Of a stretch of 49,231 nucleotides of DNA, positions 1-49,231 are shown one piece after another. Position 1 is the stretch's first letter, and each line of letters begins with the position of its first letter. The notes beneath the pieces are model-generated. The model saw nothing but the letters and a program-made list of their open reading frames with translations, searched no databases and was not told where the DNA came from. This DNA is from Bacilli bacterium (GTDB lineage: Bacteria; Bacillota; Bacilli; Alicyclobacillales; SLC66), in NCBI GenBank assembly GCA_013044175.1, contig JABEUY010000019.1, forward strand, positions 1 to 49,231, written 5' to 3'. Made by a program: the position numbers and the translations under genes.

Positions 1-12
1 GGACGCTCTCAT

Positions 13-395
13 GGGGGCGTTATGGATTCGACGGGGATTGTTTGAGCAGGAGTAGCGGGCCGTGGGGCTGCGCACACGTTAAAAACGCGGACCTAAACAC
101 AAACGCAAAAACAAAACGTAACACCTTCACAAGCAGTAACCTCGCTTTAGCCGCTTAATCAGCCTATCGCGACGTCGTGTGGCCGCTCGCCCATGGTGAT
201 CATATGGCGCTAACCTAGTGGGATAGTCAACGGGAGCCCTCCTGCGGCTCGCTGATAAAATAAAGGCGGGATAGCCTGATCAAGAGCGCGTCGCTACGCG
301 CTGGATCAGGCGAAACTTCAAAATAGCGACTACGCCCGTAGAAGCGAATGCAGCGAGATCTTCGGACGGGGGTTCAAATCCCCCCGCCTCCACCA
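13..395 (+). ncRNA. ssrA: tmRNA (transfer-messenger RNA)
   Basis: Rescues stalled ribosomes by acting first as alanyl-tRNA and then as a short message. The 5' acceptor strand GGGGGCG (13-19) pairs with CGCCTCC (385-391, one G-U pair), followed by the encoded ACCA end at 392-395. The 3' end carries a T-arm with GGTTCAAATCC. The 5' part has the typical GGATTCGACGGGG tRNA-like stretch. A tag reading frame lies at 105-158. The ends are set by pairing of the acceptor stem. smpB would be expected just upstream but is outside the window. Confidence 0.97.
105..158 (+). other. tmRNA proteolysis tag reading frame
   Basis: The frame opens with resume codon GCA (105-107) and ends at TAA (156-158). It encodes AKTKRNTFTSSNLALAA, and the alanine charged on tmRNA is added in front. 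The C-terminal LALAA matches the degron recognised by ClpXP-type proteases. At 17 encoded residues the tag is longer than the 14-residue Bacillus subtilis tag. The exact resume codon is inferred from position and frame. Confidence 0.8.
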
Positions 396-421
396 ACACA
401 GCATATTCAAAGACCATAAGG

Positions 422-455
422 AAACCTAATCACTTTTGTGCGATTAGGTTTTTTG
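422..455 (+). terminator. Intrinsic terminator of tmRNA
   Basis: The 10-bp stem AAACCTAATC / GATTAGGTTT (422-431 with 442-451) has a 10-nt loop and runs into a T tract. It lies 26 nt after the tmRNA CCA end. Confidence 0.9.
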
Positions 456-481
456 TTGTATATGCCAGGATATGCTATTCT
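453..481 (+). promoter_or_regulatory. Sigma-A-type promoter of the TetR gene
   Basis: TTGTTG (453-458), a 17-nt spacer, then TATTCT (476-481) preceded by TGc, which gives an extended -10. The same -10 hexamer occurs in the 9065-9093 promoter, and both are followed directly by the same operator type. Confidence 0.6.
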
Positions 482-484
482 ATA

Positions 485-503
485 TGAATAAACAATTTAT
501 TCA
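485..503. promoter_or_regulatory. Palindromic TetR-family operator
   Basis: TGAATAAACAATTTATTCA is a perfect dyad (8-bp arms, 3-nt centre) placed 3 nt after the -10 box, at the expected transcription start of the TetR gene. This is a typical autorepression site. A 16/19 match lies at 9099-9117. The half-site TGAAT resembles FadR/QacR-like TetR operators. That this regulator binds it is inferred. Confidence 0.7.
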
Positions 504-517
504 AAGGAAGTGATGGC

Positions 518-1129
518 TTGCCGAGAACGGAAGCGGTGAATCAGGAGATTCGCGATCAGCAAAGATTGAATATTCTTCGTGCTGCCTTAAAAGTATTTGC
601 GCAAATGGGATGGCAAGCAACGATGGCTGATATTGCTAAGCAAGCGAATATCAGCCAAGGTCTCGCTTATCGCTATTTTGAAGGGAAAGAGATTATTTTT
701 TTAGAGATCCTCGATAGGGTGGAGCAAGAGGGTCACTTGGCTTATTTCTTGCAAGATGGAGATTCGCCGAAGGAACGTTTACAGAATTTGATCGCCAGAA
801 TTCTCGAGCCAGGTAGTGTCGATATGGCGTTCTATCAAGTAGCAATGCAGATGTTTCGCAGTAAAGGATTACCTGAATCATTGCAGCCAAGAACGCAAGA
901 TTTAGTGATGCAATTTCGTGAAGTCATCAAGCAACTTATCGTCGAAGGGCAAGCCAACAAGGAGTTTGTGGTGGGTGATCCGGAGCAATTGACGATCGCG
1001 ACTTTGGCGATGATGAATGGCTTAACGCTTTTTGGCCTTCGTAATCAAGAGCAGATCATGCGTCATTTCCCTGATGCGTCCATAGTTATGCGAATTCTTG
1101 TCCCTTGGGATCTTAATCAGGAATTGTAA
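518..1129 (+). CDS. TetR/AcrR family transcriptional repressor
   Basis: A 203-residue protein of normal TetR length. The N-terminal helix-turn-helix spans about residues 15-64; GWQATMADIAKQANISQGLAYRYF would be the recognition segment (pattern: T-x-x-x-IA-x-x-A-x-IS-x-G-x-x-YRYF). A helical ligand-binding and dimerisation region follows, which is the variable part of the family. The TTG start at 518 is chosen because AGGAAG (505-510) sits 7 nt upstream; the ATG at 513 opens only a short dead frame. A perfect palindrome lies between promoter and gene, so it probably represses itself. An MFS transporter follows and may be co-regulated. The ligand is unknown. Confidence 0.9.
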   Translation: MPRTEAVNQEIRDQQRLNILRAALKVFAQMGWQATMADIAKQANISQGLAYRYFEGKEIIFLEILDRVEQEGHLAYFLQDGDSPKERLQNLIARILEPGSVDMAFYQVAMQMFRSKGLPESLQPRTQDLVMQFREVIKQLIVEGQANKEFVVGDPEQLTIATLAMMNGLTLFGLRNQEQIMRHFPDASIVMRILVPWDLNQEL

Positions 1130-1226
1130 CATAAAGTTCGTAACTTCTTTATCGATAAATTACGTTCACATGAGTAAAATAAAAGATTGGGGGTACTACA
1201 TAGGTTTTTGCCAGGAGGCATTTTTC

Positions 1227-2591
1227 GTGCAATCGCAACAAGGTATACTCGAAGCGTTGGAAGAAACGAAGTTGCAAAGATTCCATTTTAAAACGATGTT
1301 TGTGGCGGGCATGGGTTTTTTCACGGATGCGTATGATCTGTTTATCATCGGTGTCGTAACCACGCTTCTTAGCACGCAATGGGATTTGTCGAAAGCGCAG
1401 ATTGGTCTTCTTAATGCGACTTCTTTGATTGCTGCTGCGATCGGTGCTGTTGTATTCGGTCGATTATCAGATCGCTTTGGACGAAAGAAATTATACGGTC
1501 TTGAAGTGACGATTTTGACGCTTGGTGCGTTATTATCGGCGACGTCACAAAATTTCACGCAGTTACTGATCTGGCGCTTTATCATAGGTATGGGAATTGG
1601 TGGCGATTATTCCACCAGTTCCATCATCATGAGCGAATTTTCTAACCGTAAAAACCGCGGTCGCCTTGTGACGACCGTTTTTGCCATGCAAGGCTTTGGA
1701 TTGCTGGTCGGTCCACTTGTTGCATCAGCTTTGTTGTATTCGGGCATATCACACGATATCGTCTGGCGCATTATGCTCGCTCTCGGTGCGATTCCCTCGG
1801 CAGCTGTGATCTATCTTCGCAGGACGATTCAAGAATCACCTCGCTATCTGATTGAAGTGAAGCGTGATATCGCATCAGCAGCGCAGGTCGTAACCAATCT
1901 TGTCGCCAAAACGGTGCAGGTCGATGATGATCGTGCCATTGCCACATCTTTCGTCAGACAATCTTCTTTTTGGTTTCGCCTGCTCGGAACAGCAGGATCA
2001 TGGTTTTTTCTTGACATTGCATTTTATGGAAATAGCATTTCCTCGACCTTGATTTTACATTCGCTTGCACCCAAAGCGTCCTTGCTTCACGCTACTTTGT
2101 TATCGGCAGCGATCTTTTTCGTCTTTGCCTTACCGGGATATTGGGTGTCCGCGTTCACCGTTGACCGATTAGGTCGGAAAACAATACAGATGCTCGGGTT
2201 TCTCGTCATGGCGATTTCTTTTGCTGGCATGGCTTTGCTTCCAAATATCACCTCGTATGTGCTTCCTTTTGTCCTACTTTATGGGATGAGTTATTTCTTC
2301 ACCGAATTCGGGCCCAATACGACCACGTTCGTCGTACCTGCAGAAGTCTTTCCGACCCAAGTGCGCGCACTTGCCAACGGTATTTCTGCAGGCGCCGGTA
2401 AGATTGGCGCCTTTCTAGGCGCGTTGATCGTTCCTACCTTGCTCGTGCATTTGCAACTGTCTGGCACGGAAGGCATTATGGCGATTGTCTCGTTATGCGG
2501 TCTTTTAACCACGTTGTTGATTCCTGAATTTAAAGCAAGATCCCTTTCTGAACAGTCACTCCACGTGGAAGAGGCAACGGTAACGCGGTAA
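1227..2591 (+). CDS. MFS transporter, phosphate:H+ symporter (PHS)-like
   Basis: A 12-helix integral membrane transporter of 454 residues. Near the N terminus GMGFFTDAYDLFIIG is the PHS/metabolite:H+ symporter signature. The loop 2-3 motif is GRLSDRFGRKK. GIGGDYSTSSIIMSEF is the central signature, in which Pho84-like proteins have GGDYPLS. WFFLDIAFYGNS is also family-typical. Substrate could be phosphate or another small anion/solute; the GGDYPLS change to GGDYSTS makes phosphate uncertain. The frame is open from 1098, overlapping the TetR gene, but the GTG at 1227 has AGGAGG at 1213-1218 and gives the normal N terminus. It lies 97 nt after the TetR stop and may be co-transcribed with it. Confidence 0.85.
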   Translation: MQSQQGILEALEETKLQRFHFKTMFVAGMGFFTDAYDLFIIGVVTTLLSTQWDLSKAQIGLLNATSLIAAAIGAVVFGRLSDRFGRKKLYGLEVTILTLGALLSATSQNFTQLLIWRFIIGMGIGGDYSTSSIIMSEFSNRKNRGRLVTTVFAMQGFGLLVGPLVASALLYSGISHDIVWRIMLALGAIPSAAVIYLRRTIQESPRYLIEVKRDIASAAQVVTNLVAKTVQVDDDRAIATSFVRQSSFWFRLLGTAGSWFFLDIAFYGNSISSTLILHSLAPKASLLHATLLSAAIFFVFALPGYWVSAFTVDRLGRKTIQMLGFLVMAISFAGMALLPNITSYVLPFVLLYGMSYFFTEFGPNTTTFVVPAEVFPTQVRALANGISAGAGKIGAFLGALIVPTLLVHLQLSGTEGIMAIVSLCGLLTTLLIPEFKARSLSEQSLHVEEATVTR

Positions 2592-2629
2592 ACGGATAGT
2601 CAAAGTACTTTTCCATAAAATTCTTGATA

Positions 2630-2665
2630 AGCAAAGCGAAGAGGCTAAAAAATCTTCGCTTTGCT
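2630..2665. terminator. Strong hairpin, probable terminator without T tract
   Basis: A perfect 13-bp stem (2630-2642 with 2653-2665, arm AGCAAAGCGAAGA) with a 10-nt A-rich loop just after the MFS gene. No T run follows, so termination efficiency is uncertain. Confidence 0.5.
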
Positions 2666-2670
2666 CTGAC

Positions 2671-2716
2671 TTGTCGATCGGTGTCGTTTCACGTTATACT
2701 GAGCATAAACGTGAAA
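2671..2716 (+). promoter_or_regulatory. Promoter with overlapping inverted repeat ahead of chemoreceptor gene
   Basis: TTGTCG (2671-2676), an 18-nt spacer and TATACT (2695-2700). The -10 region is flanked by the inverted repeat TTTCACGTT (2687-2695) / AACGTGAAA (2708-2716), 9 bp perfect. The placement would let a dimeric regulator block the promoter. The regulator is unknown. Confidence 0.5.
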
Positions 2717-2775
2717 ATCGTTAACATTTTTAAAGACCCAATTTTCAGATAGCTATAAGTAAAGGGGTTACGGAT

Positions 2776-4245
2776 GTGGGCAATAATGCAGAAGTCCTTC
2801 ATTTGCGCAATCGTTTGTTGGTTCAGATTCTCTGGTTTTCCTTAGTGCTTGGTCTGGTCGGTGATTTGGTTAGCAAGACCGATATGAAAAGTATTCTTGT
2901 CTTATTGATTTATGGAGCTGTCAGTAATGGTTTGATCACGTTATTGTATTGGCGCAAATGGGGCATCGGGATCGTGAAGTATCTGGTTGTCCTCGACTTG
3001 TCCATCTTGATTGTTCTTCTCACAATTACGGCACCTGATATCACGGATTATCTTCTGCTTTATTACATGCTTGCTGTCGTCAGCTTGTACCATGATTATC
3101 GTCCGTTGATTCTTTCGGGTTTGATCAGCATTGGTCTTGGCATCTTTATGTTTGAGCGATATCATCTTGCGATTTTTCCGAATTTGTCTGAATGGTATAC
3201 GCTCGTATTACTGTTATTGTTACCTGCTGTAGCCTTAGTAGCGCAAAGTCGCATCGGCGAACGAATGTTGCTCGGTGTTGTTCATAATGAAAAGGAAGCA
3301 TTAAAAGCGAAGACGAAAGTGGAAGCGATTAATCATGAGATCAAAAAGACGGTAGAGACACTCTTTCAATCCACCGAAGAATTGGTTAAGCATGCTACGT
3401 CCACGACGACGATTTCTAAAGAATTGTCGGTGGCTTTTCATGAAATGGCAGGAGGAATTACGCAACAAGCCGAAAATGTTAGCGAAGTAAACGATTCGAT
3501 GCACACCGTTAATCATTCCGTAACGACTCTGGCACAAAGTGCTGAGCATATGCGCACGACGGCGGAGTCATCGAATTCTTTGATTGATCAAGCGAAAGAA
3601 CATATGCAGATCGTTAAGGAACAAACGGGATCACTGAGCGAAACGATGCAAGTGACCGTCACGACGATGGATGATTTGATCAGTCAGAATCAGAAGATTG
3701 AAGACATCTTGCAATCGATCAATGCGATTTCTGCACAAATCAATTTACTTGCCTTAAATGCTTCGATTGAAGCGGCAAGAGCGGGAGAACATGGTAAGGG
3801 TTTTGCGGTCGTTGCTGATGAAGTGAGGAAATTAGCGCAAAGTTCTTTTGAATCGGCAGCATCGATCTCAGATATCGTTCATTTGATTCAGCAGAAATCG
3901 GAAGTGGCATATACGCAAATTCAGCAAGGACAACTTGCTGTGTCTTCCAGTGAACAAGCGGTGTCTAGCGCGACGGATATGTTATCGAAAGTCGTCGCAA
4001 AAAGTGAAGAAATCCTAGGGCAGTCTAATCAAGTGGATCATCTTTCTCGCGATCTGGAGAAATCTTCTGATGTCATCAGTACCGATGTGCAATCACTAAG
4101 TTCGGTCACGGAAGAGATGGCGGCGACTGTAGAACAATTATCGGCAAGTGCTGAACAACAAAGTTCCAATATGACTTCCATGCAACAACAAATCGTACAA
4201 ATTGAAGAGTATGCCAAACGACTTTTAACGATTAGCGAGAACTAA
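2776..4245 (+). CDS. Methyl-accepting chemotaxis protein with multi-helix membrane sensor
   Basis: A 489-residue chemoreceptor. Residues about 10-165 form roughly six hydrophobic segments with almost no extracytoplasmic loops, so the ligand or signal is probably sensed in or near the membrane. There is no two-helix/periplasmic-domain layout and no recognisable HAMP domain. Residues about 190-489 are the coiled-coil signalling domain. Its conserved hairpin tip, which contacts CheA and CheW, includes [21 protein letters not shown] followed by [12 protein letters not shown]. Start GTG 2776 has AAAGGGG (2761-2767) 8 nt upstream. It is followed 56 nt later by a diguanylate cyclase gene on the same strand. 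Signal identity cannot be told from sequence. Confidence 0.9.
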
Positions 4246-4301
4246 AGAGATTACGGTATGCATAATTTTTTACAAAAAGAAATCATCGGGAGAAACCGAT
4301 C

Positions 4302-6668
4302 ATGAGCCAATTCGATTACCGACAATTCATTAATAAAACGGTGGAATGGTTTCAATGTTCGAGAGGATTAGCTATATTCGCTGCCTGCGCGAAACTCATC
4401 CGCGATTACGACTTCGCAGACGGCGGGTTTTTCCTTTACCAGAGAAGGCTTGTCAGGGATCCGTTTCATCACCCCATGGAAATCTTTTTTCCATGGGGTA
4501 GTTTGCAAGAAGAACATGCATGGATTCAGCAGGTAATTGACGATCAGGATTTTTTACGAGATAGGGAAGTATGGCGAAAACTTAGCGATCGTGAGCTTTT
4601 TGATCACCAAGTATTATTGACACATGCAACAATCAGCGTTTGGCCTCTTATCTCGGAAGAACAAACGATCGGAGCTATTGTTCTTGTGCGTAATCGGCAA
4701 CAGGAGAACGATAGACCTTATCTAGAAGTCGATCACCTAGGAAGTATGATCGCTTATCAAGTGACGAGCGCGATCAATAGCCTCTTGGCGAGACGTAGGC
4801 TTGAATTGGCGAAGGAAGATTTGGAGCAACAGGTTAAGGAACAGACTTTGCTTGAAGCGAAATTGCGTAAAGTGCAGGAATTCCAAGTACTGCTATCGCG
4901 TGCTAATGAAGCGATAGCACAAGCGCAAGATGAACATACTTTATTGCAAGAAATCTGCGATTTAGCGATCACCTATACGCATATATCTCTTTGTTGGGTT
5001 GCTAAACCGGAAGATTCGGGTTGGGTGAAAAGTTTAGTTCATTCAGGGCAAGGTGGATTTTTAAAAGGATTGCGTGTCTCTGTCGATGGACAAAAGTTTG
5101 AAGGTAGTGGAGCGGTTGGTACGGCTTGGCGTCTTGAAGAACCTGTATTTTTTAATTCGATTGCGACGAGCCGAGCGATGGCACCATGGCGAGAACGATT
5201 AGCGCAATACGCTTTTAAAAGCAGTGCGGCTTTACCGATACGAAGAGATGACAACGTATGGGGAATTCTAACTTTTTACCATCACGAAGAAAATGCTTTT
5301 GATGAAGAATTACAACATATCTTAAAAGATTTAGCGCAAGATATCGGGTTTGGTTTGGATCGAATTGATCTTGTAAGGCAAGAACGTCAAGCGCATGAAT
5401 TCAATCAGATTTTGTTAAATAATGTTCGTGCAGGTGTGCTTGTCGTTCGCTACCCTTCGCGCGTCGTGGAGAAAGTCAATGAAAAACTTTTGACGATAAT
5501 CGGCATCAAGCATGAAGAGATGATCGAAAATCATCCGATTCGAAAAATCTTTTTTGATGAGAAGGTCTTTCACCAGATTGGTGGCTTATCGAATATGATT
5601 CTCAATACGGGTGAAGGTCAGCAAAGCGATGTGCTTTATCACACAGAAGATGGTCAAAAGCGCTATTTTGATTTGTCGGGTCATCGATGGGATAAGGGCG
5701 ATGGCATGTGGCGCATTATCTGGACCATTGTTGATGTGACAGATCGATTTTATTATGAGGAAAATATCCGCAACTTAAATCGACAAAAAACGATATTGCT
5801 GGATAATACGTTAGCAGGTATTAGTGTAATTCGTTATCCCGAACGCGTGATCATCGAAGCGAATCAGCGCTATGCTGAACTCGTTGGGTATCATGAAGCC
5901 AAGGATGTCATCGGTCATTCTGTCGTGATGATCTATCCTAATGTTGAACAAGCGCAGCGAATGGCTACACTGGCTGAGCAAGTACTTGAAGATGGTCATG
6001 GCAAGTTGAGGGATTTGATTCTTAAGATGCCGGACGGGATGAAAAAGTATGTCGATGTCGCTGGTGAACTGCTTGAAAAGTCGCAAGACCATACGCTGAT
6101 TTTGTGGACGAGTATCGACGTCACAGAACGGCGTGTCCTTATGAAGAAATTAGAGAAAGAAGCGCTTTACGATTTGATTACAGGTCTGCCGAATCGAAGG
6201 TATTTCGAGCATTATATGGAGGATGTTTTCGCCGATTTTGCACAAAGGAAGTCACTTTGTGCCCTGATCGTCATCGATTTGGACGGATTTAAAACGGTGA
6301 ATGATACGTATGGTCATCTGATGGGTGATCAAGTGTTACGCATCGTTGGCGGGCGATTGCGTCAGGCTCTCGATAAAGAAGACTTTATCGCGCGCCTTGG
6401 TGGCGATGAGTTTATTTTGGTTATTCGCAGTGAAAAGGAAAAAAGCGAGATGGAAGCGATGCTTTATCGCCTTGGTCAAGCTGTGCAAATTCCGATCGTC
6501 CTTGGTCGAGGGCAGACGGCGAAAGTCGGTTTAAGCGCAGGTATTTGCTACGCTCATGATGAGATCACTAACTTTAAACAACTGGTCCGTCTTGCCGATC
6601 AAGCGATGTATCATAGTAAAGGGCAAAAATTCGATAGAAAGAATTTTTGGACGATCGCACAAGGTTAA
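4302..6668 (+). CDS. Diguanylate cyclase: GAF, GAF, PAS, PAS, GGDEF
   Basis: A 788-residue soluble sensor enzyme making c-di-GMP from two GTP. Order: a GAF-like N-terminal domain (about 1-155), a charged coiled coil (about 160-195), a second GAF (about 195-355), PAS (about 365-480), PAS (about 490-610), then GGDEF (about 620-785). The catalytic loop GGDEF is intact at residues 700-704, with the upstream IDLDGFKTVNDTYGH metal/substrate segment, so it is probably active. The inhibitory RxxD site that normally sits just upstream reads DKED, so product inhibition is probably weak. There is no EAL or HD-GYP partner domain. Start ATG has GGGAG at 4288-4292. The gene contains a perfect hairpin at 4471-4499. 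Confidence 0.92.
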   Translation: MSQFDYRQFINKTVEWFQCSRGLAIFAACAKLIRDYDFADGGFFLYQRRLVRDPFHHPMEIFFPWGSLQEEHAWIQQVIDDQDFLRDREVWRKLSDRELFDHQVLLTHATISVWPLISEEQTIGAIVLVRNRQQENDRPYLEVDHLGSMIAYQVTSAINSLLARRRLELAKEDLEQQVKEQTLLEAKLRKVQEFQVLLSRANEAIAQAQDEHTLLQEICDLAITYTHISLCWVAKPEDSGWVKSLVHSGQGGFLKGLRVSVDGQKFEGSGAVGTAWRLEEPVFFNSIATSRAMAPWRERLAQYAFKSSAALPIRRDDNVWGILTFYHHEENAFDEELQHILKDLAQDIGFGLDRIDLVRQERQAHEFNQILLNNVRAGVLVVRYPSRVVEKVNEKLLTIIGIKHEEMIENHPIRKIFFDEKVFHQIGGLSNMILNTGEGQQSDVLYHTEDGQKRYFDLSGHRWDKGDGMWRIIWTIVDVTDRFYYEENIRNLNRQKTILLDNTLAGISVIRYPERVIIEANQRYAELVGYHEAKDVIGHSVVMIYPNVEQAQRMATLAEQVLEDGHGKLRDLILKMPDGMKKYVDVAGELLEKSQDHTLILWTSIDVTERRVLMKKLEKEALYDLITGLPNRRYFEHYMEDVFADFAQRKSLCALIVIDLDGFKTVNDTYGHLMGDQVLRIVGGRLRQALDKEDFIARLGGDEFILVIRSEKEKSEMEAMLYRLGQAVQIPIVLGRGQTAKVGLSAGICYAHDEITNFKQLVRLADQAMYHSKGQKFDRKNFWTIAQG
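4471..4499. repeat. Perfect intragenic inverted repeat
   Basis: A 12-bp perfect arm ACCCCATGGAAA (4471-4482) and its complement (4488-4499) surround a 5-nt loop inside the first GAF-like domain of the diguanylate cyclase. The mRNA would fold into a very stable hairpin. No role is established. Confidence 0.75.
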
Positions 6669-6677
6669 ATACGAAAT

Positions 6678-6718
6678 GACATCCTCATGGGGATCGATTT
6701 TTTCCCTGTGAGGATGTC
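6678..6718. terminator. Hairpin between convergent genes, probable terminator
   Basis: GACATCCTCA (6678-6687) pairs with TGAGGATGTC (6709-6718). The loop contains GGGG and CCC that can extend the stem, plus a T6 run. It lies between the diguanylate cyclase and trhP2 stop codons, so it may serve both directions. No T tract follows the stem. Confidence 0.55.
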
Positions 6719-6737
6719 CTATCATGAAAAGCTTAGG

Positions 6738-8006
6738 TTAGATCGCTGTAGAAACGGTGATCATCGCAGCTTTTTTTGTGCGCATTAAATCGTAGGGGCG
6801 CACGGGAGCGTCGGTTTTTACCCAGACTTTTTGCAAGGGAACATTCGATTGCATCAAACCCGTTTTGTCTTCGCTATAAATCGCAGAGATCGTTTGGGAA
6901 AAAAGTTCACGATGCGGACCGATCCATTCGATTTCTTGCCCGATGCGAAAAGCGTTACGCTGTTCGATCAGCGCAAGTTGAGTCTGTTCATCATAATCGA
7001 GAACTACGCCTGCGAAATCGACTTCGCTTACGGTGCTGGTGCTGCCATAGACTTGCGATGCGTTATTGGTATTACCATAGTAAAAACCGGTAGAAAAATC
7101 CCGCGTCGTCACTTTCATCAATTCGTCATACCAGGCAGGTTGAAAGACATACTGATCGGGTGCAGCGAGATAGGCATCGATGGCTTTTCGATAGGTTCCG
7201 ACGACCGTTGCGATGTAATGGATCGTTTTCATGCGTCCTTCGATCTTCAGACTGTATACGCCAGCTTGAAGGAGTTCAGGAATCTGTTCAATCATGCATA
7301 GATCTTTGGATCCCATGGTAAATTCATCTTGGCCACTTTGTAGTGCCATCATCGCGAGTCCTTCGCTTTCGTCCTCGTCAGCATACAACTGATAATTCCA
7401 TCGGCAAGACTGGGCACAACCACCACGATTTGCATCACGATTGGTCATATGATTGGATAACACGCAGCGTCCAGAATAGGAACTACACATCGCACCATGA
7501 ATGAAAGTTTCTAATTCTACTTTCACGTCACGGTGAATCGCAGTGATGTCGTCCATCGTGACTTCACGCGCAAGCACAACGCGCGTGACGCCTTCCTTCG
7601 CCCAAAACGTTACGGCATGCGCATTCGTGGTCGAACTTTGCGTGCTCAGATGGATTTCGAGTTCGGGTACTTCTTGACGAAATGTGGTCAAAATAGCAGG
7701 ATCAGCAACAATAGCCGCATCGACACCACAGGCGACGAGTTCTTTGCCATACTCGGCAAGACCCGATAAATCATCGTTATGTGCGATGATGTTCGTCGCT
7801 ACGTACACTTTCGCACCGTGATCATGAGCGAAGCGCACACCTTTCGCGATTTCTTCCATTGTGAAATTACCCGCTTTAGAACGCAAACCGAATTTTTGTC
7901 CCCCGATGTAGACAGCATCTGCACCGTATAAAACAGCGATTTTTAATTTCTCCAGATTGCCAGCAGGCGCGAGCAATTCGATCTGCGGCTTTTCGATCGT
8001 TTCCAT
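6738..8006 (-). CDS. trhP2: Peptidase U32 family tRNA hydroxylation protein TrhP2 (YrrO)
   Basis: A 422-residue protein, the same length as Bacillus subtilis YrrO/TrhP2. With TrhP1 it is required for 5-hydroxylation of wobble uridine 34 in tRNA (a precursor of mo5U). Despite the U32 peptidase family name this is an RNA-modification protein. The N-terminal barrel begins LLAPAGNLEKL and has DAVYIGG. The U32 signature is E-x-F-IHGAMCSSYSGRC-x-LS, with further cysteines in GGCAQSC and DLCM that could bind an Fe-S cluster. The ATG has GGGAGCGA upstream. It lies 24 nt downstream of trhP1 on the same strand. The methyltransferase partner yrrM/trmR is not adjacent here. Confidence 0.9.
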   Translation of the reverse strand: METIEKPQIELLAPAGNLEKLKIAVLYGADAVYIGGQKFGLRSKAGNFTMEEIAKGVRFAHDHGAKVYVATNIIAHNDDLSGLAEYGKELVACGVDAAIVADPAILTTFRQEVPELEIHLSTQSSTTNAHAVTFWAKEGVTRVVLAREVTMDDITAIHRDVKVELETFIHGAMCSSYSGRCVLSNHMTNRDANRGGCAQSCRWNYQLYADEDESEGLAMMALQSGQDEFTMGSKDLCMIEQIPELLQAGVYSLKIEGRMKTIHYIATVVGTYRKAIDAYLAAPDQYVFQPAWYDELMKVTTRDFSTGFYYGNTNNASQVYGSTSTVSEVDFAGVVLDYDEQTQLALIEQRNAFRIGQEIEWIGPHRELFSQTISAIYSEDKTGLMQSNVPLQKVWVKTDAPVRPYDLMRTKKAAMITVSTAI

Positions 8007-8030
8007 ATCATTTCGCTCCCGTTTTATCGA

Positions 8031-8960
8031 TTAATAAATCTGTTCTTTATAGTAAAAACCGGTTGAAAAGGGTCGATCGACAAGTTCGATCGCGTTCGCT
8101 TCTTCACGCAATGACGATAGATCAGCGTCTGTATTCTGAAGGGTCAAGCGATCGATCGCGCGTCGATACAGTCGAATCATCGTTTCGTTATACGAAGTAG
8201 TATGCAATAACGTTTCGATAAAAAGCGATTCAGGTTGTGTCGTAAGCAATTCAGGAAGGTGGTCAAGCATGCACACATCATCGTAACTCATGATATGCGT
8301 GCCATCTTCATCTTCGAAAATCGGGTATTTTTGTGCGACCCTCTTACTTTCTGTGACGAAAAGTCGCCTTGAGACGCTCGTCTCTGTTTTATCAGCAAAC
8401 GTGCTTTGGTGCCGTAAATAGCTTTCTACCAATGGACGGCGGGAGTGAAACAGGCAAGTGGGTCCTTGAATGAGCAATTGAATTTCGGCGTTGAGTTGGC
8501 TTTTAATCGTGCGGATTTCTTCAAGAGACAATTCCCCGGAAAGTACGATCCGCTTGGCTCCTTTATTCGCCCAAAAAGAGGCTGTCTGATAACTGGTCAT
8601 CGTCGTCTCGCTATGCCAGTGAAGTGTCATTGCCTTGGGGTCTAGGCCAAGTTGCTCAAGCATCACAAAAATGGCAGGATCGCCACCTTGGATCGCGTCG
8701 ACACAAAGGGCAAGAAGTTGTTCGAGATAGTGCTGTACTTCGTGAAGATGATCTTGATGAATTATGCGATTCATCGCGACATACAGTTTGCGATCGTAGC
8801 GTTTGGCAATCGTTTGCGCTTCTTGGATTTCGTCTAAGGTCAATGAAGCAGGCACGCGTAGTGCAAAATGTTCATGGCCAACGATCATCGCATCAGCACC
8901 AGCAGCAAAAAAACGTTCAACTTCGTCAAGACTGGCGGCATTCGCTAAAAGTTCCATCAT
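8031..8960 (-). CDS. trhP1: Peptidase U32 family tRNA hydroxylation protein TrhP1 (YrrN)
   Basis: A 309-codon frame equal in length to Bacillus subtilis YrrN/TrhP1, the partner of TrhP2 in wobble-uridine hydroxylation. The N-terminal half follows the U32 barrel pattern (ADAMIVGHEHFALR, DAIQGGDPAIF, KRIVLSGELS). The signature region is degenerate: GPTCLFHSRRPLVES keeps one cysteine and loses the second, as is usual for the short partner. Two ATG codons lie in tandem. An AAGGA is only 4 nt from the first (8960) but 7 nt from the second (8957), so the real start may be 8957. It is first gene of a two-gene operon with trhP2. Confidence 0.87.
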   Translation of the reverse strand: MMELLANAASLDEVERFFAAGADAMIVGHEHFALRVPASLTLDEIQEAQTIAKRYDRKLYVAMNRIIHQDHLHEVQHYLEQLLALCVDAIQGGDPAIFVMLEQLGLDPKAMTLHWHSETTMTSYQTASFWANKGAKRIVLSGELSLEEIRTIKSQLNAEIQLLIQGPTCLFHSRRPLVESYLRHQSTFADKTETSVSRRLFVTESKRVAQKYPIFEDEDGTHIMSYDDVCMLDHLPELLTTQPESLFIETLLHTTSYNETMIRLYRRAIDRLTLQNTDADLSSLREEANAIELVDRPFSTGFYYKEQIY

Positions 8961-9064
8961 ACAATCCTTATCGTTCGAAATTTCGTCACAAATTCGTCAA
9001 TCGACGATAGCCCTACCATAGCGAAATCTGCCGCGAATCACAAGAGGTATTTGTAAAATGCCAA

Positions 9065-9093
9065 TTGACAAGTGCCTAAATAACGATTATTCT
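9065..9093 (+). promoter_or_regulatory. Promoter of the VC0807-like membrane gene
   Basis: Consensus TTGACA (9065-9070), a 17-nt spacer and TATTCT (9088-9093). It is followed 5 nt later by the operator at 9099-9117. Confidence 0.7.
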
Positions 9094-9098
9094 TTTGA

Positions 9099-9117
9099 TA
9101 AATAAATAATTCATTCA
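9099..9117. promoter_or_regulatory. Second TetR-type operator
   Basis: TAAATAAATAATTCATTCA matches the 485-503 palindrome at 16 of 19 positions and sits at the same place relative to its promoter, over the expected start of transcription. On the other strand TGAATGAATTATTTATTTA resembles the FadR-type box of Bacillus. It probably makes the VC0807-like gene a target of the TetR regulator at 518-1129. Confidence 0.6.
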
Positions 9118-9193
9118 AAAATGAGCGCGATGTAAGATAGATTCATCGTCTGAAAAAGGGTTTTCTCTTGCGCTTAGAAAGAAGGTAACTCGC

Positions 9194-9805
9194 ATGCACT
9201 TGGATCGAAAAAGTTGGCGTAAAGCACTCGTTACGCTCGTCAGTCCGTTTCTCGTTTATCTTCTTGCCAAAAAGTTTGGCGTACATGAAGTGGAAGCCTT
9301 AATGTTAACTGCCGTTCCAGCCGTTCTTGTCACGTTCGTTCCGCTATGGAAAGAAAGAAAACTCAATGTGTTTGGTCTGTTGATTCTCATCGGTATCGTT
9401 GTACGCTTGACCGTTGCGATCATCAGTGGGAATCCAAGGATGACGTTATTAAGCGATGCTTTTGTGTTACTTGGCTTTGCTTTCGTTTGCGTCGAATCGA
9501 TGATGATTGGAAGACCGCTGATGTACTATTTCCTACGTCAATTGCGACAATCGATCGGGCGATCGATCACATCATCGTTGTGGCAACAACCCTTAGAAGG
9601 GAAAAAGCAAAAGATCTTCATGAAGATCACGGCAGTTTGGGCCATTGGACTCGTTCTTGGCGCGTTGATTCAGGCAATCGTCATCTTTCACGTCGCAGTA
9701 AGTTTCGCTTTACTTATCGATCATGGTCTTGAAATCTTGGTGATGCTGATTTTTGGTCTATGGACGAGAAACTATCTTGCTATGCACCGCGAGAAAGAAA
9801 TGTAG
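9194..9805 (+). CDS. VC0807-family integral membrane protein
   Basis: A 203-residue membrane protein with about five or six hydrophobic segments (for instance residues 13-25, 35-50, 58-75, 83-102, 145-166, 172-195). The layout and motifs such as SPFLVYLLAKKFGV and ISGNPRMTLLSDAF fit the VC0807/intracellular-septation-like family. Function is not established: related genes are often found under TetR-type control, which fits a transport or membrane-stress role. Start ATG has GAAGG (9181-9185) 8 nt upstream. The promoter and a shared TetR operator lie at 9065-9117. It stands alone; the next gene is 112 nt downstream with its own leader. Confidence 0.75.
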   Translation: MHLDRKSWRKALVTLVSPFLVYLLAKKFGVHEVEALMLTAVPAVLVTFVPLWKERKLNVFGLLILIGIVVRLTVAIISGNPRMTLLSDAFVLLGFAFVCVESMMIGRPLMYYFLRQLRQSIGRSITSSLWQQPLEGKKQKIFMKITAVWAIGLVLGALIQAIVIFHVAVSFALLIDHGLEILVMLIFGLWTRNYLAMHREKEM

Positions 9806-9848
9806 ATAACGCCGATTAAAGAAGCTGGAATTAATGGGGGTGCATAAG

Positions 9849-9896
9849 TAGACGTCAATCGAATGTTCATCTTGTCTTTTCGAGGATTGCCGTCTA
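9849..9896. repeat. Inverted repeat in leader of the HD-GYP gene
   Basis: TAGACGTCAATC (9849-9860) and GATTGCCGTCTA (9885-9896) are complementary at 11 of 12 positions, separated by 24 nt. It ends 21 nt before the probable start codon and could be a regulator site or an RNA hairpin. No known riboswitch motif is recognised. Confidence 0.4.
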
Positions 9897-9917
9897 GTGT
9901 ATGTATAGGTGATCAAG

Positions 9918-11468
9918 ATGACTTCGTATCAAAAACTTCTTCGCATGATGATTCGTAATTATATCGGCGGCTCGATTCTTGCGGTCTTTGGTGTAGGTGG
10001 CGTACTGATCTTTTCGACATTGTCGATTTCGGCAAGAGAAATTCGCTTAGTTGTGCTTACGCTTTTTATCTCACTTTTCATGATGGCTGGCTTTGAGATG
10101 CTCGCATTTCGGTATCATCTCAGACCGATTCGACAAGCGTTTATCGAAGAAAGTCCATCAAAGGAAACGTTGCAAAAGGCTTTTTTGCAAAGTCATCGCT
10201 TACCGACGTTAACGTTGATTAGAATTATTGGGCCACACTGGTTAGGGATAACGTTGCCCGGCGTGGGAATAACGGTCGTTGAAATCCAAGTTGGTTGGTT
10301 GCATTTTCCTTATGAATATGTCTTTTTTGCTTTTCTTGGCTCGATACTGATAGCGGCTATGCATGGGATGATCGAATTTTTCATGACAATGCGATCAACG
10401 TTACCGCTCATTGTTATGCTTGAGCAAAAAATGTTCGAATGCTATGGTGAACGTCCGACGTTACATGGTCGTGTCATCGTGCCGATTCGACGTAAATTTC
10501 AAGTGAGTATGATCGTTGTTGGTACATTTCCACTCTTGCTTTTTAGTCTAGCGTCGCAGATTCATCTTGCGCATTCCGCGGTCGCTACGGCGACGAATTA
10601 TTGGCAATGGGCAGGCATCATTCTCGTGATCGGCATTGCCTTTTCTCTATTTGCCTCTTGGTTAATCAGTGACAGTATTGCAAATCCGATCGCAGATCTT
10701 TCTCATCGATTGCGTGCTGTGGAAAAAGGGAATTACGATGTCATCGCGTCAGAACAATACTCCGATGAGTTTTCGCAGTTGGTACGAGGCTTTAACTTGA
10801 TGGTCGAAGGGTTAATCCATCGAGATGCGCTAAATGCGCGATTGATCGACAGTTATTTTACGACGCTTGCTGCAACGCTCGATGCGCGAGATCCGTATAC
10901 TGCAGGTCATTCGATTCGCGTCGCGCATCTTTCGGTAGGTATTGCGGCGTATATGGGGTTATCCGAAGAAGTGCGCTCTGTGATTCGACGTTCTGGGTGG
11001 CTTCATGATATTGGTAAGATCGGCATTCGCGACGAGATCCTTCTTAAAGAAGGGAAATTGACGAACCAAGAGTATGAAGTGATGAAACAGCATCCTGTGA
11101 TCGGGGAAGCCATTCTCTTATCGGTACAACCTTCGGATTATATGTTGCCCTTGCTTCCTGGTGTGCGGTGGCATCATGAACGTTATGATGGTAAAGGCTA
11201 TCCTGATGGGTTACAAGGGGATGAGATTCCGCTGATCGCGCGTATTATGGCGGTTGCCGATGCTTTTGATGCGATCACTTCCGATCGCCCTTATCGAAAA
11301 GGGGCGCCGATTGAAAAGGCGATCACCATTTTAGAGGAGGGTAAAGGCACGCAGTGGGATCCGCACTATGCGCAGGCGTTAATCGATTGGATCACAGCCG
11401 ATCCGATTATGTTTGCAGCCGATTTGCAAGCTTCTCCATCGCAAGTCGCTTTGCTTTTAGCCCAATGA
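9918..11468 (+). CDS. Membrane HAMP/HD-GYP c-di-GMP phosphodiesterase
   Basis: A 516-residue membrane protein hydrolysing c-di-GMP. About 250 N-terminal residues contain around six hydrophobic segments. A HAMP linker follows (about 245-300, from SDSIANPIADL to NLMVEGL), then HD-GYP (about 310-500). The HD pair is at residues 363-364 in HDIGKIG. The GYP motif is at 427-429 in HHERYDGKGYPDG, followed by VADAFDAITSDRPYR. All metal ligands expected for an active enzyme are visible. The frame is open from GTG 9909, but ATG 9918 is better placed behind AGGTG (9907-9911). It opposes the diguanylate cyclase 3 kb upstream in function. Confidence 0.92.
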   Translation: MTSYQKLLRMMIRNYIGGSILAVFGVGGVLIFSTLSISAREIRLVVLTLFISLFMMAGFEMLAFRYHLRPIRQAFIEESPSKETLQKAFLQSHRLPTLTLIRIIGPHWLGITLPGVGITVVEIQVGWLHFPYEYVFFAFLGSILIAAMHGMIEFFMTMRSTLPLIVMLEQKMFECYGERPTLHGRVIVPIRRKFQVSMIVVGTFPLLLFSLASQIHLAHSAVATATNYWQWAGIILVIGIAFSLFASWLISDSIANPIADLSHRLRAVEKGNYDVIASEQYSDEFSQLVRGFNLMVEGLIHRDALNARLIDSYFTTLAATLDARDPYTAGHSIRVAHLSVGIAAYMGLSEEVRSVIRRSGWLHDIGKIGIRDEILLKEGKLTNQEYEVMKQHPVIGEAILLSVQPSDYMLPLLPGVRWHHERYDGKGYPDGLQGDEIPLIARIMAVADAFDAITSDRPYRKGAPIEKAITILEEGKGTQWDPHYAQALIDWITADPIMFAADLQASPSQVALLLAQ

Positions 11469-11541
11469 TTTACTTTTTCTTACTGAATTGAAGAAGATGA
11501 ATCAATATCGTATCGGTTAGATTTCATAAAAAGAGAGACGA

Positions 11542-12099
11542 TCAGGAATCGCTTCCATAAGTTAATGGGATCGCTGTGGCTGATGATGTGAAAAGTGTTG
11601 GCATAACGAGTGTTATGGTTGTGCCACCTTCCGTTCCTGATCCATCGCTAAGATAATAATTACCGACTTGCATGGTCGTTTGTGATGCAGTTACAGGGGT
11701 TGAAGAAGTTCCTGTCGAAACGAGGTAATATCCTGTCTCTTGCTGGTTCTTACTAGGATCTACATTAGGAAAATAGTAAATCGGTTGGCCAAAACCATCC
11801 CGTATGGGAAATGACGCATTAAGATAAGGCCCATAGGATGCGCCAGCACCTGTCGTACCACTTTCTGTCGTTGTCTCACCGAGTTGACCGAGTGTTTGTG
11901 GATAGCTATTGTGATCAAAGTAATACCGTTTCATAGCACTGCGAAGAATGGAAAGATCCGATTCGGTAGCGCTGATTTTGGCATTGGTGATTGCATTGAG
12001 GATAACGGGTATAGCAATGGCTGCGATGACGGCGAGAATTACGATCACCGCAAGTAATTCGATCAGTGTTAATCCTTCGTCCTTGGTAGAAAAGCGCAA
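11542..12099 (-). CDS. Type II/IV (GspG-like) prepilin, orphan
   Basis: A 185-residue secreted pilin subunit. A short charged leader (MRFSTKDEG) precedes the prepilin peptidase site EG|LTLIEL and a 20-residue hydrophobic helix; Leu instead of Phe follows the cleavage. The globular part has RYYFDHNSYPQTLGQL and FPIRDGFGQPIYYFPN, close to the GspG DPWG-x-PY region. The frame extends upstream to an ATG at 12120, but an AAAGGAGG lies inside that extension 7 nt before TTG 12099, and this start gives a normal leader length. No assembly ATPase, prepilin peptidase or other pilin genes are nearby, so export machinery must be elsewhere. It lies downstream of the pullulanase with a terminator between. 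Confidence 0.85.
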   Translation of the reverse strand: MRFSTKDEGLTLIELLAVIVILAVIAAIAIPVILNAITNAKISATESDLSILRSAMKRYYFDHNSYPQTLGQLGETTTESGTTGAGASYGPYLNASFPIRDGFGQPIYYFPNVDPSKNQQETGYYLVSTGTSSTPVTASQTTMQVGNYYLSDGSGTEGGTTITLVMPTLFTSSATAIPLTYGSDS

Positions 12100-12181
12100 A
12101 AAGTAGCCTCCTTTTTTCATAGAATAAAGGAATTTTGTGATTTATGAAAGTAAAAACGTTGAAATTCGTATTTTTGGTGGA

Positions 12182-12226
12182 AAAGCAAGGCTATCCGAGT
12201 GTTCGATGCCCGGATAGCCTTGCTTT
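12182..12226 (-). terminator. Terminator after pullulanase gene
   Basis: A perfect 16-bp stem (12182-12197 with 12211-12226), 13-nt loop. On the minus strand the stem ends in CTTTT. Very stable; it separates the pullulanase gene from the prepilin gene. Confidence 0.8.
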
Positions 12227-12236
12227 GTGTGGTGAA

Positions 12237-14795
12237 TTAAGCTTGATATAGAATTTCTGTGGTGATGTTAGGGACGGTCAATTGTCCTGTCACTGTAGCA
12301 AGAGCATGGGTACTGATGAGATTTGCTGTACCTACGATATGCCAGGTACCCTGTGGAAGTGTAAAGCGTTGAGGAGAACCAGGGTTGTAGATGACGATGA
12401 TGTTTTTCCACGAATCGCCATTAGCATGATCGGATAATTCGAATTCGACAGTGTGTGCTGCAGAAGGAAGAAACTGCAGATGGGCACGAATTTGGGCGGC
12501 GCTTGTCATACGAAATGCCGGATGTGCTTCTCGAAGGTGAATTAAGTTAGCATAGTAGTTGAAGACAGACGCATATTTCACCTTGCGTGACCAGTCAAAT
12601 TGATTGACCGTATCGCCTGCATTATAGCTGTTGCCATTGCCACCTTTTGTACGCAGCATCTCTTCGCCACCTTGCATAAAAGCAACCCCTTGCGAGGTCA
12701 TCACGATGGCTTGCGCTAATTCATCCATCCGTATGCGAAGCGATGTCGAAGCGGTTGGATTGCTTTGTTTCAACTTGTCCCAGAGTGTGTAGTTGTCGTG
12801 GCTGGTGACATAATTGATCGTCTCGGAAGGATTGGCGGCGAAATCCTGAATTGTAGCACTGTAAGGGATACTCCCAACCACGCCGTTTTTGATGGCAGAC
12901 ATGAATCCTGTGCCGCCCATCGCAAAACCTTGTTGTGTGACGTTAAAGACATTACCTTCGATCGCGTTGCGCAAATTGTCATTGAACACACCGATGCCAA
13001 GATTTTGTTGTTGACCTTTGGTTAAAAGTTGCGAGGATGGTAAACCGGATTGTCCACCCGTCCAAGGCTCTCCGTATAAAATGATATGCGGATCGATAGC
13101 ATGGAGTTGTTGGCTGATTTCTTTCATGGTCGATGTGCCTAAAAGCGCCATTAAGTCGAAGCGAAAACCGTCGATATGGTATTGTTTTACCCAGTAAAGC
13201 AGTGAGTCGAGAATAAAGTTTTTGACCATGGGACGTTCTGCGGCAACTTCATTGCCGACGCCAGAACCGTTATACACATTGCCTTGGTTATCCGTTCGCC
13301 AAAAATAGCCAGGTACAAGCGTGTTGAACGCCGAACCATTAATCGCAAAAGTGTGATTGTAGACGACGTCCATGATGACGCCGATATGATTTTGATGGAG
13401 ACTTTGCACCAGTTGTTTTAATTGGGTAATGCGTGCGGTACCAACCGGTGTGGTTGCGAACATGCCTTCAGGCGTGTCAAACTGACGCGTAATGTAACCC
13501 CAATTGTAGGCATAGCCTGGATCGGGAAATTCTTGGACAGGCATAAGTTGAACATAGTTAACGCCGAGTTGTTTTAGGCTAGCGACACCTGTGCTCACGT
13601 GATCAGGGCCTACCGTGTGTTGTTCAGTGAAGGCGAGATATTTTCCGGGATTCTTAAAACCTCCGTTTTTATCGATGGAAAAATCGCGAACATTGACTTC
13701 ATAGATAACCGCATCGACCGGATTTTTTACTTGTTGAAAATGATCGTTCGTAAAACCGGGAGGATTCGTCGCGGCGAGATTAACGACCATTGACCGAGTA
13801 TCGCCTGGTGCGATTGCTTGGGCAAACGGGTCGACGGTTGTCTGTGTCTGATTATCGATCGTCACTTGATAGAGATAATAATAACCCTGTAAATTACCGG
13901 GAACGGTGACTTGATACGTACCTTGAGGGCCAGGGTTCATTGCGATTTCTTGATCGAGCGAGCCGGTTGCCGTTTTATAAAGTAAAAGTGTTAACCGCGT
14001 GGCTGTCGGAGCCCATACACGAAAAGTGGTTGCTTTTGCTGACCAAGAGCTTCCCAGGTTGTTGGGTTGATACGTATAAACTGGTGAATTAAGCACATCG
14101 CGCGGTGTCACAGTGAGTCCTGTATACCCCGTAGCATTAACGGTTAAACTGTCTTTGATCGAAGGGGCTTGCGCGAGGGTTAACGCGACGACATCATTGG
14201 ATGTTGCTGATAACGGTGTGACTTGAACCACAGGGATCGATGAACCTGTGGTTTGATCCGTGACGGTAAATTGTGTTTGTGTAAGGGAGGCGGGTGCATT
14301 CATCCCGACGGTGATTGTTTTTGCACTATCGAGATAGGCTGCAGTGATCGCCGGTTTGACATTAGCGAGTGCGGCTGCTTTTGAATAATAAATTGTAGGA
14401 TCGCCTTGGATCAGCCAGATCTCCGCCTTGCCATTGGTCACTTGGATGTGACGATCTTGGGATACATCTTTCGCGGCCCAGTTGTTTAACCGAACAATAA
14501 CGCCGACTTGACTGTTGTTGCCAGGCACTTGTGCGGTGGCAACTTCCCCAAAGGAGTCTGTGCCGTTAAAATTATAGGATGCTCCGGCGAGGTTATTAGG
14601 TTGATATGGCCATAGCCATAAGTTCCAACCTGCATAATCACCAGCAAAGCGGTGGTAATGCACGATGATCGTGGTTGAAGCGGATGATGCAAACGATATA
14701 CTGGGCATGAAGCTGCTTGCCAGCATGAAAATCACCAGGATCATCGTGCTAATGCTGACGAAGATCTTATGTGAAATGCGATGATATAAGGGCAT
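12237..14795 (-). CDS. pulA: Secreted type I pullulanase (GH13)
   Basis: An 852-residue extracellular enzyme that hydrolyses alpha-1,6 links of pullulan and branched starch. A Sec signal peptide spans about 1-36 (basic start, hydrophobic core, cleavage near SFA-SSA). A CBM41-like starch-binding domain (about 42-145, HYHRFAGDYAGWNLWLW) follows. Next come an Ig-like stretch (about 150-240), CBM48 (about 245-340, FRVWAPTATRLTLLLY) and the GH13 barrel. Catalytic regions: DVVYNH, GFRFDLMAL (nucleophile Asp), ILYGEPW (acid Glu) and VTSHDN. The pullulanase motif YNWGY is present, but followed by IT instead of the usual DP or NP. The ATG has AAAGGAAG upstream. A cre-like box overlaps its promoter, which predicts catabolite repression. 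Confidence 0.95.
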   Translation of the reverse strand: MPLYHRISHKIFVSISTMILVIFMLASSFMPSISFASSASTTIIVHYHRFAGDYAGWNLWLWPYQPNNLAGASYNFNGTDSFGEVATAQVPGNNSQVGVIVRLNNWAAKDVSQDRHIQVTNGKAEIWLIQGDPTIYYSKAAALANVKPAITAAYLDSAKTITVGMNAPASLTQTQFTVTDQTTGSSIPVVQVTPLSATSNDVVALTLAQAPSIKDSLTVNATGYTGLTVTPRDVLNSPVYTYQPNNLGSSWSAKATTFRVWAPTATRLTLLLYKTATGSLDQEIAMNPGPQGTYQVTVPGNLQGYYYLYQVTIDNQTQTTVDPFAQAIAPGDTRSMVVNLAATNPPGFTNDHFQQVKNPVDAVIYEVNVRDFSIDKNGGFKNPGKYLAFTEQHTVGPDHVSTGVASLKQLGVNYVQLMPVQEFPDPGYAYNWGYITRQFDTPEGMFATTPVGTARITQLKQLVQSLHQNHIGVIMDVVYNHTFAINGSAFNTLVPGYFWRTDNQGNVYNGSGVGNEVAAERPMVKNFILDSLLYWVKQYHIDGFRFDLMALLGTSTMKEISQQLHAIDPHIILYGEPWTGGQSGLPSSQLLTKGQQQNLGIGVFNDNLRNAIEGNVFNVTQQGFAMGGTGFMSAIKNGVVGSIPYSATIQDFAANPSETINYVTSHDNYTLWDKLKQSNPTASTSLRIRMDELAQAIVMTSQGVAFMQGGEEMLRTKGGNGNSYNAGDTVNQFDWSRKVKYASVFNYYANLIHLREAHPAFRMTSAAQIRAHLQFLPSAAHTVEFELSDHANGDSWKNIIVIYNPGSPQRFTLPQGTWHIVGTANLISTHALATVTGQLTVPNITTEILYQA

Positions 14796-14833
14796 TAGCG
14801 TTTCTTCCTTTCGTTTGACTTTTCTTCGTATTC

Positions 14834-14865
14834 AGTATAGCAATATGTGAAATCGTTTGCATCAA
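14834..14865 (-). promoter_or_regulatory. Extended -10 promoter with cre-like operator for pullulanase
   Basis: On the minus strand TGCTATACT forms an extended -10 (TATACT at 14834-14839). A weak TTGATG lies at 14860-14865, at long 20-nt spacing. TGAAATCGTTTGCA (14848-14861, plus strand) matches the CcpA cre consensus TGWAANCGNTNWCA at 13 of 14 positions. It covers the spacer, so CcpA or a LacI-type maltose regulator could repress here. Confidence 0.6.
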
Positions 14866-14869
14866 TAAT

Positions 14870-15166
14870 TGACTTTTAAACTTTATCTTCATACCATATC
14901 GCATTACCGATGCGGCATCGAGTTGATACATTCTGAGAACGATGACTGCGTCAGTCCCCTCCTTACGTGCAGTCTCTTGGATCAGCGGCATAACTTTTTC
15001 AAAGAAACTCAATTTAAACAGTATCGTTTCGTTGTAATGTGCAGTTACGACGCCTATAGGCTCCCATTCCCTAACCGGATAATGGTCTTACTGCCACCCA
15101 TAATCTGCATGTCCCATGGAGGATCTAATATTAATACATATGAATAATGCGCATAGCCGTATTGAT
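14870..15166 (-). pseudogene. Decayed coding remnant, frameshifted
   Basis: This 418-nt gap between pulA and hicA is not empty. Read on the minus strand, one frame (15164 down to a stop at 15056-15054) gives a protein-like stretch including SYVLILDPPWDMQIMGG. Another frame then continues with EWEPIGVVTAHYNETILF and FEKVMPLIQETARKEGTDA down to about 14873. The two overlap at 15054-15090, as expected if a single indel broke one gene. The family is not recognised and no start codon is seen: the hicAB promoter overlaps its 5' end. Judged by protein-like composition only; it could be chance. Confidence 0.3.
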
Positions 15167-15191
15167 ACGCATAAAACGTGTGTGTTATAAT
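15162..15191 (+). promoter_or_regulatory. Promoter of hicAB
   Basis: TTGATA (15162-15167), an 18-nt spacer and consensus TATAAT (15186-15191), 22 nt before the hicA start. HicB with its C-terminal DNA-binding domain would be expected to autoregulate here. Confidence 0.75.
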
Positions 15192-15213
15192 ATTATCAGA
15201 AAGGTGGCCAAGG

Positions 15214-15408
15214 ATGAAGAGTTACTCCTCCTCCGAAATGATTAGAAAGTTACAGGCTGACGGATGGTATCTAGTAAGTGTTCGAGGTAGTCACCATTAC
15301 TTCGAGCACCCGACGAAAAAAGGTAAAGTAACAGTACCTCATCCAAGGAAAGATCTCGAAACTAAAACTGCAAAGAGCATACTCAAACAGGCGGGGTTGC
15401 AAGAGTGA
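15214..15408 (+). CDS. hicA: HicA family mRNA interferase toxin
   Basis: A 64-residue toxin with a double-stranded-RNA-binding-like fold that cleaves mRNA, normally held by HicB. Visible family features: SSSEMIRKLQADGWYLV, then RGSHHYFEHP with the catalytic histidine in GSHH, and GKVTVPHPRKDL. The frame is open 36 nt further up, but ATG 15214 has AAGGTGG (15201-15207) at 6 nt and gives the normal HicA start. hicB starts 22 nt after its stop. Codon use here is visibly more GC-rich than neighbouring genes, consistent with horizontal gain. Confidence 0.93.
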   Translation: MKSYSSSEMIRKLQADGWYLVSVRGSHHYFEHPTKKGKVTVPHPRKDLETKTAKSILKQAGLQE

Positions 15409-15430
15409 ACCCTCCCGATAGGAGGTACAC

Positions 15431-15841
15431 GTGGACAAATACAAGTTTCCTGCGATTTTTGACCCGTCCGAGGAAGACGACGGATACACGGTAACCTTCC
15501 CTGATCTGCCCGGGTGCATCACAGAAGGCGATACATGGGAAGAAGCGCAGACTATGGCGCAGGAAGCACTGGAGGGATTCTTGTACTTGATGGAAGAAGA
15601 AGGCGAATCAATCCCCGCGCCGTCCGAACCTCGTACAATCTCGGTTCCCCCAGGTGCCGTCGTCTCCGTTGTTGAAGCGTGGATGGACATCGTTAGAGAC
15701 GAAATGGCCAACAAGGTGGTTCGCACCAATGTCACACTGCCTAAGTGGTTGAAAGACGCGGCTGAAGAGCGTAACTTCAACTTCTCGCAATTGCTGCAAC
15801 ACGCAATCAAACAGCGGTTGAATATTCATTCGCAAAAGTAA
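15431..15841 (+). CDS. hicB: HicB family antitoxin
   Basis: A 136-residue antitoxin. The N-terminal partially degraded RNase H-like HicB domain spans about 1-65 (YTVTFPDLPGCITEGDTWEEA, then the EAL-x-x-FL helix). A C-terminal segment (about 95-130, VTLPKWLKDAAEERNFNFSQ) looks like a ribbon-helix-helix DNA-binding domain, so it should bind HicA and the shared promoter. GTG start with TAGGAGGT 6 nt upstream. Partner of the preceding hicA gene. Confidence 0.93.
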   Translation: MDKYKFPAIFDPSEEDDGYTVTFPDLPGCITEGDTWEEAQTMAQEALEGFLYLMEEEGESIPAPSEPRTISVPPGAVVSVVEAWMDIVRDEMANKVVRTNVTLPKWLKDAAEERNFNFSQLLQHAIKQRLNIHSQK

Positions 15842-15910
15842 CCCTTGGTAGGAAACTAATTTCACCCTCTATCGAATTATAGGGTTGGCGACCATTTACA
15901 CATTTTCATC

Positions 15911-15939
15911 TTGTCAATCCTTTAAAGCTATGTTACCAT
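15911..15939 (+). promoter_or_regulatory. Promoter of glpK
   Basis: TTGTCA (15911-15916), a 17-nt spacer and TACCAT (15934-15939) with TGT directly before it (extended -10). It is the best promoter in the 220-nt hicB-glpK gap and leaves a leader of about 115 nt containing a terminator. Confidence 0.55.
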
Positions 15940-15980
15940 TCGACCATGTTTTGTTGCTAACGTAAAAGGTAATAGTGAAT

Positions 15981-17553
<1,573 letters not shown>

Positions 17554-17558
17554 TCCTG

Positions 17559-17669
17559 TGGTATACTTTTTGTGAAGAAAGTTGTTTTTCCTTGAACATA
17601 ATACGCTGGTACTGAGTGACGGAGAAACCACAGGTGAAGACGATATGTCTTTGGCTTGTGGTTTTTTTT
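17559..17669 (+). promoter_or_regulatory. glpD promoter and GlpP-type terminator leader
   Basis: An extended -10 TGGTATACT (17559-17567) follows the glpK stop. The leader contains GAGTGACGGAGAA (17614-17626), like the glpK leader element. A terminator follows: AAACCACA (17625-17632) with TGTGGTTT (17657-17664), inner AAGAC/GTCTT, and a T8 run to 17669. glpD would be expressed only on antitermination, by GlpP plus glycerol 3-phosphate. Confidence 0.75.
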
Positions 17670-17688
17670 CGAATAAGGGGTGAAGACT

Positions 17689-19359
17689 ATGCAACCCATG
17701 ACGTATTTCACTCGTCATGATCATATGAACGAAATAAAACAACACAACTTCGATCTGCTTGTGATCGGCGGTGGTGTGACAGGCGCTGGTATAGCGCTTG
17801 ATGCGGTTTCTCGAGGGTTATCGACGATCGTTATTGAGATGCAGGATTTTGCGGCAGGGACATCGAGTCGTTCGACGAAATTGGTGCATGGCGGTTTGCG
17901 CTATCTTAAACAGTTCGATATCGAAGTGGTCGCTGAAGTGGGGGAAGAACGTGCGATCGTCTATGAAAATGCGCCGCATGTCACGACACCACTTTGGATG
18001 ATGCTTCCGATTATCGAACACGGTACGTACGGGATGTTTATGAGTGCTGTCGGCTTGTATATCTATGATCGTCTTGCCAAAGTAAAACCATCAGAACGTC
18101 GCAAAATGCTGACGAAAGAAGAAGCGCTAGCGATTGAACCTTTACTGGATCGAGATCGCATCCAAGGTGCTGGTTACTACGTGGAATATCGTACGGATGA
18201 CGCACGCTTGACGATCGAAATTCTTAAAGAAGCTGTTGAGCGTGGTGCACAAGCGATGAATTATGTGAAAGCGGAGCAATTGCTTTACGATCACGGTCGC
18301 GTATCTGGTGCGCAAGTTACCGATCAATTGACCGGCGAGACGTTTTCGATCCAAGCTAAAGCGGTAGTGAATGCAACTGGACCTTGGGTGGATCACCTTC
18401 GTGAACAGGATCACTCCAAACAAGGGAAAACGATGCACCTCACCAAGGGAATTCATCTTGTTGTCGATCAAAGTAAGTTTCCACTGCAAAACCCGATTTA
18501 CTTTGATGTTCCAGATGGCCGTATGATTTTCGCTATTCCGCGTGACGGGAAGACGTACGTAGGCACGACCGATACGAATTATAAGGATGATCCACTGCAT
18601 CCGCGTACAGCGCAAGCGGACCGTGATTATATCATCGAATGCATCGCTTCGATGTTTCCCAGTATTCGATTAGCACCGCAAGATATTGAAAGTTTTTGGG
18701 CTGGTGTTCGTCCTTTGATTCATGAGGAAGGAAAAGCTCCTTCTGAAATCTCGCGCAAAGACGAAGTTTTTACTTCGAAAAGTCAACTGATCACCATTGC
18801 TGGTGGCAAACTGACTGGCTATCGGAAAATGGCGGGTAAAGTCGTTGACCATGTTATTTCCTTGTTGGCTCAACATGACACAATGGATTGGGCGAAGATT
18901 CAACCAACTTGTCAAACGGCTACCATCGCTTTATCGGGTGGTAAGTTTGGTGGCTCAGCACATTTTCCGACTTATGTGGCCGATAAGGTGCAAGAAGGAA
19001 TGGAACTCGGACTGACTGAACAGGAAGCAAAGCGGATCGTGCATCGTTATGGTACGAACATCGATCGTGTATTTAGTATCCTACGTGAGTCGGGCCATGA
19101 AGCACAAGAGTTCAGTTTGTCGCAAGAAGTATACGCTGCGCTACGTTATGGTATTGAACAAGAAATGGTGATGACGCCGACTGACTTTTTTGTGCGCAGA
19201 ACGTCAGCGATGTTTTTTGCGATCGATTGGGTGATGCAGTACCGTGATGCGGTTGAATCGTATATGGCAAATCGGCTTCACTATACCGAAGAGGAACGTA
19301 GGCAACATCACGAGGAGTTACTTCGAGCGATTGAAGAGGCGACGAAAGTCGTTTCCTAA
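17689..19359 (+). CDS. glpD: Aerobic glycerol-3-phosphate dehydrogenase
   Basis: A 556-residue FAD enzyme at the inner face of the membrane, oxidising glycerol 3-phosphate to dihydroxyacetone phosphate and passing electrons to quinone. The FAD fold is LLVIGGGVTGAGIALDA; GTSSRSTKLVHGGLRYL is the GlpD signature. FAIPRDGKTYVGTTDT and FWAGVRPLI follow, with a C-terminal DAO_C helical domain. ATG 17689 has AAGGGG (17675-17680) at 8 nt; the GTG at 17680 overlaps that site and is not used. It lies between its own antitermination leader and the DUF1641 and glpP genes. Confidence 0.97.
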   Translation: MQPMTYFTRHDHMNEIKQHNFDLLVIGGGVTGAGIALDAVSRGLSTIVIEMQDFAAGTSSRSTKLVHGGLRYLKQFDIEVVAEVGEERAIVYENAPHVTTPLWMMLPIIEHGTYGMFMSAVGLYIYDRLAKVKPSERRKMLTKEEALAIEPLLDRDRIQGAGYYVEYRTDDARLTIEILKEAVERGAQAMNYVKAEQLLYDHGRVSGAQVTDQLTGETFSIQAKAVVNATGPWVDHLREQDHSKQGKTMHLTKGIHLVVDQSKFPLQNPIYFDVPDGRMIFAIPRDGKTYVGTTDTNYKDDPLHPRTAQADRDYIIECIASMFPSIRLAPQDIESFWAGVRPLIHEEGKAPSEISRKDEVFTSKSQLITIAGGKLTGYRKMAGKVVDHVISLLAQHDTMDWAKIQPTCQTATIALSGGKFGGSAHFPTYVADKVQEGMELGLTEQEAKRIVHRYGTNIDRVFSILRESGHEAQEFSLSQEVYAALRYGIEQEMVMTPTDFFVRRTSAMFFAIDWVMQYRDAVESYMANRLHYTEEERRQHHEELLRAIEEATKVVS

Positions 19360-19372
19360 GGGGTGAAAAGCG

Positions 19373-19831
19373 ATGAATGAATTTTTGGACGAACGAAAAG
19401 AAGGGGAAGTGGTCGATCCTCTTGAACGACTTCTTCATTTGCTCGTCGGTAAAGAGAAAGCGATTGAAAATGTCTTGAAATTGATCGAGATCAGCGACCA
19501 AAAAGGTCTCCTGACGATGGCTAACTACCTCGTAAACGATGGCACAGATCTCGTCGATACAGGCATTTCCTTTCTCGCTACACCGACAGCGTTCAAATTG
19601 CGTGATCAAGGTATTGCTTGGATGAAAATTCTCGAAAAACTCGATCCTTCCCTCATTGAAAACGCGCTTACAATCATGAGTAAAATGGAAGCCAATCTCT
19701 CAACGACGGAACAAGACATCACGATCAAAGGTCTATGGGATATCGTTAAAGTGATGCGTGATCCCGATGTGAGTCGGGGAATATCTAAAGTATTCTCCGT
19801 GTTAAAAGCTTTTGGAGCGAGTTATGATTAA
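19373..19831 (+). CDS. DUF1641 family protein
   Basis: A 152-residue soluble helical protein of unknown biochemical role. The C-terminal motif VMRDPDVSRGISKVFSVLKAFG is the recognisable DUF1641 repeat (R-DP-x-V-x-RG). It starts 13 nt after glpD behind AGGGGTGA and overlaps glpP by 8 nt, so it is translationally tied to the glycerol operon. Family members elsewhere accompany redox enzymes such as formate dehydrogenase-like proteins (B. subtilis YrhD). An accessory role for GlpD or its quinone coupling is only an inference from context. Confidence 0.8.
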   Translation: MNEFLDERKEGEVVDPLERLLHLLVGKEKAIENVLKLIEISDQKGLLTMANYLVNDGTDLVDTGISFLATPTAFKLRDQGIAWMKILEKLDPSLIENALTIMSKMEANLSTTEQDITIKGLWDIVKVMRDPDVSRGISKVFSVLKAFGASYD

Positions 19832-20372
19832 GCAAAAAGTGATTCCCGCTGCAAGGCGAATCGCCGATTTTGAAGAAATGATCAAATACCCATTTGAATA
19901 TGTTGTGATGTTGCCGATTCATCTTGCGCAATTGCGATTCGTCAAAGATTTAGCGCAAAGTCATCGGAAAAAATTGATTTTGCATGCCGATTTGATACAG
20001 GGTATGAAGTCAGACGAGGCTGGAGCGCAATATCTGTGTCAGGAAATCAAACCGGACGGCTTGATTTCGACACATGCGCAAGTCTTAGAGATGGCGAAAA
20101 AACGCGGTGTGATGACGATCCAACGGATCTTTTTACTTGATTCGCATTCGCTTGAAACGAGTTTGCGTGTGATTAGAACGGTTGAGCCTGATTATATTGA
20201 GTTATTACCTGGTGTCATTCCGGAATTGATTACGGAAGTCTATGAAGCGACGAAGATTCCGATCTTAGCTGGTGGTTTTTTACGTACGCCAACGCATGTG
20301 GAGCAGGCATTGCAAGCTGGCGCGATTGCGATCACGACATCGAATAAGGAACTGTGGAAAAAACGCAGTTAA
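19824..20372 (+). CDS. glpP: Glycerol-3-phosphate responsive antiterminator GlpP
   Basis: A 182-residue RNA-binding regulator with a TIM-barrel-like fold. With bound glycerol 3-phosphate it lets RNA polymerase pass terminators in glp leaders. Family landmarks: PAARRIADFEE, ILHADLIQGMKSDEAGAQYL, KPDGLISTHAQV, IQRIFLLDS, IELLPGVIPELI and LAGGFLRTPTHVEQAL. ATG 19824 overlaps the end of the DUF1641 gene and has GGAG at 19814-19817; the TTG at 19812 is less likely. Its predicted targets lie in the same locus, ahead of glpK and glpD, which closes a feedback loop: GlpP is made from the glpD transcript it allows. Confidence 0.93.
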   Translation: MIKQKVIPAARRIADFEEMIKYPFEYVVMLPIHLAQLRFVKDLAQSHRKKLILHADLIQGMKSDEAGAQYLCQEIKPDGLISTHAQVLEMAKKRGVMTIQRIFLLDSHSLETSLRVIRTVEPDYIELLPGVIPELITEVYEATKIPILAGGFLRTPTHVEQALQAGAIAITTSNKELWKKRS

Positions 20373-20386
20373 CTTAATAGTTTGTG

Positions 20387-20415
20387 GAGAACCGACTTCT
20401 TGAAAGTCGGTTCTC
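20387..20415 (+). terminator. Terminator of the glp operon
   Basis: A perfect 12-bp stem GAGAACCGACTT / AAGTCGGTTCTC (20387-20398 with 20404-20415), 5-nt loop. Only a weak T-rich tail follows. Confidence 0.75.
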
Positions 20416-20490
20416 TCATTTGAACCTTGACGAAAGCGAGAAGGTATGGATATAATTGGAATCGATAGATTCTGTTGAGGTGTATAGATT

Positions 20491-21740
20491 TTGAAAGGTA
20501 ATTATATTGTTTTACGTAATAGTTTACTTTTGCTCGGGATCAATGTGTTCGTACGAGGTATATGGTTACTTCTATGGCATCCCTATCCTCATTTCGATTT
20601 TCTTTGGTATTTTGTTCATGCGATAGGCATCGCAAAAGGTTACGGTTATCTTGCCAATGGTCTTCCAACCGCCTATTGGCCGATTGGCTATCCTCTATTT
20701 CTCGCCGAGTTCATTAAACTTTTCGGTGTGCATTATATCCCTTTAGAGATTATGAATGCACTTCTTAGTACTGGCATCGTTCTTCTCATCTATCGTCATT
20801 GCATTCACTTTTTTCCTGAGAGTAAAATTCCATTCTTGGCTGCGTTGGCATATTCCTTTTTACCGAGTCAGATTGAATGGAATGCAACACTTGGCAGTGA
20901 GGAACTCTATACGTTTCTTTTGTTAGTCTCATTTTATGTACTGCTTGTCGTCGCATCGAAACGAAGCTGGTTACCCGCTTTCATCGCAGGAATTCTACTA
21001 GGCTTTGCTTGTGATGTGCGTCCGATCGCGTTGCTTTTTCCAGCATTTTATATGGCTATGGTAGGGTGGAGTCATCGTAAGCAAGGAAAAAAGCGATTTT
21101 ATCCATTACAAGTAAACTTTTGCCTTACGCTTTGGGAATGATTCTCGCCGTCAGTCCGGTAACAGTTCGCAACGAGATCGTCATGCATCATTTTATCCCT
21201 GTATCGACGAATGGCGGTATTGTATTGTGGCAAGGGACGCATGTGGATACCGGTTATTATTGGACATGGCATCCCGCAAGTAACCCATTACTCGCTGCAG
21301 GTTCAAATGAAGTCCTTGAAAATCAAATTGGTGAACAACAGTTTTTTGATCACATTATTCATCATCCTTTTTGGACTATTTTTCATGGTTTTGCTAAATG
21401 GTACTATTTATATAATCGAGATGACAACGTGCTTTTCGATGTGTTTTATGGAACACCCTATCTATATGGGAAAATTATGCTGATATTAAGCTATCTGAAT
21501 AATTTCTATTACTATGTTTTTATGCTTTTTGCGATTTTGGGGATTTGGAAGGCAAGAAAATGGGGTTTTCATGGGCAAAATCCCTTGCTTTATTATGTTG
21601 TCTATAATACATTGATCTTCTTCGTCTTTACTGCGTGGGATCGTTTCCATTATCCGATGATGCCCGTATTGGCTATCTATGTTGCGATCGGAATCGTCGC
21701 CTTACACAGAAAAATGAAAAGTAGACCTGAAAAGTATTGA
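20491..21740 (+). pseudogene. GT39/ArnT-like membrane glycosyltransferase, split by -1 frameshift
   Basis: Two overlapping frames together make one multi-helix transferase of about 415 residues, the type that uses polyprenyl-phosphate sugars outside the membrane. Frame 1 (20491-21141, TTG behind GAGGTG) carries HFDFLWYFVHAIGIAKGYGY and PTAYWPIGYPLFLA, the family's first loop. Frame 2 ends at 21740 and continues naturally with LLPYALGMILAVSPVTVRNE. The frames can be joined by a -1 shift at A_AAA_AAG (21087-21093), the classic slippery heptamer, in phase. Either this is recoding, a real loss of one A (pseudogene), or a homopolymer sequencing error. Acceptor and donor are unknown. Confidence 0.75.
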
Positions 21741-21783
21741 ATTTGCTGTACGCAAAGTATATCGAAAGCTTGTGCTTTTACGC

Positions 21784-21789
21784 TATAAT
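21784..21789 (+). promoter_or_regulatory. Consensus -10 box ahead of second chemoreceptor gene
   Basis: TATAAT at 21784-21789, 80 nt before the start codon. No convincing -35 hexamer is seen at 16-18 nt. The roughly 75-nt leader contains imperfect CTCAG/CTGAG-type repeats but no known riboswitch motif. Confidence 0.4.
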
Positions 21790-21869
21790 GTAGTAGTAAA
21801 GCGGGATGATGTTGTAAGTAGGTGTCTCAGGAGATTCTGGGTCTCAGCTGTAGAAAGTGGGTAATCGCG

Positions 21870-23600
21870 ATGATAGAACAGAAGAGTAGCTTCGTAAAAA
21901 GATTGACCATCGTTATTTTTGTTGCAATTATCATAATTATTGGTAATTTGATTTCGGCGATCGTTTTTAATCAAAACATTATCAACAATGCGACGAATAT
22001 GCGCGATCGTGTTGTCGTATTCTCCAATGCACTTAGTGATTTGTTGGATAATGGATTTTATACGTTAGACGGACAAGCCAATGTTTGGATTGCGGATGCG
22101 GCGATACCTGGTTATCAGCAACAGGCTAGTGGGACGTTACAAGTTGCTTTACAAGGCGAACAAATCATGAATTCGGATTTAAAGAAACTGGTAAGCTTAG
22201 CGCCGAATGCAAGCCTTTTAGCGCAAGTGAAACAAGCACTGCAAGATTCGGCTGCGTATGAAAGTTATTTTACGCGTGCACTGCAAGAAGTTCAGCAAGG
22301 ACAGGTAAAAGCAGCGGTTGCTGATATTCTTGTCAACAATTCGCAAGCATCAAACGTGTATACCAATGATTTGACAGGACTAGAAAAAGCGACAGCAACC
22401 TTAGTGACGCAATCGTCTGCGCAGACGGTCAAGACGTCTCAGACACTTCGTTTGATCGCGATTAGCGGATCGGTTATCGTCTTGCTTATCGCCATCTTTT
22501 TGCTCGTGTATTTCCGACGTCTTGTCGCTCCGCTTGCGATCGTTACTAAGCAATTACAACGAATTGCCAAAGGTGATTTGGCACTTTCTCGATTAAAAGC
22601 GAAATCGCAAGATGAAATCGGCGTTTTGATCGATTCATCGAATGAGATGATCGATCAATTGACTACGTTGATTCGTTCCGTACGAAATACAGCAAACCAT
22701 GTCGGCTTCTCCTCGAACGAACTAGAACAACGCGCCCGCGATGCTTCATCGGCGGCGACAGTAATCGCGGACGCGATGCAAGAAGTGGCCGCTGGTGCCG
22801 ATAACCAAATGCAAAGTACGCGCGAGGGTGCTGACCAAATCGAACGCATTACCGCACGTATTCAAAATGTCGCGGAAGCGTCTTCTAAAGTTTACTTTGC
22901 TTCTGCGGACACCGCGCAAATGGCGGATACAGGTAATAGTTCTTTACTTCAAGCGGTCAAGCAGATGGAATCGATTAATGCTTCGGTAGAAAGTACATCC
23001 AAATTGATGGCGATTCTTTTTGAACATTCCCAGCAGATTGGTCAGATCATCAGTACGATTACAAGTATTGCTGAACAAACGAATTTGCTTGCCTTAAATG
23101 CGGCCATTGAAGCAGCGAGAGCGGGGGAACATGGGAAAGGGTTTGCCGTGGTTGCCGATGAAGTGCGCAAACTTGCTGAAGCGGCGACACAATCTTCCGC
23201 GGAAATCACACGTATCGTGCAAGAGATTCAGTCGAATACTTCGATGTCCGTCACCTCAATGGATAAAGTGACTTCTGAAACCAAGCAAGGTATGATCGTG
23301 ATCGCTAATGCTGGCGAATCCTTTGGAAAAATTCTTGAAGCGACACGCAGTGTGTCCATTCAAGTTGAGGAAGTTACGAACGTTGCTGAGCAGATTTCTG
23401 TCGCGATGAAAAATATCGGTACAACTATTACTTCAGTGACCAAAATCTCGGAGAATTCGAGTCGAGAAGCACAAAATGCGGCCGCCTCTTCCGAAGAACA
23501 ACAAGCTTCGATGGAAGAAATCGCACGATCGGTTACGGAGTTAACGCAACTAGCGGCGGAATTACATCAAGACTTGTCTCAATTCATTATTGAGAAATAA
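21870..23600 (+). CDS. Methyl-accepting chemotaxis protein
   Basis: A 576-residue classical chemoreceptor. TM1 lies at about residues 12-33, followed by an extracytoplasmic helical sensor (about 34-190, four-helix-bundle type). TM2 (about 195-216) is followed by a HAMP linker (about 217-270, [21 protein letters not shown]). The cytoplasmic coiled coil has a conserved tip [20 protein letters not shown] in register with [10 protein letters not shown]. Methylation-type Gln/Glu pairs are present. ATG 21870 is chosen over the open frame at 21822 because AGTGGG lies 8 nt before it and TM1 then falls at the usual place. It is a single gene bounded by a downstream terminator. Confidence 0.95.
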
Positions 23601-23604
23601 TACG

Positions 23605-23654
23605 TGTATCCTTGCGAACGAATGTTTATTTTTGTTCGCAGGGGTACTTTTTTT
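23605..23654 (+). terminator. Terminator of the chemoreceptor gene
   Basis: TGCGAAC (23613-23619) pairs with GTTCGCA (23634-23640), and the outer GTATCC/GGGGTAC adds pairs. A T7 run follows (23648-23654). Confidence 0.8.
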
Positions 23655-23770
23655 ATCAAGGTTAGTGCATTTGTCGCAAATTCCTTATAAAGCGTGTATA
23701 ATCAGAAGTCGATAACAGGTTATGTTAGTAAAACATATTTTATTTTCATTGGAATTTAAAAAGAATCCTA

Positions 23771-23820
23771 ATAAAATAACGAAAGCATATCAATTTTTGA
23801 TCGCTTATTGTTATTTATAT
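23771..23820. promoter_or_regulatory. Large imperfect dyad upstream of DeoR-gal operon
   Basis: The left arm ATAAAATAACGAAAGC with ATCAA mirrors the right arm TTGAT with GCTTATTGTTATTTAT around the centre at about 23795. AACGAAA is a common half-site of DeoR-family regulators. It lies in an AT-rich 260-nt gap, 40 nt before the DeoR start, and is a likely operator for the DeoR regulator. Confidence 0.5.
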
Positions 23821-23859
23821 GGTATTCTATTATTACGTTCTGATACGGAGTGATTGTCG

Positions 23860-24630
23860 ATGTATCCACAACAACGTCGTGAGCAAATGATGCTCTTGCT
23901 TTCCAAACACGGATTTATCCCGATTGATGAATTGGCAAAAATGTTGAACGTCTCGCCGATGACTGTTCGTCGTGACTTGAATGCACTTGAAGCGGAAGGG
24001 CAAGTGCAAAAAGTGACAGGCGGTGGCAAAGTGGCTGGCGCCTCTTCCGAGATATCGTTTGCTACCAAGCGTGTAATGCAACAGGCCGAAAAGCATGTGA
24101 TCGCCAAAGAAGCGCTGAAGTTGATTGAACCCGGAATGACGATTGCATTTTCAGCTGGGACGACGACATGGGCTTTGGCAGGAATGGTTCGCGGTTTTGA
24201 ACGACTTACTTTCTTAACCAACTCGACGAATATCGCTGTTGATCTTAGCAATAATGGTTGGGAAGATATTGTATTAACCGGTGGCAATTTTCGAACACCA
24301 TCGGATGCGTTAGTCGGTCCGATCGCAGAACAATGCATTCGTCAGTTGCATACGGATATCATGTTCTTAGGTGTTCATGGTATCCATGCTGAAAGCGGTA
24401 TCTCAACGCCCAATTTATTAGAAGCTGCGGTTGACCGTGCTTTGATGGAGCAGACCGATAAGGTGATTTTGTTGTTTGATCACACGAAATGGGATGGTGT
24501 GGCTTTTGCCCACATCGCAGATCTTGATGAGATCGATGTCGCGATCACGGATAATGGTACTTCAGAACGGCAAATCGAGGTATTGCAAAAAGCCGGCATT
24601 GAGGTCGTACTTGCAAACCTAGAACCGTGA
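23860..24630 (+). CDS. DeoR family transcriptional regulator (probable gal operon regulator)
   Basis: A 256-residue sugar-phosphate-responsive repressor. The N-terminal winged helix-turn-helix (about 2-58) carries the DeoR signature RREQMMLLLSKHGFIPIDEL and MTVRRDLNALEAEGQV. The C-terminal effector domain (about 75-235) has the family landmarks FSAGTTTWALA, LTGGNFR, DIMFLGVHGI, and KVILLFDHTKW-x-x-V. ATG 23860 has GGAG at 23847-23850. galT follows after 9 nt and galK overlaps galT, so the likely role is local control by a galactose-derived phosphate; that effector is inferred from context. Confidence 0.9.
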   Translation: MYPQQRREQMMLLLSKHGFIPIDELAKMLNVSPMTVRRDLNALEAEGQVQKVTGGGKVAGASSEISFATKRVMQQAEKHVIAKEALKLIEPGMTIAFSAGTTTWALAGMVRGFERLTFLTNSTNIAVDLSNNGWEDIVLTGGNFRTPSDALVGPIAEQCIRQLHTDIMFLGVHGIHAESGISTPNLLEAAVDRALMEQTDKVILLFDHTKWDGVAFAHIADLDEIDVAITDNGTSERQIEVLQKAGIEVVLANLEP

Positions 24631-24639
24631 GGTGATCCT

Positions 24640-25623
24640 ATGGCGGAATTGCGTTATAATCCGCTGTTACAAGATTGGACAATGGTAGCTTCTAACCGAC
24701 AGCACCGACCGAATATGCCAAAGGATTATTGTCCATTTTGCGCTGGCTCTGGACGAGTGCCAGATGACTATGATGTGCTTGCTTACGACAATGATTTCCC
24801 AGCCCTTTCTCCTCATCCCCCGACACCCGATGTCGAGGGTTCTTCGCTTTATCCTGTGAAGGAATCCTATGGGAAATGTGAAGTGATCTTATATTCGAGT
24901 AAGCATGATGAAGCTTTGTCATCCTTATCTGTTACGCACATTCGTAAAGTGATCGATCTTTGGACAAAGCGATTTTCAATCCTCAAAGAAGATCCGCGCC
25001 ATCAATATATTTTTATCTTTGAAAATCGTGGGCGCGAAGTTGGCGTTACCATGCCGCATCCACATGGTCAAATCTATGCTTATCCCTATGTACCACAAAA
25101 GCTCAGGGTTGAATTACAGGCTAGCCAAGAACATTTCGATCATACTAGAGAATGTTTAATTTGTGCGATCCGCGAAGAAGAAGTGAAAGCCAAAGTTCGT
25201 ATCTTGGAGGAAACGGAGCATTTTGTAAGTTTCATTCCTTTTTTTACGGATTATCCATTTGGTCTCTTTATCGTCAGTAAAGCACATCGCCATTATCTTA
25301 CCTCTTTTTCAGAGGAAGAAAAAAATGATTTTGCTCATGTTCTTAAGCGTGTAACGAGTGCGATGGATGAACTCTATGGAAAAGAATTCCCCTATATGAT
25401 GGCATTTCATCAAGCACCGGTGAATACGCCGTTTTGTGAAGAAGGATATCATTTTCACGTTGAATTTTATCCACCACTGCGTGAAGAAAATCGCATCAAG
25501 TTTCTCGCTTCTTCCGAGACGGGAGCGTGGGCCCCTTGTAATCCTGTCGCCGTGGAAGACAGCATCGGCTTATTGCGCGAAGCCTTACAGAGGATCGATC
25601 AACGAAGGGGAGATGTGCTATGA
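24640..25623 (+). CDS. galT: Galactose-1-phosphate uridylyltransferase
   Basis: A 327-residue HIT-superfamily enzyme of the Leloir pathway, exchanging galactose 1-phosphate with UDP-glucose. The start carries RYNPLLQDWTMVASNRQHRP. The zinc-site cysteines are in CPFCAGSG. The active site HPHGQ has the nucleophilic histidine at residue 142 (His140-Pro-His142), preceded by FENRGREVGVTMP. A C-terminal EGYHFHVEFYPP follows. The length is normal for class I GalT. ATG behind GAGGTGAT, 9 nt after the DeoR stop. No galE is present in the window, so the epimerase must be encoded elsewhere. Confidence 0.96.
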   Translation: MAELRYNPLLQDWTMVASNRQHRPNMPKDYCPFCAGSGRVPDDYDVLAYDNDFPALSPHPPTPDVEGSSLYPVKESYGKCEVILYSSKHDEALSSLSVTHIRKVIDLWTKRFSILKEDPRHQYIFIFENRGREVGVTMPHPHGQIYAYPYVPQKLRVELQASQEHFDHTRECLICAIREEEVKAKVRILEETEHFVSFIPFFTDYPFGLFIVSKAHRHYLTSFSEEEKNDFAHVLKRVTSAMDELYGKEFPYMMAFHQAPVNTPFCEEGYHFHVEFYPPLREENRIKFLASSETGAWAPCNPVAVEDSIGLLREALQRIDQRRGDVL

Positions 25624-26798
25624 ATGCAAATTTACGCGATGAAGCACTCTCTTATTTTGCCTCGTTCTCCCCGGGTCATGAAGCTAACCTACACGCTTAT
25701 TTTTCGCCTGGTCGAGTCAATCTCATCGGAGAACATCTCGATTACAATGGTGGCTATGTTTTTCCTACAGCGTTAACCTTAGGGACCTTGCTGCTTGTCG
25801 CGCCACGTAATGATCGACGCGTTCGCTTTGCCTCAACGACGTTTGCACAGGTTCACGAAGTATCATTGGATGATTTATCCTACCAAAAAGATCATGATTA
25901 TGCGAATTATCCAATCGGAGTTTTAGCTGCATTTCAAGATCGTGGTTTTGAGCTTCAGGGTATGGATATCTTATTTGCAAGTGATTTACCTGCTGGATCG
26001 GGTCTTTCAAGCTCTGCCTCGATCGAAGTGGGGACGGCACTCGCTGTGAATGATATATTTCAATGTGGCCTAGCGATGCGTGAACTCGTGATCATGGCGC
26101 AACAGGTTGAAAATCAGTTTATCGGTGTATCTTGTGGTATCATGGATCAATTTGCAGTCGGTATGGGAAAAAAAGATCATGCGATGTTACTCGATTGTGA
26201 GACGCTTGCTGTCAGTTATCATCCATTGACTGATCCCGATTATGTCTTTGTGATCGCCAATACGAATTATCCTCGTAAACTGAGTGAATCGAAGTATAAT
26301 GAAAGAAGGGAAGAATGTGATCGCAGCTTTGCCATTTTGCGCGATCATTTCCCGGATGCACGTGCGCTTGCTCATATCCCCATGGAAGCGTGGCCGGAAG
26401 TTGAAAGTTTACTCAAAGATGCTACGTTGATCAAAAGAACACGTCATGTCCTGTTTGAACAGGCAAGGACGAAAGCGAGTGCAACCTATTTGCAAGCAGG
26501 TGATTACCGTGCATTTGGTGAAGCGATGAATGCTTCTCACCGATCGTTACAAGATGACTTTGAAGTCACGGGCTATGCTTTGGATGCTTTAGCGGAATCA
26601 GCTTCGTTGGTTGAAGGCTGTCTGGGGTCACGGATGACTGGCGCTGGCTTTGGCGGTTGCACGGTGAGTTTAGTTCATAAGCAAAAGGTCGCTGATTTTG
26701 AAAGGCTCGTCGCAAAGCGATATCAAGATTTAACGGGTCTATCAGCGAGTTTTTACTTAACCTCATTGGGGCAAGGAGCAAAACGCGTCGAACTCTAG
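25620..26798 (+). CDS. galK: Galactokinase
   Basis: A 392-residue GHMP kinase converting galactose to galactose 1-phosphate with ATP. Motif 1 is PGRVNLIGEHLDYNGGYVFP (the galactose-binding signature). Motif 2, LPAGSGLSSSASIEV, is the phosphate loop. Motif 3 is GSRMTGAGFGGCTVSLV. The catalytic Asp lies in CGIMDQFAVGMG. The start overlaps the galT stop (ATGA), which indicates translational coupling in deoR-galT-galK. A strong terminator follows. Confidence 0.97.
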   Translation: MNANLRDEALSYFASFSPGHEANLHAYFSPGRVNLIGEHLDYNGGYVFPTALTLGTLLLVAPRNDRRVRFASTTFAQVHEVSLDDLSYQKDHDYANYPIGVLAAFQDRGFELQGMDILFASDLPAGSGLSSSASIEVGTALAVNDIFQCGLAMRELVIMAQQVENQFIGVSCGIMDQFAVGMGKKDHAMLLDCETLAVSYHPLTDPDYVFVIANTNYPRKLSESKYNERREECDRSFAILRDHFPDARALAHIPMEAWPEVESLLKDATLIKRTRHVLFEQARTKASATYLQAGDYRAFGEAMNASHRSLQDDFEVTGYALDALAESASLVEGCLGSRMTGAGFGGCTVSLVHKQKVADFERLVAKRYQDLTGLSASFYLTSLGQGAKRVEL

Positions 26799-26814
26799 GT
26801 GATTTTCAAAGCGT

Positions 26815-26868
26815 GATCGTGCAAAAGACTTCGAGATCTGAGGCTCACTTTTTGCACGATCTTTTTTT
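26815..26868 (+). terminator. Terminator after galK
   Basis: A perfect 12-bp stem GATCGTGCAAAA / TTTTGCACGATC (26815-26826 with 26850-26861) is followed by seven T residues. The next start codon is only about 34 nt away. Confidence 0.92.
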
Positions 26869-26901
26869 ATCAAATTTACAGAAATGGGGGGATCGAAACG
26901 T

Positions 26902-27717
26902 ATGATGAAAGATAAGAAAATTGTACTCACAGGGACGAGAAGAGTTGATGAAATGACAGCGATCGTACATAAACTAGGGGGTATTCCCGTTTTACGACCG
27001 CTTCATAATAGCGTTTTTCATCAAGACGATGAGATCGCCCAAGCGTTGCGAACGATGATATTTTCGCCACCGGATTATGTCTTGTTTACGACAGCCTTTG
27101 GGGCACAAAGACTTTATGATGTGGCGATACAAGAAAAGATCGATCAAGAATGGCTCGCCATGCTTCACCATACCAAGCTGATCGTTCGCGGTTATAAAAC
27201 GGCACAAGTACTTAAAGGTCTAGGACTTAAAATATCGATTCGCGATGTTGACGGTACTGTGGCAAGCGTCATCGATCAGTTGATCGAACAAGATGTTGAG
27301 GGTAAAACGATTGATGTTCAATTGTACGGTGAGATGCAGATCGATTTTACGAAGCGATTAAGTGATCGTAAAGCGGTGGTCAGAGAGATTGCGCCTTATC
27401 ATCAAACGGATACTAATCAAGACGTGATGCAAGCTTTGCTGCAGGATATTATTGACCATCGCGTCGATGCTGTCACTTTTACGAGCTCAACGCAGGTAAA
27501 AACGTTGATTCATGCGATGCATGCCAATGATCGAGGAGAAAAAGTAATCGAAGCGTTTAATCGTCAAATGCCGATCGCTGTCGCCATCGGTAAAGTAACG
27601 ACACAAACGCTTCGTGATGAAGGCATCGAGGAAGTCATCTATCCTGAGACAGAACGGATGGGTGCGATGCTCGTTGAGCTCGCAAAGTACTTTGATGATC
27701 TTGATGAAAATTCTTAA
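26902..27717 (+). CDS. Uroporphyrinogen-III synthase family protein (HemD-like)
   Basis: A 271-residue protein with the bilobed HEM4 layout: KKIVLTGTRRVDEM at the start of lobe 1, PPDYVLFTTAFGAQRL, then VDAVTFTSSTQVKTL, and PIAVAIGKVTTQTLRDEG at the end. HemD cyclises hydroxymethylbilane to uroporphyrinogen III. No other heme genes are adjacent, so this may be a paralogue rather than the biosynthetic enzyme; the family is poorly conserved and activity cannot be read from sequence. ATG 26902 follows GGGGGGA; another ATG lies at 26905. It appears to lead a four-gene set with the efflux pump, aldo/keto reductase and epimerase-like genes. Confidence 0.75.
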   Translation: MMKDKKIVLTGTRRVDEMTAIVHKLGGIPVLRPLHNSVFHQDDEIAQALRTMIFSPPDYVLFTTAFGAQRLYDVAIQEKIDQEWLAMLHHTKLIVRGYKTAQVLKGLGLKISIRDVDGTVASVIDQLIEQDVEGKTIDVQLYGEMQIDFTKRLSDRKAVVREIAPYHQTDTNQDVMQALLQDIIDHRVDAVTFTSSTQVKTLIHAMHANDRGEKVIEAFNRQMPIAVAIGKVTTQTLRDEGIEEVIYPETERMGAMLVELAKYFDDLDENS

Positions 27718-27735
27718 TCAAGGGGACTACTTCGT

Positions 27736-28944
27736 TTGAGCAATCGTTTCGTCAGGGTCTTTCAAATCATTCTGTTGGGTTCGCTTACTGCACTCGCACC
27801 GCTATCGATCGATATGTACTTACCAGCGTTACCATCGCTTTCACAGTCACTCCATGCGAGTACTTCAATGGCGCAGTTGAGTCTAACCTTTTGTTTGTTT
27901 GGTCTCGCTGTCGGTCAACTATTCGGCGGAGCGATTTCAGATACCTTAGGTCGAAGAAAGCCGCTTTTACTCGGGATGGCGATTTTCACGGTGACTTCGT
28001 TATGGGCAGGTAGTACGCATACGATGTATCTGTTTTTGCTTTTGCGCTTGTGTCAAGGTCTATCTGGCGCGATGGGTATCGTGATTGCGCGAGCCATCGC
28101 TCGTGATTACTATGATGGTCCTGAGCTTACGCGATTTTTTGCTTTGCTCATGATGATCAATGGATTAGCGCCGATTGCAGCGCCTATTCTTGGAGGACAG
28201 TTATTACGCATTACATCTTGGCATGGCGTTTTTTATGTGCTTTTTGCTACTGGCGTACTTTTAGTCATCGGTGTATTTCTTTTGTTACCGGAAAGTTTAA
28301 CGAAAGAAAAACGGATTAGCGGTGGGATAACTCAACTGTTACGCACGCAAAAATCGCTTCTTTTTGATCGAGTATTTATGGGCTATGTCTTGACACAAGG
28401 GTTTGTGATGGCGGCGATGTTTGCCTATATCGCTGGTTCCCCCTTTGTCGTACAAAAAATATACGGTTTATCGCCGCAAGCCTTTAGTGCGATTTTTGCG
28501 ACGAATGGTCTTGGCATTATTGTTGTCGGACAAGTTAGTGCTTTTATGGCGAAACGATATGTCGAACGACATGTTTTGACTGTAGGTGTGGTCAGTGCAT
28601 TTAGTGGTGGGATAGTGCTCTTTTTTATGTTGCTGATTCATGCACCTTTGTATCTTGTGCTTATTCCTCTGTTTGTTGTTGTTGCAAGCATTGGTAATGT
28701 CTCAACGCTGGGTTCTTCGTTGGCAATGCACACAAAAGGTGAACAGGCAGGTTCAGCGGCTGGGATGATCGGGGTGATTTCCATGCTTTTTGGGGCGCTC
28801 GTTTCTCCCTTGGTTGGCTTAGGTGGTCAGTTGTCTGCGATGCCGATGGCGTATGTAATCGTCGCTTGTGAAATACTGGGTATGCTCATGTATTTCATGA
28901 TTGCTCAACCATTGAACGACTGCGCTCTCGTGCGCAAGAACTGA
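27736..28944 (+). CDS. Bcr/CflA family multidrug efflux MFS transporter
   Basis: A 402-residue, 12-helix drug:H+ antiporter. The Bcr/CflA (DHA1) pattern is clear: PLSIDMYLPALPSL in helix 1, GQLFGGAISDTLGRRKPLL for the loop 2-3 motif, and LRLCQGLSGAMGIVIARAIARD in helix 4. TTG start behind AAGGGGAC, 18 nt after the HemD-like stop. Substrates could be antibiotics or metabolites such as sulfonamides, bicyclomycin or small peptides in other bacteria; none can be assigned here. Confidence 0.92.
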   Translation: MSNRFVRVFQIILLGSLTALAPLSIDMYLPALPSLSQSLHASTSMAQLSLTFCLFGLAVGQLFGGAISDTLGRRKPLLLGMAIFTVTSLWAGSTHTMYLFLLLRLCQGLSGAMGIVIARAIARDYYDGPELTRFFALLMMINGLAPIAAPILGGQLLRITSWHGVFYVLFATGVLLVIGVFLLLPESLTKEKRISGGITQLLRTQKSLLFDRVFMGYVLTQGFVMAAMFAYIAGSPFVVQKIYGLSPQAFSAIFATNGLGIIVVGQVSAFMAKRYVERHVLTVGVVSAFSGGIVLFFMLLIHAPLYLVLIPLFVVVASIGNVSTLGSSLAMHTKGEQAGSAAGMIGVISMLFGALVSPLVGLGGQLSAMPMAYVIVACEILGMLMYFMIAQPLNDCALVRKN

Positions 28945-28989
28945 TCGATCAACGAAAGAAATAACACAAAAAGAAAGTAGGGTGTGGGC

Positions 28990-29904
28990 ATGCGGTATCG
29001 ACGTCTCGGTAAAACTGATTTACGCGTATCAGTTATTGGCTTAGGAACTTGGCAGTTTGGTGGTGAGTGGGGAAAAGATTTTACGCAAGATGAGGTCGAT
29101 GCCATTTTAGGTTGTGCTTTGGAACAAGGGATCAATCTGATCGATACGGCTGAATGCTATGGGGATCACCTTTCTGAAGCCCTGATTGGCAGTTACCTCT
29201 CTCGCCATCGTCGCGATGATTTTTTGATTGCTACAAAATTTGGTCATGGCTATTCGGGACGGTTTGAACGAATGCAGTTATGGACTGCGCAAGATGTACA
29301 AAAGCAAATTGAGGCTTCTTTACGAGCGCTTCAGACAGATTATCTTGATCTTTATCAATTCCATTCGGGGGCGGATGCGTACTTTGATCAAGATGATTTA
29401 TGGACGATGCTCGACAAACAGAAACAAGCAGGGAAAATTCGTCATATTGGTACTTCAATAGGTAGCAATGATAATTTGCATCAAACGGCGATGTCTTCGC
29501 ATTATGGTGTTGAGGCGATTCAAGTCGTGTACAATCGGCTGGATCAAAAGCCAGAAGAACGTGTTTTTCCCTCTTGTCAGGCGCAAGATCTTGGCGTATT
29601 AGCGCGCGTACCTTTAGCGAGTGGCTATCTCAGTGGCAAGTATACGCCAGGTGCAAAGTTCGATGAAAAAGATGTTCGTCACCGTCATGATGCTGAGTCG
29701 ACGTATCAAAAATTGGTCACAGTAGCTAAAATCAAAGAGGAAGAACTACCCGAAGGCATGGATATGGCGACGTATGCGTTAACATGGTGCCTTCGTCATC
29801 CTGCCGTGTCAACCGTTATACCCGGATGTAAAAATCCAGAGCAAGTGATCGCCAATGCTCAGGCCGCAGATTTTCTTGGTGATCATCCGCAAGATATCCT
29901 TTGA
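28990..29904 (+). CDS. Aldo/keto reductase
   Basis: A 304-residue NADPH-dependent oxidoreductase with a TIM barrel. The catalytic tetrad positions are visible: Asp in NLIDTAECYG, Tyr in CYG, Lys in LIATKFG and His in LYQFHSG. The N-terminal RYRRLGKTDLRVSVIGLGTWQFGG is the family start. The C-terminal cofactor segment reads TVIPGCKNPEQV. ATG 28990 is preferred over the GTG at 28984 because AGGG lies 7 nt before it. The SDR gene follows directly (14 nt). Substrate unknown. Confidence 0.92.
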   Translation: MRYRRLGKTDLRVSVIGLGTWQFGGEWGKDFTQDEVDAILGCALEQGINLIDTAECYGDHLSEALIGSYLSRHRRDDFLIATKFGHGYSGRFERMQLWTAQDVQKQIEASLRALQTDYLDLYQFHSGADAYFDQDDLWTMLDKQKQAGKIRHIGTSIGSNDNLHQTAMSSHYGVEAIQVVYNRLDQKPEERVFPSCQAQDLGVLARVPLASGYLSGKYTPGAKFDEKDVRHRHDAESTYQKLVTVAKIKEEELPEGMDMATYALTWCLRHPAVSTVIPGCKNPEQVIANAQAADFLGDHPQDIL

Positions 29905-29918
29905 AAGAAGGTAATCGA

Positions 29919-30950
29919 TTGAAAGTTTTATTGATCGGTGGTACAGGAACGATAAGTTTATCGATAACCCAACAACTGGCGAAAGCCAATCATGAAGTCT
30001 ACGTAGTAAATCGCGGGCATCAAAATGGAGATTTACCCGCTCAAGTGAACGTGCTTCGAGCAGATTACGCGAATGAAGATGAGGTTGCTCGTGTGATTGC
30101 GCCGTATCAGTTTGATGTGGTGGCTAATTTTATCGCTTTTCGACCCGAGCAAGTGCAAAAGGACGTCAGACTTTTTCGCCATAAAACGCGGCAGTACGTC
30201 TTTATCAGTTCCGCTTCAGCGTATCAAAAGCCGCTTTCTGATTATAAGATTACAGAAAGTACGCCGCTTGCTAATCCCTTTTGGGCGTATTCAAGAGATA
30301 AGATCGCCTGTGAACAAGCGTTAATGAATTTTTATCGCGAAGAAGGTTTTCCCGTAACGATCGTTCGTCCTAGTCATACGTATGATGAGCGAGCGATACC
30401 GCTAGGCGTGCATGGGAAAAAAGGCTCTTGGTCTGTGATTCGCCGTTTACTTGAAGGCAAACCGGTGATCATTCATGGTGATGGCTCATCGCTTTGGACG
30501 ATGACGCATAGTCGTGATTTTGCTAAAGGCTTTATCGGCTTACTTGGTAATCGTCATGCACTTGGTGAAGCGGTACATATCACTTCCGATGAATCATTGA
30601 CGTGGAATCAGATTTATCAAACGATAGCGGATACTGTGGGTGTTTCCTTAAAAGCTTCCTTTGTTCCCTCTTCGATTCTTGCTCGGTGTAGCCAAGGCGA
30701 ACTTTTAGGTCCCTTGCTTGGCGATAAGGCAAATACTGTTGTTTTTGATAATGCAAAAATCAAACGACTTGTACCAGACTTTGTGGCAACAACGCGGTAT
30801 GATCAAGGCATTCAAGAGTCGTTACACTATTATGAATCTCATCCAGAACTTCAACTTGAAGATCCTGATTTTGATGCTTGGTGTGATCAGGTGATCGCTT
30901 TACACGATCAAATGCTTGATCAAGTGCAGACGATGTCCTTATCATTTTGA
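29919..30950 (+). CDS. NAD-dependent epimerase/dehydratase family (extended SDR) protein
   Basis: A 343-residue Rossmann-fold protein with the nucleotide loop LLIGGTGTISLSI, SSASAYQKP, then YSRDK (Tyr/Lys of the SDR active site) and TIVRPSHTYDE. The middle and C-terminal parts resemble nucleotide-sugar epimerases and reductases of the atypical SDR type. It is not a typical GalE, so it should not be taken as the missing partner of galT-galK. TTG 29919 has AAGAAGG (29905-29911) 7 nt upstream; the frame is also open from TTG 29901, overlapping the aldo/keto reductase stop. Confidence 0.82.
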   Translation: MKVLLIGGTGTISLSITQQLAKANHEVYVVNRGHQNGDLPAQVNVLRADYANEDEVARVIAPYQFDVVANFIAFRPEQVQKDVRLFRHKTRQYVFISSASAYQKPLSDYKITESTPLANPFWAYSRDKIACEQALMNFYREEGFPVTIVRPSHTYDERAIPLGVHGKKGSWSVIRRLLEGKPVIIHGDGSSLWTMTHSRDFAKGFIGLLGNRHALGEAVHITSDESLTWNQIYQTIADTVGVSLKASFVPSSILARCSQGELLGPLLGDKANTVVFDNAKIKRLVPDFVATTRYDQGIQESLHYYESHPELQLEDPDFDAWCDQVIALHDQMLDQVQTMSLSF

Positions 30951-30958
30951 GACTAACG

Positions 30959-30992
30959 AGCAAGCGCGTAACTAGCAAGTGACGCGCTTGCT
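30959..30992. terminator. Bidirectional terminator between SDR gene and psuG
   Basis: An 11-bp perfect stem AGCAAGCGCGT / ACGCGCTTGCT (30959-30969 with 30982-30992) in the 51-nt convergent gap. A T-rich stretch lies about 10 nt further on the plus side. Confidence 0.7.
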
Positions 30993-31001
30993 TGGTAGCG
31001 T

Positions 31002-31922
31002 TTATTTTTTGTGCCGATTAGCAAGTTCTACAGCGAGTCTAGCCCCGACTTTAGCGTTGTTTTTGACGAGAGCGACGTTGGTCTTCAAACTGGTGCCATC
31101 CGTTAATGAGGTAATTCGATCAAGTAAGAATGGCGTTACCTCTTTACCTTTGATCTGTCTTTTCGCAGCTTCTTCTAAAGCGTTTTGAATGATCGCCTCC
31201 ATCGATTCCGTATCAAGCGCCTCCGCTTCAGGAACTGGATTGGCGATGACTGCACCACCATGTAGACCAAGAGACCATTTTGTGACGAGCACATCAGCAA
31301 GGGTTGCCGCATCATCCACGCGAAAGTTCGCAGAGAATCCACTTTTTCGACTATAAAAAGCAGGAAAATCATCCGTTTGATAGCCGATCACAGGTACGCC
31401 ATGCGTCTCCAAATATTCTAACGTCAAACCGATGTCTAAAATCGATTTAGCGCCTGCGCAGACGACAGCAACATCCGTTTTGGCAAGTTCCTCTAAGTCT
31501 GCGGAGATATCCATGGTAGTCTGCGCACCGCGATGAACACCCCCAATTCCGCCCGTGACAAATACGTTAATCCCCGCAAGATTCGCACAGATCATCGTTG
31601 CGGCTACTGTGGTTGCACCATGTTGTTTCATCGAGAGCACATAGGCAAGATCGCGACGGCTTACTTTACTGATCGCATCACGATTCTTGGGATCGCCAAG
31701 AAATTCAAGTTCATCTTCATGAAGACCGACTTTGATCTTGCCGTCAAGAATTGCGATGGTGGCAGGAACAGCACCCTGTTCACGGACGATCGCTTCAACT
31801 TCTCGTGCCGTTTCGACATTGATCGGATAGGGCATACCATGTGAGATAATCGTCGATTCAAGAGCAACGATAGGGAGATTGCGTTCACGGGCATTTTGCA
31901 CTTCATCAGAATAATGGATCAT
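31002..31922 (-). CDS. psuG: Pseudouridine-5'-phosphate glycosidase
   Basis: A 306-residue enzyme that breaks the C-C bond of pseudouridine 5'-phosphate, giving uracil and ribose 5-phosphate. Family landmarks: [17 protein letters not shown] near the N terminus, [48 protein letters not shown] and [16 protein letters not shown]. The usual metal- and phosphate-binding regions are intact. Its ATG overlaps the TGA of psuK by 4 nt, giving a coupled two-gene catabolic operon that starts at the promoter near 33110-33138. Confidence 0.96.
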
Positions 31923-33079
31923 GGTTGACGCTCCTCATGGATTGTTTTTCTGCAGTTCATTAAGAATTCTCGTGCCAATTCAGGTGTGAGGCGACTTGCG
32001 ACCGTTTCTTGGGTGGCAAGCGTGATGGCAGCCATTTCTGTAGCGAAACGAATAGCGAATAGCATTTTTTCACCATGAAATCGTGCGTAACTGTAGGCTG
32101 CTGCAAAAGCATCACCAGCTCCTGTTACATCGATGATCGTGGCTTGTTGCGCTGGAAGATGCGAGAACGTTTGCGTTGAAGCATCATAAGCAAAAACACC
32201 TTTTGCGCCGGATGTGATGATGACTTCTTGGCAACCTCTTTGTGCGATGATTTGGCAAGCCGCTAACAATGAAGCATGATCGCTCTCATCGTCTTTTTCA
32301 GGAGCTGGGTGCTGATAGGCGATGGCATACAGTTCATCACGATTGGCGATCAGATGATCAACACCTTGCAGATCGTAAGGTATGTGTTTTGCTTTAGGTA
32401 CGGAGACGGGAACGATCGTGAGCGAGATCATCGATGCCTTGGCAAAATCGATAAGATACGCGATGAGGTCTTGACGTAAATTCGTGTCGATGATGATGGC
32501 ACCAGCTTGCCGCATGACGGATTCTCGCGTACGTAGGTCTTCCACGGTGATCGCATCATAAATTGCCATATCTGCACAGGCAACGACCATATCACCTTGG
32601 TTATCTAGAATGGCTGTGTAGGTACCGGTATGTTCTGTTTCTTTTCGCATGATCGCGTGCGTATGCACGCCAAGGCTTGAAAGGTGATGGATAAGAGGTT
32701 CACCATCATGGTCAGTTCCGATTGCGGTGATTAAGATCGGTGGTTCGCCAAGTCGTGCTAAGTTCTCAGCGACATTACGGGCTACTCCACCATGCGTCTC
32801 CGTCATGGTTGAAGGGTTAGAAGTACCGAGTGTAAGTGCCCCGATCGACTGGATTTTGCGGTCGATATTCGCGCCACCGATACAAAGAAATCGGCGATTT
32901 TCTCGAAATCGATAGGCACGACCAAGAATTTCGCCTTCTTTGGTAAGTTGAGCGATATACGCAGCGATTGCTGATCGCGTCATACCAAGTTGATCGGCGA
33001 GTTCTTGTTGTGTTAAGTAAGGATTATCGCGGAGTCGACGAAGAACCTCTTGCTTTTTGGAACGGTCTACGTCCGTCAT
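31919..33079 (-). CDS. psuK: Pseudouridine kinase (PfkB family) with N-terminal winged HTH
   Basis: A 386-residue fusion. Residues about 5-58 are a winged helix-turn-helix ([32 protein letters not shown]). Residues about 63-375 are a PfkB ribokinase-fold kinase with the [11 protein letters not shown] start, [15 protein letters not shown] and the catalytic signature [16 protein letters not shown]. It phosphorylates pseudouridine to 5'-phosphate for PsuG. The HTH may let the kinase bind its own promoter, where two matching palindromes lie 21 bp apart. The start ATG is behind AAGGCGGTGA. Such HTH-kinase fusions exist in the family; DNA binding by this one is inferred. Confidence 0.92.
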
Positions 33080-33091
33080 TTCATCACCGCC

Positions 33092-33138
33092 TTAACAAGT
33101 GTTAATTAAACTATAACAATTGTTAAGCGTCTTGTAAA
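33092..33138 (-). promoter_or_regulatory. psuKG promoter with two phased palindromic operators
   Basis: On the minus strand: TTTACA (33133-33138), a 17-nt spacer and TATAGT (33110-33115) with an extended TGT. Palindromes TTAACAAGTGTTAA (33092-33105) and ATAACAATTGTTAA (33113-33126) have centres 21 bp apart (two helical turns). One covers the -10 and spacer, the other the start of transcription. This is a repressor layout. Confidence 0.75.
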
Positions 33139-33160
33139 GTAAAGATGGATTCAGTATGGT
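33132..33160 (+). promoter_or_regulatory. Divergent promoter of the GrdB-like gene
   Basis: TTGTAA (33132-33137), a 17-nt spacer and TATGGT (33155-33160). Its -35 overlaps the -35 of the psuKG promoter, so proteins bound at the psu operators could affect both. Confidence 0.5.
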
Positions 33161-33190
33161 TAAAGGTAATTAAGGCGAAGGGGGAACCGT

Positions 33191-33946
33191 ATGGCGGCAA
33201 CGATAGAATCTGTCGAAAAGGTAGTGCAAGAGAACTACGTCCCAGAATTTCATTATCTCAAGTATGATACTACGCCTTTTCAACCGTTTACCAAAGATCT
33301 TGCTAGCGCAAAAGGCGCATTGATCACAACAGGTGGTGTTTTTTTAAAAGGTGAACCGCCTTTTCAAGATAACTATGGCCTTGGCGATCCGTCTTATCGA
33401 GAAATTCCGAGTGATGTCGATACGAAAAAACTGATGCATTATCATGAACACTATGATCATACGAATGCATCGAAAGACATCAATTGTATTTTCCCCATAG
33501 AAAGAATGCGCCAACTCGCAAAAGAAGGTACGATCGGTCCTTTGGCAGAAACTTTTTATAGTTTTATGGGCTTTGTTCCGATTGCACACCCACTTTTGAC
33601 GAGAACGGCACCTCAGGTAGCCCGTAAATTAAAAAAAGAGTTGGTTGACTATGTGCTGATAGCACCTGTCTGACCCGTTTGCCAACAGACGGCCAGTTTG
33701 GTCGCTCGTGTGATTGAACAAGCAGGTATTCCAACGATGACAGTAACCATGATGAAAGATGTCGCTTTGGCAGTGAAACCACCGAGAAGTATGTATCTCA
33801 AATTTCCGTTTGGCAGTCCTATGGGAAGACCTGGTGATGTGCAAAAACAAACCGCCGTATTAAAAGCGATGCTCGATGGTCTAATAACCATCGATACGCC
33901 TGGAATGATTCTTGAGCCCTCCTTGTCGTATGGTGGCGATGCCTAA
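33191..33946 (+). CDS. GrdB-family selenoprotein with in-frame UGA (glycine/betaine/D-proline reductase B-like)
   Basis: A single frame runs from ATG 33191 to TAA 33944-33946, interrupted only by TGA at 33671-33673. Reading TGA as selenocysteine gives 251 residues with Sec at position 161 in APV-U-PVC, a UxxC redox motif (Cys164). Homologous families carry Cys in the same place (PVCPVC). Protein similarity continues across the TGA: GALITTGGVFLKGEPPF, HYHEHYDHTNASKDINCIFP and SFMGFVP before it; QQTASLVARVIEQAGIPT and FPFGSPMGRPGD after it. A SECIS-like hairpin lies 21 nt downstream of the TGA. Related proteins act as thiol/selenol reductases, but the substrate is unknown and no GrdA/PrdA partner is near. 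If the cell lacks Sec machinery, this would be a broken gene. Confidence 0.85.
33685..33711 (+). promoter_or_regulatory. SECIS-like hairpin for UGA recoding
   Basis: The core stem CGGCC (33690-33694) / GGTCG (33700-33704) has one G-U pair and loop AGTTT with G at the second loop position. ACA and GA pair further out with GTGT-side bases through two bulges. The loop begins 21 nt after the TGA, inside the distance described for bacterial SECIS elements (about 16-37 nt). Confidence 0.65.
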
Positions 33947-33947
33947 A

Positions 33948-33980
33948 AGCAAAAAACACCCCTTAGGGGTGTTTTTTGCT
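33948..33980. terminator. Bidirectional terminator
   Basis: AGCAAAAAACACCCC, loop TTA, GGGGTGTTTTTTGCT (33948-33980): 15 bp. A-runs and T-runs on both sides make it work in both directions, serving the GrdB-like gene and the HD-GYP gene that ends here. Confidence 0.92.
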
Positions 33981-34921
33981 TATTCTACGATGCGTACAAT
34001 TTTAATTCCTGTCATTTGGGAAAGGTCGATGACGGTTTGTCCTACTTCAATCATCGGTAACGTAGGGGCTTGTGGTGAAATGACTTTGATCACACCTCGC
34101 TCGCCATTGGACAATTCGACATGCGTGCCGACGAGCTCATTCATCATCATGCGAAGAAATGTTAAAGTGACGAGTGGATCAAACATCCCGAACATATCGT
34201 GATGTAATTTAACCAGGATTTCATAAAAAGGGATTTGATCTCGATAGACGCGCATACTTGACATGGCATGAAAGCTATCGATGACGGAAACGATTTTGGA
34301 TAAGGGATGAATTTCATCATCTTTCTTGTTATACGGATACCCTGATCCATTGAGGCGCTCATGATGTTCGAGCGCGATTCGTGCCTGAACTTCCGGCGCA
34401 GCGCCTGTGCGCTCGATCAATTCATAACCGTACACGGTATGGCGCTTCATCTCTTCGTATTCGGCATGGGTCAGCGAAGTCGGTTTGTTTAAAATTTCAT
34501 CAGGAATACGCAGTTTGCCGATATCGTGTAACACGGCGCCTTGCAAAAGATCTGTCTGATCCTCGAAAGACAGATTCAAAGCCCTACCGAGTTTTAAAGA
34601 CAAAATGGCAACGGCAATACTGTGTTGGCTTGTGTAATCATCTTTTTGTCCCAATTGTAAGATCAGATTAAAAATGCCTGGTTCGCTTGACATCATTTGC
34701 ACAGCCGGAAACACGACATCTTGAAGAGGTTGAATCAAGATACGATTGTTCTTGCGAATTTCTTTCAGCACTTTTGTCATTTCGGAAGTAGCTAAATGAA
34801 GTGTCATCAGCGCCGATTCCGTCGGTGACACATCGGTACTGGTAGGAGAGAAGGGAACATCACTCATAAAATGCTTATAGTGTGAGTGGCTTTCTTTTGA
34901 AGATTCAAATTCGTTACGCAT
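33980..34921 (-). CDS. Soluble HD-GYP domain phosphodiesterase
   Basis: A 313-residue protein without membrane segments. The N-terminal 90 residues are a family-typical helical region. HD-GYP (about 95-260) has the HD pair at residues 132-133 in HDIGKLRIP and GYP at 194-196 in HHERLNGSGYP, then DSFHAMSSMRVYR. A small C-terminal beta domain (THVELSNGERGVI) follows, as in many Bacillales HD-GYP proteins. Most likely it hydrolyses c-di-GMP. The frame is open to 34990, but the best promoter (34961-34990) lies inside that extension. GAGGAGG at 34933-34939 points to ATG 34921. Confidence 0.9.
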   Translation of the reverse strand: MRNEFESSKESHSHYKHFMSDVPFSPTSTDVSPTESALMTLHLATSEMTKVLKEIRKNNRILIQPLQDVVFPAVQMMSSEPGIFNLILQLGQKDDYTSQHSIAVAILSLKLGRALNLSFEDQTDLLQGAVLHDIGKLRIPDEILNKPTSLTHAEYEEMKRHTVYGYELIERTGAAPEVQARIALEHHERLNGSGYPYNKKDDEIHPLSKIVSVIDSFHAMSSMRVYRDQIPFYEILVKLHHDMFGMFDPLVTLTFLRMMMNELVGTHVELSNGERGVIKVISPQAPTLPMIEVGQTVIDLSQMTGIKIVRIVE

Positions 34922-34960
34922 TACTGTCTCAACCTCCTCATACCGCACAATTACTTTATT

Positions 34961-34990
34961 AGTATAAATCGAAGGTAAACTGTTGGACAA
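34961..34990 (-). promoter_or_regulatory. Promoter of the soluble HD-GYP gene
   Basis: Minus strand: TTGTCC (34985-34990), an 18-nt spacer and TATACT (34961-34966). It supports translation start at 34921 rather than upstream. Confidence 0.65.
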
Positions 34991-35006
34991 GATGAAAATT
35001 CTAGTC

Positions 35007-35035
35007 TTGCTGACTTCGAAATTCTCGACTATACT
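35007..35035 (+). promoter_or_regulatory. Promoter of the EamA transporter gene
   Basis: TTGCTG (35007-35012), a 17-nt spacer and TATACT (35030-35035). The leader contains GTCAG and CTGAC (about 35045-35065) that could form a small hairpin. Confidence 0.6.
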
Positions 35036-35092
35036 TGTCTAACGTCAGGTGTCGGATGTCTGACAACCTAATGGGCTTTGAGGAGGTAGTCG

Positions 35093-35998
35093 ATGGTTAA
35101 GCAATCTTCTTCGCAAGGTTTTTATGCATTGCTCGTTTTGCTCGGCGGTGCAAGCTATGGCTGTGTTTCTGCGATCGTAAAAATCGCCTATCAACATGGA
35201 CTTTCAGCCGGAGCGGTTACCTTATCACAATTTTATTTTGCTCTGGTCGTATTTTGGTTAATCGCTATTCCAATAGTCAAAAAAGAATGGTATAAAGTCA
35301 GTCGCGCCGATTGGATTAAAATGTCTTTCATTGGCATTTTTTCAGCAGCGACTGCTATCCTCTATTACATTGCGCTGTATATGTTACCTGCGTGGTTGGC
35401 GATGATTCTCTTGTTTCAATTTTCTTGGATGACGTTTGTGATCGATTTTATTGCAACGAGAAAGCGACCATCCAAAATGCAAGCGATTGCGATTGTAAGT
35501 ATTTTAGTCGGTACGTTGCTTGCCGTTGGCATTATGAATGCGGTTTCTCATTCGTTTCAACCGCTCGGTATTCTTTTTGGATTATTGAGTGGCTTGTCCT
35601 ATGCTCTTTTTCTTTACGTCAATGGGTTGGTTGGGATGGACTCATCGCCGTTCTTTCGCTCGGCGATCATCACGACCGTTGCAGCTTTGGTAGTAACGCT
35701 TTATGAACATCCGAGTTTTGCTGTCTTAGGATCGATGGTTCATGGATGGAACTATGGGTTGGCGATCGGGATATTTAGTCAGGCGATTCCGACCTTATTT
35801 TTCAGCATCGGCATTCCGCGTATTGGTGGTGGACCTGCTGCGATTCTAGGTAGCAGTGAATTACCTGTCGCCGTCATCTTATCGGTTGTCGTGCTTCATG
35901 AGCTTGTTTCTTTATCGACTTGGGTCGGTGTCATCTTGATTCTAGTCGGTATCGTCGCAGGTGAGTGGTCGCGTATGCGTAAAGTTGGCTTAACGTAA
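35093..35998 (+). CDS. EamA/DMT family transporter
   Basis: A 301-residue membrane protein with ten hydrophobic helices in two EamA repeats. The first repeat starts YALLVLLGGASYGCVSAIVKIAY and the second PLGILFGLLSGLSYALFLYVNGL. The end of repeat 2 has PVAVILSVVVLHELVSLSTWVGVILILVGI, the usual DMT closing segment (written here as adjoining pieces of one helix pair). It probably exports or imports a small metabolite; the substrate is unknown. ATG behind GAGGAGG. Single gene with its own promoter and terminator. Confidence 0.9.
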   Translation: MVKQSSSQGFYALLVLLGGASYGCVSAIVKIAYQHGLSAGAVTLSQFYFALVVFWLIAIPIVKKEWYKVSRADWIKMSFIGIFSAATAILYYIALYMLPAWLAMILLFQFSWMTFVIDFIATRKRPSKMQAIAIVSILVGTLLAVGIMNAVSHSFQPLGILFGLLSGLSYALFLYVNGLVGMDSSPFFRSAIITTVAALVVTLYEHPSFAVLGSMVHGWNYGLAIGIFSQAIPTLFFSIGIPRIGGGPAAILGSSELPVAVILSVVVLHELVSLSTWVGVILILVGIVAGEWSRMRKVGLT

Positions 35999-36028
35999 TG
36001 GCGCAAGACTTAATGCATTCTTGCGCCA
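35999..36028. terminator. Terminator between EamA gene and aldo/keto reductase gene
   Basis: A perfect 10-bp stem TGGCGCAAGA / TCTTGCGCCA (35999-36008 with 36019-36028) in the convergent gap. The nearby GTTAACGTTAAC (36030-36041) is also a palindrome. Confidence 0.65.
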
Positions 36029-36061
36029 CGTTAACGTTAACATCTGAAATGAGAAAAAAGG

Positions 36062-36979
36062 TTAAGGCAATGTATTACCTGCGGCGAGATAGATTCCATA
36101 CCAATCTTCTCGACTGAGGTGAACTTCGCTGGCTTGGCAACAGTCGATGAGTCGTTGAACATTCATCGTACCTGTGATCGGTTGCATATGCGCGGGATGG
36201 CGAAGTAACCATGCGATCGCAATCGTCGTATTGGACACGTTGTGTTTCACGGCAATCTCGTCGATCTTCGCATTAAGTTCTGGGAATTTCGGATTATCCA
36301 GAAAGACACCTTCAAAAAAGCCGAATTGAAACGGTGACCAAGGTTGAATCGTGATATCGTGTAAACGACAATAGTCAAGTATACTTCCATCACGGTTGAT
36401 CGCATCAGGTGTTTCCATATTGACGTGTGTACCTTGGGCGATCATCGTCGCGTTCGTAATACTCAACTGCAATTGATTGGCGACCAGTGGTTGTTTGACA
36501 TGTTTTTTCAACAGTTCGATTTGCATTGGATTCTGATTGGACACCCCAAAGTGGCGAACCTTGCCTGATTGTTCGAGAAGATCAAACGCTTCGGCGACTT
36601 CCTCAGGCTCGACTAGCGCATCGGGTCGGTGTAAAAGTAACACATCCAGGTAATCGGTATGTAGTCGGCTTAAAATACCATCGACTGATTGTAAAATGTG
36701 TTCTTTGGAAAAATCAAATGAACCTTTACGAATACCGACCTTTGATTGTAAAAGGATGCTTTCTCGCACGTCATCATTCATGTGGATCGCCTTAGCAAAA
36801 ATCTCTTCGCAAGTACCGCCACCATAGATATCAGCGTGATCAAAAAAGGTAGCGCCGTGATCAAGTGCAGTTTGGACAAATTGCTCTGCGGCTTTCGCAT
36901 CGAGAGTGTTGATGCGCATACAGCCGACAGCAAGAACGGGAACGACGAGATCACTTGTACCTAAAGGTTGTGTTCTCAT
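36062..36979 (-). CDS. Aldo/keto reductase, YdhF-like
   Basis: A 305-residue NADP(H)-dependent oxidoreductase. Catalytic residues: Asp and Tyr in FFDHADIYGGGTCEE, Lys in LLQSKVGI and His in VLLLHRPDAL. The pattern LHRPD plus GVSNQNPMQIELL is typical of the E. coli YdhF / B. subtilis YcsN branch. Start ATG behind AGGAGGCTTGC. Unrelated in sequence position to the other aldo/keto reductase at 28990-29904. Substrate unknown. Confidence 0.92.
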   Translation of the reverse strand: MRTQPLGTSDLVVPVLAVGCMRINTLDAKAAEQFVQTALDHGATFFDHADIYGGGTCEEIFAKAIHMNDDVRESILLQSKVGIRKGSFDFSKEHILQSVDGILSRLHTDYLDVLLLHRPDALVEPEEVAEAFDLLEQSGKVRHFGVSNQNPMQIELLKKHVKQPLVANQLQLSITNATMIAQGTHVNMETPDAINRDGSILDYCRLHDITIQPWSPFQFGFFEGVFLDNPKFPELNAKIDEIAVKHNVSNTTIAIAWLLRHPAHMQPITGTMNVQRLIDCCQASEVHLSREDWYGIYLAAGNTLP

Positions 36980-37063
36980 AGCAAGCCTCCTAGATCAATG
37001 TTTGCGTTACCACGTTATTGTGGCACAGGGTGTCTGTGCATGCAAGTGAAGAAGAAAATAAAA

Positions 37064-37091
37064 GAGGCGCTTAACGGAAAGTAAGCGCCTC
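37064..37091 (-). terminator. Terminator of the secreted-protein gene
   Basis: A 10-bp stem GAGGCGCTTA / TAAGCGCCTC (37064-37073 with 37082-37091), followed on the minus strand by TTTTATTTTC. Confidence 0.85.
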
Positions 37092-37122
37092 AAGATTTCA
37101 CGAAGAAAGACGGTATATTATC

Positions 37123-37776
37123 TTATACAGTACGCGATTTTTTCGTTAAACGATAAACGCCATAGCCTGCGAGTAAAAAGACAGGGAGTAAACCGGCAAC
37201 GGGGAATTCAGGTAATTTACCGACCGGAGGCGTGCCGATGTTGATCGTGATAGGCTTTACTAACGAAGTATCAATTGGGTCATCGCTATCGCCTTGTGAA
37301 TCCCCTCCGTACCACATTTCAAACGGTATACTATTCACACCATTATCAATAGTAGCTGTGAATGCACCATTTAAACTCTGCGGTAACGTTAAGGTATAAG
37401 TATTGGTGGCAATCTGTCCTGTGGTATCGTTTATTGATTGGACAGGCTTAACGATTGTGGCAACAACGTCGATCGGTGCACCGCCACTTGTCGGTGTAAA
37501 AGTGACATCGAATTTAGGTGGCAAAGAATGGGGATGCGTTTCGTTTTGATTATCGGCATTGATTTCATCTGAAGATAAGGAGAAGGTGAGTTGTTGTCCT
37601 ACGGAATAATAATTGTTAACAGCTTGCGTTTGAAGAGTAAAACTCGATGCTTGAAAGTGAAATGGTGCAGGACTTGCGTATGCGAACGTTGCGGGGAGGG
37701 CTGCTATGCCGGTCGAAGTTAATAGAAAAGTACCGGCGATGATCATTTTTTTAATAGGGTTTGATGAAAATACCAC
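37123..37776 (-). CDS. Secreted protein with PEFP-type C-terminal anchor
   Basis: A 217-residue exported protein of unknown function. The N-terminal signal peptide (about 1-35, basic NPIKK then hydrophobic, Ala-rich cleavage near AYASPA) precedes a beta-rich, acidic middle (about 40-185). The end is tripartite: KLPEFPVAG, a hydrophobic stretch LLPVFLLAGYGVYRL, and a basic tail TKKSR. That is the layout of sortase or exosortase/archaeosortase substrates. The motif is nearer to the archaeal PEF-CTERM than to LPXTG. It could also just be a membrane anchor. GTG start behind AAGGAG. No sortase is in the window. Confidence 0.7.
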   Translation of the reverse strand: MVFSSNPIKKMIIAGTFLLTSTGIAALPATFAYASPAPFHFQASSFTLQTQAVNNYYSVGQQLTFSLSSDEINADNQNETHPHSLPPKFDVTFTPTSGGAPIDVVATIVKPVQSINDTTGQIATNTYTLTLPQSLNGAFTATIDNGVNSIPFEMWYGGDSQGDSDDPIDTSLVKPITINIGTPPVGKLPEFPVAGLLPVFLLAGYGVYRLTKKSRTV

Positions 37777-37891
37777 ACGATCACGCTCCTTAATTTGATT
37801 TCAATATCTATCTTACTGATTGTTTGAATAAAAATCGAATTAATTTACGTGTTATTAGTTAAAGAAATTTTAATTGGATTTATGGCTTACC

Positions 37892-37919
37892 TAGACAAGA
37901 AGAACTTTTTTGATACACT
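37892..37919 (+). promoter_or_regulatory. Candidate promoter of mtnN-luxS
   Basis: TAGACA (37892-37897), a 16-nt spacer and TACACT (37914-37919) with TGa before it (extended -10). No SAM or SAH riboswitch motif is visible in the gap upstream. Confidence 0.4.
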
Positions 37920-37959
37920 CAAACTACGAGACGAGCATGATAAGGATGGGAAGATCACG

Positions 37960-38658
37960 GTGAAAATCGGTATTATTGGCGCGATGAGCGTGGAAGTCAA
38001 GGCATTGGTCGAAGCAATGGAAGGAATCGTAAAAGATACGATCAGTCAAATCGATTTTTATGAGGGCAAACTGGATGGCTATGAGGTGGTGATCGCCGCT
38101 TGCGGACCTGGTAAGGTGAATGCTGCTATCTGCACCCAAGCGATGATCATGCGCTATGCGCCAGATTGTGTGATTAACACAGGTGTAGCAGGTAGTTTGT
38201 CGCAAGTCTTGTCGGTAGGTGACTACGCAATCGCAACGACGACCGTGCAGTATGATATGGATACGACAGCTATTGGCGATCCGCTTGGCTTTGTATCTGG
38301 CGTAAGTCGTATCGAGTTTCCGTGCGATGAAAAAATCATCCATACACTATCAGCGATCGCGGCTGAGCAACAGCAAAAGACGGCGACGGGCTGTATCGCA
38401 ACGGGCGATGTCTTTTTAACAGATCGAGTGCGAAAAAATCAGATTGTGACAACTTTTGAAGCGATCGCATGTGATATGGAAAGTGCAAGCATCGGCCATG
38501 TCTGTTTTGTCAATGCTGTGCCCTACGGTATCTTGCGTTCGATTTCTGATAACGCGAATGATGATTCGCATATGGATTATGCCACTTTTCTTTCCTTAGC
38601 CGCTGAGAATGCAACGAATGTGGTAAAGCTTTTTGTTCGACACATGAATGAACTGTGA
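37960..38658 (+). CDS. mtnN: 5'-methylthioadenosine/S-adenosylhomocysteine nucleosidase
   Basis: A 232-residue enzyme removing adenine from SAH and methylthioadenosine. Landmarks: MKIGIIGAMSVEVKAL, AACGPGKVNAAICTQ (phosphate/ribose side), NTGVAGSLS, and CDMESASIGHVC with the ME segment binding ribose. Catalytic Asp in SDNAND. The frame is open to 37849, but GTG 37960 gives the standard N terminus and length. The product S-ribosylhomocysteine is the substrate of LuxS, encoded 15 nt downstream. Confidence 0.95.
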   Translation: MKIGIIGAMSVEVKALVEAMEGIVKDTISQIDFYEGKLDGYEVVIAACGPGKVNAAICTQAMIMRYAPDCVINTGVAGSLSQVLSVGDYAIATTTVQYDMDTTAIGDPLGFVSGVSRIEFPCDEKIIHTLSAIAAEQQQKTATGCIATGDVFLTDRVRKNQIVTTFEAIACDMESASIGHVCFVNAVPYGILRSISDNANDDSHMDYATFLSLAAENATNVVKLFVRHMNEL

Positions 38659-38673
38659 AAGGATGAAATAAGG

Positions 38674-39132
38674 ATGGAAAAGATCACGAGTTTTACGATT
38701 GATCATATCAAATTGAAGCCAGGTATCTATGTGTCTCGTATCGATGGGGATGTAACGACATATGATTTGCGTACGCGTCGACCCAATGTTGACCTCTTAA
38801 TGGACAATAGTACGATTCATTCGGTCGAGCATATGTTTGCCACGTACATTCGTAATGGTGCCTTAAAAGAGCAGGTACTTTACTTTGGACCGATGGGGTG
38901 TCAGACAGGTTTTTATCTTTTAGTGCGCGATGCGGATCACGATCTTGTCATCAAAGAGGTTCGTGCCGTTCTTCAACAGATCATCGATCATGATGGTGAA
39001 GTCTTTGGTAAAAGTCCGATCGAATGTGGTCATTATCAGACATTATCGATCGAAGCGGCGAAAGTAGAAAGTCAAAAGTATCTCGCGATCCTCGCCGATT
39101 TGTCAGCGGAGGATTTGCGTTATCCCGTGTAA
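38674..39132 (+). CDS. luxS: S-ribosylhomocysteine lyase (autoinducer-2 synthase)
   Basis: A 152-residue metalloenzyme that splits S-ribosylhomocysteine into homocysteine and DPD, the AI-2 precursor. The metal site HSVEH is at residues 49-53, the catalytic cysteine is in GPMGCQTGFY (residue 76), and a third ligand His lies in ECGHYQ. The N terminus FTIDHIKLKPGIYVSR is typical. Same strand, 15 nt after mtnN, giving the two-step SAH detoxification route in one operon. Confidence 0.97.
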   Translation: MEKITSFTIDHIKLKPGIYVSRIDGDVTTYDLRTRRPNVDLLMDNSTIHSVEHMFATYIRNGALKEQVLYFGPMGCQTGFYLLVRDADHDLVIKEVRAVLQQIIDHDGEVFGKSPIECGHYQTLSIEAAKVESQKYLAILADLSAEDLRYPV

Positions 39133-39220
39133 GACGTGATCTTTACATGCTTTTGATGAATTCGTCGATCGATTCGGGTATGCTGAAGTTAATTTCATCG
39201 TGAAAAGAGGATTTTATCAA

Positions 39221-40093
39221 ATGCAAGAATCCTTTGTGATTGCGATCGATCTCGACGGAACATTACTTTCTTCTGAACATGTAATCAGTACGACGAATCT
39301 TTCGATATTGCGGCAAGTGATCGATCTTGGTCACCATGTCATGATCGCTACAGGCAGACCACTGCGTACGGCGGTGGAGTATCATCGACAACTCGCCTTG
39401 ACGACGCCGCTAATCACATTAAACGGTGCTGCTGTATGGCAACCGGACGGTCAAACGTTATTGACTGAACATGTGATCGAATCAGAAGTCGTTGATCGAA
39501 TTATTCAACTTGCTATGTCATTTCATGGCTTTCCCCTTCTTGCTGAAGTGAAGGAAAAGTGTTATCAGATTCCTTTCCAACCGACACAAGAATGGACGCA
39601 ACCGATGATCGATTTTTTTGAGAAGGCAATTCTTGATGAACCGCTCGGGCAAAAGCCGATTCCATGGCACGTCGGTGAGTCATTGCCTTATGCAACGAGT
39701 TCGCTTTTAATCAGTGTTCCTCGTGAGCAGCATGCCGATTTTTTTACTGCGGTAGCGTCATTGCATCTCGATCATGTCTATTGCCGTGCTTGGCATGAAC
39801 CGCATAATGTGATTGAAATTATGGCTCGTGGTGTTTCCAAAGCAACCGCGCTACGTGAGGTATGCGAGCGAAATGGTTGGCAACATAAACGCATGATCGC
39901 TTTTGGTGATGAAATGAACGATGTAGATATGTTAAAAACCGCTGATTTTGGCATTGCGATGAAAAATGCTAATCCTTCATTATTACCTTTCGCTGATGCG
40001 ATCACGAAGTCTAATGATGAGCACGGTGTGGGGACTTATCTCATGAAGCATGTAATCATGAAAAATTCAAATCCCATTCAACGCCGCGCTTAA
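39221..40093 (+). CDS. Cof-type HAD-IIB family hydrolase
   Basis: A 290-residue phosphatase. Motif I IDLDGTLLSS with the nucleophile Asp and its +2 Asp; motif II IATGRP; motif III/IV with Lys in VSKATALRE and the acidic pair in FGDEMNDVDML. The cap region between about 85 and 190 is the type IIB alpha/beta cap. It probably dephosphorylates sugar phosphates, FMN or related molecules; the exact substrate is not predictable. ATG 39221 with AGAGG 10 nt upstream, rather than the GTG at 39200. Confidence 0.9.
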   Translation: MQESFVIAIDLDGTLLSSEHVISTTNLSILRQVIDLGHHVMIATGRPLRTAVEYHRQLALTTPLITLNGAAVWQPDGQTLLTEHVIESEVVDRIIQLAMSFHGFPLLAEVKEKCYQIPFQPTQEWTQPMIDFFEKAILDEPLGQKPIPWHVGESLPYATSSLLISVPREQHADFFTAVASLHLDHVYCRAWHEPHNVIEIMARGVSKATALREVCERNGWQHKRMIAFGDEMNDVDMLKTADFGIAMKNANPSLLPFADAITKSNDEHGVGTYLMKHVIMKNSNPIQRRA

Positions 40094-40134
40094 AGAAGAG
40101 ACGATCGGATACTGGATCCGATCGTCTCTTCTTT
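40092..40134. terminator. Bidirectional terminator
   Basis: A very stable 19-bp stem (40092-40110 with 40116-40134; arm AAAGAAGAGACGATCGGAT), 5-nt loop, between the convergent HAD and PepSY genes. Confidence 0.88.
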
Positions 40135-40135
40135 A

Positions 40136-40597
40136 TTAATGATCTCCACCTTGATCCCCTTGACCGTCATCATGATGATGATCGTGATGTAAACTATCGC
40201 CTATTCCATGCTGCCCACCATCATCGCCGCCTTTTCCTATGCGTTGACTCAGTGTGTTTTTAATGGAAGCAAAAGTTATTCCACCGGATGGTGTGGCAGG
40301 GAATAAAGGTTTCGTTGCAACGATGACGTGTTGCTTTGAAAGCACGGCACCTGAAAAACGTGCAACTTTTACATCCCATTCATTACCTGATGATGACAGG
40401 TGAATATCATAAACAGGTTGCTTGTGATAGGTATCGAGAGAATATTTTTGAACCGTTCCACCGCCGAGACTACTCATCGCGATGCGATCAGCTTGTTGCA
40501 CTGAAATTGCCGTTTTGGCCATCGCGGTACCTACCGTAAATGAACTGATCACGACAAAACTTATGATCAACGGTGATCGTATAGATATTACTTTCAT
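40136..40597 (-). CDS. Secreted PepSY-like protein with His/Asp-rich tail
   Basis: A 153-residue exported protein. The signal peptide (about 1-27, ending in TAMAKTA) precedes a PepSY-like domain (about 28-85: SVQQADRIAMSSLGGGTV, then YDIHLSSSGNEWDVKV). The tail (about 120-153) is extremely rich in His, Asp and Gly (SLHHDHHHDDGQGDQGGDH) and is likely to bind divalent metals. ATG 40597 with AAGGAGTGC upstream; the long upstream extension to 40696 is rejected. The PepSY assignment is moderate. No sensor kinase or peptidase partner is near. Confidence 0.7.
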   Translation of the reverse strand: MKVISIRSPLIISFVVISSFTVGTAMAKTAISVQQADRIAMSSLGGGTVQKYSLDTYHKQPVYDIHLSSSGNEWDVKVARFSGAVLSKQHVIVATKPLFPATPSGGITFASIKNTLSQRIGKGGDDGGQHGIGDSLHHDHHHDDGQGDQGGDH

Positions 40598-40688
40598 GGT
40601 AAATGCACTCCTTAAACGTGGGCTGTGACAACAGCATACGAGGATAATATGAATTTTCGCTGAGAATAAACCTAGCGTTTGCCTAAAA

Positions 40689-40721
40689 AAAAGCATCGCG
40701 TCAAGTAAACGCGATGCTTTT
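40689..40721 (-). terminator. Terminator of the glutathione peroxidase gene
   Basis: A 13-bp stem AAAAGCATCGCGT / ACGCGATGCTTTT (40689-40701 with 40709-40721), followed by an unbroken T run on the minus strand. Confidence 0.9.
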
Positions 40722-40736
40722 CCAAAAGGATAGTTA

Positions 40737-41216
40737 CTATTTCAAGGCTTCTGCAATTTCATCGGCTATGGCGTTTGGTGTCGTTGCTGGCGCAAATCGC
40801 TTCAAGACTTCGCCATCTTTCGATACGAGGAATTTGGTGAAATTCCATTTTACAGGTTCTGTATTAAGGACACCGGGTGCGCCTTTTTTAAGATATTGAA
40901 AAAGGGGGTCCGCATTGGTACCATTGACATCAACTTTAGCGAAAACAGGAAAGGAAACGTCGTAATTGATTTTGCAAAACTGTTGAATTTCCGAGTTGCT
41001 ACCAGGTTCTTGGTTACCAAATTGATTACAAGGAAATGCAAGAATAGAAAAACCTTGCTCTTTAAATTCTTCTTGTAATTGTTGAAGGCCTTCATACTGA
41101 GGTGTAAATCCACAACGACTTGCTGTGTTGACGATCAATAACACTTGTCCTTCATAATCTTTCAAGGATTGATCTGAACCATCGCTTTTCTTTACTTGAA
41201 AATCATAAATTGACAT
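40737..41216 (-). CDS. gpx: Glutathione peroxidase family thiol peroxidase
   Basis: A 159-residue peroxidase. The catalytic triad is Cys in NTASRCGFTPQY, Gln in FPCNQFGNQEPG and Trp in VKWNFTKFL. The peroxidatic residue is Cys, not Sec. The second Cys in FPCNQ/QQFCKINY suggests a thioredoxin-dependent 2-Cys mechanism, as usual in Bacillales BsaA-type enzymes. ATG 41216 (SIYDFQVKK) behind GGGGGTAGC; the frame is open to 41258. Reduces hydroperoxides in the cytosol. Confidence 0.95.
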   Translation of the reverse strand: MSIYDFQVKKSDGSDQSLKDYEGQVLLIVNTASRCGFTPQYEGLQQLQEEFKEQGFSILAFPCNQFGNQEPGSNSEIQQFCKINYDVSFPVFAKVDVNGTNADPLFQYLKKGAPGVLNTEPVKWNFTKFLVSKDGEVLKRFAPATTPNAIADEIAEALK

Positions 41217-41325
41217 GTGAGCTACCCCCAAAAAGTTTATTGATCCCACTAGGAACATTGTAACCCTTAGGATAGAATATGCCTAGTAGTCTATGTGAAT
41301 GGTTGCACGAAAGGGGATCATAGAC

Positions 41326-42441
41326 ATGAAGTTGTTCAGACACAGTAAATGGCCACGTTGGATGATCCAACTGCACTATATCACAATCGGTTCATTTGTA
41401 CTATTGCTATTCTCGGGTATCGCGCTTTTTTGGCAGCCCGTACACACGATTCTAATTCCTGTATTACCGATTTTGTATGATGTGCATATCGTTTTGGGCT
41501 TTACTTTTGCGATTACTCTGTTGATTCCACTGATTACGCTTTTTCCGATCGGAAAAATGATTCGTCGTCTTGATTGGCTGATTCCTACGCTCTTTGGTAT
41601 CGTTGTCGTCATCACAGGTATTCTATTATGGCAGACCGTTCGCGTTCCGAGTATCATGGTAAGTCGTGCTTTCGCCTGGCATGGTGATCTTTCGTATCTG
41701 CTCGCTTTGTGGGTGGTATTACATGGAATTTTTAAAGCGGTGGGATACCGTCCAAAAAACTGGAATCAACGAATCGATCCTTCACGTCGTCAGTTTAGTC
41801 AGTGGTTATTGTCCGGTGTCTTGTTTACCGCCGTGGTCATCATCCTTGATCCGTATGAAATCATTAAGCAATTGTGGTCAAATTCAAAGCAAATTGGTTC
41901 TACACCACCAGCGACACCGGGTGATTTTATCGAGTTTTATACGGTGACACAAGGATTCCCTGTGATTGCAGCGCAAACGTATCGATTAACGATCGATGGG
42001 TTAGTGGCAAAGCCTCTTTCCTTAACGTTATCCGAAATAAAAGCATTGCCTACACGTAAAGAAAATACAGATTTCCACTGTGTGACCGGTTGGAGCGTGG
42101 CTAATGTGACATGGGATGGTCTCTCGATCAAAGCGCTAGCTGCTTTGGTGCAACCACTGACGCAAGCGAAGTATGTGCATTTTTATTCGGCAGATGGTGT
42201 CTATACCGAATCGCTCTCCTTAGCCGAAGCGTATGATCCTACCGTCTTACTCGCTTATGGCATGGAGGGGCAACCGCTTTTGACACGACAAGGCTATCCC
42301 ATTCGCTTAGTCGTTCCTAAAATGTACGGGTATAAATCCATCAAATGGGTTACCCGCGTGACGTTCTCGGATCAACCGCTCGTCGGTTATTGGGAGCAAA
42401 GAGGCTATCCGAATGAGGCGTTTTTGGGGAGTAGTTTTTAA
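41326..42441 (+). CDS. Cytochrome b561-like / molybdopterin oxidoreductase fusion with internal Tat motif
   Basis: A 371-residue membrane enzyme. Four N-terminal helices (about 10-140) carry histidines suited to b-heme (LHYITIG, YDVHIVLGF, AWHGDL, VVLHGIF). A cytoplasmic loop follows with the twin-arginine motif S153-R-R-Q-F157 directly before helix 5 (WLLSGVLFTAVVIIL). The C-terminal domain (about 200-365) is of the sulfite-oxidase/YedY molybdopterin type, with Mo-binding Cys252 in DFHCVTGWS. Positive-inside topology puts the molybdenum domain outside. The likely job is electron transfer between quinone and an extracellular substrate, possibly as a reductase. ATG behind AAAGGGGATC. Confidence 0.85.
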   Translation: MKLFRHSKWPRWMIQLHYITIGSFVLLLFSGIALFWQPVHTILIPVLPILYDVHIVLGFTFAITLLIPLITLFPIGKMIRRLDWLIPTLFGIVVVITGILLWQTVRVPSIMVSRAFAWHGDLSYLLALWVVLHGIFKAVGYRPKNWNQRIDPSRRQFSQWLLSGVLFTAVVIILDPYEIIKQLWSNSKQIGSTPPATPGDFIEFYTVTQGFPVIAAQTYRLTIDGLVAKPLSLTLSEIKALPTRKENTDFHCVTGWSVANVTWDGLSIKALAALVQPLTQAKYVHFYSADGVYTESLSLAEAYDPTVLLAYGMEGQPLLTRQGYPIRLVVPKMYGYKSIKWVTRVTFSDQPLVGYWEQRGYPNEAFLGSSF

Positions 42442-42454
42442 AGAAAAGCTACAG

Positions 42455-42913
42455 TCAATGACTGACTGCAGCTTCTTGGTTTTCATCGAGCGGCGAGGTG
42501 CAATAGGCACAGCGGGTTGCAGCAAGCGGTATAGCAGATAAACAATGTGGACAGGCTTTCGTCGTCACAGGTGCGACGGGAGCCGGTTTTTTTAGTTTAT
42601 TGATTTGTCGAACGATAAGAAAGATCACAAAAGCGATGATCAAAAAGTCGATCACATTATTAATAAAAGTTCCGTAATTGATCGTGGGTGCTCCTGCAGC
42701 ACTTGCTTGCGCTAACGATGCATAATGTTTAGCCGAAAGATTGATATAGAGATTACTGAAGTTGATGCGATTAATCAAAAGGCCGATCGGTGGCATGATG
42801 ATATCTTTTACCAGCGACGTGACGATCGCCGAGAAAGCGGTGCCGATAATGATACCGACAGCGAGATCCATCACATTTCCTTTGGAAATAAAATCTCGGA
42901 ATTCTTTAAGCAA
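42455..42913 (-). CDS. mscL: Large-conductance mechanosensitive channel with zinc-ribbon tail
   Basis: A 152-residue pentameric channel that opens under osmotic downshock. [20 protein letters not shown] is the amphipathic start plus TM1 entry; [24 protein letters not shown] is pore helix 1 with the conserved [10 protein letters not shown]2 is [19 protein letters not shown]. The C terminus adds CPHC and CAYC pairs spaced 12 residues apart, a zinc ribbon absent from E. coli MscL but seen in other Gram-positive and related homologues. TTG 42913 has GGGGAGGA 6 nt upstream; the ATG at 42937 lies before that site. Confidence 0.93.
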
Positions 42914-43116
42914 AGCGTATCCTCCCCGTAAAATCATGGATTTATTCTAAGCTACTATACGCGATGCTTGAATTTCAGGTCAAGAAGAAAGAGTTAAATG
43001 TTTTTTTTAAAATGTAATAAATCATTACAGTATGCTCGATGTTTTTTCACAGTACGTTAAAATTTACCGATTATACTTGCCTTCAAGAATAGCTAGCGGT
43101 TCCGGGAGGATATAGC

Positions 43117-44802
43117 GTGGCTGATCTCCGAGTTGAACATCTGACGTATGCCTATCCGGGTAATGGTAAACCTGTACTATCCAATATCCAATTCACGATT
43201 CATCAAGGTGAAACCGTATTATTTACAGGTGCTTCAGGATGTGGAAAGACAACGCTTGCGTTGGCCTTGGCAGGTATGATCCCAAAAAGGATAATGGGAC
43301 ATCTTCGAGGCTCGATTTTCTATGGCGATCTTTGCATCACAAAAGAGCGACCTTATCGAATCGCGAGACAGATCAGTATTGTTTTTCAAAACACACAGCA
43401 TTCCCTTTTTCACTATGATGTAGAAACTGAGATCGCATTTGGTCCAGAGAATCTAGGTTTGAAAAAAGAGCAGATCGCTGCTCGCGTACAAGAAGCATTG
43501 ATCGCGATGGATATCGAATCACTGCGCAAAAGATCGGTTAGTTCATTATCTCCGGGTGAAAAACAAAAAGTGGCGCTTGCTTCAGCGCTTGCGATGCATT
43601 GTGATGTGTTGATTTTGGACGAACCATCGTGCGATTTGGATACTGTAAGCTTCGAAAAAACGATGAAGGGTATCCGTAAAATGCAACAGGAACGACAGAT
43701 GACAGTACTCATCTTCGAACATAAGCTCGATCAAGTGATTGAATTTGTCGATCGCGTACTTTTGATGGATAAAGGGCATATCGTGTTAGATGAATCTGTT
43801 CGTAACGCTTTTCATAACGAGACGCTTTTTACGGCACGAGGCGTTCTTGTTCCTGACATGGTGAAATTATCAAGAAGACTACCAGCGGTTTTTGGCCAAA
43901 GCATAGCTCTTTCTGTCCAGGAAGCTTTTGATGCATTGAATGATTCATCTTGGCATCGAAAAATCCAAAAGTTGCACACACAAACCATTCAAGATTATCG
44001 CCAAGAGGTTGATTCTGGGTATCCTGTCTGCTGTACAAACCAATCGATAGATACTTTTCGTCATTTGCATGCTGCGTTTTCAGAACATTCTTTTGACCTT
44101 GTTGCCGGTGATAGATTGGCGATCATTGGTAGTAATGGCGTGGGTAAATCCAAGCTTGCCTCCATGCTCGCTGGTCTCGATGATCGAGCCTGTGAAAGCA
44201 AGGGAAATGCATGGATATCCCAAAGCAAAATCGGTTATCTGCCGCAAGATATCGATAGTCTTTTTTTACAAAATACAGTACGCGATGAACTCATGTGGTC
44301 ATTGAAGCAAAGTCAAACAAGGGAAGGATCAGAGCAAGAGGCGATTGATCACATGCTTTCGCTCATCGATCTTGCGCAACAAGTTCGCATATCGCCGCAT
44401 TCGCTGAGTTTTGGCCAGCGAAAACGGTTGGCGCTCGGTTTAGTCATGATGCCAAATCCAGATGTTCTGATCTTTGATGAACCACTTACAGGTCTGGATT
44501 TCGGTCATGTTGCTTCATTTTTTCGCTTTTTACATGACCTTCATCGATCACGTGCATCAACGATGTTGATGATCAGTCACGATATGAAAGCAGTAGCTAC
44601 CTATGCGAAAACGGTCGCTGTGTTGCATGAGGGACATGTTCTCGTGCAGGGTGATCCGAATTTTGTCTTTAGTAAATCACGGGAATTACAGCTTGCTAGG
44701 CTTATACCCCCTCCGATTGCACGACTTTACAACATGCTTACGGGTGATACGCATGTGAAAACCGTGGTCACCTTTGAAGCTTTACTCTCGCTTTTCGTAT
44801 GA
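43117..44802 (+). CDS. ECF transporter ATPase, two fused ABC domains
   Basis: A 561-residue energising subunit with two nucleotide-binding domains in one chain (YkoD-like). NBD1: Walker A GASGCGKTT (about 39-47), Q-loop VFQNTQHSLF, signature SLSPGEKQKVALA, Walker B VLILDEPSCDLD, switch His in FEHK. NBD2: GSNGVGKSK (about 343-351), LPQD, SLSFGQRKRLALG, VLIFDEPLTGLD and ISHDMK. NBD2 has Lys after GKS, where Thr or Ser is usual. NBD2 starts after a degenerate linker around residue 245-320. GTG start behind GGGAGGA. The T subunit follows after 15 nt. No substrate-binding S component is adjacent, so the vitamin or metal transported is unknown. Confidence 0.92.
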   Translation: MADLRVEHLTYAYPGNGKPVLSNIQFTIHQGETVLFTGASGCGKTTLALALAGMIPKRIMGHLRGSIFYGDLCITKERPYRIARQISIVFQNTQHSLFHYDVETEIAFGPENLGLKKEQIAARVQEALIAMDIESLRKRSVSSLSPGEKQKVALASALAMHCDVLILDEPSCDLDTVSFEKTMKGIRKMQQERQMTVLIFEHKLDQVIEFVDRVLLMDKGHIVLDESVRNAFHNETLFTARGVLVPDMVKLSRRLPAVFGQSIALSVQEAFDALNDSSWHRKIQKLHTQTIQDYRQEVDSGYPVCCTNQSIDTFRHLHAAFSEHSFDLVAGDRLAIIGSNGVGKSKLASMLAGLDDRACESKGNAWISQSKIGYLPQDIDSLFLQNTVRDELMWSLKQSQTREGSEQEAIDHMLSLIDLAQQVRISPHSLSFGQRKRLALGLVMMPNPDVLIFDEPLTGLDFGHVASFFRFLHDLHRSRASTMLMISHDMKAVATYAKTVAVLHEGHVLVQGDPNFVFSKSRELQLARLIPPPIARLYNMLTGDTHVKTVVTFEALLSLFV

Positions 44803-44817
44803 ACGAGGAGGAGCACT

Positions 44818-45708
44818 ATGTTGTATTTCTTTTTAAGTTTTACGGTGATGTTCATTTTCTTGTTTAGCCTTGTTTTTGCCTATTTTTCAAGACAGATCGG
44901 TTTTGATGCTTGGCAAAAATTAATTCGTTATGAGGAGATTTGCTCGCCATTGCATCGATTAGATCCGCGAATCAAATTGCTCTTTCCTTTGATCGTCACC
45001 GTAAGTGTTATATTTGAAAAAGGTGTCTTTGCGTTGTTGATGGTACTGTTTCAATCGATTATCTGGTCATATCTAAAGAAAGATCAGCGCAGGACGTTGG
45101 CACTAGGATGGTTTTTTCTCACGCAAATCCTTGTTATGACATGGATTGGTACCATCATTCAGTATGGGATTGATCACGTTTTTTTTGCTTCATCCTATTC
45201 AATTTTTCATGCTATTTTGCTGGGCTTTATCTTAAGTTTTAAAATCAGTGCGATCACATCATCCGTCTTGTTATTATGGCTGACCACGACGCCAGCTGAA
45301 ATCATCTGGTCGCTTACGCGATTTCGTATCCCATCGATTTTTGGCCTCGCGATCATGATCGTTTTGCGTTTTTTGCCGCAACTCATCGAAAAAATCGCCG
45401 TGTTACCTACAGTATTAAAGATGCGGGGTATGACCGATGTCTTTCCGACTTGGCAAGGATGGCGATCCTATCCTAAGATGCTTCGAGCATGGTTTTGGTG
45501 GATTCCCGTATTGTTTGTGACATTGACAACACGTTCCGTACAAGCGACTGTACAATTGGCGATGATCGCAGATGCGCATGCTTACGGATCGCGCAAAACG
45601 AGCGAACGAATCTATGATCATGCCGTGACAGCTACAGATCGTTTGGTGTTTTTCATGATGGCCGTCATTCTTATCGGGGTGTTTGCTACCGTTTTTTTGA
45701 TCGGGTAA
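44818..45708 (+). CDS. ECF transporter T component (EcfT/CbiQ family)
   Basis: A 296-residue transmembrane subunit linking the ATPases to an S component. SPLHRLDPRIKLLFPL is the standard EcfT start motif. The coupling helices carry LKMRGMTD and MIADAHAYGSRKT, which occupy the places of the two A-R-G motifs. The second differs from the usual AMEARGY form. An extra hydrophobic helix (residues about 2-24) precedes the standard start, which is unusual. ATG behind GAGGAGG, 15 nt after the ATPase gene. Converges on pcrA with only 13 nt between the stops. Confidence 0.9.
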   Translation: MLYFFLSFTVMFIFLFSLVFAYFSRQIGFDAWQKLIRYEEICSPLHRLDPRIKLLFPLIVTVSVIFEKGVFALLMVLFQSIIWSYLKKDQRRTLALGWFFLTQILVMTWIGTIIQYGIDHVFFASSYSIFHAILLGFILSFKISAITSSVLLLWLTTTPAEIIWSLTRFRIPSIFGLAIMIVLRFLPQLIEKIAVLPTVLKMRGMTDVFPTWQGWRSYPKMLRAWFWWIPVLFVTLTTRSVQATVQLAMIADAHAYGSRKTSERIYDHAVTATDRLVFFMMAVILIGVFATVFLIG

Positions 45709-45721
45709 CTCGTAAATGCGC

Positions 45722-47830
45722 TTAGTTTTCCAAGATTTTTAAGCGCGTTAATTTTGGGCGAATTGATTTCGTGCCATGTCGCGATGTGAACGTGATCGCA
45801 AGTTCGACATCTTCAATCGTCCCCTCAACGGCGGTAATGACGCCAACGCCATATAAAGGATGACGCACTTTTGTCCCTTCTGACCATGACGTGACCGCTT
45901 GATGGTCTGCGAGGCTTCGAACGGTTAAATGATCAGGAATTTCCGCCAAAAATCGCGATGGATCATTCATGCGAACTTGTCCAAAAGCAGATCGCTCTGT
46001 GCAGTAACTGATGAAAAGTTGCTTTTTGGCTCGTGTGATAGCGACATAGCAAAGATTGCGTTCCTCTTCAATGCCTTCTATCGAGTCAAGGGAGCGTGCG
46101 TGCGGAAACAATGTTTCCTCGGCACCGATGACGAAGACTACCGGAAACTCTAAACCTTTGGCAGCGTGCATCGTCATTAAGGTTACGGCGTTTTCCGTTT
46201 TGCCATATTCTTTGTCGATGTCGGATAACAGGGAGGTTTCTGCTAAGAAATCAGCGAGTGTTCCTCTTCTCCTTCGATCAAAAGCGCGCGTTACGGTCAG
46301 TAATTCATCGATATTTTCTAACCGTGCCTGATCTTCCTCCTTAGAACTTGAAGCGTACATTTCACGATACTGCGTTTTATAAAGCATTTGTTGGACATAC
46401 TCAGTGACCGTTAGGCCCTCTTCGATTTCTTTGAGATACATGATCATCTGGTAAAATTGTTTGACGACCTCGCCAACTTTACCAGATAAAGCGAGTGATT
46501 CGTCATCCGTTTTGCCCATCGCTTCTAATAATGTGAGATCGCGATCATGCGCATAATCGAGAAGTTTGCGAAGGGTACCATCGCCAATACCGCGTTTAGG
46601 CGTATTGATGATACGCAATAAGGATATCTCATCACTCGGATTGGCGATAACTTTCAGATAAGCCATGACATCTTTGATTTCTTTTCGATCATAAAAAGTC
46701 ATGCCGCCAAGAATGCGATAAGGAATGGCTGCTTGCATAAAATTTTCTTCGATCGCCCGCGATAAGGCATTGGCGCGGTATAAGACGGTGCAATCCTCAA
46801 AGCGTCCGCCACGAGCCGCATGTTCTTGGATTTTTGCGATGATAAATACAGCCTCATCATCTTGATCGATCGCACCGTAGATGACGATCGGTTCGCCTTC
46901 ATCAGCCTGTGTCCACAGTTTCTTTTCTTTTCGTTCTTGATTATGAACGATCACAGCATTGGCTGCGTTTAGGATCGTTTGTGTAGATCGATAATTTTGC
47001 TCGAGTTTGATCAGTAAAGCATGCGAAAAGTCAGTTTCAAAGTTCAGTAAATTGCTGATGTCAGCACCACGCCAGCGATAAATCGCTTGATCAGAATCAC
47101 CGACGGCACAGAGATTTTGATGTTGATCGGCAAATAGACGCAAGAGACGATATTGTGCCTGATTGGTGTCTTGGTATTCATCAACATGGATATAGCGGAA
47201 TTTTTGTTGATAAAAAGCGCGAGTTTCCTCGTGTGTTTCGAGTAAAGCGACCGTTTGACCGATTAGATCGTCAAAATCCATAACCTGCATCGCCTTGAGT
47301 TTATGTTGATACAAGAAAAAGACTTCTTTCGCGAGTAACTCTAGCTGTGATTTGCTCCCTTTCGGTAATGTGATTGGGGTGTAAAGGGCATTTTTCCACG
47401 AAGAAATCTTCCAGGTAACAGAGGAAGGATCAAACTTCTTTAAATCATAGTTTAAATCCACCATACATTGCTTAATCATTTCCAGTTGATCAGAGGCGTC
47501 GAGAATTGAAAACTGGCTTTCATAGCCGATTTTGTGAGCTTCGCGTCGCAAGATTTTGACACACATCGCATGAAAAGTTGAAATCCAGATGTCTTCAGCG
47601 ATATCGCCGATCAGTTTGTGTACGCGTTCTCTCATTTCTTTTGCGGCCTTATTCGTAAAGGTGATTGCGAGGATCTCCCAAGGTTGCGCGCATTTCTTTT
47701 CAAGAAGATAGGCGATGCGACGAGTCATCACACTTGTTTTGCCCGATCCAGCTCCTGCAATGATTAAGACAGGCCCTTCGGTTGTTTTTACGGCAAGAGC
47801 TTGTTCCGGGTTAAGGCCATCGGTGATCAT
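45722..47830 (-). CDS. pcrA: ATP-dependent DNA helicase, PcrA/UvrD type
   Basis: A 702-residue superfamily 1A 3'-5' helicase for repair and replication conflicts. Motifs: Q-motif GLNPEQALAV, motif I IIAGAGSGKT, Ia ITFTNKAAKEM, II VDEYQDTN, III GDSDQAIYRWRGA, IV EQNYRS, V TMHAAKGLEF and VI RNLCYVAITRAKK. The C-terminal part (about 645-700, HPLYGVGVITAVEG) is the Tudor-like domain that contacts RNA polymerase in PcrA. The length is slightly below typical PcrA (about 720-740). No ligA or pcrB neighbour, so it could be a paralogue of the main PcrA. ATG behind AAAGGAG. Confidence 0.92.
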   Translation of the reverse strand: MITDGLNPEQALAVKTTEGPVLIIAGAGSGKTSVMTRRIAYLLEKKCAQPWEILAITFTNKAAKEMRERVHKLIGDIAEDIWISTFHAMCVKILRREAHKIGYESQFSILDASDQLEMIKQCMVDLNYDLKKFDPSSVTWKISSWKNALYTPITLPKGSKSQLELLAKEVFFLYQHKLKAMQVMDFDDLIGQTVALLETHEETRAFYQQKFRYIHVDEYQDTNQAQYRLLRLFADQHQNLCAVGDSDQAIYRWRGADISNLLNFETDFSHALLIKLEQNYRSTQTILNAANAVIVHNQERKEKKLWTQADEGEPIVIYGAIDQDDEAVFIIAKIQEHAARGGRFEDCTVLYRANALSRAIEENFMQAAIPYRILGGMTFYDRKEIKDVMAYLKVIANPSDEISLLRIINTPKRGIGDGTLRKLLDYAHDRDLTLLEAMGKTDDESLALSGKVGEVVKQFYQMIMYLKEIEEGLTVTEYVQQMLYKTQYREMYASSSKEEDQARLENIDELLTVTRAFDRRRRGTLADFLAETSLLSDIDKEYGKTENAVTLMTMHAAKGLEFPVVFVIGAEETLFPHARSLDSIEGIEEERNLCYVAITRAKKQLFISYCTERSAFGQVRMNDPSRFLAEIPDHLTVRSLADHQAVTSWSEGTKVRHPLYGVGVITAVEGTIEDVELAITFTSRHGTKSIRPKLTRLKILEN

Positions 47831-48019
47831 GAGAAATCGACTCCTTTTTGAACCTCTAGAACTTTATCGTCTAATGGGAAGTTCGTCAAGAACATGACCC
47901 TACATAAAATTAGTACAAGACATTTCGTTAAAAAAGAGGTAAACTACCGTTGGTCAAACTCTTACCGACTTAAAAATAATCACTAAAAAGGGTATAAATG
48001 ATAAAGAGGTGGACGCATT

Positions 48020-48877
48020 TTGGTCGAAAATATGGTTGACTCAAGCACATTTGCGCGTTCTTTTATGGCTGGAACGATTCATATGTCTTTCGCAAAAGCT
48101 TATGATCAACTCGGATTACCTTCTTTGTCGAACGATGTTTTTATTAGAGGCTTGTTACCGCATCTCGAAGACTATCCCGAGGCTAAACTATGGGATCATG
48201 CCTATTTGAACAAATTGTGGATGGGTGTTTTAAAAGGTGAAGTCATCGCTTTTGATGTCTGGGAAGAAGCGCTCGTTTTTTACGTACGCGGTGGTTATCA
48301 AAGACAAGGCATTGTGCTTCGTTTAATCTACATCGATAACGTTTGGAAAATCGATACGGTGGTATCGATTTACGAACGTCAATTATTTAAGGCTACGTGG
48401 TTTCGGAATACGTCGACGATCGCTGCTGTCGTGGTCGCAGCCTTTGTCGGATTTCTTTTGCATGGGCAAAACGCTTCAAGTGATACAGTTGCTAGTAGTG
48501 CCGTGTTGATGACGAAAGCAGTACCAGCCGTCGTGGCGACCACGAAGCCAACAACATCGGGTGCTGTAAGTAAGAAAGTGGCGACTCAACCCACGACGAA
48601 ACCGGTGAATACCAATCAAGCGATCGGCAAAAAAGTTGTGGTCGCAAAAAGTAAGGCCAAACAGCAGTTTGTGTATGATCTGCCGTTAGGAGGATCGCTC
48701 TACAATCTTGCTGCTTTTCTGAAGGGTCATCATTTGATTACAGGTGCAGAGAATTTTGATATGTTGATGAAAAGTACGGGCGCTGATCAAAATGCCCAAC
48801 CAGGTAAGTACATCTTCACCACAGGTATGTCGCAGGCGCAAATGATTCAAGTCATTAAGCATGGTCCTAAAGGCTAA
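48020..48877 (+). CDS. Single-pass membrane protein with MltG-type LysM-like C-terminal domain
   Basis: A 285-residue protein of unknown function. The N-terminal 130 residues are soluble and cytoplasmic by topology, followed by one membrane segment (about 133-150, TIAAVVVAAFVGFLL). A Thr/Lys/Ala-rich low-complexity linker (about 155-210) leads to an extracytoplasmic domain (about 215-285). That domain reads LPLGGSLYNLAAFLKGHHLI and then QPGKYIFTTGMSQAQMIQVI, resembling the LysM-like N-terminal module of the YceG/MltG murein transglycosylases. The catalytic MltG domain itself is absent. TTG 48020 behind GAGGTGG. Probably binds peptidoglycan or a cell-wall enzyme (inferred). Confidence 0.7.
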   Translation: MVENMVDSSTFARSFMAGTIHMSFAKAYDQLGLPSLSNDVFIRGLLPHLEDYPEAKLWDHAYLNKLWMGVLKGEVIAFDVWEEALVFYVRGGYQRQGIVLRLIYIDNVWKIDTVVSIYERQLFKATWFRNTSTIAAVVVAAFVGFLLHGQNASSDTVASSAVLMTKAVPAVVATTKPTTSGAVSKKVATQPTTKPVNTNQAIGKKVVVAKSKAKQQFVYDLPLGGSLYNLAAFLKGHHLITGAENFDMLMKSTGADQNAQPGKYIFTTGMSQAQMIQVIKHGPKG

Positions 48878-48950
48878 CGACGACGAGGGTATTGTCCTGT
48901 GTAATAAGCATAGAATGTAGATGGACATTGAACTAGGAGTGTAGCCGATC

Positions 48951-49231
48951 TTGAAGGAACCACGCAGAACATTTGCGATTATTTCTCATCCTGACGCGGG
49001 AAAAACGACGCTTACCGAAAAGCTTTTGTTGTTTGGTGGTGCCATTCGCGAAGCTGGTGCTGTCAAAGGCAAAAAAGCGCGTCGTCACGCGACTTCGGAC
49101 TGGATGGAAATCGAGAAACAAAGAGGTATTTCGGTAACGTCCACCGTCTTGCAGTTTTCCTATGGTGGTAAAAGAGTTAACATTTTAGATACCCCAGGTC
49201 ACGAAGATTTCTCGGAAGATACGTATCGCAC
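48951..49231 (+). CDS. prfC: Peptide chain release factor 3 (5' part, cut by window edge)
   Basis: The first 93 codons of the GTPase that recycles release factors RF1/RF2. The start is TTG 48951, with AGGAG at 48935-48939 11 nt before it. The G1 loop is [13 protein letters not shown], followed by the RF3-typical [20 protein letters not shown] (switch I) and G3 [14 protein letters not shown]. The H-S[14 protein letters not shown] pattern separates RF3 from EF-G. The reading frame is open to the end of the window. Confidence 0.95.

Follow-up and report, generated by a model that had tools for sequence, protein, structure and literature searches.

The locus raises the question of whether a reading frame interrupted by a single TGA codon is a broken gene or a selenoprotein gene, and, in the latter case, what kind of protein it would encode. 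The frame lies in a stretch of 49,231 nucleotides (the window) from a Bacilli bacterium, whose draft genome comprises 2.54 Mb in 156 contigs and is 91.6% complete. The initial annotation had proposed a selenoprotein of the GrdB family beside a pseudouridine operon. The best explanation, given a probability of roughly 0.85, is a stand-alone selenocysteine (Sec)-containing reductase of the PrdB/GrdB family. The features of the locus are collected in Table 1.

Table 1. Features of the interrupted reading frame and its surroundings, in window coordinates
Feature	Position	Strand	Remarks
Two operator-like palindromes: TTAACA-AG-TGTTAA (33092-33105) and TAACAATTGTTA (33114-33125)	33092..33125	.	Between the divergent HTH-kinase and predicted selenoprotein genes
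Shine-Dalgarno-like stretch GAAGGGGG	33176..33183 (approximate)	+	5' of the ATG; from the sequence
Predicted selenoprotein gene, 251 residues, orphan PrdB/GrdB-family reductase (putative)	33191..33946	+	End includes the TAA stop
In-frame UGA, predicted Sec, residue 161, first of U-P-V-C	33671..33673	+	TGA in relatives; Cys in Pseudomonadota homologues
Codon for the second Cys (C164) of UxxC	33680..33682	+	Unvarying in 41 aligned homologues
Putative SECIS hairpin, 5-bp stem CAGAC/GTTTG, loop GGCCA	33686..33700	+	12 nt after the UGA; compensatory changes, 10 distinct sequences
Terminator-like perfect 17-bp inverted repeat with T-run	33947..33981	.	Common to the convergent HD-domain gene

The reading frame

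The frame runs from ATG to TAA and is otherwise undamaged, the TGA at codon 161 being its only internal break, as initially annotated. The protein context of this codon is ...LIAPV-U-PVC-QQTASLVARV... Family-like sequence had been claimed on both sides of the TGA, and this was borne out by consecutive stretches of one profile: the values are 1.1e-29 for the piece before the TGA (positions 20-144 of the NCBIfam PrdB model) and 2e-10 for the piece after it (positions 151-228). Since GAAGGGGG precedes the ATG and the 17-bp repeat follows the TAA, the transcription unit seems to end past the full frame and not past the TGA. A standard ORF caller would report such a gene as broken or split in two. 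The repeat itself has a 1-nt centre, lies between the frame and a convergent HD-domain gene and is a candidate bidirectional terminator.

Sec-decoding machinery of the genome

Absence of the Sec genes would have spoken against the reading proposed by the initial annotation, which had suggested a search for selA, selB, selC and selD. All four are present and the selenoprotein reading was not refuted. The genome contains selA (2.5e-148), selB (404 bits, over the cut-off) and one tRNA-Sec gene above the cut-off (65.9 bits, anticodon UCA). The selD gene adjoins selA and scores 405 bits as SelD, and its full length is obtained only if an in-frame TGA is read as Sec (SGUGCK). Judged by its gene content, the Sec pathway is complete and the organism is able to decode UGA as selenocysteine. 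As both selD and the PrdB-like gene need UGA decoding, two independent genes depend on it. The selD gene is found at 396-1460 on the minus strand of locus L001 (genome contig C85); a standard ORF caller starts it at a downstream TTG and its active site is lost.

Other selenoprotein candidates were sought in the same genome. Formate dehydrogenase, peroxiredoxin-family and DsbA-family matches carry no in-frame stop, and an AhpD-family (CMD) protein was looked for in the genome and not found. With these families checked, it is conceivable but rather doubtful that Sec decoding in a 2.5 Mb genome is kept mainly for one orphan reductase (besides SelD), which would carry out an undescribed selenol-dependent reduction with no pyruvoyl partner.

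A covarying hairpin downstream of the UGA

The gene of the window was aligned with ten other orphan homologues; the alignment is free of gaps from the UGA onward and 10 of its 11 rows are distinct. The stem at 33686-33700 (columns 16-20 with 26-30) is paired in 98% of cells, and in seven cells both sides have changed. Its third pair varies between A-U, G-C, C-G and G-U, and its fourth between U-A, A-U and G-C. The covariation score and paired fraction of this stem were reached by none of the 500 shuffles, and pairing was lost when the partner was shifted by 1-3 columns. The putative SECIS hairpin is thus conserved by covariation in the alignment.

This is not the hairpin originally proposed. 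That one (CGGCC-AGTTT-GGTCG, 33690-33704), described as starting 21 nt downstream, is not conserved: it is 68% paired in relatives, the same as in shuffles. The minimum free energy hairpin directly after the UGA was likewise rejected as a SECIS (60% paired, not above shuffles).

Folded in isolation, the window RNA preferred a 7-bp hairpin that overlaps the conserved one and follows the UGA directly. Folding of 33683-33703, which omits the 9 nt next to the UGA, gave the conserved 5-bp hairpin. A ribosome stationed at the UGA would cover the first nucleotides and have to melt the 7-bp hairpin, leaving the conserved one. The window's own hairpin at 33686-33700 is modest, at -4.4 kcal/mol.

Homologues and exchange of Sec and Cys

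Of the 61 genomes searched in the source organism's family, order and class, 10 (the source genome included) contain a homologue. All nine matches that span the codon contain one in-frame TGA, and the tenth ends at a contig end. SelA is present in each of the ten homologue-containing genomes and none of the 31 SelA-less genomes has a homologue (Fisher p = 3e-4); another 20 of the 61 have SelA and no PrdB-like homologue. Among 398 genomes of the phylum, the closest homologues are 43%, 40% and 39% identical, each with one TGA. Their identity of 43% or less means that function is not transferable from them.

Cys-containing homologues were collected with a pattern that requires Cys, and the alignment-based contig scan that used it therefore shows Cys homologues only. 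It found 490 relatives, the best 80 of which are mainly from Pseudomonadota; the motif CPVCHQT occurs, for example, in Bradyrhizobium, Afipia and Rhodopseudomonas. A contig scan with a single protein as the query gave no relatives. Over 41 aligned sequences the invariant columns are U/C161, C164, D96, P102, R173, E176, T182, R199 and G208. Selenoproteins are classically recognised by such alternation of Sec and Cys at a single site. The presence of either residue at position 161 in all aligned homologues supports the initial description of a UxxC selenoprotein with its TGA in place of a redox Cys.

A pseudogene would also present an in-frame TGA: a Cys codon (TGT or TGC) mutated to TGA would leave a truncated protein of 160 residues, and both the single base that separates TGA from TGC and TGT and the Cys found at the same codon in proteobacterial homologues agree with this. 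Such a decay is nevertheless extremely unlikely in a genome with the full Sec machinery, given that relatives throughout the phylum also carry TGA at this codon and that the hairpin is conserved, with compensatory changes. The frame is also otherwise undamaged, its product has a confident predicted fold and the terminator-like repeat comes after the TAA. On this sequence evidence the gene is almost certainly a real selenoprotein gene.

Family placement and the partner subunit

The joined read-through protein matches NCBIfam PrdB at 8e-47 and GrdB proper at 2e-18. The initial assignment to the GrdB family was therefore right as to relatedness, but the protein is much nearer PrdB. It passes the cut-offs of Pfam GRDB (PF07355; 57.5 bits against 22) and NCBIfam TIGR01918 (73.9 bits against 65.45), which covers the glycine/betaine/sarcosine/D-proline selenoprotein B subfamily. 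Its scores fall below the cut-offs of the PrdB equivalog TIGR04483 (159.7 bits against 300) and of the GrdB equivalog TIGR01917 (66.4 bits against 602, with 251 residues against about 431).

In a maximum-likelihood tree the window protein joins the phylum's other orphan Sec proteins (UPLC/UPIC), supported at 89/86. The prd-type proteins (UGTCHRS) group with UPLC proteins of the source genome's family and order (99/98), and the proteobacterial Cys homologues form a separate clade (99/89). The window protein sits on a long branch (1.16), which makes its precise position uncertain. By its profile matches and tree position, the protein is a PrdB/GrdB-family member that is closer to PrdB and falls in an orphan UPxC group lacking PrdA.

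Sister genomes of the same family (loci L004-L010) encode a different orphan PrdB-like selenoprotein with the motif UPLCHRT, to which the window protein does not look orthologous. These proteins are nearer true PrdB in the tree and have no PrdA nearby, and their genes have a very regular hairpin after the UGA (GAACCGT-GGTC-ACGGTTC).

Neither the window nor the rest of the genome yielded a PF09338 protein (PrdA/GrdE-type subunit). The model recognises PrdA of relatives, and in the relatives with a prd operon PrdA lies beside prdB. Because control genomes gave no match either and the draft is 91.6% complete, the absence of this subunit is likely, not proven. The earlier remark that grd and prd partners are missing from the surroundings is supported and extends to PF09338 in the rest of the assembly.

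The incomplete draft would also accommodate a true D-proline reductase PrdB whose prdA lies in the missing part of the assembly, and PrdB is indeed the best profile. This is very unlikely, as the score falls well short of the equivalog cut-off, the motif is UPVCQQT and not the UGTCHRS of prd-operon proteins, and the protein falls outside the prdA-linked clade. Relatives with the operon carry PrdA next to prdB, and no PF09338 protein was found in the source genome.

Gene neighbourhoods

Near the three closest homologues (39-43% identity) there are thiol/redox genes, each found in two or all three neighbourhoods. Each of the three has a gene for a PNPOx-fold protein nearby; a 4Fe-4S protein and a Crp-type regulator are encoded near homologues L066 and L068, and a DsbA-like gene with an in-frame TGA in a UPFC motif lies near L066 and L067. 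L068 additionally has a MerR-type regulator close by. These thiol-redox genes hint at where the substrate might be sought. The TGA of the DsbA-like gene is at 10373 in L067 and at 1239 in L066, apparently marking a second selenoprotein in that neighbourhood; the L066 copy has a further TAG 22 codons past the TGA.

The neighbourhoods of Cys homologues show no consistent partner and are dominated by Bradyrhizobium synteny. In several Bradyrhizobium (L083 and others, about 7100-10300) the Cys homologue lies near aldoxime dehydratase-like and nitrilase-like genes and one like an AraC-type regulator, all named by eye from sequence.

In the window, a psuG-like gene (PF04227) and an HTH-PfkB kinase gene are divergent from the predicted selenoprotein gene across a gap of 111 bp. 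The gap contains two copies of TAACAANTGTTA, 21 bp apart from centre to centre, with no other copy in the 2.54 Mb genome. The kinase has an N-terminal HTH, and the palindromes are probably operators of this pseudouridine kinase-like gene; they might also affect the selenoprotein gene. A tmRNA gene is found elsewhere in the window, at 13-395 (Rfam RF00023, 196.9 bits).

The pseudouridine genes noted in the initial annotation are thus a real divergent neighbour here, but in no relative examined do psu genes lie beside the selenoprotein gene. No function was therefore built on this adjacency. A selenoprotein of nucleoside or pseudouridine metabolism, co-regulated with the psuK/psuG-like genes, would fit the genome-unique palindrome, present twice in the shared intergenic region, and the HTH of the neighbouring kinase. 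It is an improbable reading, since the arrangement is not shared by the relatives and the palindromes may serve the kinase operon only.

Predicted structure and possible mechanism

The read-through protein is predicted as one confident domain (pLDDT 93.8, pTM 0.92). In the model, strand 154-158 is followed by helix 162-177, and Sec161 and Cys164 lie where this helix begins. A sequence search of solved structures returned only a match of 41 residues to a de novo design, judged to be due to chance. The fold search gave no confident match, with a best Foldseek E of 9e-3 and VIA-align Z of 8.7 or less, in the range common for alpha/beta proteins.

A role as a stand-alone thiol/selenol reductase can be proposed tentatively from the motif and the family. 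By established biology, SelB and Sec-tRNA(Sec) would bind the hairpin beginning 12 nt past the stop codon, and the UGA would be translated as Sec161. The selenolate might then attack an electrophilic bond of a small substrate, in a reductive cleavage or a disulfide-like exchange. Cys164 would resolve the selenenyl adduct and a thioredoxin-type dithiol would recycle the enzyme. The D-proline and glycine reductase mechanism needs the pyruvoyl (carbonyl) group of a PrdA/GrdE-type partner. As no such subunit was found, this mechanism is probably not used.

Comparison with known systems

Paper searches returned nothing on Alicyclobacillus-type selenoproteins and no function or demonstrated reaction for stand-alone PrdB-like proteins. 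The locus is less new than was implied at first, as many UxxC selenoproteins of the PrdB family had already been described in 2005 and 2008 (PMC1088965, PMC2398784). In the Sargasso Sea they ranked third in abundance among known families, with 42 genes (PMC1088965), and 235 were counted in the GOS survey (PMC2398784). Reviews of 2022 and 2026 include the UxxC-containing PrdB of D-proline reductase (PMC9312934, PMC13188914).

The window protein shares with PrdB, the selenium subunit of D-proline reductase (TIGR04483), a length of about 240-250 residues, homology over nearly the full length, UxxC in the same columns and a UGA followed by a hairpin. It differs in having UPVCQQT in place of UGTCHRS, in its identity of 31-38% to PrdA-linked proteins, in scoring below the equivalog cut-off, and in that no PrdA or prd operon was found with its gene. 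GrdB, GrdF and GrdH (selenoprotein B of glycine, sarcosine and betaine reductase; PF07355, TIGR01917/TIGR01918) also have U in UxxC, and the window protein is homologous to roughly residues 192-400 of GrdB. About 190 residues at the N-terminus of GrdB have no counterpart in it. A GrdE-type subunit was looked for across the genome and not found, and there is no grdA, grdC or grdD near the gene. The proteobacterial Cys homologues (Bradyrhizobium, Afipia, Rhodopseudomonas and others) are likewise stand-alone genes of the same motif and length, about 28-35% identical, but with Cys in place of Sec. The position of U-P-V-C at a helix start after a strand in the predicted model would resemble that of dithiol redox sites.

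The marine PrdB selenoproteins belong to the same named family and contain UxxC, a likeness in family name and motif. They are metagenome fragments (PMC1088965, PMC2398784), whereas here the genome context is known. Marine metagenomes have yielded UxxC selenoproteins of the PrdB family since 2005, and the window gene adds a well-supported member, a further case of the orphan PrdB-like selenoproteins that are abundant there. The gene stands alone, apparently has no partner and comes from a bacterium whose predicted Sec pathway is complete.
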